Source of the DNA: a virus
Reading direction: 5' to 3' (one strand)
DNA length: 43,733 bases
IMG/VR virus record: IMGVR_UViG_3300037104_000207
Location: 1 to 43,733 of that record
This document shows, one piece after another, positions 1 through 43,733 of this stretch. Each line of letters opens with the position of its first letter. Positions within the stretch are counted from its first letter, which is position 1. The position numbers were made by a program, and so were the translations under genes. The notes under the pieces were generated by a model that was not told where the DNA came from, did not search any database, and was given only the letters and a program-made list of their open reading frames with translations.

Positions 1-12
1 CCCCTCCGTTTG
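1..12. repeat. Left copy of 12-bp terminal direct repeat
   Basis: CCCCTCCGTTTG at 1-12 is identical to 43722-43733. It is either the overlap left when a circular assembly was opened, or a 12-base cohesive-end sequence written at both ends. It lies inside a coding frame that stays open across the join. Confidence 0.85.
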
Positions 13-89
13 AGAATGCGAACGAACGCCGCTTCCACCAGGATCACGGCGGCAATGAACAGCACGACGAACCACTCGCCGCCGGTCAT
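1..89 (-). CDS. Small membrane protein crossing the sequence join (32 aa when joined)
   Basis: The ATG at 89-87 overlaps the stop of the upstream gene (ATGA). The frame is open to position 1, and if the ends are joined over the shared 12 bases it continues to a TGA at 43714-43712, giving 32 residues. After a short N-terminus (MTGGEW) there is one hydrophobic segment, then a basic end (ILKRRGLK). This is the shape of a single-pass membrane peptide. Its last codons contain the GGAGGGG ribosome binding site of the next gene (43614-43715). Function unknown. Clean continuity through the join supports both the gene and circularity. Confidence 0.6.
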   Translation of the reverse strand, partial: MTGGEWFVVLFIAAVILVEAAFVRILKRR

Positions 90-229
90 TTGTCGTGGCC
101 GCGTTGACTGGCCTTAGTCGGACGGAATTGCGCCGCCCATTTTTGATACGCCGGCGAATAGATGTACTCGCGCTTATGGTAGCGTTTGTACGGCGACATC
201 TTGCGCTTGGCGTTTGCGTCTTTGGTCAT
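86..229 (-). CDS. Small basic phage protein (47 aa)
   Basis: The ATG at 229-227 follows an AAAGGTG ribosome binding site and overlaps the upstream stop; its own TGA overlaps the next start. The product is very basic and rich in Tyr and Lys (KRKMSPYKRYHKREY near the N-terminus), with no membrane segment and no domain I recognise. A nucleic-acid-binding role would fit the charge but is only inference. It belongs to the leftward operon of small coupled genes. Confidence 0.55.
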   Translation of the reverse strand: MTKDANAKRKMSPYKRYHKREYIYSPAYQKWAAQFRPTKASQRGHDK

Positions 230-333
230 GGTTCACCTTTATTTTGTGCGGCTTGTTTTGCGTGGACTGCCGCTATCGCCGCACGTTGCCAGCGGGCAAT
301 CTCTATCAGAACCAGTAGGCGAATGTCACTCAT
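226..333 (-). CDS. Small helical phage protein (35 aa)
   Basis: The ATG at 333-331 overlaps the stop of the 115-aa gene upstream, and the TGA overlaps the next ATG. The peptide is a predicted amphipathic helix (LLVLIEIARWQRAAIAAVHA) with a polar tail. No known family. The evidence for the gene is the two ATGA junctions in a tightly packed series; codon usage is too short to judge. Confidence 0.45.
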   Translation of the reverse strand: MSDIRLLVLIEIARWQRAAIAAVHAKQAAQNKGEP

Positions 334-677
334 AATTCGCTCACGTCGCTAGGGGTGCCCCACAATGTCGGGCGCCCCATCTTGCCGAATGAACCCTTGC
401 GGGGTTCGCCCTTGGATACGCAGTCGGCCAGGTCATGCCGTGCCAATGCCTGCAGCGCAGCGAACAAGCGTATGCGTGCGGCTTTGCCGGCGTCGGTGGT
501 GGCGTTCTCTTTAGCGAATAGCCGTTCCGCCAGCGTGGTAGTGTCGATCGTAGCTGGCCTGACTACGTTGGCCACAAGATAGCGGCGGACGTGGCCGGCA
601 ACCTTGGGATAGGCAACCTTCCACGCTTGATCGGGCGCCAGTAGGCGTTCCCAAAATGTCGATTGTGATAGGCTCAT
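330..677 (-). CDS. Hypothetical phage protein, 115 aa
   Basis: I place the start at the ATG at 677-675, preceded by GAAGGAGTGACC; an upstream in-frame ATG would lengthen it by 17 residues but lacks a ribosome binding site. The product is soluble and mainly helical, beginning MSLSQSTFWERLLAPDQAW, with basic patches (HVRRYL, RIRLFAALQALARH) that could suit nucleic-acid contact. No family recognised. The stop overlaps the start of the 35-aa gene. Confidence 0.65.
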   Translation of the reverse strand: MSLSQSTFWERLLAPDQAWKVAYPKVAGHVRRYLVANVVRPATIDTTTLAERLFAKENATTDAGKAARIRLFAALQALARHDLADCVSKGEPRKGSFGKMGRPTLWGTPSDVSEL

Positions 678-792
678 GGTCACTCCTTCGATAGGTTGTT
701 GAGCAAGGCGCGGGCTTCTACGATCCATTCATTCATGGACTGGCAAGCGTCGTCACCATCCCAGTCAAGCCCTTCGCCCCGCTGGTGCGTTT

Positions 793-827
793 AAGTGCCC
801 GCCAAGGTATTACCCTAGCGGGCACTT
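793..827. terminator. Hairpin with T-run (possible bidirectional terminator)
   Basis: A perfect 10-bp stem AAGTGCCCGC / GCGGGCACTT (793-802 with 818-827) with a 15-base loop is followed on the plus strand by TTTTTG. On the minus strand it begins 4 bases after the TAA of the 66-aa gene, but is followed only by TTAAACG, so leftward termination is probably partial. Between it and the next leftward gene (678-792) an open minus frame of about 34 codons ends at 680, next to that gene's start. It looks coding but has no good start and may be a remnant. Confidence 0.6.
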
Positions 828-831
828 TTTG

Positions 832-1032
832 TTATCTGTACCGCCAAGGATCGGCGGGACGTGGCGGGGAAAGTTGGCGCCGAATAGCGGTGTCCAACTC
901 GTCCCGGTTCTCTTTAATGAAGGCCCGCTTAGACTGGCGTGAACCTCGCCACCAATTATACAGCCCTTCATCGTTATCGATCCATTGCGCCCTATCGGTA
1001 TCGTTGAGAGTTGGTAAATCCCGGCCACTCAC
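832..1032 (-). CDS. Hypothetical phage protein, 66 aa (GTG start)
   Basis: The GTG at 1032-1030 overlaps the TGA of the upstream 352-aa gene (GTGA), a coupling used repeatedly in this operon. The product is soluble, rich in Trp, Arg and Asp (IDNDEGLYNWWRGSRQSKRA), and ends PADPWRYR. The composition resembles many small phage early proteins, but I assign no family. A strong hairpin follows the stop. Confidence 0.65.
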   Translation of the reverse strand: MSGRDLPTLNDTDRAQWIDNDEGLYNWWRGSRQSKRAFIKENRDELDTAIRRQLSPPRPADPWRYR

Positions 1033-2087
1033 GACACGATCCCCAATTCGCGGGCGCAGTGTTCAATCTCAGGCCAGGTGACGACATGGCAGCCGGCATG
1101 AACGGTGCCGTCCGCGTCGATGCGGTCAATGTGGAACGTGCCAAGTGGTATCGAGTGGCCGTTCTTTTCCCAAAACCGTCCCGTGGCCCGGCACTCGGCA
1201 ATCATTTGGAAAGCCTTGCGCCCATGTGATACGGGGAACTCGGCGCCGCGTGAAGTCTGGATATCGTCGCCCTTCACCCGGAGCATGGTGCCGGCTGGTG
1301 CCGTCTCGTTCCATCCCCATACCACGGGCTTGCCGGCACGCCACGCGGCAACCTTGTCCGCCTGTATGATGGTATAGGCAGCAAGATGCGCGGCGTGTTC
1401 ATCATCCGTGAGAGTAGAGCTAAGGCCCCATCGGCGGGACGGGTCACCATCGGCGTATAGATCATGCCGGCCACCCTCGATGTATTCCGCTTTATCGCGT
1501 GCCCATTGGGCAGCACGGCGGATTGCGTCCCGTGCCGTTTTCTCAGACCGCCGCAAGTCGCGCTTGGCAATGCGGGCTTGCACCTTGGCTATGACTTCAT
1601 CCGAAATAGCCGGGCAGGTGACACGCTGGCGCAATCCAAAAAACTCGGCCATTTCGTTAGTCTTGTCGGCGCTGGCCTGATAGCTCGCAACCTGCCGTTC
1701 AAGATCATAGGGCGTGGAACGGGCGAAGGCGTCAACCTCATTGTTCAATTCGACTTGCGCTTTTTTGATATCAGCAGCGGTAGGATCATTGCGCACGTCA
1801 TGAACATTGAACACCGGCACGTTGAGGCCACGCAAGGCGGAACGTGCAATGTTTTTGTGCCCGCCCGTGCTGCTGCTATAGCTCTGAGTGGTGAACAGCA
1901 CGCATTGGCCTTTGCGCTTGCGATTGACAAACCGCGCAATGTGGAAGTGGTAGCCATAGCTGAAGATCGTGGCGCCCTCAAAAAACATCCGGCCATCGGA
2001 CGCCTTGCCGTAAGCTTGGCCAGTCTGTTGCGCCCACGCATGGGCTAGGTTCGCATGTGACCCGAACACGGTCCTAGTGCGTGCCAT
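1029..2087 (-). CDS. Conserved hypothetical phage protein, 352 aa
   Basis: This is the largest gene of the leftward early operon. The ATG at 2087 is preceded by AGAGGGAAACGACA. The N-terminal part (residues 5-60) has an F-G-S-H...AWAQQ...FFEG..IFSYG..F pattern, the middle is a charged helical region (about 110-200, rich in Arg, Lys, Glu and Ala), and the C-terminus has a compact motif ending GTVHAGCHVVTWPEIE. I recognise this arrangement from uncharacterised proteins of many proteobacterial phages, but no function is established. There are no membrane segments or catalytic motifs I can name. Confidence 0.8.
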   Translation of the reverse strand: MARTRTVFGSHANLAHAWAQQTGQAYGKASDGRMFFEGATIFSYGYHFHIARFVNRKRKGQCVLFTTQSYSSSTGGHKNIARSALRGLNVPVFNVHDVRNDPTAADIKKAQVELNNEVDAFARSTPYDLERQVASYQASADKTNEMAEFFGLRQRVTCPAISDEVIAKVQARIAKRDLRRSEKTARDAIRRAAQWARDKAEYIEGGRHDLYADGDPSRRWGLSSTLTDDEHAAHLAAYTIIQADKVAAWRAGKPVVWGWNETAPAGTMLRVKGDDIQTSRGAEFPVSHGRKAFQMIAECRATGRFWEKNGHSIPLGTFHIDRIDADGTVHAGCHVVTWPEIEHCARELGIVS

Positions 2088-2154
2088 TGTCGTTTCCCTC
2101 TTGTCGGCTTGATTGCCGTTCTAGGCGCCCGTATAGAGCGCCTAGGGCTGCAAT

Positions 2155-2457
2155 CTAACGTATGCACAATAGGTCGTTCGGGCTGCCCCATATTCGTTGT
2201 GTGCCGTGATCGCGGTCAACGCCGTGATAGCGTGGCTTGCCGTTTTTATAGAACCACTCGATTGACGCGAGAATGTCAGGATCGCGCAGGTTGCGGAAGG
2301 AAATAAATTTGCCCCATTGCGGGCCAAAGCCGTGCCACGGCACAATTCCTAAGAATTGCCAACTGCCGCTTGGCTCCATGCCGATAGCAGGTCGCCCGAT
2401 ATGGCCTTCATCGGTCAAGCTGTACGTTTCACTGCGGCGGATGATTTGCATTGTCAT
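2155..2457 (-). CDS. Hypothetical phage protein, 100 aa
   Basis: The ATG at 2457 is preceded by AAGGAAAGCAGCC. The product is soluble and rich in Trp, Gly and Pro, with a central segment (SWQFLGIVPWHGFGPQWG) and a basic C-terminal half. No known family. The plus-strand frames over it have poor composition, so the minus reading is preferred. It lies between the 96-aa and 352-aa genes in the same operon. Confidence 0.65.
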   Translation of the reverse strand: MTMQIIRRSETYSLTDEGHIGRPAIGMEPSGSWQFLGIVPWHGFGPQWGKFISFRNLRDPDILASIEWFYKNGKPRYHGVDRDHGTQRIWGSPNDLLCIR

Positions 2458-2477
2458 GGCTGCTTTCCTTACTTGGT

Positions 2478-2768
2478 TTAGGTCACTTTCAACTGACGAA
2501 TGGCATCCGCAATTTGTCTTTTTGCCTGCCCGTACCCGTCATCAGTGCATCCGTTGTCGTAAGTAGACCCCCGGCAATCGTCGATTTGATCCGCAATCAA
2601 AGCGGCGGCCTCCAAAATCTCATTGCGGAGATTATTGCGGAGATTAACACCCCCACAAGCCAGGCGAGCGCGGCTCAGGGTAGCAGCACTAATCTCAGGC
2701 AGTTTGCTATCAGTAACATCATCAATGTCTGCCAGCAATTCCTCCAAAGCGGCGCGGTGTGCGGTCAT
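2478..2768 (-). CDS. Hypothetical helical phage protein, 96 aa
   Basis: An acidic, mostly helical protein starting MTAHRAALEELLADIDDV, with three Cys residues and a C-terminal helix (AKRQIADAIRQL). The ATG at 2768 lies 3 bases past the stop of the upstream gene with a weak GGTTGAG ribosome binding site. No domain recognised; early-operon context only. Confidence 0.65.
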   Translation of the reverse strand: MTAHRAALEELLADIDDVTDSKLPEISAATLSRARLACGGVNLRNNLRNEILEAAALIADQIDDCRGSTYDNGCTDDGYGQAKRQIADAIRQLKVT

Positions 2769-2771
2769 GGC

Positions 2772-2993
2772 TCAACCACCCACTGCATGACCGTGGCGGC
2801 GGCAATAGGCCCGGCACGATGCTTTGGTAGTTCCACTAAAAACAACGCCCTTGCCGTCAATCATAACGTGCCAGCGTGCCCCATAGGCATTGAGACGGAG
2901 GATTTTTGCGTTCGCGCCCGCCAAAGCGCCGATGCCAAGGTAGGGCCAGTCGCGAAGGTTAGAGCCGTGTCCCTGTGCGTCTTTCATGGTCAA
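2772..2993 (-). CDS. Hypothetical phage protein, 73 aa
   Basis: The ATG at 2993 has a clear GGGAG site five to nine bases upstream (AACGGGAGTTGACC). The C-terminal half (ARWHVMIDGKGVVFSGTTKA, then CRAYCRRHGH) resembles small phage proteins in which a short beta-sheet is followed by a helix. No function is known. The Cys/His-rich end (C-x3-C-x3-H-x-H) could bind a metal, but that is inference. Confidence 0.65.
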   Translation of the reverse strand: MTMKDAQGHGSNLRDWPYLGIGALAGANAKILRLNAYGARWHVMIDGKGVVFSGTTKASCRAYCRRHGHAVGG

Positions 2994-3017
2994 CTCCCGT
3001 TAACTAAGTCCGCTTGT

Positions 3018-3101
3018 TCAACCTCTGACATTTATTCGCTTAATGCCGCGTGCGATGGCGGATAACGGGCGCACGGTGTTCGCTTGCATTGTGTCGGGCA
3101 T
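3018..3101 (-). CDS. Short leader-type peptide, 27 aa
   Basis: The ATG at 3101 is preceded by GAGGGAAAACGACA, almost the same initiation region as the 352-aa gene (GAGGGAAACGACA). The product MPDTMQANTV...RINVRG is basic and short. It lies directly downstream of the palindromic promoter candidate at 3125-3157. It may be a real small protein or a leader for coupled translation; the duplicated initiation region favours translation. Confidence 0.4.
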   Translation of the reverse strand: MPDTMQANTVRPLSAIARGIKRINVRG

Positions 3102-3124
3102 TGTCGTTTTCCCTCTTTCAATAG

Positions 3125-3157
3125 TTGACATAGGCCATATGCCTTATGCCTTGTCAA
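3125..3157 (-). promoter_or_regulatory. Palindromic promoter/operator candidate (leftward)
   Basis: TTGACA reads inward from both ends (3125-3130 on plus, 3157-3152 on minus) and the arms extend as TTGACA(T)AGGC / GCCTTGTCAA. For leftward genes the -35 would be 3157-3152 and the -10 CCTATG or TATGTC at about 3134-3127 with 17-19 bp spacing, which is weak. The symmetry suggests a protein-binding site overlapping the promoter. Confidence 0.45.
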
Positions 3158-3281
3158 CCTCATTTTGCAATTTTATTTTTGGCAGGGATACCTTGATACG
3201 CCGGGAAGCAAGGCCGGCCTTGGACGCTGCGAGTATTCGACGGGCCTTGGATTGCGCTAGGCGTTTAGGTGGCTGTGCCAT
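3144..3281 (-). CDS. Small basic protein, 45 aa
   Basis: This is the first frame of the leftward operon. The ATG at 3281 is preceded by GATAGGAC (AGGA close to the start). The product begins MAQPPKRLAQSKARRIL and is Lys/Arg-rich throughout (KAGLASRRIKVSLPKIKL), a profile seen in small DNA-binding or host-takeover peptides. No family recognised. Its 3' end overlaps the palindromic element at 3125-3157, which lowers confidence. Confidence 0.45.
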   Translation of the reverse strand: MAQPPKRLAQSKARRILAASKAGLASRRIKVSLPKIKLQNEVDKA

Positions 3282-3376
3282 GTCCTATCGCTCTACTGGC
3301 CTAAAGGTGTCAATAAGGCTCAAAGGCCGCTAAGGCGAGCGCCGGTACAGCGTCGTCGCCTACTGGCCTAAGAGCC

Positions 3377-3405
3377 ATATGACGCCTATAGAACCCATAA
3401 GTCAA
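3377..3405 (-). promoter_or_regulatory. Leftward sigma70-type promoter
   Basis: On the minus strand, TTGACT (3405-3400), a 17-bp spacer and TCATAT (3382-3377). Transcription would start near 3370 and run into the 45-aa gene and the leftward operon. One copy of the CTACTGGCCTAA repeat (3360-3371) lies at the predicted start point, so it may be an operator. Confidence 0.5.
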
Positions 3406-3461
3406 TCCGCGCCGATCAATATCACGTTTTTGTGATCGTGCTATGTCCTATGCATTCTATC

Positions 3462-3478
3462 GCGCAATATTGTTGCGC
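3462..3478. promoter_or_regulatory. 17-bp palindromic operator, site 1
   Basis: GCGCAATATTGTTGCGC: perfect 6-bp arms GCGCAA/TTGCGC around a 5-bp centre. The same motif recurs at 3657, 3672, 3741 and 11070, with a degenerate copy at 6830. Inferred to bind a dimeric regulator. Confidence 0.6.
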
Positions 3479-3534
3479 TATCCCTGCCGCTCCCTGGCCA
3501 CCTGTACCCCGTGCTCGTGTTTCCCCGCATTCGG

Positions 3535-3654
3535 GCAAAACCCGAATAATGTTCCATAATCTTGTAATTTTATTGCGCCGCGCGGTATTATTGCGCGCAA
3601 GCAAAACCCGAATAATGTTCCATAATCTTGTAATTTTATTGCGCCGCGCGGTAT
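3535..3654. repeat. 54-bp perfect direct repeat, two copies
   Basis: 3535-3588 and 3601-3654 are identical over 54 bases (starting GCAAAACCCGAATAATG and ending GCGCCGCGCGGTAT), with a period of 66 bp. Each unit carries GTAATTTTATTGCG, which also occurs at 11041. Only the first copy is followed by TAT, so that it completes a TTGTAA-N18-TATTAT promoter. Non-coding iterated sequence of this kind is typical of replication origins, packaging sites or regulator-binding arrays. Confidence 0.9.
3562..3591 (+). promoter_or_regulatory. Rightward promoter candidate inside the repeat
   Basis: TTGTAA (3562-3567), an 18-bp spacer and TATTAT (3586-3591) on the plus strand. A degenerate operator (GCGCGG-TATTA-TTGCGC, 3580-3596) overlaps the -10, the same arrangement as at 6813. 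Confidence 0.4.
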
Positions 3655-3656
3655 CC

Positions 3657-3688
3657 GCGCAATATTATTGCGCGCAATAATCTTGCGT
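3657..3688. promoter_or_regulatory. Two overlapping 17-bp palindromic operators, sites 2 and 3
   Basis: GCGCAATATTATTGCGC at 3657-3673 is perfect. It shares two bases with GCGCAATAATCTTGCGT at 3672-3688 (one mismatch). The 17-mer CGCGCAATAATCTTGCG at 3671-3687 is repeated exactly as the -35/-10 spacer of the capsid promoter (11069-11085). The overlapping sites suggest cooperative binding. Confidence 0.6.
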
Positions 3689-3740
3689 ATTCCGTTGTAA
3701 ACCATTGATAACACACATTATTTATAAATCGGTCCTGGTC

Positions 3741-3757
3741 GCGCAATATTATTGCGC
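3741..3757. promoter_or_regulatory. 17-bp palindromic operator, site 4
   Basis: GCGCAATATTATTGCGC, identical to the copy at 3657-3673. It lies just downstream of an AT-rich stretch with a weak rightward promoter (TTGTAA at 3695-3700, N17, TTATTT). Confidence 0.6.
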
Positions 3758-3772
3758 AACAAAAAGACCGGG

Positions 3773-3790
3773 GGGTACGCCGGCGTACCC
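3773..3790. repeat. 18-bp perfect palindrome upstream of the small terminase gene
   Basis: GGGTACGCCGGCGTACCC is perfectly self-complementary with no loop, so it is more likely a protein-binding or cleavage site than an RNA hairpin. About 92 bp lie between it and the small terminase start. Phage packaging sites often lie near this gene, which makes it a candidate; there is no direct evidence. Confidence 0.6.
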
Positions 3791-3845
3791 TTGCCTTCGA
3801 TCGGCGTGTGCGCTTTTTTCTCCAAATATTCTCGCACGCGGCGAT

Positions 3846-3874
3846 TTGACAATGGAACCGCGCCGTGCTAACGG
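3846..3874 (+). promoter_or_regulatory. Promoter candidate for the terminase operon
   Basis: TTGACA (3846-3851), a 17-bp spacer and TAACGG (3869-3874). The -10 is poor. The predicted start point lies close to the ATG at 3882, so the gene may instead be served mainly by the upstream candidates at 3562 and 3695. Confidence 0.35.
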
Positions 3875-3881
3875 GGGCACG

Positions 3882-4418
3882 ATGGGAACGGAACTTACCG
3901 AAATAGAGGAATATGGTCCTGCCATGAGCGCCCTGACGGCGCTTCAGCGGGAGTTCGTCTATCAGTGGTGCGAGCACCCGAATTACAACGGAGCGCAGCT
4001 TGTGGCGGCGGCCGGTTTTCAGGGGAACGCCAACACGCTGCGGGTCACCGCGCATCGACTGACGCACGACGAAAAAATTCTTGCAGCGATGAATGAGGAA
4101 GCCGGTAAGCGGATCAAGACCGGAGGGCTGATCGGTGTGCAGGCGATCATCAAGATCGCGCTCAATGAGCAGCACAAGGATCATTTGAAGGCGGCACTCG
4201 CGCTGCTCGACCGCACCGGCTTCCACGCATTGAGTGAACACAAGGTCACAGTTGACGACAAGCGCCCGCAGACGAAAGCGGAGTTGGTCGAAGCGGTGCG
4301 TCGTGTCGCAGCCGAGGCTGGCCTGACGGCGGACGCAGCGGAAAAGTTGATCGGACAAGGCGCGACGGACGTGGTAGACGCCACGTTCGAGGAAATCCCC
4401 AACGTGGAGGACTTGTGA
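3882..4418 (+). CDS. terS: Terminase small subunit
   Basis: Binds the packaging site on phage DNA and delivers it to the large terminase. I start it at the ATG at 3882 (preceded by AACGGGGGCACG), giving 178 residues; the frame is open further upstream but that part is operator sequence. Residues about 15-80 form the helix-turn-helix-like DNA-binding region of small terminases (TALQREFVYQWCEHP, then GAQLVAAAGF and LTHDEKILAAMNEEAGKRI), followed by a helical oligomerisation region and an acidic tail (DATFEEIPNVEDL). Position immediately upstream of the large subunit, with three small genes between, supports the call. Its stop overlaps the next start. Confidence 0.85.
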   Translation: MGTELTEIEEYGPAMSALTALQREFVYQWCEHPNYNGAQLVAAAGFQGNANTLRVTAHRLTHDEKILAAMNEEAGKRIKTGGLIGVQAIIKIALNEQHKDHLKAALALLDRTGFHALSEHKVTVDDKRPQTKAELVEAVRRVAAEAGLTADAAEKLIGQGATDVVDATFEEIPNVEDL

Positions 4419-4990
4419 TGGCTAGGAAAATATTCGGGTGGGCGTCGGTTGCTCTGTGGGTACTTCTAGTCGTGGGTGCGATCTGCGTGACTGCCACCTT
4501 GGCGAACGCGACGGAGCGGCGGCATGTCGTGCATCACCACTACCGGCATCATGTCGTGCGGCACCACGTCAAGCACCACGTTCGTCATGTCGTGCATCGC
4601 CACTTCCATCGGCGTGTTGTGCGCCGGGTAGTCGCCGCTCCCTCGGTTTTCTTCAGTGGCGGCCTGGTCGAGCAAGCGCGAGCCTATTTGGGCGAGACGG
4701 CGGCGCAGGTCGGGGTGCGGCGTAATCTGTGGTGCGCAGCCTTCATGAACAAACTGTTGAACGGGGGCACGCACTCCGACCTGGCCGCGAGCTACAGTCA
4801 CTATGGGCGGCCGGCGTCGGCGGGCTGCGTCGGCTGTATCGCGGTGACCTCGCGGCGGGGCGGCGGCCATGTTGGAGTTGTCACCGGCTGGCAACGCAAC
4901 AATCCAATAATCGTCAGTGGCAACCACGGGCGCCGCGTGGGCGAGGGGGTCTATCCGCGTACCCGAATTGTGTCCCTGCGCTGGCCATAG
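4418..4990 (+). CDS. Exported CHAP-like cell-wall hydrolase (TIGR02594 type) with His-rich linker
   Basis: Likely a peptidoglycan amidase or endopeptidase acting in the periplasm. The ATG at 4418 overlaps the small terminase stop, with GGAGG upstream. Domains of the 190-aa product: N-terminal hydrophobic signal or anchor (residues 8-30); a His-rich stretch at 36-64 with 14 His in 29 residues; then a TIGR02594/NlpC-P60-like domain from about 82, with Cys106 in LWCAAF, His151 in GGHVGVVTG and the SGNH segment at 167-170 as the apparent catalytic set. The ending RIVSLRWP matches this family. Unusually, it sits between the terminase subunits, far from the main lysis cassette. Two membrane-protein genes follow, so it may be part of a second lysis unit or a virion-associated enzyme. 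Confidence 0.75.
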   Translation: MARKIFGWASVALWVLLVVGAICVTATLANATERRHVVHHHYRHHVVRHHVKHHVRHVVHRHFHRRVVRRVVAAPSVFFSGGLVEQARAYLGETAAQVGVRRNLWCAAFMNKLLNGGTHSDLAASYSHYGRPASAGCVGCIAVTSRRGGGHVGVVTGWQRNNPIIVSGNHGRRVGEGVYPRTRIVSLRWP

Positions 4991-4999
4991 GAGTTTGCG

Positions 5000-5194
5000 A
5001 TGTATAGTCTCTTTGATCGACTGCGTGATCTGCATGTGACGCTTCAGTGGGCGACGTTCTACGCCGGCTGGTTCGTGCTGCTGCTGATCTTCGCCTGGAA
5101 TGCCTGGCACGCTCACCGCCTCAATGCGCTGCGGGCGCGGATCGTGGTACTCGAAGCGCACATCGAGGCGCTGCAACCAACGGGAGTTCGCTGA
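5000..5194 (+). CDS. Small membrane protein with C-terminal coiled coil (64 aa)
   Basis: The ATG at 5000 follows AGGAGTTTGCG. One strong transmembrane segment (about residues 18-36, FYAGWFVLLLIFAWNAW) is followed by an amphipathic heptad region (LNALRARIVVLEAHIEALQ). This is the shape of a small inner-membrane spanin-like or holin-accessory protein. The stop overlaps the next start (TGATG). Direct linkage to the upstream wall hydrolase suggests a lysis or envelope role; no family assigned. Confidence 0.65.
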   Translation: MYSLFDRLRDLHVTLQWATFYAGWFVLLLIFAWNAWHAHRLNALRARIVVLEAHIEALQPTGVR

Positions 5195-5358
5195 TGTCAA
5201 AGTTCAAACGACTGATCCCCCCACACGCCATCGCCATCTTCCTGGTGGTGTCGCTCCTGCTCGCGCTCGACACCGGCCACTACATTCTCGCTGCTCTGTG
5301 CGGTGTCGGGGTGATCGTCGGCGCGACCGCGATGGGCTGTAAAATCCTGAAGCTCTGA
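5194..5358 (+). CDS. Small two-pass membrane protein, holin-like (54 aa)
   Basis: Start and stop overlap both neighbours by the ATG/TGA arrangement. A basic N-terminus (MSKFKR) precedes two hydrophobic segments (residues about 11-27 and 30-48) and a short basic tail (CKILKL). Size and topology fit a small holin or pinholin-like peptide, and the neighbouring hydrolase fits that reading. No sequence family recognised. Confidence 0.6.
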   Translation: MSKFKRLIPPHAIAIFLVVSLLLALDTGHYILAALCGVGVIVGATAMGCKILKL

Positions 5359-6809
5359 TGGCCGATCTTAAAGCAACGCTCAAGGCCGTCGAAGACCTGC
5401 GGAAGTTTCGCCGGTTCAATCAGATCGAGTTCTTCGAGCCGTACCCGAAGCAGGTGGACTTCTACGCGCTCGGTGCCCGCAAGCGCGAGCGGATGCTCAT
5501 GGCCGGCAACCAGCTTGGCAAGACGTACGCCGGCGCCGCCGAGGTCACCCACCACCTGACAGGAATTTATCCCGACGACTGGAACGGACGGCGGTGGGAC
5601 CGGCCGGTACGCGGATGGGCGGCCGGTGAAAGTTCGCTGCTGGTCCGCGACGTGCAGCAGAAACTTCTCTGCGGCGAGCCGGGCGTCGATGCCGAGTTCG
5701 GCACCGGCATGATCCCCAAGCACCTGTTTGTGGACAAGCCCTCCCTGGCCCGTGGTGTCACTGACGCCTATGACACCATTCAGGTCCGCCACAAGTCGGG
5801 CGGCATCTCGGTGCTCCGCTTCAAGTCCTACGAACAGGGCCGGAAGAAATTTCAGGGTGAGACGATCGACTTCGCGTGGGGCGACGAAGAACCACCCCTC
5901 GATGTCTATTCCGAAATCCTGACCCGCATCACGGCCACGAAGGGAATGGTGTTCATCACCTTCACGCCGCTGCAGGGCATGTCGCTTGTTGTCGCCCGCT
6001 ACCTCAATGAGCCGTCCGAGGATCGCGGCTACATTACCATGACGATCGAGGACGCCAAGCACATTGCGCCCGAAGATCGGGCGAAGATTATTGCCGGCTA
6101 CCCGGCGCACGAACGCGATGCTCGCGCACGCGGCATTCCGATGCTCGGCAGCGGCCGGGTCTTCCAGGTGAGCGAGGAAGCAATTCTCGAACCCACGATC
6201 GACTTCATCCCCGAACACTGGTTCAAAATGTGGGCGCTCGACTTCGGTATCGGCCATCCGTTCGCGGCGATACTCGGTCTGTACGACAAGGACGCCGACT
6301 GTATCCACATTCATGCGGCCCTGCGCTTGGTCGATCTTTCGCCCGACACTTCGCCGCCGATGCAGCACGCAAAGCCGATGAAGGCGATAGCCGCCAATGT
6401 CCCGGTCGCCTGGCCGCAAGACGGCACCGCACGCGATAAAGGATCGGGCAAGCAACTCGCTGCGCTCTACAAGGCCGAGGGCCTGCAGATGCTACCGGAG
6501 CACGCGACGTGGCCGGATGGTTCGATTTCCACAGAAGCCGGCATCATGGAGATGCAGGACCGGATGACTTCCGGCCGCTTCAAGGTGGCGGCGCACCTGT
6601 CGCAATGGCTCGAAGAATTTCGTCTGTACCACCGCAAGGATGGGATTATTGTCAAGGAACGTGATGACCTTATGAGCGCGTCCCGCGTGTTCGTGATGGC
6701 CAAGCGGTTCGCCAAGCAGGTTGTGCTCGGCAACAAAACTTCGTCCCGCAAGCCGCAATCTTATATCGCGGAAGGGACTTTGGAACTAGACACCGGCTAC
6801 GATGATTAG
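5358..6809 (+). CDS. terL: Terminase large subunit
   Basis: ATP-driven DNA packaging motor and headful or site-specific nuclease. In this 483-residue protein the ATPase carries Walker A at 50-56 (GNQLGKT, preceded by MLMA) and Walker B at about 168-179 (ETIDFAWGDEEP). The C-terminal RNase H-like nuclease begins with WALDFGIGH (Asp295), followed by the PQDGTARDKGSGKQL and KERDDLMSASRVFVMAKR segments that supply later acidic residues. The length is normal for podovirus large terminases. The ATG overlaps the upstream stop. It is followed by a promoter at 6813, so downstream genes need not depend on read-through. Confidence 0.93.
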   Translation: MADLKATLKAVEDLRKFRRFNQIEFFEPYPKQVDFYALGARKRERMLMAGNQLGKTYAGAAEVTHHLTGIYPDDWNGRRWDRPVRGWAAGESSLLVRDVQQKLLCGEPGVDAEFGTGMIPKHLFVDKPSLARGVTDAYDTIQVRHKSGGISVLRFKSYEQGRKKFQGETIDFAWGDEEPPLDVYSEILTRITATKGMVFITFTPLQGMSLVVARYLNEPSEDRGYITMTIEDAKHIAPEDRAKIIAGYPAHERDARARGIPMLGSGRVFQVSEEAILEPTIDFIPEHWFKMWALDFGIGHPFAAILGLYDKDADCIHIHAALRLVDLSPDTSPPMQHAKPMKAIAANVPVAWPQDGTARDKGSGKQLAALYKAEGLQMLPEHATWPDGSISTEAGIMEMQDRMTSGRFKVAAHLSQWLEEFRLYHRKDGIIVKERDDLMSASRVFVMAKRFAKQVVLGNKTSSRKPQSYIAEGTLELDTGYDD

Positions 6810-6812
6810 ACC

Positions 6813-6846
6813 TTGACTTGGGGTGTGCCGGGCAATAATGTTGCGG
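6813..6846 (+). promoter_or_regulatory. Promoter with degenerate 17-bp operator
   Basis: TTGACT (6813-6818) with ATAATG (6835-6840, 16-bp spacing) or TAATGT (6836-6841, 17-bp). The -10 lies inside GGGCAA-TAATG-TTGCGG (6830-6846), a version of the GCGCAA-N5-TTGCGC operator with one mismatch per arm. It would drive the paralogous pair and the portal group. Confidence 0.7.
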
Positions 6847-6871
6847 CGCTATTCCCAAAATGGAGATTTTC

Positions 6872-7462
6872 ATGTCAAATTTGGATCAGGTGTTCGGCGT
6901 AGGCCACAAGACTGATGCCGCAGGCAAACCCATCGAGCAAGGCATCGGGAGTGCGGCGGCGCTCGCCAGCCCGCTGCAGAAAGCTGCCGACCAAGCTGCC
7001 GCCACGGCGGTAAAGGCACATGAGCGTGCCGATGCGGCTGCGGCGCACGCTACGAAACTGGCGCAAGAAGCTGTCGTTGCCGACAACAATGCGAAGGCTG
7101 CTGCCGACGCTGCTGCGGCCGAGAAGGCCGCGACCCCGGCGCCGGCTCCTGTCCAGGCCGACAACCCGGCTGTGGTTCCTGCCTCGGCCTTGCCGGCTTC
7201 GACCCCGGTTGTCCCGGCTTCGACTGTCCCGGCTGCGGCTTCGTCCATGCCCGCTGATCAGCCTGTTGTGCCGGCTTCGGCGCCGGCCAGTGCGCCATCT
7301 CCCGCTGGTACGCTGCCGCCCGCTACCCCGGTTGTTCCGGCGCCGGTCGCTGCGGAAACGCTGCCGCCTGCTACCCCGGTTATTCCGGCCGCCCATAGCG
7401 GCATAGTCGCGCATCTCAAGGCGCTGCTCGCGGAAGCCGAGGCTACGATTACCAACCTGTAA
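6872..7462 (+). CDS. Ala/Pro-rich protein with shared GKPIEQGIGSAA motif (196 aa)
   Basis: I choose the ATG at 6872 because GGAG lies 7 bases before it; an ATG at 6860 has no site. Residues about 4-27 carry VFGVGHKTD...GKPIEQGIGSAA, also found in the next gene. The middle (28-90) is an Ala-rich helix with heptad character. The C-terminal half is Pro/Ala/Val repeats (VPAS, and LPPATPV twice), ending in a short helix (GIVAHLKALLAEAEATI). No known family. Its position between terminase and portal suggests a minor virion or assembly protein. Confidence 0.75.
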   Translation: MSNLDQVFGVGHKTDAAGKPIEQGIGSAAALASPLQKAADQAAATAVKAHERADAAAAHATKLAQEAVVADNNAKAAADAAAAEKAATPAPAPVQADNPAVVPASALPASTPVVPASTVPAAASSMPADQPVVPASAPASAPSPAGTLPPATPVVPAPVAAETLPPATPVIPAAHSGIVAHLKALLAEAEATITNL

Positions 7463-7474
7463 ACGGAGGACTGA

Positions 7475-7804
7475 ATGGCTGACGAAAAAACGGAAGTAAA
7501 GCTGCCGAACCACATGACGGCCGAGGAACTTATCGCCAGCGGCAAGTCGCCGGAACAGGCGAAGAAGATCATGTCCGATCGTGTGTTCGGTGTCGATCAC
7601 AAGGTTGACGAGGCGGGTAAGCCGATCGAGCAAGGTATTGGCTCGGCGGCCAATCCGTTCAAGTCCACCCACGAAGCTGCGCTGAAGAAGGCGCAGGAGG
7701 CGAACGCTCGCCTCGGCCTCGGTGCTTCGCCGGAAGTGATCGCGTCGATCGTCGCGGCGGTCATGTCCGCGATGGAAGCCAAATCGGCAGCGAAGGACCT
7801 CTAG
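7475..7804 (+). CDS. Small protein sharing the GKPIEQGIGSAA motif (109 aa)
   Basis: The ATG at 7475 follows AACGGAGGACTGA. The N-terminal 30 residues are polar (LPNHMTAEELIASGKSPEQA). Residues about 31-56 contain VFGVDHKVDEAGKPIEQG and GSAA, matching the previous gene, and an Ala-rich helix ends the protein. The two genes agree far better in protein than in DNA, which points to selection on the motif. Function unknown; likely a head-assembly or minor virion component by position. Confidence 0.75.
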   Translation: MADEKTEVKLPNHMTAEELIASGKSPEQAKKIMSDRVFGVDHKVDEAGKPIEQGIGSAANPFKSTHEAALKKAQEANARLGLGASPEVIASIVAAVMSAMEAKSAAKDL

Positions 7805-7806
7805 TT

Positions 7807-8004
7807 ATGCCCGCCACGAACCCCAAGAACGAACCGAACGCTCTGTCCGTCGATCTTGGGGTTCCGGCGGGCGCCGTCGATATGGAAACAGAGGACGAAA
7901 AGAAAAAGCGCCTGCTGCAACAGCAGCAGGAAATGATGGGCCGTTCCGGTTCATCGGTGTATGGTGCCGCTTCGATGTCATTGCTAGGACCGCCCCTTGT
8001 CTGA
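7807..8004 (+). CDS. Small protein upstream of portal (65 aa)
   Basis: The ATG at 7807 lies 2 bases after the upstream stop, and the end overlaps the portal start by 8 bases. It has an acidic/basic central stretch (METEDEKKKRLLQQQQEMMG) followed by a Gly/Ser-rich end. Podoviruses with this type of portal often have a short polar gene just before it. No function assigned. Confidence 0.65.
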   Translation: MPATNPKNEPNALSVDLGVPAGAVDMETEDEKKKRLLQQQQEMMGRSGSSVYGAASMSLLGPPLV

Positions 8005-9811
8005 CACCAACCCAGGCTATGACGGCACAAGCTTCCGCGTCCAATCGGCGCGGGAGATTGATTGCGTTGACAGGTCCATGCAGTTGTTTTCGCAGGTGAC
8101 GACCTATCGGAACATGGGCTTCGCCGGCCAATGGGAAGAAGTTGCCAGCCTGATCGAGCCGAGTGCGCGCAATACCTTCTACTACGGCAACTACAATACG
8201 CCGGGCATGAAGAAGACGCAGCACCAGATTGACGCCACGGGCATGATGGCCAACGCCCGCTTCGCCGCGATCTGCGACAGCTTGCTCACTCCAAGCAACA
8301 TGATTTACCAGCGTGTCGCGGTGAACGACGAATACGTTATGAAAGACCGCAAGACGCGCCTTTGGTGCGAGCAGGTCACGAACATCCTCCACAACGAACG
8401 GTATGCGCCAACGGCAAACTTCGCCGCGCAGAACCATGCTAATTTCCGTTCGCTCGGCGCCTTCGGCAATCTCGCCATGTTCATCGATGAACTTGATGAC
8501 CCGGAGGCTACCGGACTACGCTACGCTGGCCTGCCGATGGGTGAAGTGTTCTTCATCACCGATCACCAGAACCGCGTGATCGGTTTTATCCGCTGGTTCA
8601 AGTTTACGGCCCGCCAGGCGCATATGAAGTGGCCCGGCCAGTTGCCGCCGAACTTGCAGACGGCGTATCAGCAGCAGAGCGAGAACAAGTACAACTTCAT
8701 TCATGTCGTCATGCCTCGTGAGCGCGACGACTATGACCCGCAGCGGCTCGACGCACGCGGCAAGCGGTGGCAGTCCCTCTATATCTCCATCGAAGGCCGC
8801 TGCCTGATGTACAAGGCGGGGAAAGATATCGAAGGTGGCTATCGCACGTTCCCCCTGGCCGCTGGTCGATACTCGCAGGCGCCGGATGAAATCTACGGGC
8901 GTGGGTGGGCGATGGACGTGATGCCGTCGCTGAAGACCCTCAATGCGCAGAAACGAATTTTCTTGCGAGCCGGGCATCTCGCGGTTGACCCAATCAAGCT
9001 GACACGCGATGATGGCATGGTCGGCTTCAAGAACCGCCCCGGTGCCATGAACCCTGGCGGCGTTTCCGAGGACGGGAAAGTTCTGATCCACAATATGCCG
9101 ATTGGCGACGTGCAGATCGGCAAGGAGATGATGCAGGAAGAACGTGCTATCATCAACGATAACGCGCTTGTGACCCTGTTCCAAATTCTTGTGAAGACCC
9201 CGCAGATGTCCGCGACTGAAGTGATCGAGCGGGCGAACGAGAAAGGTATCTTGCTGGCGCCGACGATGGGCCGGCAGCAGGGCGAATATCTTCATCCGAT
9301 GACGATGCGGGAGATGGATATTCTCGCGTATCAGGGGAAACTCCCGCCGATGCCGCCACGGATGCTGGAAGCGATGAAAGCGACGAAGGGCAAATTCCAT
9401 CTCATTTTCGACAATCCGTTGTCGCGGCTTGCCAAGGCGCAAGAAGGCGCCGGCTTCCTGCGTACGCTTGAGAGCGTTCACCCGATCGCGCAAGCGACTG
9501 GCGATCCGTCGATCTACGACCCGTTCAATTTCAAGGTCGCTGTCCCTGCTCTGGCGCAGCAGAATGCCGTGCCGGAAAGCTGGATGGCCGACGCCGATCA
9601 GATGACGCAGAAGGCGCAGGCCCGTGCGAAGGCGCAAGCCGCCGATCAGCAGATGAAGAACTTGCCGAACCAGGCGGCGATGGTGAAGGCGCAAGCGTTC
9701 GCCGCGAAGAACAACCCGCAGGGTCAGCCGGGGCAACCGCAAATGGGCCAACAGCCTCAACCGGGGCAACCGCAAATGGGCCAACAGCCTCAACCGGGGC
9801 AGCCGCAATAA
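7997..9811 (+). CDS. Portal (head-to-tail connector) protein
   Basis: Forms the dodecameric ring at the capsid vertex through which DNA enters and leaves. At 604 residues it matches the podovirus head-tail connector family (PF12236), with recognisable segments WEEVASLIEPSARN, ATGMMANARFAAICDSLLTP and GRGWAMDVMPSLKTLNAQ. The start appears to be TTG at 7997, with AGGA 8 bases upstream inside the preceding gene; the first in-frame ATG lies 27 codons later and would cut conserved sequence. The C-terminus is a Gln/Pro/Gly-rich tail made of 11-residue repeats, longer than typical and probably disordered. Confidence 0.92.
   Translation: MSDTNPGYDGTSFRVQSAREIDCVDRSMQLFSQVTTYRNMGFAGQWEEVASLIEPSARNTFYYGNYNTPGMKKTQHQIDATGMMANARFAAICDSLLTPSNMIYQRVAVNDEYVMKDRKTRLWCEQVTNILHNERYAPTANFAAQNHANFRSLGAFGNLAMFIDELDDPEATGLRYAGLPMGEVFFITDHQNRVIGFIRWFKFTARQAHMKWPGQLPPNLQTAYQQQSENKYNFIHVVMPRERDDYDPQRLDARGKRWQSLYISIEGRCLMYKAGKDIEGGYRTFPLAAGRYSQAPDEIYGRGWAMDVMPSLKTLNAQKRIFLRAGHLAVDPIKLTRDDGMVGFKNRPGAMNPGGVSEDGKVLIHNMPIGDVQIGKEMMQEERAIINDNALVTLFQILVKTPQMSATEVIERANEKGILLAPTMGRQQGEYLHPMTMREMDILAYQGKLPPMPPRMLEAMKATKGKFHLIFDNPLSRLAKAQEGAGFLRTLESVHPIAQATGDPSIYDPFNFKVAVPALAQQNAVPESWMADADQMTQKAQARAKAQAADQQMKNLPNQAAMVKAQAFAAKNNPQGQPGQPQMGQQPQPGQPQMGQQPQPGQPQ
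9728..9808 (+). repeat. 33-bp in-frame tandem repeat at the portal C-terminus
   Basis: Two identical 33-bp units (9728-9760, 9761-9793) plus a partial third encode GQPQMGQQPQP repeats. Perfect identity implies recent expansion or ongoing slippage. Confidence 0.9.
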
Positions 9812-9822
9812 TCGGAGGGTAG

Positions 9823-10152
9823 ATGGTAGAAGTTTCGGAGGGGTTCCGGCTATTCGAGTTTATCCGCCAACGGCGGGCGAGCTACAAACAGGCCAAGAAC
9901 GCAGACTTCGCTCTCTCTGCGCCGGCTACTCAAAATGTGCTCATCGACCTTGCTGACTTTTGCCGCGCAGCAGAGAGTTGCGCCTGCTTTGACGAGAACG
10001 GTCGGTACGATCATGAGCGCACGTTGATTATGGAAGGTCGCCGCGAAGTGTGGCTGCGCCTGCAGAACCACTTCAATCTAACAACGCAACAACTCTATCG
10101 CCTCGCAACGGGGCAGACGTTTGAAACAACAGGAGATGACGATGCCAGGTGA
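9823..10152 (+). CDS. Bbp19-like phage protein (109 aa)
   Basis: The ATG at 9823 is preceded by CGGAGGGTAG. The sequence FIRQRRASYKQ, then VLIDLADFCRA with FDENGRYDHERTLIMEGRREVWLR split across the middle, matches the small Bbp19 family found beside portal genes in Bordetella phage BPP-1-like podoviruses. Biochemical role unknown; a structural or assembly role is suggested by context. Its 3' end overlaps the start region of the scaffold gene. Confidence 0.75.
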   Translation: MVEVSEGFRLFEFIRQRRASYKQAKNADFALSAPATQNVLIDLADFCRAAESCACFDENGRYDHERTLIMEGRREVWLRLQNHFNLTTQQLYRLATGQTFETTGDDDAR

Positions 10153-10996
10153 AAATGACGCTGCCGCCGCTGCTGCTGCCGCCGTTGCTGCTCCCGGTCC
10201 CGCTTGGTTCGCCGGTAAGGTGGACAAGGAAATCACCGATAGTTGGACCGCGAAGGGTTACGACATCAACGACCCGGTGAAGGTCGCCACCGAACTGACC
10301 AAAGCGTACAAGAACGCCGAGGGCCTGTTGGGTCGGCCGAAGGACCAGTTGATCTACGTCCCGACTGACTTCACGAAGGAGCCGGATGCGGTCAAGGCCG
10401 CCTTCCAGCGTCTCGGTGCTCCGGTCGATGCGAAGGACTACGACTTCCCGGCGTTGAAGGACAAGGACGGCAAGGTGACGAACATGGCGCTCGAAAATGC
10501 GCTGCGTGCTGTCTCCGGTGAAGCGTTACTGACGAAGGATGCGGCGTCGAAGGTCGCGGCGGCTGTCGTCAAGACCCAAGCTGACGCGGCGACGGCGCAG
10601 AAGGCCGAGGAAGCCGCTGCGCTCACAACGGAACGCGCCACCCTGGCCAAAAATTGGGGCGTCACCCCGGAACGACTGCAAGAAGCGCCGAATATGGTTG
10701 TCGCCAAGGCGGCGGCCGCGGCGTTAAAAATAACGCCGGAAATTCTCAACGCGCTTGAGAAATCAGCCGGGTACGCGAAGACGATGGAGATGTTCCGAGA
10801 AATCGGCGCTCGTATGGGCGAGGACAAGTTCATCAAGACCGAAGTGGATGGCAAGACGCAGATTGCGTCGAAGGAAGCGGCGCAGGCTCGCTTGGCCGAA
10901 TTGAAGCGCGACACGGCTTGGGTTGCTCGTTTGAACAACGGCGACACGGCTGCGAACCGCGAGTTGACGGACCTCAATACGATTATCTCGGCCTAG
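10142..10996 (+). CDS. Capsid scaffolding protein
   Basis: Guides procapsid assembly and is then lost. I start at the ATG at 10142 (AGGAG six bases upstream), giving 284 aa. After an Ala-rich N-terminus there is a conserved region (WFAGKVDKEITDSWTAKGYD, then AYKNAEGLLGRPKDQLIYVP), followed by a long Ala/Lys/Glu helical stretch (about 120-200) and a charged C-terminal end. Composition, length and position directly before the capsid gene fit podovirus scaffolds. A terminator follows the stop. Confidence 0.8.
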   Translation: MPGENDAAAAAAAAVAAPGPAWFAGKVDKEITDSWTAKGYDINDPVKVATELTKAYKNAEGLLGRPKDQLIYVPTDFTKEPDAVKAAFQRLGAPVDAKDYDFPALKDKDGKVTNMALENALRAVSGEALLTKDAASKVAAAVVKTQADAATAQKAEEAAALTTERATLAKNWGVTPERLQEAPNMVVAKAAAAALKITPEILNALEKSAGYAKTMEMFREIGARMGEDKFIKTEVDGKTQIASKEAAQARLAELKRDTAWVARLNNGDTAANRELTDLNTIISA

Positions 10997-11019
10997 TTTT
11001 CTAGCATAAGTGTTTGTTG

Positions 11020-11041
11020 CGCCGGGGGTAATTCCCCGGCG
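11020..11041 (+). terminator. Rho-independent terminator after the scaffold gene
   Basis: 8-bp GC stem CGCCGGGG / CCCCGGCG (11020-11027 with 11034-11041), 6-base loop, followed by TAATTTTATTG. It separates the portal/scaffold transcript from the capsid promoter 22 bp downstream. Confidence 0.8.
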
Positions 11042-11062
11042 TAATTTTATTGCGTGGGCCTG

Positions 11063-11091
11063 TTGACACGCGCAATAATCTTGCGCATAGT
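11063..11091 (+). promoter_or_regulatory. Capsid gene promoter with embedded 17-bp operator
   Basis: TTGACA (11063-11068), an exact 17-bp spacer and CATAGT (11086-11091). The spacer is CGCGCAATAATCTTGCG, identical to 3671-3687, and the perfect operator GCGCAA-TAATC-TTGCGC occupies 11070-11086. A bound regulator would cover the space between -35 and -10, so it would either block or reshape the promoter. Confidence 0.8.
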
Positions 11092-11151
11092 GCGATCACT
11101 GGCCCCCCTGTGTGGATACGGCTGTCCCCGAATTAAACACAGGATCGCGCC

Positions 11152-12066
11152 ATGAGCGAACTTATCCCGGCACTGTTTACGACCCAATTTTCTTCGCTGC
11201 TCGAACTCAAGCTGCAGCAAATGGGGTCCAAGCTTCGCGGTCGCGTGCGCGAGCAGACCCACGTTGGCAAGCAGGCTTCCCCGGTCAACCAGATCGGCGC
11301 CATTCAGATGAAGGCGCCCGCCGGCCGCTTCGCTCCGAAGAACCGCACCGATGCGGACTTCACGCGGCGTTGGGTCACCCCGCAGGACGGCGAAATCGAT
11401 CAGTTGATCGACAGCTTCGATGAACTGCGCACGATCATCGATCCCAAGAATATGTACGTCGAGAACGCCAGCATGGCGGTCGGGCGTGGTTGGGACGATG
11501 CGATTATCGCCGCGTTCTTCGGCTCCGCGCAGACTGGCGTGGACGAGGGCGCGATGGTCACCGAGATTTTCAACACCACGAATTTCCAGATTGCGTCCAC
11601 CTTCGGCGCGTCTTCGGCGGCCGGTCTTACCGTCGCCAAGATGATCGAAGCGAAGCGCATTCTGCGCCACTACCACGTCGATCTGGAAGTCGAGCGCCCG
11701 ACAATGGTGATCGGCTCGCAGCAGGAGAGCGATCTTCTGAACCAGACGCAGGTTGTGTCCACCGAGTTCAACGACAAGCCGGTGCTTGTTGACGGCAGCG
11801 TGAAGCAGTTCCTCGGCTTCGACATCGTGATGTCGGAACGCCTGGCGACCGCTTCGAGCGTCCGCAACGTCCCGATCTTCGTCAAGTCCGGTATGCACCT
11901 TGGCATGTGGCAGGACATGACGAACCGCATCTCGATCCGCAACGACCTGTCGAGCGAGCCTTACGACCTCTACACCAAGACTTCGTTTGGTGCCACGCGC
12001 CTGCAGCCCGGCAAGGTCATCTCGATCCTGTGCTCGGATGCTTCGGCCGGCGACATCACCCCGTAG
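11152..12066 (+). CDS. Major capsid protein
   Basis: Main shell protein, 304 residues, of the Phage_capsid_2 type (PF19821) found in podoviruses of this group. It starts at ATG 11152 (MSELIPALFTTQFSSLLELK). Recognisable parts are the N-terminal arm, the loop MKAPAGRFAPKNRTDADFTR, the central VGRGWDDAIIAAFFGSAQTG and the C-terminal LYTKTSFGATRLQPGKVISI. It has its own strong promoter preceded by a terminator, as expected for the most highly made protein. The 60-nt leader has no strong AGGAG; CAGGATCGCGCC lies before the ATG. Confidence 0.9.
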   Translation: MSELIPALFTTQFSSLLELKLQQMGSKLRGRVREQTHVGKQASPVNQIGAIQMKAPAGRFAPKNRTDADFTRRWVTPQDGEIDQLIDSFDELRTIIDPKNMYVENASMAVGRGWDDAIIAAFFGSAQTGVDEGAMVTEIFNTTNFQIASTFGASSAAGLTVAKMIEAKRILRHYHVDLEVERPTMVIGSQQESDLLNQTQVVSTEFNDKPVLVDGSVKQFLGFDIVMSERLATASSVRNVPIFVKSGMHLGMWQDMTNRISIRNDLSSEPYDLYTKTSFGATRLQPGKVISILCSDASAGDITP

Positions 12067-12095
12067 CCCTTGATCTGATTTAACGGAGAAAGCCA

Positions 12096-12764
12096 ATGAC
12101 TGCTGTTTTGAATAGTAAGGGCGTGAACCTTACCCTCTTGGACGCCAATGTGGTCGCCCTTACCGAGGGTGAAGGTGCTACGGCTCGACTGAAAGTTGTC
12201 GAGGATCAGATTTCTCTCCCGGTCACGTTCTTCAGTGCCACGGCGAACTACGCTCGGCTATGCCGCTTCCCTACCACTGCTAAGATCAAGCGCCTGACTT
12301 GGTTCACTGATGCGGCGGTTGACGCGGCGGCGACGACTGGGGCGACCACGCTTTCGATCGGGGTGGCGTTTTCGGATGACACCGCTGACGGAACCCCTCC
12401 CTGGTTGCAGGGTCTTGTTCCTTCGACTGTTGGTGTGGTTGCCAACGGTGGATCGACCACGGCCGGTACGACCGTGGCACTCCCGAGCACTTCGGCCGCG
12501 AACGACTTCTTCGGCGCCTTTACGCCATCAGCGACCACGGCGCCTATTCCGCTTACCGACGCCACCTTCGGTGGCCTCGCCACCTACGGGTCGCCGCTCT
12601 ACATCACGCAGACGCCGTTGGTGAACATCTTCAACTTCCTCGACGGGCAGGGCAACCTGCAACGGAACTTGGGCTACTTCGACATCTACTTCCGGTCAAC
12701 GCACGCCTACACCACCGTTCCGACCACGGCGGCTAACCTTTATGTTCGCCTGGAATACGTCTAG
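12096..12764 (+). CDS. Probable head/virion structural protein (222 aa)
   Basis: Directly downstream of the capsid gene with a good site (ACGGAGAAAGCC). It is beta-rich, with many Thr, Ala and Gly residues and few charges, typical of decoration or virion surface proteins. Segments such as IKRLTWFTDAAVDAAA and GYFDIYFRSTHAY give no family I can name. A minor capsid or decoration role is inference from position and composition. Confidence 0.7.
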   Translation: MTAVLNSKGVNLTLLDANVVALTEGEGATARLKVVEDQISLPVTFFSATANYARLCRFPTTAKIKRLTWFTDAAVDAAATTGATTLSIGVAFSDDTADGTPPWLQGLVPSTVGVVANGGSTTAGTTVALPSTSAANDFFGAFTPSATTAPIPLTDATFGGLATYGSPLYITQTPLVNIFNFLDGQGNLQRNLGYFDIYFRSTHAYTTVPTTAANLYVRLEYV

Positions 12765-12778
12765 GCGAGAACACCTAC

Positions 12779-12809
12779 GGCAGAGAGGGGGCAAGGCTTC
12801 CCTCCTGCC
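12779..12809 (+). terminator. Hairpin without T-run (possible attenuator or mRNA stabiliser)
   Basis: GGCAG-A-GAGGG pairs with CCCTC-CTGCC (12779-12809), extended outside by CTACGG / CCGTAG. No U-tract follows, so it is more likely an attenuator or processing/stability element separating the 222-aa gene from the next. Confidence 0.45.
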
Positions 12810-12842
12810 GAACCTCCACTCTGACCGTAGGGCTACAATGCC

Positions 12843-13103
12843 ATGACAGCAGTTTGCATTTCCTCCACTCGCGGTGTTGATGTCGTCAAGTCCGCGAACT
12901 ATACGATCGCCACCAGTGCGCCGACGACGAATTTCGATTTCGAGTTGCGCTTCAACTTGCTCGACGCGAATAGTGCGCCGCTGACCAAGAAGGACATCAT
13001 CTTGTTCCTTGAAAATCTGGCGCACCTATTCGAGAACCCGAACACCAAGGCGTTCTTCTCCACGTCGCCCACCGGGACGAACTTCACCGGCCCGCAGATT
13101 TAG
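12843..13103 (+). CDS. Hypothetical structural protein (86 aa)
   Basis: The ATG at 12843 has only a weak upstream site (GTAGGGC). The product is soluble and beta-rich at first (ANYTIATSAPTTNFDFELRF), with a helical middle (KKDIILFLENLAHLF) and a polar end. Position among head genes suggests a minor virion component; no family recognised. Confidence 0.65.
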   Translation: MTAVCISSTRGVDVVKSANYTIATSAPTTNFDFELRFNLLDANSAPLTKKDIILFLENLAHLFENPNTKAFFSTSPTGTNFTGPQI

Positions 13104-13112
13104 GCGGCGCCC

Positions 13113-13409
13113 ATGCTGTACAACACCCCCGAACGGGTCGTTTACCAGAACCAGGCGGCAGGGACCATCGGCCCCTTCTCGCTTCGTGGCGGCAGCTATT
13201 GGATCGAAACCAAGAGCACCGGCACGGGCACGATCGATCTGAAGAAGGTTGGGCCTGACGGCACGACCTACACCGCGAGGATCACGCAGATCACCGCCAC
13301 CGCTGGCCAGCAAACTATCTCCTTGCCGCCCGGCACCTACGAATGGGTAGTCGCTACCTTCACCGCGAACTATCTTGAAATCAGTCGCATCCCGACTGCC
13401 GTGGAGTGA
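13113..13409 (+). CDS. Hypothetical structural protein, beta-rich (98 aa)
   Basis: The ATG at 13113 lies 9 bases after the previous stop without a clear AGGAG site. The sequence (GTIGPFSLRGGSYWIETKST, then TISLPPGTYEWVVATFTANY) alternates Gly and aromatic residues as in small beta-sandwich domains, and resembles jelly-roll-type decoration modules only in general pattern. Function unknown. Confidence 0.65.
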   Translation: MLYNTPERVVYQNQAAGTIGPFSLRGGSYWIETKSTGTGTIDLKKVGPDGTTYTARITQITATAGQQTISLPPGTYEWVVATFTANYLEISRIPTAVE

Positions 13410-13429
13410 CTTAGATCGGGAGTGCTGAC

Positions 13430-16273
13430 GTGACTGCCATTGCCAATCTCGTCTTAGAAACTAGCTCCAGTGATGGTGCCGACAATTTCACGCTTGCCGC
13501 GCTAAATGGCAAGCGCACGTTCGCTGCTGCCTTCAGCACCGGTTCCACTCACGATGTATTCTGGTATTTCATTTCCAACTCCAATGCGTCGGAGTGGGAG
13601 TGGGGCACTGGCCATATGTCAGATGCCACGACGCTTGTTCGTGATACGGTGATCGGCAGTTCCAACGCGAATGCTGCGGTGAATTTCTCTGATGGCGTAA
13701 AATACATCGGCAACGATTTGCCGGCGGAGAACCAGATTATTTCAAACAGCGGTGTTGTTGCCGGCCAAATTTATGGCTTGGCTATGACAAACACCGGCGA
13801 ACTCTTTGGCCTGTCGGTACGCAATGCGGCTGTCACTGGCACTTCGATCTACACGCCGATAAACGTAACGACCGTCAACCTTCAGGATGGACTGCAAAGC
13901 GTTCTTGTCGTGCCAAGCACAGCGACGGTTGATGCCGCAAACGGCATCGGTATCTATTTTCAGAACAACGCGATCGGTGCAGTCAACACTGTTGGTTTAT
14001 TTATCGCCGGGCAAGGAAACACAACTAATTCTCCGATTTGGGGCATCAATACTCTACTGACCGACAATGCGACGAGGGTTACGCATTCCAGAACCGGACA
14101 AATTCTGACCGGATGGGAAGCCGACTTCAACGTGATGGGTGCGAGCACTCAAGTCATTGGCATTTCGATTGGTGGAAATAGCTTGGCGCAACCGGTTAGC
14201 GCGCAAGGATTTGTTGTCAACTCATTGAGCGGGGCCTCCCCTGGCACCTATAAATGGACTGTCGGATTTATTACTCAAGATGCTTGTGCCAGCCTTGGCT
14301 TGGTGCTCGGGGCCAGCGTAGCCAATGGCACCAGCGCGGCATCGCAGCCCGCGTGGTGGTTGTATTTCGATAGTGGATCGGTGCGACGTGCAGCGGTGCT
14401 CACTGCGTCAGACGGCATTTTCAATATCACCAATCTGCAGACCGCTTTGGAGCTTTCTCTTGGAACCATCGGTGGTGTAGCTGGTAGTGTAAGTCTTAGC
14501 GGATTGACCAGCGGTAAGGTAAAACAAGTTGCTCAATCCGTAGCTGGAACTCCGACAATTACTTGGGGCACATCGTCCGGCACTCCCGCGATAAGTGTCC
14601 CGTCGCCACTATCTCTCAGCACGACGACCGGCGCGGTAACTTGGTTCGGGCTAACGAGCGGCGGTGTCCTTTACGCCAGCGACACGACATCAGTTGGCTC
14701 ATCGGCCCTCCTAACTCAATACGGCATCCTTTACGGCGGCGGCGCTGGCAATCCTCCGGTTTCTGTTGCTGCAATGACGGATGGCCAGCTACTCGTCGGA
14801 CAAACCGGCGCGGCTCCGCTTCCTAAAACACTAAGCAGCGATGCAACCTTGTCGGCAGCGGGTGCTCTTACCCTAGCTTCTACTATCGCTGCCGGGGGGC
14901 CGACCGGCTCTGCCACAGTTGCTCCGATCATCACCTACGATGCCAAGGGGCGGCTCACTACCGTCAGCAGCGCAACGATCACGCCAGCAGTCGGTAGTGT
15001 CACCGGCCTCGGTACAGGCGTTGCAACGGCACTTGGGGTCAATGTGGGTTCGGCAGGGGCTTTCATTACGTTCGGCGGCGCACTCGGTTCGCCATCGTCG
15101 GCTGGAACGATACCTGCTCATACACTCGGCGGCACGATTTCTGGCGGCGGCAACCAAATAAACAATGTCATCATTGGCACCAGCACTCCGCTCGCTGGCG
15201 CCTTCACCACTCTCAGCGCAACCGGTCAGATCACTTCCACCCTGGCTATTGGGACTGCTCCGTTCGCGGTTACAAGTACGACGCAGGTGGCAAATCTTTA
15301 TGTTGCTCGCGCTGCCTTGGCCGATGCTGCTGCTATCGGGACAATTACTGGATTGGGCACAGGCGTTGCTACGGCGCTTGCGGTTAACGTAGGAACGGCA
15401 GGTGCGCCGGTTATTCTTGGGGGTGCATTAGGTTCGCCATCGTCGGCTGGAACGATACCTGCTCATACACTCGGCGGCACGATTTCTGGCGGCGGCAACC
15501 AAATAAACAATGTCATCATTGGCACCAGCACTCCGCTCGCTGGCACCTTCACGTCTATTGGCACGAATTCACTCGTCGTCAATGGGTCAACATCACTTGG
15601 GGCTGGCGCGTCGTTGATAGTTTTCACCCCAACTATCACAAATACTGGTGCGAATGTTTTTCAAGTCAACTCAAATGCTTTGTTTAATGGGAGCGGCAAT
15701 AATCCGATTGGTTACGCTAATAATCCGCAGTTTATTCCATCATCTTCTATAGCTGTGGCAACGGGCGGGATATTTAGTGGGTATGCCTCACCGTCCACGG
15801 GCGTTACTATTACCGATGCGTATGCTGTTGAGGTTTTTTGGCAGTTTACAAACGATGCTGGTGCTGTCACACGCGCTCACGCTCTTTATGTGGCTGCCCC
15901 CACGATTTTCGGCGCGCTCAAACCGACTACTTATTACGGCGTACATGTTGCCAACCAGGGAGCATCTGGCATCACAACATCCTACGGCCTCTACATCGAC
16001 GCCCAATCCGGTTCGGCAACAAACATTGCGTTCAATAACGCAGATACACTGGATGCTACCACAACGACTGCGGCTTCAACTGTCTTGGCTGGCGGATTAG
16101 CCGCCGCGAAAGCTATTATTACGGGAACAAATCTCTGGCACCCGACAATAGCTAATGCGCTTGTTGCCACCGTTCTTGGGTCACTTGGCCCTACAGGTTC
16201 TCATACAACTGTGCAGGAGTGGTTCCCGATTAAGAATGCTGCGGGGACAATAAGATACGTTCCGGGTTTTTAG
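13430..16273 (+). CDS. Tail fibre / tail spike-like protein (947 aa)
   Basis: GTG start at 13430 with GGGAG upstream. The first ~110 residues match the N-terminal tail-attachment region common to phage fibres (LVLETSSSDGADNFTLAAL, then EWGTGHMSDATTLVRDTVIG with SSNANAAVNFSDG). The rest is low in charge and rich in Gly, Thr, Ser and Ala, as in trimeric beta fibres. Residues about 520-715 contain two copies of a module ending NNVIIGTSTPLAG. The C-terminal end (VQEWFPIKNAAGTIRYVPGF) is a short beta-strand motif found at the ends of phage fibre proteins. No chaperone or esterase motif is visible. Likely receptor binding. Confidence 0.8.
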   Translation: MTAIANLVLETSSSDGADNFTLAALNGKRTFAAAFSTGSTHDVFWYFISNSNASEWEWGTGHMSDATTLVRDTVIGSSNANAAVNFSDGVKYIGNDLPAENQIISNSGVVAGQIYGLAMTNTGELFGLSVRNAAVTGTSIYTPINVTTVNLQDGLQSVLVVPSTATVDAANGIGIYFQNNAIGAVNTVGLFIAGQGNTTNSPIWGINTLLTDNATRVTHSRTGQILTGWEADFNVMGASTQVIGISIGGNSLAQPVSAQGFVVNSLSGASPGTYKWTVGFITQDACASLGLVLGASVANGTSAASQPAWWLYFDSGSVRRAAVLTASDGIFNITNLQTALELSLGTIGGVAGSVSLSGLTSGKVKQVAQSVAGTPTITWGTSSGTPAISVPSPLSLSTTTGAVTWFGLTSGGVLYASDTTSVGSSALLTQYGILYGGGAGNPPVSVAAMTDGQLLVGQTGAAPLPKTLSSDATLSAAGALTLASTIAAGGPTGSATVAPIITYDAKGRLTTVSSATITPAVGSVTGLGTGVATALGVNVGSAGAFITFGGALGSPSSAGTIPAHTLGGTISGGGNQINNVIIGTSTPLAGAFTTLSATGQITSTLAIGTAPFAVTSTTQVANLYVARAALADAAAIGTITGLGTGVATALAVNVGTAGAPVILGGALGSPSSAGTIPAHTLGGTISGGGNQINNVIIGTSTPLAGTFTSIGTNSLVVNGSTSLGAGASLIVFTPTITNTGANVFQVNSNALFNGSGNNPIGYANNPQFIPSSSIAVATGGIFSGYASPSTGVTITDAYAVEVFWQFTNDAGAVTRAHALYVAAPTIFGALKPTTYYGVHVANQGASGITTSYGLYIDAQSGSATNIAFNNADTLDATTTTAASTVLAGGLAAAKAIITGTNLWHPTIANALVATVLGSLGPTGSHTTVQEWFPIKNAAGTIRYVPGF
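15086..15544 (+). repeat. 114-bp perfect direct repeat inside the tail fibre gene
   Basis: 15086-15199 and 15431-15544 are identical over 114 bases (period 345 bp, in frame), encoding GSPSSAGTIPAHTLGGTISG and the following NNVIIGTSTPLAG part. Flanking sequence of the same module has diverged, so the identity points to recent duplication or gene conversion. Confidence 0.9.
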
Positions 16274-16332
16274 GGGGCTGGCTTTTCTTACTGTGGGGTG
16301 CTACAAGTTTCAATCTTTAACAGGAGGATACC

Positions 16333-16617
16333 ATGAAAACAGTGAAATTGGTGGATAGCGGGAAATTCAAGGCGAAGGAAGTGATTGGGCAAGTGCTCGG
16401 TCTTGCTCCACAGGGCGCCAACCTCGATCAGATGCGCCAGCGGATTAAAGTCCTTGACGCTTTGGAGAAAGCGGACGAGGAACTTACGTTGGAGGACGCT
16501 TCTTATGTGGTCCTTTCCACCGCGCTCAATGCGTTTCCGTTCCAGATTGTGAATAAGGATTTGCTTGCGGTTCTCGATGGGGCATTGACGTTGGTGGAGA
16601 AAGATGAGGCCAAATGA
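16333..16617 (+). CDS. Hypothetical phage protein (94 aa)
   Basis: A very strong site (CAGGAGGATACC) precedes the ATG at 16333. The product is small and helical, alternating Lys/Glu with Leu (DQMRQRIKVLDALEKADEEL, then DALEKADEEL into LEDASYVVLSTALN). It could be a fibre-assembly or tail-assembly helper given its position behind the fibre, but I recognise no family. The stop overlaps the next start (ATGA). Confidence 0.7.
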   Translation: MKTVKLVDSGKFKAKEVIGQVLGLAPQGANLDQMRQRIKVLDALEKADEELTLEDASYVVLSTALNAFPFQIVNKDLLAVLDGALTLVEKDEAK

Positions 16618-16820
16618 TCGGGTACTATATTGGCTTTCATATTGGCCCGCCGTACACTTTCAATCCGGGGCCGGGGTCAGCGGCCCCGGTCTTGGTCTTG
16701 CGTGGCGTGCAAGCCATTCTCTATCAGGTCCGCTCTGTATTACCGGCGTTCGGTAGGACGCGAACTGGGGCTTCGGTACTTTATCAAACCCGGTCTTCGC
16801 TGCCAACGCTAGGGGATTAA
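16614..16820 (+). CDS. Hypothetical phage protein (68 aa)
   Basis: Starts by ATGA overlap at 16614 and ends two bases before the tail adaptor gene. Gly/Pro-rich N-terminus (YYIGFHIGPPYTFNPGPGSA) followed by two similar short segments (AILYQVRSVLPAFG and SVLYQTRSSLPTLG), i.e. an internal duplication of about 14 residues. No family or role assigned. Confidence 0.6.
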   Translation: MIGYYIGFHIGPPYTFNPGPGSAAPVLVLRGVQAILYQVRSVLPAFGRTRTGASVLYQTRSSLPTLGD

Positions 16821-16822
16821 CA

Positions 16823-18103
16823 ATGCCTTTCCTCGACAGTCTGGATATCGCTAATCGGGCGCTTCAGCACTGCGGGCAACCGCAGATCGCGTTGGTGACT
16901 GAGGACAGCAAGAATAATCTTGAGACGGCTTTCGCCTACGACAAGGTTCGGCGGGCAGAACTCAAACGCAACTTGTGGGTCTTCGCTACACGCAAGGTAG
17001 TGCTGCGGGCGATTGATGTGAACACGATGCTCATTGTACCGGCGCTGTATTCAGCTTCTACCACTTATCTTCCTGGCGCCATCGTGGTTGACGCTAACAA
17101 TCAGATGTGGCTGTCGATGCAGGAGGGTAATCTCAACAATACTCCCGGTGGCAACAACGAAGCTTGGGATGCTTATTTCGGGTCGAAGACGATCGTGCCG
17201 TATGATAGTACGACTACATACTGGACCGGAGAGTTGGTCTATATGCCCGGCGCCAATCCCGGCAGTTACGCGATTTTCCAATCAATGCAGAACGGTAATT
17301 CGGACGTGCCAAATGTGGCTACTGCCTGGAATGCCACAACGCAATTCAACGGGAACTCGGTTGTTAGCTCCGCTGGCCGGCAGTGGTCGAGCAATATCGA
17401 AGTCAACTTGAACATCGTTCCGGCAGTTGGGCCTGCGGCGTTCGTCATCGGCACAACGTATTCCACCGGCAATACGGTAACGGCGTCGGACGCCTTTATC
17501 TACTCGTCAGTCGGGAATGGGAATGTGGGCTATGATCCGACTACGGACGGTGGCGTTCATTGGACGAATACCGGCGTGGCGAACGCCTGGACTGAGTTGG
17601 CGGTTGGCACGACTGTTGCTTCGACCAACTGGCGCGTCATCAATGCGACGATGAAGAACCTTTCGTTTTCGTACCCGATCGGCGCTGGCCCGTCTTCGGA
17701 AGTGGCGTCACGGAATGCCTTCAGGCTTCCGGCTGGCTTCCTTCAGGTAGCCCCGCAAGACCCGAAGGCTGGCGCAAATTCTGTTCTTGGTGGTCCATCT
17801 GCGTTGCAATATGACGATTGGGAATTTAACGGGGACTACGTTCTATCGAGCGACACCGGCCCGGTCCTGTTCCGCTTCATATCGGACGTGACTGTTGTTT
17901 CGCAGATGGATGATATGTTCTGTGAGGGCCTGGCCTGTCGTATCGCCGCTGCGATCTGTAGCCCGCTGACGCAATCAGACGGCAAGCTGCAACTGATCCT
18001 AAGCGAGTACAAGGTGTTTATGGGCGAAGCGCGAACGGCAAATGCGATTGAGGTTGGGCCGATTGAGCCGCCCGAAGACGATTGGGTCACTTGTAGGACA
18101 TAA
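16823..18103 (+). CDS. Tail adaptor (tail tubular protein A-like) with chitin-binding-like inserts
   Basis: The ends of the protein match the gp11/tail tubular A family, which links portal and nozzle: N-terminal LDIANRALQHCGQPQI and RRAELKRNLWVFATRKV, and C-terminal DDMFCEGLACRIAAAI with FMGEARTANAIE. Between them (residues about 75-265) are inserted three small modules of the TTY..G..V....YxS...N...P....W pattern, resembling carbohydrate-binding (ChtBD3/CBM5-12-like) domains. This explains why it is 426 aa rather than about 200. The stop overlaps the nozzle gene start. Confidence 0.85.
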   Translation: MPFLDSLDIANRALQHCGQPQIALVTEDSKNNLETAFAYDKVRRAELKRNLWVFATRKVVLRAIDVNTMLIVPALYSASTTYLPGAIVVDANNQMWLSMQEGNLNNTPGGNNEAWDAYFGSKTIVPYDSTTTYWTGELVYMPGANPGSYAIFQSMQNGNSDVPNVATAWNATTQFNGNSVVSSAGRQWSSNIEVNLNIVPAVGPAAFVIGTTYSTGNTVTASDAFIYSSVGNGNVGYDPTTDGGVHWTNTGVANAWTELAVGTTVASTNWRVINATMKNLSFSYPIGAGPSSEVASRNAFRLPAGFLQVAPQDPKAGANSVLGGPSALQYDDWEFNGDYVLSSDTGPVLFRFISDVTVVSQMDDMFCEGLACRIAAAICSPLTQSDGKLQLILSEYKVFMGEARTANAIEVGPIEPPEDDWVTCRT

Positions 18104-21100
18104 TGGCACGCGCAACCTTCTCACAGAACTCGTTCCTCGGTGGCGAGTGGTCACAGACGGCGCAAGGGCGGTTTGAAAAACCGGACTACCGCACTGCTAT
18201 GGCCGTTTGCCTCAATGGCGTACCGCTAGAGGAAGGCGCGTGGACACGCGCTCCCGGCAGTCTCTACGAAACGCATACTCGCGGCGGTGCAGCCGGCCGG
18301 CTAATAACATGGGCCTTCAAGCAAAACCTTCCGTACACTATCGAGTTTACCGCTGGCGTCATGCGCTTCCATACTGGCACGCGGCCGGCGACGACGAACG
18401 ATCAGCAGACTGTTTCCGCGATTTCTACAGCAAATCCAGCCGTTGTTTATACGGGCACGCATGGGTGGACGACCGGCGATACGGTCATGTTCAACACATG
18501 GGGGGCGATCGACCCACTGGTATTAAACCGGCAATTCGTCGCTACCGTAACTGATAGCACTCACTTTTCTCTAGCGGACGCGCTTACCGGAGCGGCCATC
18601 GACGGGTCAACTCTCACGGCGTTCGTGAGCGGCAATGTTACGCGCATCACGGAATTGAACAGCCCGTATTCTCCCTCCCTCTGGCCGACAGTGCAGATTG
18701 TACAAGCTGAAACGAAAGCGGCCATTTTGCAGACGGCGGTTCCGCCGCAACTATTAACTGCGGTCGCTCCGACTTCTTCGGCCGATGCAACTTTTGCTAC
18801 CGAGCCGGCGCAATTTAAGGACGGCCCCTATCTTGACCCGGCGATCGGTGCAACATTGACGCCGGCTTCGACTACGGGGGTTGTCGGCTTTTCGATGGTA
18901 TCGAATACTTGGTCGAGCACCGTTGTCTACAACGACGGTGATTTCGTTGTTAAGTCGTCGGTGACTTATCAATCACTCGTTGACCAAAATCTGAATAACG
19001 CCCCGGCGACAGCAACATGGGCGTGGGTTGTCGTCTCTCAAGATCGCGTCGTTGGCCCCAACGGACTGCAGGCGTCGGATATCGGTCGGCATATCCGCTT
19101 GTTTTCAGAGCCGTCGCTTTGGGCGGCGGGCACAACGTACGCAGCCGGCGGTGCGGTCAAGTATCAAAACGCCTATTTTACATCGATTGTTTCCTCCAAC
19201 ACCGGAAACATTCCTGGCGTTGATGCTACGAAATGGGCGATCACCCCGAAGGCCGCGATTTGGACTTGGGGTAAGATCACGTCGCTGACGGGCGCGGTAG
19301 CCACTCTCGTTTCGCCAACTCTCGGAACAGTGATTGGCAGTGCTCCCAACCCTGGCCATACTCTAGCTGAGAGTTTTGACGGCATCACAAATCAGCCCGT
19401 GGCGAGTTCTGCGCAGTGGAATGGGGCAGCAAATACTTTCACTCCGTATATAGGAAAAAACTTTACTGTGAGTAGCGGTCAAGCGGTTTCTTATGCCCTG
19501 GTATATGCGCCTTCGGATTATGCGTTTGGCACCACCGCAGGAGACTATAATCCATCCCCGGTCACGTTAAAGTTATACGGCAAATCGTCAGCCCCGTCAT
19601 CCCCTACTGATGGTACGTTGCTTGGGAGTGTAAGTTTGAGCACGTCTGTCGCCGGGCAGGTGGTTCAAATTTTTTCTAGTGACGCCTCGACGACTTTCAA
19701 TTATTTATGGGTAGAGTATTCCACTCCACTTTCGATACCGAACAATGAAATTTTTACCTGCGCGGAAGTGCAGTTCTACACAGCGACTTCCTTTTCGGGA
19801 ACGGGCATTTCGGTTCAGATCATCGGGCCGGCGTTGCTGTATACAACTGCCATTACGACATGGCGGCTCGGCCTGTTCACTTCAGCTACCGGCTACCCGA
19901 CTTGTGGCACCTACCACGAAGGGCGCCTCTGGCTCTCCGGGCTGGTTAGCAATCGTACGGACGCTTCAGCTTTGGTGGATATTTACGGCAATCAGGCGGT
20001 GGACTTCTTCACGTTCACCCCAACGATCTTCGATCAAACGGTAACGTCTGCGTGCGCGATCAATTACACGCTCGATGGCCCTGACGTGAATGCGGTCTAT
20101 TGGATCGAGCCTGACTTGCAAGGTCTTATCATCGGCACACAAGCTGGCGAATGGCTGATGCAGGCGACCACGCTGAATGCCCCGCTGTCTCCGCTGAATG
20201 CGCAGGCTCACCGGGTCACGAAGATTGGGTGTGCGAATATCCTCCCGCGTCGGACGGAGCATACGCTGGTGTTCGTTCAAACATACCTGACGAAGGTGAA
20301 AGAGTATTTCGCGGATATTTTCTCGGGCAAGTTCACCGCGCCGAACCTGCTGGAAAAAGCCGCGCACTTGGGTAATCGCCGTTTGGCTGAGTTGGCGTAT
20401 CAGAAAGAACTCAGCCCGATCGTTTGGGCACGCTGCGCCGACAATTCCCTGATCGGGGCCTCCTACAAGCGTGACACCCTCATGACTTCGCAAGGGCCGA
20501 CCTTCATCGGATGGTTCCGCCGCAACCTCGGCTCTGGCCGCGTGGTCGAGAGTATAGCTACCGGGCCTACGGCGAACGGTAATCTTGAAACGCTCGGCAT
20601 GATTACGAACGACACGGGCACTGGTATCCGGCACGTTGAGTTCATGACGCCGAACTTCACGGAAACTACGGCTGCCGCACTGGCTTGGTTTGTTGACGAT
20701 GCGGTAGTCGCTACAACGACGCAGGCCGTTTCCAGCGGTGGGAAATTGGGGATGACTTGTTCTGGTCTTTGGCACTTGAATGGCAAGACCTGCGCTGTCG
20801 TTTGCGGCGGCTATGACTGCGGGGATTTCGCCGTCTCTGGCGGCCAGTGCTTTGTGCCGTACGATACCATTCTTACGCAGGCGTTCGCTACGGCTGCCGC
20901 GCAGACGCTTGTGGGCTTCACCTATACTTCAGATGGTCAGATCGTGCGGGCGGCTACGCCGCAGGAAAGCGGAGCACGCACCGGGCCGGCCTTGGGCAAG
21001 AAGCGCCGCACCGATCATGCCGCGTGGCTATTCGTGCAGACGCAGGGCATCTCTTATGGCGTCACTTTCGACCTCGACGCTGCTGGTAAGAGCCAGTTGC

Positions 21101-21285
21101 AGCCGGCCAACTTCAAGACGAAGGGTGGCACGCCATACGCTGTAAATGCACTCTATTCTGGCGTCTGGTGGGATACGTTGAAAGGCGGCGACGACTATGA
21201 TAGCATGATTTGCTGGCGCATCTCGCGTCCGTATCCGGCCACGATTGCGGCACTTGAGGGCTGGCTTGACACGAAGGACGCCTAG
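18103..21285 (+). CDS. Tail nozzle (tail tubular protein B-like), enlarged
   Basis: Forms the distal tail tube. The N-terminus (FSQNSFLGGEWSQTAQGRFE, then LNGVPLEEGAWTRAPGS) and the C-terminal half (TYHEGRLWLSGL, INYTLDGPDVNAVYWIEPDL, EHTLVFVQTYLTKVKEYFAD) are typical of the family. At 1060 residues it is larger than T7 gp12 because of insertions: two chitin-binding-like modules (around residues 265-310 and 340-385) like those in the adaptor, and a beta-sandwich region near 440-560 (TLKLYGKSSAPSSPTDGTLL) resembling discoidin-type domains. The insertions are probably surface loops that bind glycans. Confidence 0.85.
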   Translation: MARATFSQNSFLGGEWSQTAQGRFEKPDYRTAMAVCLNGVPLEEGAWTRAPGSLYETHTRGGAAGRLITWAFKQNLPYTIEFTAGVMRFHTGTRPATTNDQQTVSAISTANPAVVYTGTHGWTTGDTVMFNTWGAIDPLVLNRQFVATVTDSTHFSLADALTGAAIDGSTLTAFVSGNVTRITELNSPYSPSLWPTVQIVQAETKAAILQTAVPPQLLTAVAPTSSADATFATEPAQFKDGPYLDPAIGATLTPASTTGVVGFSMVSNTWSSTVVYNDGDFVVKSSVTYQSLVDQNLNNAPATATWAWVVVSQDRVVGPNGLQASDIGRHIRLFSEPSLWAAGTTYAAGGAVKYQNAYFTSIVSSNTGNIPGVDATKWAITPKAAIWTWGKITSLTGAVATLVSPTLGTVIGSAPNPGHTLAESFDGITNQPVASSAQWNGAANTFTPYIGKNFTVSSGQAVSYALVYAPSDYAFGTTAGDYNPSPVTLKLYGKSSAPSSPTDGTLLGSVSLSTSVAGQVVQIFSSDASTTFNYLWVEYSTPLSIPNNEIFTCAEVQFYTATSFSGTGISVQIIGPALLYTTAITTWRLGLFTSATGYPTCGTYHEGRLWLSGLVSNRTDASALVDIYGNQAVDFFTFTPTIFDQTVTSACAINYTLDGPDVNAVYWIEPDLQGLIIGTQAGEWLMQATTLNAPLSPLNAQAHRVTKIGCANILPRRTEHTLVFVQTYLTKVKEYFADIFSGKFTAPNLLEKAAHLGNRRLAELAYQKELSPIVWARCADNSLIGASYKRDTLMTSQGPTFIGWFRRNLGSGRVVESIATGPTANGNLETLGMITNDTGTGIRHVEFMTPNFTETTAAALAWFVDDAVVATTTQAVSSGGKLGMTCSGLWHLNGKTCAVVCGGYDCGDFAVSGGQCFVPYDTILTQAFATAAAQTLVGFTYTSDGQIVRAATPQESGARTGPALGKKRRTDHAAWLFVQTQGISYGVTFDLDAAGKSQLQPANFKTKGGTPYAVNALYSGVWWDTLKGGDDYDSMICWRISRPYPATIAALEGWLDTKDA

Positions 21286-21287
21286 CT

Positions 21288-21818
21288 ATGAGCGACAGCA
21301 GTTTTGATCTTTCCAGTTTCTTCACCGGCAAGAACCTTAGCGGCCTATCCGGCGCTGCCAGCGACCTGTTCAATGCGTTCGGGTCGAAGATGGCGGACGA
21401 CCTCAAGGCCGAGGGGCTGGATGCTGAAGGTAAGAATTACGGCATGGCGGTGACGCTTGCCGAAGAAAATAAGCAGTACACGATCGAGGCCACCGATGTT
21501 AAAGACACGATGGCGAAGCGCCAGCAGGAGTTGGGCATCGGGCAAGAGACAACCAATCTCGCCGGCAACGGCTTTACCATGAGCGGAAGTTCGCTTGACA
21601 TCCTTCGGTCAGCGCATCAACAGGCCGGGCTTGAGACGGCGATGACCCAGACACAAGGCAGCATGACCGAAATCGGCTACCAAGAGCAGGCCGACAGCTA
21701 CCGCGTCATGCAGCAATATGCTACGGACGCGGCTAACAGCGAAAGAAAGCTTGGCAGCTTATCTGAGATTGCTGGTATCGTCGGCAGCGGTTTGAAGATC
21801 GCTTCCCTATTCCTTTGA
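21288..21818 (+). CDS. Internal virion protein (gp14-like, 176 aa)
   Basis: The ATG at 21288 lies 2 bases after the nozzle stop. Ala/Gln/Ser-rich helical protein with the segment GNGFTMSGSSLDILRSAHQQ and QGSMTEIGYQEQADSYRVM, a pattern I know from the smallest internal (ejected) protein of podoviruses. A hydrophobic C-terminal end (IAGIVGSGLKIASLFL) could insert into the host membrane. Gene order (nozzle, gp14-like, transglycosylase, giant protein) agrees. Confidence 0.75.
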   Translation: MSDSSFDLSSFFTGKNLSGLSGAASDLFNAFGSKMADDLKAEGLDAEGKNYGMAVTLAEENKQYTIEATDVKDTMAKRQQELGIGQETTNLAGNGFTMSGSSLDILRSAHQQAGLETAMTQTQGSMTEIGYQEQADSYRVMQQYATDAANSERKLGSLSEIAGIVGSGLKIASLFL

Positions 21819-21826
21819 GGTAACTG

Positions 21827-23884
21827 ATGGCTGAAATTCAGCAGTTCACCAACCCGATCGATAGCCTTCAGCCGTCTGAAAAGGGCGTGCAGGGCTACGA
21901 CCAGGCTGCGCGTTTAGGCAACCGTATCTTTACGGAGTTGGCCGGTGATACGGAAAAGACCGCTGGCCAGGCCGGCCAAGAGATTACATCCGGGGTGAAA
22001 ACTATTGCGGATAAGGTCGAGCAATACCAGAGCCACCAGGAAATCAGCAACCTCGGCATGTCGTCCACGGCGCTATACGGGGCGCAGTCGAAGCTGTGGA
22101 ACCAGACGATCAACGGCTACACCGATGAAGACGGCAATGTGCATCCGCCAGCCGACCCCCGCGATACCTCCGTTCAAGCGAAGTTCATGGAGAACTTTGA
22201 GGACGAGGCCGACAAGCTGCGGGATGGCGCCAAGACACAGGCCGGGCAAGCGTTCGCTGAACACCAGATCGATGCGATGCGGAAGTCGTTCCAGACGCAC
22301 ACCGCAGCCGACATGGGCAGCCGGTCCTCCGACGCGGCGGTACTCAACGGCCGGCAGACGATCAATTCGCTCGCGGCTGGTGTCGCTGCCAATCCCTCGA
22401 TGCTCGATGACAGCCTGAAGCTTCTCACGAATGCCTCGACGGCGACCTTCGGGACCAACGAGTATCTGTCGGGCGCCCAAGGCTCCGCGCTCCACAAGGA
22501 GTACGTCCAGAGCGGCGCCGAGACACTGGCGCAGACGGCAGCCATTTCCGCGATCAAACTGGCAGCGAAGAACGAGCAAGACCCCGAAGCCGTCGCCCGT
22601 CAGTATGTGGACAAGTATGCAACCTATTTCCCTGGCCTCAAGGCCGAGAGTATCATCAACCTCGGTACGACCGCCAAGAACAGCCAGTTGCGCGACATTG
22701 AAGCACAGCGCACCTTCGCTCGGCAGCAGCAACAGGACAAAGCGTTGGGTGCGACCGATGCGTATATCACTGACGCCGCCAGCGGTGCTCCGAAGAAGAA
22801 CCTCAATGACATTCTGACGGACCCTGCCTACGCTGGCCGTTCGGACCTGCGCGACCAGGCGATGAAGACGATCGACACGATGCGGCAGTTCCAGAGCAAG
22901 GCCATCACGGTTGATCCGGGCTTATCGAATGCTACGTCGCATGATCTGTTGTCGCGCATGGCGTTGCCGTATGGCGACCCGAACCGCATCGATGACCGGC
23001 AGGCGATCGACAAGGCGTTCAGCGACAAGACGCTCGCCCCCGGCGACTACAAGTTCCTGCTTGAGCAGCAGAAGGCAATGTTGGCGCCGGGCGAAAAGGC
23101 TCTAGTGGATAGCCGCAACCGCTTCTTCAAAGACAATGCGACGGCGATTGATCCAGGTCGAGCGACTGGTGCTGCGCCGTCTATCCTCGGCCAACAGAAG
23201 GCGTTCGAGGCGGAACAGGAAGCGATCCGCATGGAAAGCTTCCTCAAGGCGAAGGGGCAAGACCCGCACTCGCTGTACGACCCGGCTTCGCCCAACTACT
23301 TCGGCAACCAGCTTACCCGTTTCGCGGTGGACAAGAGTGGCCAACTGACGAATGCCAATTCGCAGTACCAGATCGCGGCGCCGGCAATCGCCAAGGCCGC
23401 CGACATCATCAAGAACAAGTTGGAGAGCGGCGGCGACTACGCTGCGATCAGCAAGGCGTCTCGTGATGGAGACAAAGCCTACGGTGCCTATCAGGTCATG
23501 GGCAAGAACGTAGGTCCGTGGACGCAGCAGTATTATGGTCGTCGTTTGGCCCCTGAAGAATTTCTTGGCAACAAGGAAGCGCAGGACATGGTGTTCGAGG
23601 GTGAGTTCGGCAAGTACATGAAGAAGTACGGCCCCGAAGGTGCTGCCCGTGCTTGGTACGCTGGTGAAGCCGGAATGCACAACTTGGGCGCCACGGACGT
23701 TTATGGCAAGCTGACGGTCGCTCAATACGGGCAACGGTTCTCGGCCGGCTACGAAGGCATCCAGCATGTCGGCACGATGACCCCCGGCGAAGTGATCGCC
23801 AAGTACCCCGGCCAGATCATCATGCTCCCCGATGGCCGACGCATGAAAGTTCCGGGTGCGCCCTCCGTTCCTGGGAGCCAGTGA
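21827..23884 (+). CDS. Internal virion protein with lytic transglycosylase domain
   Basis: Ejected protein that opens peptidoglycan during DNA entry. Of 685 residues, about 1-515 are helical and rich in Gln, Ala and Asp, as in core proteins. The C-terminal part from about 520 is a soluble lytic transglycosylase-like domain: catalytic Glu533 in NKLESGGDY, then GDKAYGAYQVMGKNVGPWTQ and GAARAWYAGEAGMHN. A short beta-type tail follows (MLPDGRRMKVPG). The ATG at 21827 has GAGG upstream. The stop overlaps the next start. Confidence 0.85.
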   Translation: MAEIQQFTNPIDSLQPSEKGVQGYDQAARLGNRIFTELAGDTEKTAGQAGQEITSGVKTIADKVEQYQSHQEISNLGMSSTALYGAQSKLWNQTINGYTDEDGNVHPPADPRDTSVQAKFMENFEDEADKLRDGAKTQAGQAFAEHQIDAMRKSFQTHTAADMGSRSSDAAVLNGRQTINSLAAGVAANPSMLDDSLKLLTNASTATFGTNEYLSGAQGSALHKEYVQSGAETLAQTAAISAIKLAAKNEQDPEAVARQYVDKYATYFPGLKAESIINLGTTAKNSQLRDIEAQRTFARQQQQDKALGATDAYITDAASGAPKKNLNDILTDPAYAGRSDLRDQAMKTIDTMRQFQSKAITVDPGLSNATSHDLLSRMALPYGDPNRIDDRQAIDKAFSDKTLAPGDYKFLLEQQKAMLAPGEKALVDSRNRFFKDNATAIDPGRATGAAPSILGQQKAFEAEQEAIRMESFLKAKGQDPHSLYDPASPNYFGNQLTRFAVDKSGQLTNANSQYQIAAPAIAKAADIIKNKLESGGDYAAISKASRDGDKAYGAYQVMGKNVGPWTQQYYGRRLAPEEFLGNKEAQDMVFEGEFGKYMKKYGPEGAARAWYAGEAGMHNLGATDVYGKLTVAQYGQRFSAGYEGIQHVGTMTPGEVIAKYPGQIIMLPDGRRMKVPGAPSVPGSQ

Positions 23885-26800
23885 TGGCAGAAGACCAATG
23901 GACGGCCCAAGGCTTCACTGAGGCCCCCGCGCCCAAGGAAGAAGCGCCACCGCCGCAGGCTGCCCCCCAGGGCGGCCCCCCGGCCCCTCCCGGTCAATGG
24001 GAGAGCGCAGGCTTTACGCCGGCCCCTGCCGTGGACTACGGCCCGATGAAGATGCTTCCTGACAAGGTAACCGCGCAGGCGGACGTTGGCAGCACCTTGC
24101 TCAAGTCCCTCAAGGATAATGTCGGCCCCACGCTGGCGGCGATCCGCGCCGCGTCCATGAAGCCGCAGGATCAGCTTGTGCAGGAATGGAAGACAGGCAC
24201 CGAGGCGGCCTACAGCGGCGGCGTGGCGACCGCGAAGGAAGGCATACAGGACATCCTGGCGAACCGTTCCCTCACGGGCGCCACCAAGGTTGGCATGGGC
24301 GCCTTGAGCGCGGCCTTCGCCCCGGCATTGGGCCTCGGCTCGATGGCGCAGCAGGAGGCCACCAAGGTCACCGGCAACGAAGATTTTGGCAACAAGGTCG
24401 GGGATATTGTGTCCCTGATTTCGCCGTTCCCTGAAGCCCGCCCGCTGATCGCTACGGGCGACGGCAAGATGGCCCGCCTATTCATGGGCGAGGATGGCAA
24501 GGTGGACGCTACGATCGTAGGGCGCCCGCCTACCCCCGTTGACTTCAAGGCGGCTGCCTCAACGATCGTGAATGAAAGCGGCAAGCCGGAAGTCGCGGCG
24601 GCCGTCGAGCAGAAGCTTGCCGACTATTGGGACAAGGGCCTGCACCCGGCCGAGGTTGCCGACATTGCCCACAACAGCCCCGTGATGGCCCGCGATCTAT
24701 CGTCCGCGACCACCGGCCCGCTGCCACTCCCCGTGCGCCCTGACCCGAAGTTCATCAACGAACTAGACGACAAGTTCTTCTCGCTGCGTGGCAATCACAC
24801 GGCCGATCAAGAGGAAATCCTGAACACGGTTACGTCCTGGCCGAAAGAGATGAAGGACCCGGAGTTGCAGCGCAAGCTTTACTCCTATGGCGAAGGCGAT
24901 CCTACGGTCACGCTCTCGCCGCACGAAGGCGACCTGTTCAACCAATACATCCTGCCGTGGCGCCAGGAGGCGACCGAGATTTACGAACGCCTCAAGCAGA
25001 TCGGTTTGCGGGCCGACGAGGAAATACCGGAGTTGGACCCGAACTACATGCACCGCATGGTGAAGGGCAAGACCCCGGAGATTGACGCGATTGCCGGCGA
25101 GAGTGGCGAAGCGAACCCGGTGTTCGGCGGTCCCGGCCTCATGCAGCGCAGCACATCGTCTCTGAACGAACGGTCCATGATGGTAGCCGAAGACGCCAAC
25201 GGCAATCGTCGCGTTGTGCAGTCCTATGACGGCGGCATCCGAACCGTCAGCAAAGACCCGGCAGCGCCCGTCGATACCGTCTCGCTCGAAGGTCGCGCTC
25301 ACGTTGGCGACCAGATCAAGTTGAGCGACAACAATACCTACACGATCAAGAACGCCTACGCTCGTGAAATCGAGGAAGCGTCCAACATCCAATACTACAA
25401 GAACGCTGCGGCCAGTGCAGCGAATAATCTCGTAAAGCTGCGTGCGGTGGAGCGTGCAGCGGAGTTGTCGCAGCGTCTCCGCGATACCCCGGAGTGGGCG
25501 AAGTACACCGACAGTGGTGGACCTCGGCAGGACGGTTGGATTTCCCCGGAGATGCCGCTGTTCAAGAACGATGTCATGGACCCGAAGCTTGCTCACGTCA
25601 TCGATGATTTTTGGGGGCAACGCTCGATCGACGGCTTGGAGACAGCGATCACCAAGGCGAACAACTTCGCGGTCGGGTCGCTGTTCTGGACGCCGTTCCC
25701 CCACGCCTTCAACGCGACGGCATGGTGGGTCACGGCTCGCGGGTGGGATAACATAGTTGGCATCAACGGGCTGATGCACACGGCCGGCAACGCGATCCGT
25801 GAAGTCGTGACGCAGGGGCCGAAGTACCAGGAGTTGCTGCGCAAGGGCACCGGCCTGGTGTACGGCAGCGTGGCGAACAAGGGCTTCTACCAAGACCTGA
25901 TGAAAGGCGTCGGCGTCGAACTGTCCAAAGACCCCGGCAAGCTGGCAGAGTTGGCGCGGGTCGCGGGCTTTGCTTCCGGCTACGATCTAATCAAGTCGAT
26001 CTATAACGCCTCGGCCAATTCGTTGTGGGCCGTGTCCGATATGTTCGCCGTCCAAAGGGTTATGGAACTTGAGCGCAAGGGCATGACTACGGAGCAGGCG
26101 ATCGCGGAAACCGAACGCCGCATGATTAACTACCGCAAGCCGCAGGAAATCCTCGGCTCCCGATCGGCCGCGCAAGCCTACTTCAACCCGGTGGTGTTCG
26201 AGTTCTCGCGCTACCATTGGGGCGTCATGAGCAAGTACGCGCAACTGGCGAAAGACCTGATCGACGTGCGCGACCCGAAGCGTTCGTTCGAGGCGCTAGG
26301 CGCGGTGATGATGCTCGGTGCCCTGCAGTTGGTGGTGTGGCCGGGGTTGAGCGCCGCCCTGCAAGCCGCCACGGGCAACAAGGACTTACAGGTGCCATCC
26401 TTCGGCCCTGGCCGCTTGGCGAACCCGGCGTTCGCGGCAGCGGTCAATGCCAACCCGGATGCGTGGCCGAAGTACATCCAGAACTATTACAAGTCGGACA
26501 ACCAGTTCATGAGCGCCCTGGCGCAGCTTGCCCCGCTGTCGCCCGCGCTCCGAACGGCGGGGAACTTCGCATGGAACGCCGACAAGTTCAGCGGCAAGCC
26601 GATCATCGATCCTGCAGCCGCCCGGCATGGGGACATCGGCCGGGTCGCTGCGCAGGCCGCCCACGGCGTAGCCAAGGGCATGATCGAGCCGTACAGCCAG
26701 GCCGACGACATCTACCGCAAGGGTGAAAGTATCCCGAACACGGTCTTGGAACAAATGTTCGGTCTGTCGGAACACGGCGACGACCAAGAAGCCGCCAAGG

Positions 26801-26895
26801 CTAGGGCCTTCAGATACCAAGACAAACAGAGTGCTCGCGCCGGCCGCAAGCCTGAAGGTATTCTCCCCGATCTTGAGCGCAGCATGTCACAGTAG
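23884..26895 (+). CDS. Giant internal virion / DNA ejection protein (1003 aa)
   Basis: I start at the ATG at 23884, overlapping the upstream stop, with GGGAG 9 bases upstream. A Pro-rich N-terminus has two W/F repeats (DQWTAQGFTEAP and GQWESAGFTPAP). A long helical body follows, with hydrophobic stretches near residues 610-660 (VGSLFWTPFPHAFNATAWWV) and 800-830 (ALGAVMMLGALQLVVWPGLS) that could cross a membrane. Length and position match the largest core proteins of T7-like podoviruses (gp16 role, forming the ejection channel). No transglycosylase motif is visible here; that activity lies in the preceding gene. Confidence 0.8.
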   Translation: MAEDQWTAQGFTEAPAPKEEAPPPQAAPQGGPPAPPGQWESAGFTPAPAVDYGPMKMLPDKVTAQADVGSTLLKSLKDNVGPTLAAIRAASMKPQDQLVQEWKTGTEAAYSGGVATAKEGIQDILANRSLTGATKVGMGALSAAFAPALGLGSMAQQEATKVTGNEDFGNKVGDIVSLISPFPEARPLIATGDGKMARLFMGEDGKVDATIVGRPPTPVDFKAAASTIVNESGKPEVAAAVEQKLADYWDKGLHPAEVADIAHNSPVMARDLSSATTGPLPLPVRPDPKFINELDDKFFSLRGNHTADQEEILNTVTSWPKEMKDPELQRKLYSYGEGDPTVTLSPHEGDLFNQYILPWRQEATEIYERLKQIGLRADEEIPELDPNYMHRMVKGKTPEIDAIAGESGEANPVFGGPGLMQRSTSSLNERSMMVAEDANGNRRVVQSYDGGIRTVSKDPAAPVDTVSLEGRAHVGDQIKLSDNNTYTIKNAYAREIEEASNIQYYKNAAASAANNLVKLRAVERAAELSQRLRDTPEWAKYTDSGGPRQDGWISPEMPLFKNDVMDPKLAHVIDDFWGQRSIDGLETAITKANNFAVGSLFWTPFPHAFNATAWWVTARGWDNIVGINGLMHTAGNAIREVVTQGPKYQELLRKGTGLVYGSVANKGFYQDLMKGVGVELSKDPGKLAELARVAGFASGYDLIKSIYNASANSLWAVSDMFAVQRVMELERKGMTTEQAIAETERRMINYRKPQEILGSRSAAQAYFNPVVFEFSRYHWGVMSKYAQLAKDLIDVRDPKRSFEALGAVMMLGALQLVVWPGLSAALQAATGNKDLQVPSFGPGRLANPAFAAAVNANPDAWPKYIQNYYKSDNQFMSALAQLAPLSPALRTAGNFAWNADKFSGKPIIDPAAARHGDIGRVAAQAAHGVAKGMIEPYSQADDIYRKGESIPNTVLEQMFGLSEHGDDQEAAKARAFRYQDKQSARAGRKPEGILPDLERSMSQ

Positions 26896-26898
26896 GTA

Positions 26899-26928
26899 TT
26901 GACACGGAGCAACGGCGCGGCATATTAT
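26899..26928 (+). promoter_or_regulatory. Strong promoter of the lysis cassette
   Basis: TTGACA (26899-26904), 18-bp spacer and TATTAT (26923-26928), with TATAGG just after. It is the best consensus promoter in the window and begins 4 bp after the stop of the ejection protein. It lacks the GCGCAA-N5-TTGCGC operator. Confidence 0.8.
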
Positions 26929-26980
26929 AGGCGTTCATGGCCCCCGCAAGGACACGGCCCTCGACCTGTTGAGGCCAGCC

Positions 26981-27181
26981 ATGTTCAAACTCCTTATCCT
27001 CGCCGCGCATCTCACAGGAACCCCGGCGTTCGTGGTCGATGTCGGCTTGATCTACGACAGCGAAGCCGCGTGCGAAGCCGACGCCCCGCGTGCGATGGGG
27101 ATGCTCGATCGAATTTTTGAAACCCGCAACGATGGTAATGACCTTCGTGCGGCCTCGCACCTGTGTCAGCGTGCTGTATGA
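26981..27181 (+). CDS. Small exported protein at the head of the lysis cassette (66 aa)
   Basis: The ATG at 26981 has GAGG 7 bases upstream (TTGAGGCCAGCC). The first 20 residues (MFKLLILAAHLTGTPAFVV) are a likely signal peptide or short membrane segment, and the mature part is acidic with two Cys (SEAACEADAP, ASHLCQRAV) that could form a disulfide in the periplasm. The stop overlaps the endolysin start. Function unknown; possibly a lysis accessory or regulator. Confidence 0.65.
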   Translation: MFKLLILAAHLTGTPAFVVDVGLIYDSEAACEADAPRAMGMLDRIFETRNDGNDLRAASHLCQRAV

Positions 27182-27666
27182 TTACGCCGAAGCAAATCGC
27201 TGCCGCCGCTACGATCGCCGTTACCTTGGCGGTGCCGTTCGAGGGCCTGAGCCTGCACGCCTACCATGACACGCTTGCTGGCGGCCTCCCCACGATCTGC
27301 TACGGCATGACCAAGTTCGATCGGCCGGTGAAGATGGGCGACCACTACACGCGGGAGCAGTGCGAGCAGTTCCTCATTGACGACATGAAGAACAAGTACG
27401 GCAAGAACCTCGCCCCCTGCATCACGACGACCGTGACCAATCACCAGTTAGCCGCCGCGATGGACGCCGGCTACAACCTGGGTGACCCGACGATATGCCG
27501 CTCGACCTTCATGAAGCGGCTCAATGCCGGCGATCCCCATGCGTGCGACAGCCTGATCGTATTCACGCTGGCTCGCGGCAAGTTCATCTACGGACTGAAG
27601 CGGCGCCGGCTGGCGGAAATCAAAACCTGCTACACAAGGGACGTGATCGATGCCGCTATTCATTAA
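27178..27666 (+). CDS. Endolysin, GH24 lysozyme type with signal-anchor N-terminus
   Basis: Cleaves the glycan backbone of peptidoglycan at lysis. The ATG at 27178 overlaps the upstream stop. In this 162-aa protein, residues 7-20 (IAAAATIAVTLAVP) form a weak hydrophobic segment rich in Ala and Thr, as in signal-anchor-release endolysins. The catalytic region follows at once: Glu22 in FEGLSLHAY, Asp31 in HDTLAGG and Thr39 in PTICYGMT, the E...D...T arrangement of GH24. Several Cys (41, and others near 62 and 80) could control activation by disulfide exchange. Confidence 0.85.
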   Translation: MITPKQIAAAATIAVTLAVPFEGLSLHAYHDTLAGGLPTICYGMTKFDRPVKMGDHYTREQCEQFLIDDMKNKYGKNLAPCITTTVTNHQLAAAMDAGYNLGDPTICRSTFMKRLNAGDPHACDSLIVFTLARGKFIYGLKRRRLAEIKTCYTRDVIDAAIH

Positions 27667-27994
27667 ACTAGCGTTCGCCGGCCTCGGCCCCCTGCTGCTG
27701 CATTGGGGCATCGGCGTAGCTATCATCATCATCTGCCTGGTGATCGAGTTCGCCGGGGCCTGGATTGTCGCGTCCGTGCCGCTGCTGGAAAAGCCGATCG
27801 CGTGGCTGCAAAAATGGGTGTTGCTTGTTGCAGTAATCGTCGGCTGCTCGCTCGGCTACGGTACGATCATCGCCCGCGACATGGCCGCCCGCTGCGCCGC
27901 CAAGTCCGTCATCATCGAGCATGTAGTCACCAAAGCCGTTACCGACGCCAACGGCAACACATCAACCAAAGACAAATTCGAGACAGACCAATGA
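27650..27994 (+). CDS. Two-pass membrane protein of the lysis cassette (holin or spanin candidate, 114 aa)
   Basis: The ATG at 27650 lies inside the end of the endolysin gene. Two strong hydrophobic segments (residues about 17-42 and 55-73) precede a polar C-terminal tail of about 40 residues (VTKAVTDANGNTSTKDKFET). Topology fits a holin; the polar periplasmic-type tail also permits an inner-membrane spanin subunit. The stop overlaps the start of the lipoprotein gene, as inner/outer spanin genes often do. Confidence 0.65.
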   Translation: MPLFIKLAFAGLGPLLLHWGIGVAIIIICLVIEFAGAWIVASVPLLEKPIAWLQKWVLLVAVIVGCSLGYGTIIARDMAARCAAKSVIIEHVVTKAVTDANGNTSTKDKFETDQ

Positions 27995-28266
27995 CCCGAA
28001 AAGAAGAACAATCCGAAATCTACTGGCTGCTCTTAATGCTCTTAATGCTCGCGGTGCTGGTCATTACCGGCTTTGTGCTCGCGGGCTGCGCGACCGTGCC
28101 CGGCGAGGTCAAGAGCCTCAAGCCGGTATGCGATGCGCTCGGCCCCCCGCACGTTTACAACGCCAAGAACAAGGACAGTCCTTGGCACGCTGGCCCGAAG
28201 GTGGCGCCTCGCCTGCGCCGAGATAATAATGTTGGTGAGAACCTGCGATGCCCCGGATACGGATGA
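27991..28266 (+). CDS. Lipoprotein, outer-membrane spanin candidate (91 aa)
   Basis: ATGA overlap with the preceding gene. A hydrophobic segment (residues 11-30) ends in a lipobox, LAGC with Cys33, so the mature protein would be a lipoprotein of about 59 residues containing Pro and basic residues (SPWHAGPKVAPRLRRD). In a lysis cassette this suggests the outer subunit of a spanin pair. The mature part is longer and less Pro-rich than lambda Rz1, so the call is tentative. Confidence 0.6.
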   Translation: MTRKEEQSEIYWLLLMLLMLAVLVITGFVLAGCATVPGEVKSLKPVCDALGPPHVYNAKNKDSPWHAGPKVAPRLRRDNNVGENLRCPGYG

Positions 28267-28697
28267 GAAGTGCAATGGCGATTGAAGACAATACTTTCTC
28301 ACAGATCGCACCCGTGGGACACGGGGGAGCCGTGCTCGCCATCTTGACGGCATGGGCCGGCGTACTCACGCCATTGCTTACGGCCGTCGCCACGATCGCG
28401 TCGATCGTCTGGTTCGGTATCTGTATTTGGGAGAGCCAAACGATCCAGCACTGGAAGAACAACTTCATCATGAAGCGCCGCACCCGCAAGCTGATAAAGC
28501 TGAAGACCAGGGAGTTGCAGGTACAGGCGCAGATCACGGCGATGGAACTGGTCCGCTCCGCGAAGGTTGACGCCCGTGACCTCGTGGCGTCCGCTGCCGT
28601 TGACGCAGCGCACCTCGCGGCTGCAGAGCCAGCCGCTACCGCCGCCAAGCTTGCAGAACAGGCAGCCAGCCGGCTCTCTGACCAAGTGAAACCGTAA
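28263..28697 (+). CDS. Membrane protein with long helical tail (holin or inner spanin candidate, 144 aa)
   Basis: I start at the ATG at 28263 (ATGA overlap); another in-frame ATG lies four codons on. Hydrophobic residues about 23-58 (VLAILTAWAGVLTPLLTAVA, then IASIVWFGICIWE) form one or two membrane passes. They are followed by a strongly basic patch (MKRRTRKLIKLKTREL) and a long Ala-rich helix. The single-anchor plus coiled tail resembles an inner spanin; two passes would suit a holin. Confidence 0.6.
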   Translation: MRSAMAIEDNTFSQIAPVGHGGAVLAILTAWAGVLTPLLTAVATIASIVWFGICIWESQTIQHWKNNFIMKRRTRKLIKLKTRELQVQAQITAMELVRSAKVDARDLVASAAVDAAHLAAAEPAATAAKLAEQAASRLSDQVKP

Positions 28698-28708
28698 AGG
28701 AATATTCC

Positions 28709-28861
28709 ATGACGCCACTTACCATTGCGAAATTTCTAGGCTCGTGGGTTTGCATCATCGCGTCCTGCGTGCTGATCGTCCTCGGCCATCAGCTATTTGG
28801 GCTGCCTGGCGTGCTCGCGCTTCTCGCCATCGCCTTCGCGCAGGCTCCCGTCACCTGGTAG
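28709..28861 (+). CDS. Small two-pass membrane protein (50 aa)
   Basis: ATG at 28709 preceded by AAAGGAATATTCC. Two hydrophobic segments (about residues 10-26 and 29-45; LGSWVCIIASCVLIVLG, then LPGVLALLAIAFA) with almost no loops, a holin-like shape. It is the last gene of the rightward structural and lysis operon and its end overlaps by 11 bp the end of the convergent DUF6378 gene. I see no terminator between them. Confidence 0.6.
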   Translation: MTPLTIAKFLGSWVCIIASCVLIVLGHQLFGLPGVLALLAIAFAQAPVTW

Positions 28862-29123
28862 CTGCGTTGATACGTTCTTCGATCAAGCTGGCGTATCCGG
28901 CCAAATCTTTCCAGTGATCCGCCTCGTGCGGGTTGCCGGATAAGATACGGCCAAGCTTGGTGCATATCAGATCAAGGCTCTCTCGTTGCGCCAACGAGAG
29001 TTCGTTCCAGTTGGCGCCCGCTCGGAGTACGGACTTCAAATCCTGCGCTGTCCGTGCGTTCTCCCCGTAGTCCCCGTGCGTCTTTTCCCGCTCATTTAAG
29101 ATCGCGTTATTATACTGGCTCAT
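28851..29123 (-). CDS. DUF6378-like phage protein (90 aa)
   Basis: The sequence REKTHGDYGENARTAQDLK, then LDLICTKLGRILSGNP and DHWKDLAGYASL, matches a small all-helical family common in phage replication modules (DUF6378). The D-H-W-x-D-x-A-G-Y-A motif recalls helical nucleotide-handling proteins, but no activity is established for this family to my knowledge. It is the last gene of the leftward replication operon. Confidence 0.75.
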   Translation of the reverse strand: MSQYNNAILNEREKTHGDYGENARTAQDLKSVLRAGANWNELSLAQRESLDLICTKLGRILSGNPHEADHWKDLAGYASLIEERINAATR

Positions 29124-29457
29124 GGGTAGTCCTCCCTAAACTTTCGATAAGTTCGTCTTCATCGAAGAAAACTCCGTGCGCGAATTGGTACATCACGTCC
29201 CACCGCTCCGGTTCCTCTTGGAACAGAACATAGCCGCGTTTACCAATCCCGATCATGTAGCCGAGTTCGAGGTGGCCCGACTTGCCGGCCGGCAGCACCA
29301 GCACCCCCGCATCGCATCGCTTGATGTTGCGATGGTCGAAGTCGAATGTGTTCCTGGCCGCGTGTCCGAACAGCGCCTCCTTATAATGGCGCCCGCGTAG
29401 CTGTTCGTATTTTTGCCAATACTCGTCAGCTTCGGGGCCGGCGCCGTGCCAGTTCAT
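29110..29457 (-). pseudogene. C-terminal part of a nucleoside 2-deoxyribosyltransferase-like gene, frameshifted
   Basis: From a possible ATG at 29457 (or 29502 in an N-terminally unrelated reading) the product begins MNWHGAGPEADEYWQ and continues FDFDHRNIKRCDAGVLVLPA and SGHLELGYMIGIGK to ERWDVMYQFAHGVFFDEDEL, the body of the deoxyribosyltransferase fold including the Glu of GHLELGY. The expected N-terminus (IYLIGSLRN) is encoded in another frame just upstream (29426-29539). About 11 bases appear to be missing where the family usually has a short VFDD-type segment, so this is a broken gene, or a two-frame gene kept by translational coupling. Confidence 0.75.
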
Positions 29458-29539
29458 GCCCCGCCAGCCGCAGTTTGACCCCAAGCTTCGGAACGATTTC
29501 ATTGCGAAGCGACCCGATCAAGTAGATGGATTGCTTCAT
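29426..29539 (-). pseudogene. N-terminal fragment of the same deoxyribosyltransferase-like gene
   Basis: The ATG at 29539 overlaps the upstream stop (ATGA). The first 29 residues (MKQSIYLIGSLRNEIVPKLG, then VKLRLAGHE) are the conserved first strand, substrate loop and helix of the family. The frame then runs off into LARRRPRS and a stop at 29428-29426. The true continuation is in the +1 frame starting near 29457. The two fragments overlap by 32 bases. Confidence 0.75.
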
Positions 29540-29757
29540 TGCTTCAACTCCCCCTGGTCAACAACTTCGATGCCGGCTTCCTTGCAAAGTCCCCTAATCA
29601 CACCGGGGATATTTTCAAGCGGTATGTCGATCGCCGCTCGATCGATAGTGCCCTCACGGATGATGAAGCGGACGACTTTGCCCATCCTGATTGCGGTGAG
29701 AGACGAACGCGGGCCGCCAATGTGCATCAGCGGCGCCGGCTTAATGATTTCTGCCAT
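29536..29757 (-). CDS. Hypothetical phage protein (73 aa)
   Basis: I choose the ATG at 29757, which overlaps the metallophosphoesterase stop (TGATG), with GAGAAAG upstream. The product starts MAEIIKPAPLMHIGGPRSSL and has a central beta-rich region (MGKVVRFIIREGTIDRAAID) followed by a helix. No family known. Coupled on both sides to genes of the replication operon. Confidence 0.65.
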   Translation of the reverse strand: MAEIIKPAPLMHIGGPRSSLTAIRMGKVVRFIIREGTIDRAAIDIPLENIPGVIRGLCKEAGIEVVDQGELKQ

Positions 29758-30989
29758 CAGACTTTCTCCTGCCATTCGAGCCACTTCAGATCGTCGTTCG
29801 CGGTGCGCAGCTTCTCAAGGTACACCTGCCAGTGCGCCGTGATGCCGTGCTCCGGGTGCGTGAACCAGAGGGCCTGCGACGGCCGGCTGTACGGCGCCCG
29901 TAGCCCAAGCCGTGCGTATTCGTCGTAGCCCTTGAAGCTGTTGTTGACGATCAGGCCAGGCAGCGTGAGATACTGGTGCCAGTGGCCGATCACCATTGTA
30001 TCGAAGTCGCGGTCGATTTCCGCTTCCGATCGGTGGGTCTTGAGGTTGCCGCGCATGATCGGGCCGAGGGCGCCAATGATGCCGTCGCCGCCCTTGACGC
30101 CAAGGCTGTCGCCGTGGGTGAGCATGTAGCGATGGCCGAAGACCGTGAAGAAGGCGTCGGCTTCGGACGGGATCATGAACTGGACGTTTTTGGACTTGCG
30201 GAAGTAGCGTTCGAGGTTGCAGTAGATGTTCCACTCGTGCGACGTGAAGACGCGCTGCTTCATTTGCATCTTCTTCGTTGAGCGTCCATGATTTCCCACA
30301 ACACACGGTACGAACGCTTTACCGAACTTTCCTGCCATCGTATCGAGGCCCGCAGCAAGCATATCAGTAAGGTCATTGATCCCTTGCTGAGTAGTCCGAT
30401 CGTTCGTCTTTGCCAGTTCCTCATGGATGTCCCCGCCGATCATGTCGCCGCCCAGGCAGATCACGATGCCGGGGTACTGCGTCTTCGCCCGGCCCATGTG
30501 GTTATACGCCAGGTCGATCGTCGTGTTCACCAGTTTCTTCATGCGGACTTGGGCGATGTCCATGTCGTACTCGTTGACGCCACCGACTTCATCCTTGGAG
30601 ACTTTCTCCCCGTAGTGGAAGTCGCTCCAAATCGTCATGGGGGCGCCGCGTGATCCGGCCTTGCCTTCCTTGTGTATCCAAGTCGGCGGCTCCGGGGTAC
30701 GCTCGGCAAGCTGGTAGATCGTCTTGCGGATGTTCTCGGCAGTTTCTTCCTCGCGCATCAGGTTCTCGATGCGCTTGTCCTTCAACTTGATTTCCTGCTT
30801 GAGCCGGGCCATGTCATCAACAACTTTGCTCTCAGCGGTAAGGCCACGAGCCTTTGCGTGCTGCTTATATAGCTGTAGCTGCGAACGGTTTACACCAGAA
30901 GCGATGGACGCCTGCAAAACATTCCCTTCGGACTTCGCAATTATCTTTAAGTACCCGACTAGTTCAGCATCAGTAAGGATACTTTTCAT
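29757..30989 (-). CDS. Calcineurin-like metallophosphoesterase with N-terminal HTH-like region
   Basis: Two-metal phosphoesterase, 410 residues. The motifs appear in order: SDFHYGE (Asp123, His125), LGGDMIGGD (Asp182), GNHGR (Asn233, His234), MLTHGDS and GHWHQ. The first 60 residues (LVGYLKIIAKSEGNVLQASI, then SGVNRSQLQLYKQHAKARG) look like a helix-turn-helix, followed by a short coiled coil (61-90) before the catalytic domain. Such enzymes in phages may act on DNA ends or RNA 2',3'-cyclic phosphates; the substrate here is unknown. ATGA overlap with the resolvase gene. Confidence 0.85.
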   Translation of the reverse strand: MKSILTDAELVGYLKIIAKSEGNVLQASIASGVNRSQLQLYKQHAKARGLTAESKVVDDMARLKQEIKLKDKRIENLMREEETAENIRKTIYQLAERTPEPPTWIHKEGKAGSRGAPMTIWSDFHYGEKVSKDEVGGVNEYDMDIAQVRMKKLVNTTIDLAYNHMGRAKTQYPGIVICLGGDMIGGDIHEELAKTNDRTTQQGINDLTDMLAAGLDTMAGKFGKAFVPCVVGNHGRSTKKMQMKQRVFTSHEWNIYCNLERYFRKSKNVQFMIPSEADAFFTVFGHRYMLTHGDSLGVKGGDGIIGALGPIMRGNLKTHRSEAEIDRDFDTMVIGHWHQYLTLPGLIVNNSFKGYDEYARLGLRAPYSRPSQALWFTHPEHGITAHWQVYLEKLRTANDDLKWLEWQEKV

Positions 30990-31438
30990 TTCAAAACCCT
31001 TTCAAGATTGGCTTCGGCGTATTTCAGCAGGCACACCGCGTCCGCTTCGTGCTCATTCTTGCCGATGTAACCGAACCGTTGTGCGGCTGCAATCATGTCT
31101 TCCTTGCACGCTTTGCCGTGCCCCGTAGCAAACTTCTTGATCGTCGGCACCGCAGCGTCCACCACTGGCAATCCGGCGTTCGTAGCAGTCGCTTCAATAA
31201 TGGCCGCAATGCCCCATAAAGATCGCGTAGCATCGCGTCCTCGCGCAAACGGTGTTTCATAAATTACGGCCTCCACATTTACCAACTGGACATATAAGTT
31301 CTTGAGGTATTCCAGCAGCGCACATTGCCGGTGAGCACGCGGGGCGTCACCGAAGTTGATGCTCCCCGTCTGGATAACATCCATGCCGTTATAGGCCCAG
31401 GCGAAGTTGCGGCCGAGATCGAATGCAATGATTTTCAT
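30986..31438 (-). CDS. RuvC-like Holliday junction resolvase
   Basis: RNase H-fold nuclease that would cut branched DNA before packaging. In this 150-aa product the first strand has FDLGRNFAW (Asp7), the second acidic residue is Glu61 in VIYETPFARG, and the end has NEHEADAVCLLKYAE (Glu131, Asp133). VPTIKKFATGHGKACKEDM also matches RuvC-like phage enzymes. Start chosen at ATG 31438 because the family begins at this point and the codon overlaps the polymerase stop. Confidence 0.85.
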   Translation of the reverse strand: MKIIAFDLGRNFAWAYNGMDVIQTGSINFGDAPRAHRQCALLEYLKNLYVQLVNVEAVIYETPFARGRDATRSLWGIAAIIEATATNAGLPVVDAAVPTIKKFATGHGKACKEDMIAAAQRFGYIGKNEHEADAVCLLKYAEANLERVLK

Positions 31439-33501
31439 TTTTTGTACCTGTTGCCCGACCAGCACTCGACGGCGATTGGGATTTTGAGTTCGTCCACCCA
31501 CGGCTCTACGTCGAGTAGAATTTGCTTGAAAGCTTTCTCGTCGGCGTTTACAACTTCAGGTTCTACCACAACTTCGTCATATACTTCAAGCACAACCGGG
31601 AAGCCGTTCTTCTCGCACAACTGCTGTGCCCGCCGCTGAATGTCAACCTCGATCCCCATGACCACGTTCTCGGTCAGCAACCCACCGAACGCCTTGACTT
31701 CCTTCCACTGGCCCATCTTCATCACATGATAGCGGAAGCCCATGCGCAGATCGCTCTCGTCCCACGGCATCGGCTCAAGCTGTGCCTTCGGATACTGATA
31801 CCAAATCTTCCGGCCAGAGGGCAGGCGTGCGCTCATGGCGTCCCCCTCCATCGCGTACTCGATGCCGTGGCTCTCGGTTTGCTGCCCGGTGTGGACGCAC
31901 TTCACCGCCGCCTTGGAGAGCCCGTACCAGACCCCCGGCACCAGTGGCGCCCATTCCTTGCGGTAGGTTTGTACAATGCGTTCGCAGAATGCCAGTGTGT
32001 CGGTTTTGGCGTACTTGAAGCGGAACTTCTTGGCGCCCATCTGGAAGCCGAGGCCGAGTACGGAGTTCTTGCCGGCTTGCCGCTCCACCTTGTCGTCTGC
32101 CGTACAGACGCGCTTGAAAATCTCCGCAGCCATATCGAGGTAGATATCCTCGCCCTTCTTGTTCAAGCGATCGTCGGAGAACAGGTCGAGCTTATCTAGC
32201 TGCCGTGCGACCGCTAGAACAACCCGCGCTTGGATGCCAGCGTAGTCGCCAGAAAGAAAAACCCGCCCAGGATTAGGAACCAGTGCATGGCGCAGAGAAG
32301 ACACAACCGCTTCAACCGCGCCAGTGCCACAAACATCTTCGACATATTCGTAGTCCTCAGTCATTATCGCGTCCACCATCATCTGCGGCGGTGGCGCCTT
32401 GCCGCTGACCTTTACCGTCCCGCGTGGGAAGTTGTATGGTTGAAGAAGTCGTCCAGTATTTCGTCCAGGGGCCGATCCGTGATACTGTGACAATCCGCGT
32501 GCTCGCCCGTCCATTGACACGCAGGCTTCCATTCTTTTGAGCTTCTTGACAGAAGCACTGCCGACAAGCTGGCGAATGCGCAGAGCACGATGAGCAGGCG
32601 CAAACAAGTCCAGCTTCGGCTCCGCGTCGTCGGGAAGGTCATCGTCCTCCACCAACTCGATGTCCCCGATGTATTCCGCGACCGTCTCTTTCTGAAGATT
32701 GTCAATGTGGACCCCCTGTGTGTGCAGCCATTTCAGGAACGCTACCGATTGAGTGACTTCCAGACCCCCGGAGACTTTCTTCGGCTTCTTGCCCGCGCCC
32801 TTGTAAACAATCGGTCCACCAGTGAGAGCAGCGAACTCTTTAAGGAGGGGCTTGCTCGCGTCGTCCACGACCTTCTGTGCAGCGCGAACGAAGTCGAGAT
32901 CGAGCCGCAGGCCGCGTTCATTGATACGCTGATTAAGAAGCCATACGGATCGCTCTGTAGGTGGAAGCCAACCCAGGCGCTTGTGAACGGCAACTTCAGC
33001 CGCGATGTCCTGCTGGCAGTATAGCGCCGCACGGGCACGCTTTTCGGGTGATCTGTCATAGTTGCCATCCTTATCCGGTTTCGACATTCCGAGAGTAACC
33101 TTGCGCCCTTCCATGTCTTTCTTCTGCGCGAGGCCGAGAACATTCACCAGCGTCTCTAGCTCCTGCGGGAGCGCCTTGTGCGCTGCCACTGCCATCGTAT
33201 CATGCCAGCGGGAGTTCTTGATGTCGGGGAAGCCGAAGTCGAGCACCATTATGTTGCGCCAGATCGCTTTCTCGAATGAGACGTTGTGCGCGATGAAGAT
33301 CGTTTCCGGGTCATTTGCCAGAGCAAGTAATTGAGAACGATCCCGGCCGGGGCACCATGCGACAGCAGCGTCTTCACCTCCAACGCTGTAAGCGAGGCAG
33401 AGGATTTCCGTCGAGAGGTCTTCCGCATAGCGTGCTGCTCCGCATTGCTTGAGGTCACAGGAGGAAGCCGTCTCGAAGTCGATGACCACCCACTGCTTCA
33501 T
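31435..33501 (-). CDS. DNA polymerase, family A, with 3'-5' exonuclease
   Basis: The replicative polymerase of the phage, 688 residues. Exonuclease motifs: VIDFETAS (Asp8, Glu10), AHNVSFEKAIW (73-77) and YCQQD (Tyr161, Asp165). Polymerase motif A is SGDYAGIQARV (Asp419), motif B RQAGKNSVLGLGFQMG (Arg474, Lys478), motif C VYDE (Asp642, Glu643). Aligned to E. coli Pol I, residue 710 is Gln (424) instead of Glu, 762 is Leu (482), 766 is Phe (486) and 881 is Tyr (641). There is no 5' nuclease domain. The ATG overlaps the upstream stop, and the end overlaps the resolvase gene. Confidence 0.92.
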   Translation of the reverse strand: MKQWVVIDFETASSCDLKQCGAARYAEDLSTEILCLAYSVGGEDAAVAWCPGRDRSQLLALANDPETIFIAHNVSFEKAIWRNIMVLDFGFPDIKNSRWHDTMAVAAHKALPQELETLVNVLGLAQKKDMEGRKVTLGMSKPDKDGNYDRSPEKRARAALYCQQDIAAEVAVHKRLGWLPPTERSVWLLNQRINERGLRLDLDFVRAAQKVVDDASKPLLKEFAALTGGPIVYKGAGKKPKKVSGGLEVTQSVAFLKWLHTQGVHIDNLQKETVAEYIGDIELVEDDDLPDDAEPKLDLFAPAHRALRIRQLVGSASVKKLKRMEACVSMDGRARGLSQYHGSAPGRNTGRLLQPYNFPRGTVKVSGKAPPPQMMVDAIMTEDYEYVEDVCGTGAVEAVVSSLRHALVPNPGRVFLSGDYAGIQARVVLAVARQLDKLDLFSDDRLNKKGEDIYLDMAAEIFKRVCTADDKVERQAGKNSVLGLGFQMGAKKFRFKYAKTDTLAFCERIVQTYRKEWAPLVPGVWYGLSKAAVKCVHTGQQTESHGIEYAMEGDAMSARLPSGRKIWYQYPKAQLEPMPWDESDLRMGFRYHVMKMGQWKEVKAFGGLLTENVVMGIEVDIQRRAQQLCEKNGFPVVLEVYDEVVVEPEVVNADEKAFKQILLDVEPWVDELKIPIAVECWSGNRYKK

Positions 33502-33680
33502 TCGAGTACAAGAAATGTTGTTATGCGATGAAGAATATCCTTAACGTCCTCACTGGCATCAGCTTCTTCTATGCGTTCCCACATCGACAGCTTTTCTTTG
33601 CGGTAGTCCTCCGCTCGGCGTTTTTGATCCTCTGCATCAAATTCTGCTTGACGTTGAGCTTTTCGTTCAGGACTGCTCAT
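33498..33680 (-). CDS. Small charged helical protein (60 aa)
   Basis: Start at ATG 33680 with GGAGGATTACAC. Highly charged N-terminal helix (SSPERKAQRQAEFDAEDQKR), then WERIEEADASEDVKDILHRI. The stop overlaps the polymerase start. It could be a polymerase accessory by position; no family recognised. Confidence 0.65.
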   Translation of the reverse strand: MSSPERKAQRQAEFDAEDQKRRAEDYRKEKLSMWERIEEADASEDVKDILHRITTFLVLE

Positions 33681-33703
33681 GTGTAATCCTCCGATTTGAA
33701 AAC

Positions 33704-33737
33704 GGGGTCGGTACGCTGCTTTGGGACGCCCGACCCC
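33704..33737 (-). terminator. Hairpin upstream of the polymerase group
   Basis: Perfect 8-bp arms GGGGTCGG / CCGACCCC, 18-base loop, followed on the minus strand by GTTTTC. Second of two hairpins between the ssDNA-binding gene and the polymerase group. Confidence 0.5.
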
Positions 33738-33746
33738 GCCCTTCAA

Positions 33747-33777
33747 AACCCGTGTAAGAGGGAACCAATCACGGGTT
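33747..33777 (-). terminator. Hairpin after the ssDNA-binding protein gene
   Basis: AACCCGTG / CACGGGTT, 8-bp perfect arms with a 15-base loop, followed by TTG on the minus strand (GGGTTTTG overall). It starts at the stop codon of the ssDNA-binding gene. With the next hairpin it probably gives partial termination, so the upstream gene is expressed more than the polymerase. Confidence 0.55.
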
Positions 33778-34483
33778 AGAACGCTTCGCCTTCGCTGCTG
33801 GTATCTTCCTCGGCACCGGCAGTCGGATCAACATCGACCACCGATCCCGCAACACCCTTGAACGCTTCCGCCGCTGACCGCTGGCCAGTGGCAATGCGTT
33901 TTCCACGGTTGAGGGAGTGAACCATGTCGAGGTACATCTTCACGCCGGGCTTGCCGTCTTCACCGATCGCGTCGTAGGGACGGAAGGTGAAGGCGCCCAA
34001 CCCTTCGCTGCCGAAGTAGAAGGCATTCTTGTGCAGGCCCTTGTTGTCCTCGGTCACGTCGATATCCCCCTGGCCGGCAATGCGAACGCCGAGAGCCGGT
34101 GGGAAATCGGACGAAGCCTTGAACACGATCATGCCCTTCTGGAAATCCGCATCGCCCTTGTACTCTTTGCCACCGGCTTTGAGCTTGGCGACCCGCTTGG
34201 CAATCATCTTGTCGCCCTGACTGAAGGGGACTTTCAGTTTGCCGGCGCCGACCTCCGCAACGATGTCCAGCCCCGGCCACATGGCCTTGGCTGCGGCAAC
34301 GATCGCGGCTTTCATCGGAGCAACATCGGGATGATCTTGCGGGAGCACGAAGCTGCACGAATACGACTTCTTCGCATCGGGCTTCGGGTTCTGCCCGTAG
34401 GCAACAGGAACGATGACGTGGGGATGAGCCATAAGGCCCTGCTTGGTCATCGTGTAGCGGATATCGTGTGCGTTCTTTGCCAT
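33776..34483 (-). CDS. Single-stranded DNA-binding protein (DUF2815 type)
   Basis: 235-aa protein of the DUF2815 family, whose members are phage ssDNA-binding proteins. Recognisable parts: KSYSCSFVLPQDHPDVAPMK, an alternating beta region with KASSDFPPALGVR, and GAFTFRPYDAIGEDGKPGVK with MYLDMVHSLNRGKR. An acidic C-terminal tail ends EEDTSSEGEAF, a Phe-terminated tail as in bacterial SSB that typically recruits partners. Start ATG 34483 with CAGGAGATACC. The two hairpins after the stop suggest higher expression than the downstream genes, as expected for a stoichiometric DNA binder. Confidence 0.85.
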   Translation of the reverse strand: MAKNAHDIRYTMTKQGLMAHPHVIVPVAYGQNPKPDAKKSYSCSFVLPQDHPDVAPMKAAIVAAAKAMWPGLDIVAEVGAGKLKVPFSQGDKMIAKRVAKLKAGGKEYKGDADFQKGMIVFKASSDFPPALGVRIAGQGDIDVTEDNKGLHKNAFYFGSEGLGAFTFRPYDAIGEDGKPGVKMYLDMVHSLNRGKRIATGQRSAAEAFKGVAGSVVDVDPTAGAEEDTSSEGEAF

Positions 34484-34572
34484 TGGTATCTCCTGGCGTT
34501 AGTTGCTGTGACGTTTCGTAATGGTCCCAAGGAAGTAGTTGGTCTGCTTCCTCAGGGAGTACGCAATCCCTT

Positions 34573-34632
34573 CTAGGCCACCTCAGAAAGAGGCTGATGC
34601 CAGTACCAACGAGATATTCTCACGGGTATCAC
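34573..34632 (-). CDS. Possible tiny coupled ORF (19 aa)
   Basis: A GTG at 34632 overlaps the DUF2800 stop (GTGA), the coupling used by other genes here, and encodes a 19-residue peptide (RISRWYWHQPLSEVA) ending at TAG 34573. No ribosome binding site of its own. The rest of 34484-34628 shows no gene. Could be chance. Confidence 0.2.
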   Translation of the reverse strand: MIPVRISRWYWHQPLSEVA

Positions 34633-35786
34633 AAGTCATCGACCGCTGCAAGCGCCCCGGCAAAACCCTCCGTCGCGGACTTCGGCAGGGCAGTAGCTCG
34701 CCGGTCATCAATCGACGCCACGGTGTAACCCGACTGTGGCGTATAGGCGTATTCGTGAACCATCTTCTTCGCCTCCGGTGAAATCTTTTCCATCTCGGCC
34801 GGCGACTTGAACTCCGGTGGGTTCATCACCGCGTCCCCAAGCTTGTTGCGGAACACTTCCGGGGCTTCCGGCGTCCACACGCGATTGGCCTTCTTGTTGA
34901 CCAGCTTGACGATGCCGTTGCCCTGCATCTGCTTGTTCATCAGGCGCCGCATCACTTCGTCGTCGATCGCCTTCATGTGCATCTTGACCGGACCGCGCAG
35001 TTGCCAGTCGGCCAGGAGGGCAGCGTCGGGGTATTTCGCCACGGTCGCTTCGGCGGTCGCCACCTTCAAGAATGCCGCCTTGAGCGCCGGGCACGCCAGC
35101 GCGTCCTTGGCATCGCAGAAGCGGCAGTGCTCACCAGGCAGCAGCGTGGTGTCTTTCTCGGTGCGCTTCATCGCCGGGATCAGGGTCTTCTCGGCCCACT
35201 CCATGACGAACTCGGCATCGACCACCCACGGTTCCTCCGGTTCCTCACGGAAAATACGCGGCTGGACGATTTCCATGCTGACCTTGCGCACGTCAGGATG
35301 CTTCAGCAGCAGCAGGTAGGCGTAGTAGAGCATCTGGACGTTGTTGCGCGTCTCGACCATGACCCCCTGGCCGTATTTGAAATCGAGGATCGAGAGCAAG
35401 CCGGGGTGGATGGCACCGAAGTCGATCGTGCCGTAGGCCCACTTGTTCGCCGGGTCCTTCAGGTGTTCCTCGATGTAGGTAGCCTCGGCGCCGGCCGCGA
35501 GCGCGTTCGCCTTGTCGATGAAGATTTGAATGGCGTCGGCCATCTCGACCGACACCTCGGCGCCCTCGAACTTTTGCCCGATGATTTCCCACGCATCGGA
35601 GCCGCTTCCGGTAAGGCAATAGGCGATCGCTGCGTGGGCAGCCGTGCCCTCGACCCGGTATTCGGGATCGGCCGGCTCCGGTAGTCCGACGATGGACTTG
35701 CAGAGGCCGACAGAGCCGGGGCAATTCATCCAGCGTTCGGCGGCCGACGCCCCTAGCGGGCTATGCGTTGGAAGTGTTTCAGGCAT
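34629..35786 (-). CDS. DUF2800 protein, PD-(D/E)xK nuclease
   Basis: Phage replication/recombination nuclease related to Cas4/RecB-type folds, 385 residues. Motif EGTAAH (46-51) corresponds to the first acidic/His region. The active site is GTIDF (Asp122) followed by SILDFKYG (Asp135, Lys137) and then Gln151 in NNVQMLYYA. Cys-rich GEHCRFCDAKDALACP may bind an iron-sulfur cluster or zinc with Cys22. The ATG at 35786 follows AGAGGGAACC. Family members usually lie next to DUF2815 and family A polymerase genes, as here. Confidence 0.85.
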   Translation of the reverse strand: MPETLPTHSPLGASAAERWMNCPGSVGLCKSIVGLPEPADPEYRVEGTAAHAAIAYCLTGSGSDAWEIIGQKFEGAEVSVEMADAIQIFIDKANALAAGAEATYIEEHLKDPANKWAYGTIDFGAIHPGLLSILDFKYGQGVMVETRNNVQMLYYAYLLLLKHPDVRKVSMEIVQPRIFREEPEEPWVVDAEFVMEWAEKTLIPAMKRTEKDTTLLPGEHCRFCDAKDALACPALKAAFLKVATAEATVAKYPDAALLADWQLRGPVKMHMKAIDDEVMRRLMNKQMQGNGIVKLVNKKANRVWTPEAPEVFRNKLGDAVMNPPEFKSPAEMEKISPEAKKMVHEYAYTPQSGYTVASIDDRRATALPKSATEGFAGALAAVDDL

Positions 35787-35805
35787 GGTTCCCTCTTTTC
35801 TATCG

Positions 35806-35898
35806 TCAGTCGCTTGAACCTTGCCGCCGCCACAGCCAAACGAGAAAGAAAGCTATGGCGGCGCCTGTCAGCAGACCCCAAAAGAAATCGAGGGTCAT
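35806..35898 (-). CDS. Tiny single-pass membrane protein (30 aa)
   Basis: The ATG at 35898 overlaps the upstream stop (ATGA). The product MTLDFFWGLLTGAAIAFFL continues into VWLWRRQGSSD: one hydrophobic helix with positive charges after it, so a type of small membrane peptide. Function unknown. It fills the gap before the DUF2800 gene. Confidence 0.5.
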   Translation of the reverse strand: MTLDFFWGLLTGAAIAFFLVWLWRRQGSSD

Positions 35899-36536
35899 TT
35901 CATTTCCTTCAGTTTCGCCAAGAACTGCTTGCGCATGTTCTGCGGTATCTGGCCACTCTTGAACACTCCATCAGCCGGGAAGTCATGCGGCTTGAAGGTC
36001 TGGATCAGCGCCTTGATGAGCTTCGGCGTGGTGTTGCCGTTCGACGGATTGAGCCGGCCGACCGTCGCGTTCATGGCCGAAGACAATTCGGTGTCGGGAA
36101 TTTCCGGCTCCGGGGTCGCGTCTTCGTTGAAGGTAGCGCCCAGGTCTTCGCCTTCCGGCTCGACTTTCGCAGCTTCGACCGTGGCCTTGCCGCCGCCAGC
36201 CGCCGCGATCTTCTCGGCTTCCAGATCGGCCTTGGTCCTGCCCTTCGCCTTGGCCGGCTTCTCGGCTTTCGCTTCGGTCGGCTCCGCAAGGGCCTGCTCG
36301 ATGATCTTCTCGGCCACCTTCACGACATCCGGGGGCGCGTTGCCAAGGGCCTCAGTCTTGATGTTGCAAAGCTGCAGGGCCTTGGTCTTCACGATCTTGG
36401 CCACATCGTCCAGCTTGGTGCCGAGTTCTTCGCCCTCGGCCATCATGAACGAAATCTCGACCTCGGCGCCCTTGCTGCCGTACTGTTCCGGCTGATAGCT
36501 GCGCTTGAAGGAAACTTTACCACCAGTGATTTGCAT
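35895..36536 (-). CDS. Hypothetical phage protein with Lys/Glu/Ala-rich middle (213 aa)
   Basis: ATG 36536 with CAGGAGCGGAAA. The N-terminal 75 residues look like a folded beta domain (GKVSFKRSYQPEQYGSKG, then AEVEISFMMAEGEELGTKLD). The middle (about 80-150) is low-complexity Lys/Ala/Glu and probably disordered, and the C-terminal 55 residues form a second compact region (LIKALIQTFKPHDFPADG). Similar N-terminal domains occur in phage replication modules, but I cannot name a family. Conserved position next to the nuclease suggests a replication accessory. Confidence 0.7.
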   Translation of the reverse strand: MQITGGKVSFKRSYQPEQYGSKGAEVEISFMMAEGEELGTKLDDVAKIVKTKALQLCNIKTEALGNAPPDVVKVAEKIIEQALAEPTEAKAEKPAKAKGRTKADLEAEKIAAAGGGKATVEAAKVEPEGEDLGATFNEDATPEPEIPDTELSSAMNATVGRLNPSNGNTTPKLIKALIQTFKPHDFPADGVFKSGQIPQNMRKQFLAKLKEMK

Positions 36537-36691
36537 TTTCCGCTCCTGTTGAATTGCGTTGCCCGTAGGACGTTACCCCAATCGAGTTCATGACCTCAGA
36601 TCATTCTTCACCGGGTTCCGGGGCCTCAAGCACTGTACAGGCGCCATCGACCCCGCCCGTTGTCCGCACTCGCGGCCAGGCAACAAGCCGG

Positions 36692-36913
36692 CTATGGGGT
36701 GGCTTCCGCCACCTTCGGCACGGCTGACCAAATGACACTTTTGCCGACGCGCTTGTACGCGATCAGCTTTTTCTTGCGAAGCTTTTGGAGGGTCCGATCG
36801 ATCTGCATTTTCTGCGTGTCGTCGGCCTGGTAAACGATGCACAGGCTGGTGTAGGTGTGCTGGTTCCCGTTGAGGATTACCGCCTCAAGAACCTTCTGAT
36901 CGAGTTTGAGCAT
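36692..36913 (-). CDS. Winged-helix-like small protein (73 aa)
   Basis: Start at ATG 36913 behind CAGGAGGGACGA. The pattern LDQKVLEAVILNGNQHTYTS followed by QIDRTLQKLRKKKLIAYKRV and SVIWSAVPK is the helix-helix-wing arrangement of small DNA-binding proteins. It could be a transcription regulator of the replication operon and so a candidate for the palindrome-binding factor, but that link is guesswork. The 155 bp downstream (36537-36691) shows no confident gene. Confidence 0.65.
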   Translation of the reverse strand: MLKLDQKVLEAVILNGNQHTYTSLCIVYQADDTQKMQIDRTLQKLRKKKLIAYKRVGKSVIWSAVPKVAEATP

Positions 36914-36964
36914 TCGTCCCTCCTGTTGAATACCGCGCCGTTGTTTCATAGGACCGCGCCGCTG

Positions 36965-37177
36965 TCAAGCGGCTTCTAAGCCTTCCTCGCGCATTATTCT
37001 GGCGGCGATGGTGTAAGCGGCCACAACCTCCTGCAAACTGGCCTGGTCCCCCGCCATAGCGAGGATATGGAGCCTTCCAGCAAGAAAGTCGGCCGCATTG
37101 TAGAGCCGCCAGCGCCGGTCCACGTTCTTGACCCGCGCCGCTGCCGCCCGAATTTCCGCGACCATCGTGCTAGGCAT
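36965..37177 (-). CDS. Hypothetical helical protein (70 aa)
   Basis: The ATG at 37177 overlaps the SNF2 helicase stop. All-alpha, Ala/Arg-rich (VAEIRAAAARVKNVDRRWRL, then LQEVVAAYTIAARIMREEG). No family recognised. Downstream a GCCGCT/AGCGGC hairpin without a T-run covers the stop. Confidence 0.65.
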   Translation of the reverse strand: MPSTMVAEIRAAAARVKNVDRRWRLYNAADFLAGRLHILAMAGDQASLQEVVAAYTIAARIMREEGLEAA

Positions 37178-38802
37178 CAGACTTTCCTATCCAAAGCGCG
37201 ATCAAGGATACGCGATTTCCGCAACGACGATGCTAGTATTTTTTCCGCAAATGATCCCGGCGCGACCATAATATCGCCCTGAACCGTCCGCCTTTGGCCG
37301 CCCCGGTCGAGCCGGTCGAATGCTTGCTCATTGTCCCCCGGCGTCCATGACGGCTCCGCGAGAATTGCGTGCGAGCACACTTCCTGCAAGCCATCGGTGC
37401 CGGTCCCCAGGGTGAGGGTGTTGCCGAGGATGATATGCTTGTTCGGGTCTTTGATGAATTGCTGCACCTTGTTGAACTTGTCGGCCACGCTCGACACGCG
37501 AATGACGCCGCGCTTGTGCAGCGCCTTTTCGAGCATGTTGGCAACCTCGATATGCCAGCAGAACAGCACCAGCTTTTCCTCGCCGCCGTCAATGACCATA
37601 TCGACGTACTGCGCGATCTGCGGGGCGAGCGCAATGCCCATCATCCTGCGCACCACCGCGATATGGCCGAGGGCCGTCATGTCGGCGCCTTCCAGTTGCT
37701 CCGGGTCGATGTCGAGCAACCGTTCGGCTTCGAGCGCCTGCTTCACTGGCCCCGTTTCTTCCAGTTGAATGATGTCGTAAATCGGCATTTTAAGTTGCGG
37801 CATAACCTCTCGCTTGAGGTGACGCACCATAAAATTGCTGCGTAGTCGGTTTTGTAGCTCAGAATGGCGTCCTGTTCGTTCGTCGTTAAAAATAATCGTC
37901 CGTCCACTGATAGGATCGACGCGCTCTCCACGAATGGATGGATTGAAACGACTGTTGAACTGGTCCTCCGAGACCCAATCGATACTATCGAAGCACAGAC
38001 CTCTAGCCAGAGTATAAGCTTCACGCGGTCGATTAGGGAGTGGGGTTCCGGTGAGGGCAAGGATATTTTCAGCCCGTGGTGCGATCGGCTCGAAAGTTCT
38101 TTTCTCACCGCCGCCGAATACAGCGCGTGTGCGGCGACTATCAATCGTCTTGAGATAGTGTGCTTCATCCAGAATGAGCAGGTCATAGGTGCCTTTCGCC
38201 AGGGCCTTGCCGATCGCTTCTGACCTGGCCAATTCGTAGCTCACCACCGTCCAGTTCGCATCGGGGTTGACGCCATGCCGGCCGTGCAGGATCGGGTGCG
38301 CGATCATCGGGTAGGACATCGTACTCCACTCGCGTATCTTGTTCATCCATTGAATGCGGATAGAAGCCGGGCAAATAACGAGCACTCTCTTTGCTGCGAT
38401 TTCGTTAGCATAGCATATTGCAATAGGAGTTTTGCCAAGCCCCGGCTGATCTCCAATGAGAGTATTTCTTCGTCTAAGCGCGTACTCAAGATCAGCTTTT
38501 TGAAATGGCCACAGTTCTTTATCAGGTGGGCAGCGGAAATGCCCTGAACTTTCCTTTTTCCAACTTGCTTCGATTTCGGCATAGATCACTCCTAGTTGTT
38601 GCTTGGCTCGCTCGGTGGTGTACTCCCAAAACGTCGCCGCGCAATACGGTTCCTTAGTGAACAGCACCGCTTCATTGTCCGTGCTCGCCGGCAAGCTGAA
38701 GTCGAAGCCGTGATTGCGGATCAAGTCTTGAATGTCTGCACCGCCTTTGCGGGGGACGCGCAGAATGAAATCGTTGGTCGCTGGATTGTAGTCCAGCTTC
38801 AT
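37177..38802 (-). CDS. SNF2-family helicase/translocase
   Basis: Superfamily 2 ATPase, 541 residues, likely acting on replication forks or recombination intermediates. After an N-terminal region of about 90 residues resembling SMARCAL1-type accessory sequence come Walker A GDQPGLGKT (117-125), motif Ia LVICPASIRIQW, DEAH box LDEAH (211-215), motif III ALTGTPLPN, and the second lobe with LFCWHIEVANMLEKAL, TLGTGTDGLQE and motif VI DRLDRGGQ. The ATG overlaps the upstream stop. All key motifs are intact. Confidence 0.9.
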   Translation of the reverse strand: MKLDYNPATNDFILRVPRKGGADIQDLIRNHGFDFSLPASTDNEAVLFTKEPYCAATFWEYTTERAKQQLGVIYAEIEASWKKESSGHFRCPPDKELWPFQKADLEYALRRRNTLIGDQPGLGKTPIAICYANEIAAKRVLVICPASIRIQWMNKIREWSTMSYPMIAHPILHGRHGVNPDANWTVVSYELARSEAIGKALAKGTYDLLILDEAHYLKTIDSRRTRAVFGGGEKRTFEPIAPRAENILALTGTPLPNRPREAYTLARGLCFDSIDWVSEDQFNSRFNPSIRGERVDPISGRTIIFNDERTGRHSELQNRLRSNFMVRHLKREVMPQLKMPIYDIIQLEETGPVKQALEAERLLDIDPEQLEGADMTALGHIAVVRRMMGIALAPQIAQYVDMVIDGGEEKLVLFCWHIEVANMLEKALHKRGVIRVSSVADKFNKVQQFIKDPNKHIILGNTLTLGTGTDGLQEVCSHAILAEPSWTPGDNEQAFDRLDRGGQRRTVQGDIMVAPGSFAEKILASSLRKSRILDRALDRKV

Positions 38803-39158
38803 CAGAACGACTTCAGATCGAAGCAGTTGTGAACCCTGCAGACATCCGCCGCGAATTTCTTGAACGCGATCGTGTTCTCCGCTTTGCCGCGCATTCCAAT
38901 CCGATGCTCATGGACGTGAACCATCTCGTGCGCCATCGTCGCCAGCAGGACGAAAAGATTGCCGACGCGGGCGGCTGAGACTGCAATCCTATGCGGGCCG
39001 TTGGCTTTTTTGTCGTGCCAGCCGAAGCAGGTCTTATCCCTGGCCACCGTGAATTTCATGTCCTCGCTGTCAGGCAAATTCCACCGCACGAATGGTTCCG
39101 TCGCGGACAGCAGATCGTACGCCTGCTTCAAGATGTGCGGGGTAAGTTGGAAGTTCAC
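38802..39158 (-). CDS. SprT-like zinc metallopeptidase
   Basis: 118-aa product from a GTG at 39158 with GGGAG upstream. HEMVH (77-81) followed by VHEHRIG gives the zinc-binding HExxH site of the SprT/Spartan-like fold. Small phage members of this type are common, and cellular relatives degrade DNA-protein crosslinks; the phage substrate is unknown. It is the first gene of the leftward replication operon, divergent from the primase gene. Confidence 0.75.
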   Translation of the reverse strand: MNFQLTPHILKQAYDLLSATEPFVRWNLPDSEDMKFTVARDKTCFGWHDKKANGPHRIAVSAARVGNLFVLLATMAHEMVHVHEHRIGMRGKAENTIAFKKFAADVCRVHNCFDLKSF

Positions 39159-39202
39159 TTGACTGGCTCCCTCGATGCCTGTAACTACTCCCCCATCGAG
39201 GG
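39159..39202 (+). promoter_or_regulatory. Promoter and palindromic operator before the primase gene
   Basis: TTGACT (39159-39164), 17-bp spacer and TAACTA (39182-39187) on the plus strand. An inverted repeat CCCTCGATG / CATCGAGGG (39169-39177 with 39194-39202) brackets the -10 and its right arm overlaps the AGGGG ribosome binding site. Most of the 47-bp divergent gap is therefore regulatory. Confidence 0.65.
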
Positions 39203-39205
39203 GTA

Positions 39206-41197
39206 ATGCAAGCAATAAATTTAACACCGGCCGAAGACGCACAACTTGTGTCCAATGGATACGAGCCGATCGCTGTCGATGGCAAAGCCGCCGTCGCGCA
39301 CGGCTGGTCGAGCGGCCCGATGACGGTCGAGCGATTGGCTGCAATGCGCGAGGCGCACCCTTCGGCCAGGGGCACCGGGTTGCGCACTGGTCACCTGGCC
39401 GCGATCGACATTGACGTGCAGACCCCGGAGCACGCGGCGGCCGTCAAGGAACTCGCATTCGAGATGCTAGGCGAGACGCCGCTGGTGCGCGTCGGCTCCA
39501 AAGGCTTCATGCTCTGCTATAGGAATGAAAGCCCGATACGCAAGGTGACCGTGCTCACCGACGCGGCGGCGCCAGGACAGTTTGCCGACAAGGTGGAAGT
39601 CCTCGGCACCGGCCTGCAGTTCGTCGCCTTCGGCATCCACCCGACAACGCAGCAGCCGTTCACCTGGATAGGGAAGGATCAATTCGATGACGTTGCTACG
39701 CCCCTCACAGTGCCGCAATCCGCGCTACCTTGTGTTACCCAAATGGTTCTTGAAGACTTTTCCACTCGATGTTGCGCTCTCCTTAATTCCTACGGATATA
39801 GCGGTGTACGCATCCGAAAAGCTGCCGATGTTGAAAAGATCGAGCGCGTCAGCGGAACACGAGAGGATGATGCAGTAAACATCGGCCGGGCAAAAGAACA
39901 CCTGAATAATTGCGTCACCTCTGGCCACGTCGCCACCCTCGGCGCCCTCGGCAACGACACGATCTATGAGTTAGCCTGCGTTCTTATGGACCGCTTCTAT
40001 CTATCACCAGACATGGCAGAGCAACTAATGCTCGAAATCTGGTATCCCCATTGCATCCCGAACACCTTGGAGGATGAGCTTCGGCTCATCGTCTCTCACG
40101 CCGCCAGCTACATCCAAAATGAGCCTGGGGCGAGAGTACTGCCGCCTGTGAGTGAAACCTTCCGCGCCGCCCTCGATAAGTTGCCGGAAGCACCACAGGC
40201 GGCAGTAACCGATTTAGGCGAGGCACAGTCGATCGTTCTCATGGACGAGAACTTCGATACCGAAGATTTTCCGCTGCGTGCTGACCAATACCAGAGCCGA
40301 GCGTTTCCGCCATTGCGGGAATTGATCCCGATATGGTGCGAGCGCAACATGAACACGTTCCTTGAGGGACCATCGGCAACGCAGAAGTCCCGCAGCGCCT
40401 TGCAGGACGCCATTGCCTTAAGTGCCGGCTTGCCCGTCATGGGGCAGGACAAGACGGAGCCTTGCGAGTGCGTCTATATGAACTACGAAAACTCGCCAGA
40501 GGAAATGGCGCGACGGGTCCACATGATCTGCAAAGTCCTTCAGAACAGCAACAAAGACGAGCCCGTAAGCCCCAAGGGAGTGCATATATGGGAACTTCGC
40601 AAGCATCCGCGCCCGATCCTTGTTGTAAGACGCGATGGAGTTTTGATTACACGCTTCGGTCGTCGCTTCCTGTCTCACATTGCCACCAGACGCAATTCTG
40701 GTTTACATACGCTGGTTGTTTTCGACGGGCTTATGGACGCAATCATCTTTCAGGACAACACCCGGAACGACGACGCGACCGCGATGGCACTGATCAGGCT
40801 GATCGACAGTTGGTGCATGGAGTACGACTTCACCGCCTATTCGATCGTTCACCCGTCGCGGTCGAGCGAGAGGGGCAACTCGATCGGTTCCTACGCGACC
40901 GCATGGACGACAAAACCACGCGCAATCCAGACTTTCAAGCGGGTGCTTTCGCCCTGGGCGGGTGGCGGTAGCAAGGCGAAGATCACCGAAGACACGCCAC
41001 TGGCGGATATCTTCTTCCAGCGCCGGGTGCAGAAGCGCAGCAACGGGCCAGAGGGCGAGCGCATGATGCTGGAATATTGGAAGGGCGGACTGCGGCCGCA
41101 CCTGCCGGTCACGAAACCGGCGCAACAAAAAACCGGCGCAGCCCCCGTTGAGGAAGCGGCGCCGGCTATGGAGACGGACGACGAAGTGCCGTTCTAA
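39206..41197 (+). CDS. Primase-polymerase / RecA-like helicase
   Basis: Primes DNA synthesis and probably unwinds DNA; 663 residues. The N-terminal bifunctional primase-polymerase domain (about 10-190) has the acidic motif AIDIDVQTPEH (Asp68, Asp70) and VRVGSKGFMLCYR. The C-terminal AAA_25/RepA-like ATPase (from about 375) has P-loop GPSATQKS (388-395), in which Gln393 replaces the usual Gly, and Walker B LVVFDG (Asp507). The C-terminus ends METDDEVPF, like the tail of bacterial SSB. Start ATG 39206 with AGGGG close upstream. Confidence 0.88.
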   Translation: MQAINLTPAEDAQLVSNGYEPIAVDGKAAVAHGWSSGPMTVERLAAMREAHPSARGTGLRTGHLAAIDIDVQTPEHAAAVKELAFEMLGETPLVRVGSKGFMLCYRNESPIRKVTVLTDAAAPGQFADKVEVLGTGLQFVAFGIHPTTQQPFTWIGKDQFDDVATPLTVPQSALPCVTQMVLEDFSTRCCALLNSYGYSGVRIRKAADVEKIERVSGTREDDAVNIGRAKEHLNNCVTSGHVATLGALGNDTIYELACVLMDRFYLSPDMAEQLMLEIWYPHCIPNTLEDELRLIVSHAASYIQNEPGARVLPPVSETFRAALDKLPEAPQAAVTDLGEAQSIVLMDENFDTEDFPLRADQYQSRAFPPLRELIPIWCERNMNTFLEGPSATQKSRSALQDAIALSAGLPVMGQDKTEPCECVYMNYENSPEEMARRVHMICKVLQNSNKDEPVSPKGVHIWELRKHPRPILVVRRDGVLITRFGRRFLSHIATRRNSGLHTLVVFDGLMDAIIFQDNTRNDDATAMALIRLIDSWCMEYDFTAYSIVHPSRSSERGNSIGSYATAWTTKPRAIQTFKRVLSPWAGGGSKAKITEDTPLADIFFQRRVQKRSNGPEGERMMLEYWKGGLRPHLPVTKPAQQKTGAAPVEEAAPAMETDDEVPF

Positions 41198-41206
41198 GTC
41201 AGCGGC

Positions 41207-41386
41207 CTATTCCTCGCGTGGTTGAAACAGCCGAACCGAATGCGACGGGAGGCCCTTATCGCTGTACGCAACAGCGCAGGCGACCGTTTCGAAGCCGCCG
41301 TAGGTGTTCGGCCGGTTGATCGGCGCGAGTTCGCAGAACGTCTCGATTGCGTACTTTCCGGCTTCTCTCTGGGCTTGGATGTACAT
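41207..41386 (-). CDS. Hypothetical phage protein (59 aa)
   Basis: ATG 41386 preceded by AGAGGACGCC; a longer frame starts at 41419 without a ribosome binding site. Starts MYIQAQREAGKYAIETFCEL and has an NRPNTYGGFETVA segment. No family. It is a lone leftward gene converging on the primase and divergent from the gene at 41468, with a possible promoter TGGACA-N16-TTATGT on the minus strand. Confidence 0.55.
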   Translation of the reverse strand: MYIQAQREAGKYAIETFCELAPINRPNTYGGFETVACAVAYSDKGLPSHSVRLFQPREE

Positions 41387-41438
41387 GGCGTCCTCTAACA
41401 ATCGGTGTCCAACTCTCACCCTTCACATAACACCGCTA

Positions 41439-41467
41439 TTGACTATTGTCCAGACCTATTTTAGGTT
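41439..41467 (+). promoter_or_regulatory. Divergent promoter with 13-bp palindrome
   Basis: TTGACT (41439-41444), 17-bp spacer and TAGGTT (41462-41467). A perfect palindrome ACCTA-TTT-TAGGT (41454-41466) overlaps the -10. Predicted transcription starts near 41474, after the first ATG (41468), so translation could begin leaderless at 41477. Confidence 0.5.
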
Positions 41468-42043
41468 ATGCGCACAATGGCAAAAACGGTCCACAGGCGC
41501 GCTTATATCAACCCGTTGCCCGGATACCCGGAAGCTGCGCAGCGAGCCGACATTCTAAAAGCGTTTGGAACTGTCGGGAAATGGTATGTCGAAAGCCGCA
41601 ATGTGACCCGCGCCGATTTCATTCACCATTTACGCAAGGGAGACGAGGCCATAGTCGCCAGAAGCGGGTGTTTGGCGAAAGCTGCAGGCAGAATTGATAG
41701 CCGGATGGCCGATTTTATGGACGCTCGCGGCGACATTCATGCGAAGTGCTGCGTTCTGATTTGTGCCGTTACGGGCTTTGGATCGGCAAACGAATGGGCC
41801 GCGATGAAGGCCGATGCGCGTTCCTTCATGTTGGCGCAGCGGTCGGTCAAGAATGGCTCCAAACGCCAGCACAAGATGACCGATGCGCAGGTAAGGCGCA
41901 TCTTGGAAATAAGCGACAGCAAGCGGTACACCAACGATCTGCAGCGCCTAACGGCACTCAAAAAGGAAGGTATCGAGATTGGCCGGACCTTCATGCTTAC
42001 CAAGGTGCCAATCATTGCCCGCGAGCGCGGGATAACACTTTAG
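41468..42043 (+). CDS. Protein resembling a catalytically dead serine recombinase fold (191 aa)
   Basis: The order of segments recalls the resolvase domain: an opening strand (RAYINPLPGYPE) where Y-x-R-V-S would be, a helix (AAQRADILKAFG), then RADFIHHLRKGDEAIVARSG with GRIDSRMADFMDARG, matching the conserved GD..VV...L.R......... EL..RG block. The catalytic Ser and most Arg residues are absent. The C-terminal 60 residues (MTDAQVRRILEISDSKRYTN) look like a helix-turn-helix. It could be a regulator derived from a recombinase. Starts at 41468 or 41477; no ribosome binding site precedes either. Confidence 0.7.
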   Translation: MRTMAKTVHRRAYINPLPGYPEAAQRADILKAFGTVGKWYVESRNVTRADFIHHLRKGDEAIVARSGCLAKAAGRIDSRMADFMDARGDIHAKCCVLICAVTGFGSANEWAAMKADARSFMLAQRSVKNGSKRQHKMTDAQVRRILEISDSKRYTNDLQRLTALKKEGIEIGRTFMLTKVPIIARERGITL

Positions 42044-42051
42044 GAGCGCCC

Positions 42052-42687
42052 GTGAAACCTCGCCTACTTGACCTTTTCTGCTGCGCCGGCGGGGCTTCCG
42101 AAGGCTATGCGCGTGCGGGCTTTGAGGTCGTCGGCGTGGATATTGAGCCGCAGCCTCACTACCCCTACGAGTTCCACCAGGCCAACGCGCTGACCTTTCC
42201 GCTGGATGGTTTTGACGCGATAGCCGCATCGCCGCCCTGCCAGGCATATACGCGCTGCCAACGCATTAGAGACAATGCACATGCCGATCTAATATGGCCC
42301 ACCCGGTTCCGGCTGCGGGCCGCAGGCGTCCCGTATGCCATCGAGAATGTCGTTGGGGCACCCCTAGTAAATCCGATTGAACTTTGCGGCGCGATGTTCG
42401 GCCTGAGAGTTTACCGGCACCGGCTCTTTGAATGCTCTTTCCCCATTGAAGCGCCGCACCACCCGGATCACGTCGCACCTGTCCGCAAGATGGGCCGACC
42501 GGTTCGCGACGGCGAATTTATGCACGTTGTTGGAAATTTCTCTGGCGTGGCGCTGGCGCGCAAAGCAATGGGTATAGATTGGATGGTGCGCGACGAATTG
42601 CGCGAGGCGATACCGCCTGCCTATACCGAGTATGTTGGCCGAGCGATGCTCGCACACATGCGATTGTGTGCGGCTGCGGCTGAATAA
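42052..42687 (+). CDS. C5 cytosine DNA methyltransferase, compact
   Basis: Transfers methyl from S-adenosylmethionine to cytosine. GTG start at 42052 with AGGAG upstream. In this 211-aa product, motif I is DLFCCAGGASEG (7-18), motif IV ASPPCQAYT with catalytic Cys63, motif VI AIENV (Glu98), motif VIII YRHRLFE, and motif X region YVGRAMLAHM. The target-recognition region is very short (about 50 residues), as in small phage enzymes. No partner restriction enzyme is present, so protection of phage DNA is the likely role. Confidence 0.88.
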   Translation: MKPRLLDLFCCAGGASEGYARAGFEVVGVDIEPQPHYPYEFHQANALTFPLDGFDAIAASPPCQAYTRCQRIRDNAHADLIWPTRFRLRAAGVPYAIENVVGAPLVNPIELCGAMFGLRVYRHRLFECSFPIEAPHHPDHVAPVRKMGRPVRDGEFMHVVGNFSGVALARKAMGIDWMVRDELREAIPPAYTEYVGRAMLAHMRLCAAAAE

Positions 42688-42701
42688 TTAGGAGCCGAAT
42701 C

Positions 42702-42875
42702 GTGCCTATCTGGCGAAAATTTAATTGTCTAACTTTATGGCGCATCCAACTTCTGTGGCGGACGGATCGTTATGCTTTTGGGAAACGCGATGTGGGTGCC
42801 TACCATTTTGTTTACGATTGGATTTATTGGATCATGCTTATCCGGTTGCCACACACAAAGTCTGAAACCCGCTAG
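42702..42875 (+). CDS. Small basic aromatic protein (57 aa, GTG start)
   Basis: The GTG at 42702 follows TTAGGAGCCGAATC, a strong site 15 bp after the methyltransferase stop. The product is rich in Trp, Arg, Tyr and Leu (MPIWRKFNCLTLWRIQLLWR, later FVYDWIYWIMLIRL). This could be a membrane-associated amphipathic peptide. No family known. The left arm of an inverted repeat (42833-42857) lies inside its 3' end. Confidence 0.55.
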   Translation: MPIWRKFNCLTLWRIQLLWRTDRYAFGKRDVGAYHFVYDWIYWIMLIRLPHTKSETR

Positions 42876-43137
42876 CTGTAGTTTAAACAGGAAGGATGAC
42901 GAAAATGAAATTCCCAAGGGTACTGTACGTGAAAATGGAAAAAGATGGCGATATTACCTATCCCGTCCCCGGAGAGCGCCTCGTTGACATAGCCGAGATG
43001 GGCGAAACGGTTCAAATCGGCGTCTACGAGCTATGCGAAACGTCTTATGCCGAATGTGAAGTGAAAACATCCGGCACAGTCAAGAAGCGATGATGACCAC
43101 TAGCTGTAGGGCTGTGTGTCTAAACCGGATAAGCATG
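42833..43137. repeat. 25-bp inverted repeat flanking the 62-aa gene
   Basis: CATGCTTATCCGGTT-nnn-ACACACA at 42833-42857 is matched in inverse orientation at 43113-43137 (15-bp perfect core, 3 mismatches, 7 more matches). In addition CTAGCTGTAG occurs as a direct repeat at 42872-42881 and 43100-43109, between the arms. Confidence 0.75.
42905..43093 (+). CDS. Hypothetical phage protein (62 aa)
   Basis: I choose the ATG at 42905, nine bases behind AGGAAGG; an ATG at 42896 touches the site directly. Beta-rich acidic product (KFPRVLYVKMEKDGDITYPV, then VQIGVYELCETSYAE) of a type common among phage early proteins. No family recognised. It is enclosed by the inverted repeat described separately. 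Confidence 0.65.
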   Translation: MKFPRVLYVKMEKDGDITYPVPGERLVDIAEMGETVQIGVYELCETSYAECEVKTSGTVKKR

Positions 43138-43185
43138 TATTGGATTGGGCCGCTAGAGGTTCGAAAATTCGTCAAAGCAAAATAG
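43090..43185 (+). CDS. Small protein (31 aa), end of the rightward early operon
   Basis: ATGA overlap with the preceding gene. Encodes MMTTSCRAVCLNRISMYWIG followed by PLEVRKFVKAK; two Cys and a basic end. The right arm of the inverted repeat lies inside it. The TAG is followed at once by a terminator. Supported only by coupling and position. Confidence 0.4.
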   Translation: MMTTSCRAVCLNRISMYWIGPLEVRKFVKAK

Positions 43186-43186
43186 G

Positions 43187-43206
43187 AGGGCGCTTAATTG
43201 CGCCCT
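43187..43206. terminator. Bidirectional terminator between converging operons
   Basis: AGGGCGC-TTAATT-GCGCCCT: 7-bp GC stem, 6-base loop, followed by TTG on the plus strand; the other direction gives CCTATTTTGC. The TAA of the leftward 138-aa gene sits in the loop. It would end both the rightward early operon and the leftward operon that crosses the join. Confidence 0.7.
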
Positions 43207-43610
43207 TTGCGGTAGTTCACGCCGCCGTCGAGATTTGAGACGGCTCGCTCGTCCTTGAAGATGAACTTGCGGATTTCCTCGAACATCAATTCCTCCTCGA
43301 CATCGGAGAGGCTGAGACTTTCCGCGAGGCCGCGAAAGATATCGGTGAACTCCTGCACGTTGCTGTACAGGTTCCTTTCCTTCCAGCCGTGGCCATCATG
43401 GTAGAGCGCAATGACCTGGCCCTCGCGTGTGATCTTGGCGCCGCGTGGGTGGAAGCACGGCGGCTTCTGGTAGCGGCCAGTCATGGCGACGACTAGCGAG
43501 CCAAGCATGGTCTGGTGGCCGTGGCATAGCTCGATCGCCCGGTACTGCCAGGTCTTGCGAGTGGCGATCGCTTCCGGCGTAAAGGCCGGGATAAACTTTT
43601 CACCGTTCAT
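43194..43610 (-). CDS. Hypothetical phage protein (138 aa)
   Basis: ATG 43610 lies 3 bases after the upstream stop, with GGGAGGACTAGCGC before it. Soluble, with an N-terminal half containing IELCHGHQTMLGSLVVAMTG and HDGHGWKERNLYSNVQEFTD, and an acidic helical C-terminal half (SLSDVEEELMFEEIRKF). No family recognised. It is the last gene of the leftward operon that passes over the join. Confidence 0.7.
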   Translation of the reverse strand: MNGEKFIPAFTPEAIATRKTWQYRAIELCHGHQTMLGSLVVAMTGRYQKPPCFHPRGAKITREGQVIALYHDGHGWKERNLYSNVQEFTDIFRGLAESLSLSDVEEELMFEEIRKFIFKDERAVSNLDGGVNYRKGRN

Positions 43611-43613
43611 GCG

Positions 43614-43715
43614 CTAGTCCTCCCGGTCTTCATTGATACAGAGATGGCCGAACAGCATTCCGACGATAAGCGAAACCACCATGATGATGGCAAAGTATTC
43701 CAGAAACGTTTTCAT
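43614..43715 (-). CDS. Small membrane protein (33 aa)
   Basis: The ATG at 43715 is preceded by CGGAGGGGACTAAA, part of which comes from the terminal repeat, and overlaps the stop of the join-crossing gene. One transmembrane helix (about residues 6-25; EYFAIIMVVSLIVGMLFG) then a polar end (HLCINEDRED). Function unknown. The continuous ribosome binding site argues that the two ends are joined in nature. Confidence 0.6.
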   Translation of the reverse strand: MKTFLEYFAIIMVVSLIVGMLFGHLCINEDRED

Positions 43716-43721
43716 TTTAGT

Positions 43722-43733
43722 CCCCTCCGTTTG
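43722..43733. repeat. Right copy of 12-bp terminal direct repeat
   Basis: CCCCTCCGTTTG, identical to positions 1-12. See the left copy. Confidence 0.85.

Follow-up and report, generated by a model that had tools for sequence, protein, structure and literature searches.

Phage promoters that are served by regulators of the host have already been described. In Bacillus phage phi29, the host global regulator Spo0A is thought to bind directly to the Spo0A boxes at phage promoters, suppressing the lytic programme in a given physiological state. In cyanophages, binding of the host PhoB to pho boxes was shown by gel shift, and genes such as that for DNA polymerase are switched on by the host PhoBR under phosphate stress (PMC10976474). 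The timing of late genes in phages that have no recognisable late regulator is still largely an open question.

Here we analysed a window of 43,733 nucleotides, positions 1 to 43,733 of the IMG/VR virus record IMGVR_UViG_3300037104_000207, in which 17-bp dyad operators overlap promoters, as they do in related phages. By computation we defined the motif and its positions, its conservation in related phages and its match to chromosomal lrp promoters. The best explanation, to which we give a probability of roughly 0.7, is that the late promoters are wired to a host Lrp-type repressor; the binding, the repression, the signal, the titration step and an alphaproteobacterial host are all inferred from sequence. 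The literature searched, from which subscription papers were mostly absent, contained no account of late phage promoters that carry Lrp operators.

Results

Candidate operators in the window

The earlier note on this DNA had described a palindrome, GCGCAA-N5-TTGCGC, shared by the control region and two late promoters. A pattern check of the window found every copy that it listed at its given place, four of them with perfect arms, but the list was incomplete and 11039-11055, 3562-3578 and 3628-3644 were added to it (Table 1). In total the window holds about ten sites, including the near copies at 3562, 3580, 3628, 3672, 6830 and 11039, and every one is intergenic, a point that the note had proposed to check. 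Ahead of the small terminase gene seven of them form an array, and the others are located singly or in pairs on the post-terminase and capsid promoters. The weak sites at 3562 and 3628, which belong to a 54-bp direct repeat or border on it, reach 20 bits with the host-derived matrix described below.

Allowing up to two mismatches, 14 matches were found in the window compared with 6.6 ± 2.3 in shuffled sequences, and perfect matches numbered four for the real pattern and none for a reversed-pattern control. With a position matrix, eight real sites, the eighth being the added 11039-11055, scored at least 19 bits, whereas everything else in the window stayed at or below 14.5 bits and the maximum in the reversed sequence was 14.7 bits.

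Table 1. Candidate operators, promoters, repeats and neighbouring genes in the window.
Feature	Position	Strand	Remarks
Operator GCGCAATATTGTTGCGC	3462..3478	.	Perfect palindrome; control region; pattern scan
Direct repeat, 54 bp, copy 1	3535..3588	+	Perfect repeat
Degenerate operator TTGTAATTTTATTGCGC	3562..3578	+	Within repeat copy 1; 20.0 bits with host lrp-promoter matrix
Degenerate operator GCGCGGTATTATTGCGC	3580..3596	+	Two arm mismatches; pattern scan and host lrp-promoter matrix
Direct repeat, 54 bp, copy 2	3601..3654	+	Perfect repeat
Degenerate operator TTGTAATTTTATTGCGC	3628..3644	+	Within repeat copy 2
Operator GCGCAATATTATTGCGC	3657..3673	.	Perfect palindrome; pattern scan
Operator GCGCAATAATCTTGCGT	3672..3688	+	One arm mismatch; overlaps the 3657 operator at a 15-bp offset that recurs in other phages
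Operator GCGCAATATTATTGCGC	3741..3757	.	Perfect palindrome; pattern scan
Small terminase gene (phrog_51)	3882..4418	+	First gene past the operator array
Post-terminase promoter TTGACT-N17-TAATGT	6813..6841	+	After the large terminase; L087 arranged alike
Operator GGGCAATAATGTTGCGG	6830..6846	+	Two arm mismatches; core is the -10 of the post-terminase promoter
Operator GCGTAATTTTATTGCGT	11039..11055	+	31 bp upstream of the 11070 operator; counterpart in L007 at 30 bp
Capsid promoter TTGACA-N17-CATAGT	11063..11091	+	-35 TTGACA 11063-11068; -10 CATAGT 11086-11091
Operator GCGCAATAATCTTGCGC	11070..11086	.	Perfect arms; inside the -35/-10 spacer of the capsid promoter
Major capsid gene (phrog_3437)	11152..12066	+	Downstream of the capsid promoter

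Position of the operators on late promoters

Inspection of the post-terminase promoter bore out the claim that the 6830 copy covers the -10, since the site is centred on TAATGT (6836-6841) behind TTGACT (6813-6818). At the capsid promoter the 17-bp spacer, 11069-11085, is indeed identical to 3671-3687, but the palindrome does not fill it exactly as had been stated; it lies one base further right, where it touches the -10 at its first base. The same two placements are found in other phages. The operator centre lies 14-15 bp after the first base of TTGAC, with the spacer filled, for the 11070 site of the window and in L178, L161 and L007, and 25 bp after it, with the core as the -10, for the 6830 site and in L087, L164, L166 and L179. 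A separate scan of the collection for TTGAC with a perfect operator 0-30 bases behind it yielded 16 stretches, and near-duplicates were collapsed by eye; the gap was exactly 12 in 6 of the 15 distinct matches (P of about 1e-4 after correction), and three gap-12 matches (L103, L126 and L166) directly precede capsid genes. Placed over the -10 or between it and the -35, these operators have the positions of repressor sites. No strong -35 aligns with the sites of the control region.

Two other elements were seen around the capsid promoter. The gene block before it closes with a strong terminator-like hairpin of 13 pairs (11016-11045, + strand), whose T tract is overlapped by the 11039 operator. 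A leader motif, GGCCCCC-x-GGA[TC]A[AC]GGCC, immediately precedes the capsid ribosome-binding site, at 11094-11125. It resembles an RNA hairpin, and of about 40 relatives (L007 to L070) most have it conserved before the capsid gene, some of them in tandem copies. No Rfam family matched the window, this leader motif included.

Conservation in related and unrelated phages

The palindromes are kept at matching promoters of related phages, both in IMG/VR relatives and in site-bearing viral contigs; this too was a check that the earlier note had proposed. In the capsid-gene relative L007 (IMG/VR, 83% identity) a tandem pair of degenerate sites surrounds TTGACA. When viral contigs were scanned for the pattern, 89 loci were obtained, more than 30 of them with site clusters, and many belong to phages related to that of the window. 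Arrays directly precede the small terminase gene in L094, L112, L129, L162 and L164 (protein identity 32-39%), a site follows the large terminase in L087, and sites precede the capsid gene in L007, L091/L178, L149/L179, L161, L103, L126 and L166. Similar arrays are also found near terminase or portal genes of unrelated phages, whose terminases are of the phrog_15, phrog_38 and distinct phrog_2 types. An alignment-wide consensus from 105 sites reads RCGCAA-BAWTV-TTGCGY with the centre always A or T, and the preferred site-to-site offsets are 13, 15 and 31 bp.

The distribution is patchy. Sites are absent from about 75 of 80 capsid-gene relatives, many of which are short fragments, and from ten distant alphaproteobacterial prophage regions (about 30-41% portal identity), thus that phage family does not carry the sites in general. 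Relatives by terminase and portal occur in alphaproteobacterial genomes and Rhizobium phages. Among named phages the short-array BLAST returned chance matches only and the control region had no match; the Rhizobium phages RHph_Y25, N2 and N3_2 and the Achromobacter phage CF418P1, which match by terminase, were set aside, since they differ in gene content and do not repeat GCGCAA-N5-TTGCGC. Viral contigs hold few relatives of the small terminase or the 1029-2087 protein.

Match to chromosomal lrp promoters

In a blind test, a matrix built from eight window sites only was run over 102 kb of sequence, taken from 30 alphaproteobacterial genomes around an Lrp/AsnC-family gene. All of the best 12 matches and 21 of the best 30 fell just upstream of the Lrp gene (19 genomes), whereas 59 of 60 column-permuted matrices gave at most 5 upstream matches and one gave 15. 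A wider phage matrix found 20 matches within 150 bp upstream of the Lrp gene (19 of 30 genomes) against one elsewhere in the 102 kb, and no site above the threshold was found for 11 of the 30 lrp genes. Across a mixed set of AsnC-family loci (n = 30), upstream matches occurred only on members of one gene group, the group of which the 30 genomes above carry a close orthologue. In the reciprocal direction, a matrix from 17 chromosomal lrp-promoter sites gave, as its nine best window matches, the phage operators, all intergenic, and ten window matches of at least 15 bits compared with 0 or 1 per shuffle; the 17 sites had themselves been found with the phage matrix, so this is a consistency check and not independent proof.

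The alphaproteobacterial Lrp is, among curated families, closest to E. coli Lrp, at 127 bits, which is under the NCBIfam equivalog cut-off of 233, and it is also closest to 2gqq, a solved Lrp structure. An orthologue is present in 102 of 190 alphaproteobacterial genomes. The binder of the palindromes is most likely the host Lrp.

Chromosomal copies of the site

Scanning about 85,000 bacterial and archaeal genomes with GCGCAABATTATTGCGC gave at least 120 loci. Among the matches listed many are from Rhodobacteraceae, and about half of the 120 loci adjoin phaA/phaB-type genes; in several, a weaker additional site follows the same centre rule at a distance of about 1.3 kb. Other neighbours among the matches listed are pntA (in Rhodobacteraceae), panB, gltB, ilvB and a PLP-dependent aminotransferase gene, and in Betaproteobacteria an lrp gene lies 24-57 bp downstream of exact sites. 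Assignments of gltB (L322), ilvB (L286) and pntA (L207) were made via NCBIfam and concern single loci. In E. coli, Lrp is known to target gltB and the ilv and pnt genes. Found near phaA/phaB, pntA, gltB and ilvB, the site is a candidate for the operator that an Lrp-type regulator may use in many Alphaproteobacteria, and our search of the literature found no published motif for such a regulator.

Rhodobacteraceae loci with an exact site near phaA/phaB (L225, L263 and L268 among them) suggest an Lrp-type regulator of the PHB synthesis genes; a reading of the binder as a PHB regulator was dropped once pntA, gltB, ilvB and lrp itself turned up as neighbours. A perfect site is present in 8 of 385 alphaproteobacterial genomes, one of which is the search centre and was picked for its sites, compared with one genome for the reversed control. 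The highest numbers of perfect chromosomal sites among the genomes sampled were five in G049 (a Rhodospirillaceae MAG) and three in G334 (Alphaproteobacteria).

Discussion

Alternatives to the proposed host Lrp-type repressor

The earlier note had proposed a regulon run by one phage protein. Its first part is supported, in that one DNA-binding specificity links the control region with at least two late promoters, but the phage-encoded binder is not. In an unlikely alternative, a phage-encoded repressor or late activator would own the sites, and their likeness to the host Lrp site would be convergence or mimicry. The array adjoins divergent gene blocks, as in phage switch regions, and the best candidate would be the small protein 330-728 (- strand, 132 aa), winged-helix-like by eye with a weak DUF7344 match, which has homologues in the site-bearing L164, L184 and L186 and none in the site-less 45-kb relative G003. 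This family is, however, found in only some site-bearing relatives, and no binder gene was seen to co-occur with the sites as in a lambda-type switch, many records being fragments; a search run with no positive control did not find the family in 15 unrelated site-bearing phage records, seven of which are 36-83 kb long. The two candidate binders that the note had named, a winged-helix-like protein, whose reading frame is 36692-36949 and not 36692-36913, and a recombinase-like protein at 41468-42043, have no homologue in site-bearing relatives and contigs, several of which are fragments. Profile searches for a phage regulator gave weak HTH-type matches only. A phage-encoded AsnC protein was also sought, and the domain search, positive in 11 of 14 control genomes, detected none of this family either in the window or in 33 further phage records, nearly all of which carry the sites. 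Moreover, a phage regulator leaves the matrix matches at chromosomal lrp promoters unexplained; arrays occur in phages of differing terminase families, and the phage matrix finds the Lrp/AsnC-family promoter in about two thirds of the alphaproteobacteria tested. As a separate observation, a reading frame next to 41468-42043, at 41746-42687 (+ strand), is DNA cytosine methyltransferase-like by eye.

The sites may also belong to the host Lrp in another role, mainly as an activator or a DNA-wrapping protein, or the control-region array may be a replication or packaging element. E. coli Lrp activates as well as represses, which counts against certainty of repression; an Lrp octamer would be compatible with the spacings of 13, 15 and 31 bp, the control-region array has no strong promoter that fits it, and the array adjoins the small terminase gene, a frequent location of packaging signals. 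We nevertheless regard these roles as improbable, because the late-promoter operators keep a fixed phasing on the -10 or in the -35/-10 spacer, a repressing position, and because sites are also found at the capsid, portal and post-terminase promoters, where a pac or ori function needs none.

The idea that GC-rich arms and AT cores arise by chance or composition at intergenic promoters has a negligible probability and was refuted by the shuffle and reversed controls, together with the conservation at matching promoters and the strict centre rule BAWTV over 105 sites, even though the site core overlaps -10-like AT-rich sequence and promoter context raises the background somewhat.

A model for late gene control

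In the reading that we favour, repression by the host Lrp, the palindromes would be operators for a conserved alphaproteobacterial member of the Lrp/AsnC (feast/famine) family that most resembles E. coli Lrp. At two late promoters the operator lies over the -35/-10 region, and for that reason bound Lrp should exclude RNA polymerase there and keep the late genes off. Lrp proteins form octamers that wrap DNA, and for this reason binding to the control-region array is probably cooperative; with growing phage copy number the array may also attract Lrp. The late promoters would open when the repressor is diluted or when the amino-acid state of the host weakens Lrp binding. The most likely reading is that late expression would be tied to the host amino-acid state and perhaps to phage copy number.

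A stronger version, which we hold to be rather unlikely but not far-fetched, is a copy-number sensor, in which Lrp holds the late promoters, each replicated genome adds about ten operators and the titration of Lrp turns the late genes on together. If so, replication would trigger late expression via a host repressor and with no phage regulator, the host Lrp targets would be deregulated too, and unrelated phages would have converged on the same scheme. More generally, if the host Lrp is in control, particle production would be tied to the amino-acid status of the cell in mostly uncultured phages, and the operator motif would give a hint to the host group from sequence only.

Comparison with known systems

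Lambda-type CI/Cro operators are similar in being 17-bp dyads that are arrayed at a control region and overlap promoters, but there the regulator is phage-encoded, whereas in the present case none of the phage genes fits and the motif corresponds to the site of a host regulator. The motif resembles Lrp/AsnC operators of the E. coli Lrp type in that its sites are multiple, with preferred offsets, and occur at lrp as well as close to gltB, ilvB and pntA. The palindrome core A-B-A-W-T-V-T appears to agree with the E. coli Lrp consensus, A-x-A-W-T-x-T. The differences are the outer GCGC/GCGC arms, the regulator, which would be of an alphaproteobacterial group, and the location of the operators in a phage genome and on late promoters. 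As with Spo0A in phi29, a host global regulator would act on phage promoters, although host, regulator and promoters all differ. The cyanophage PhoBR system is alike in that phage promoters carry sites of a nutrient-responsive host regulator, sites that here are predicted, and it differs from the present proposal, in which Lrp would act on late genes for structure and packaging from operator positions that suggest repression.
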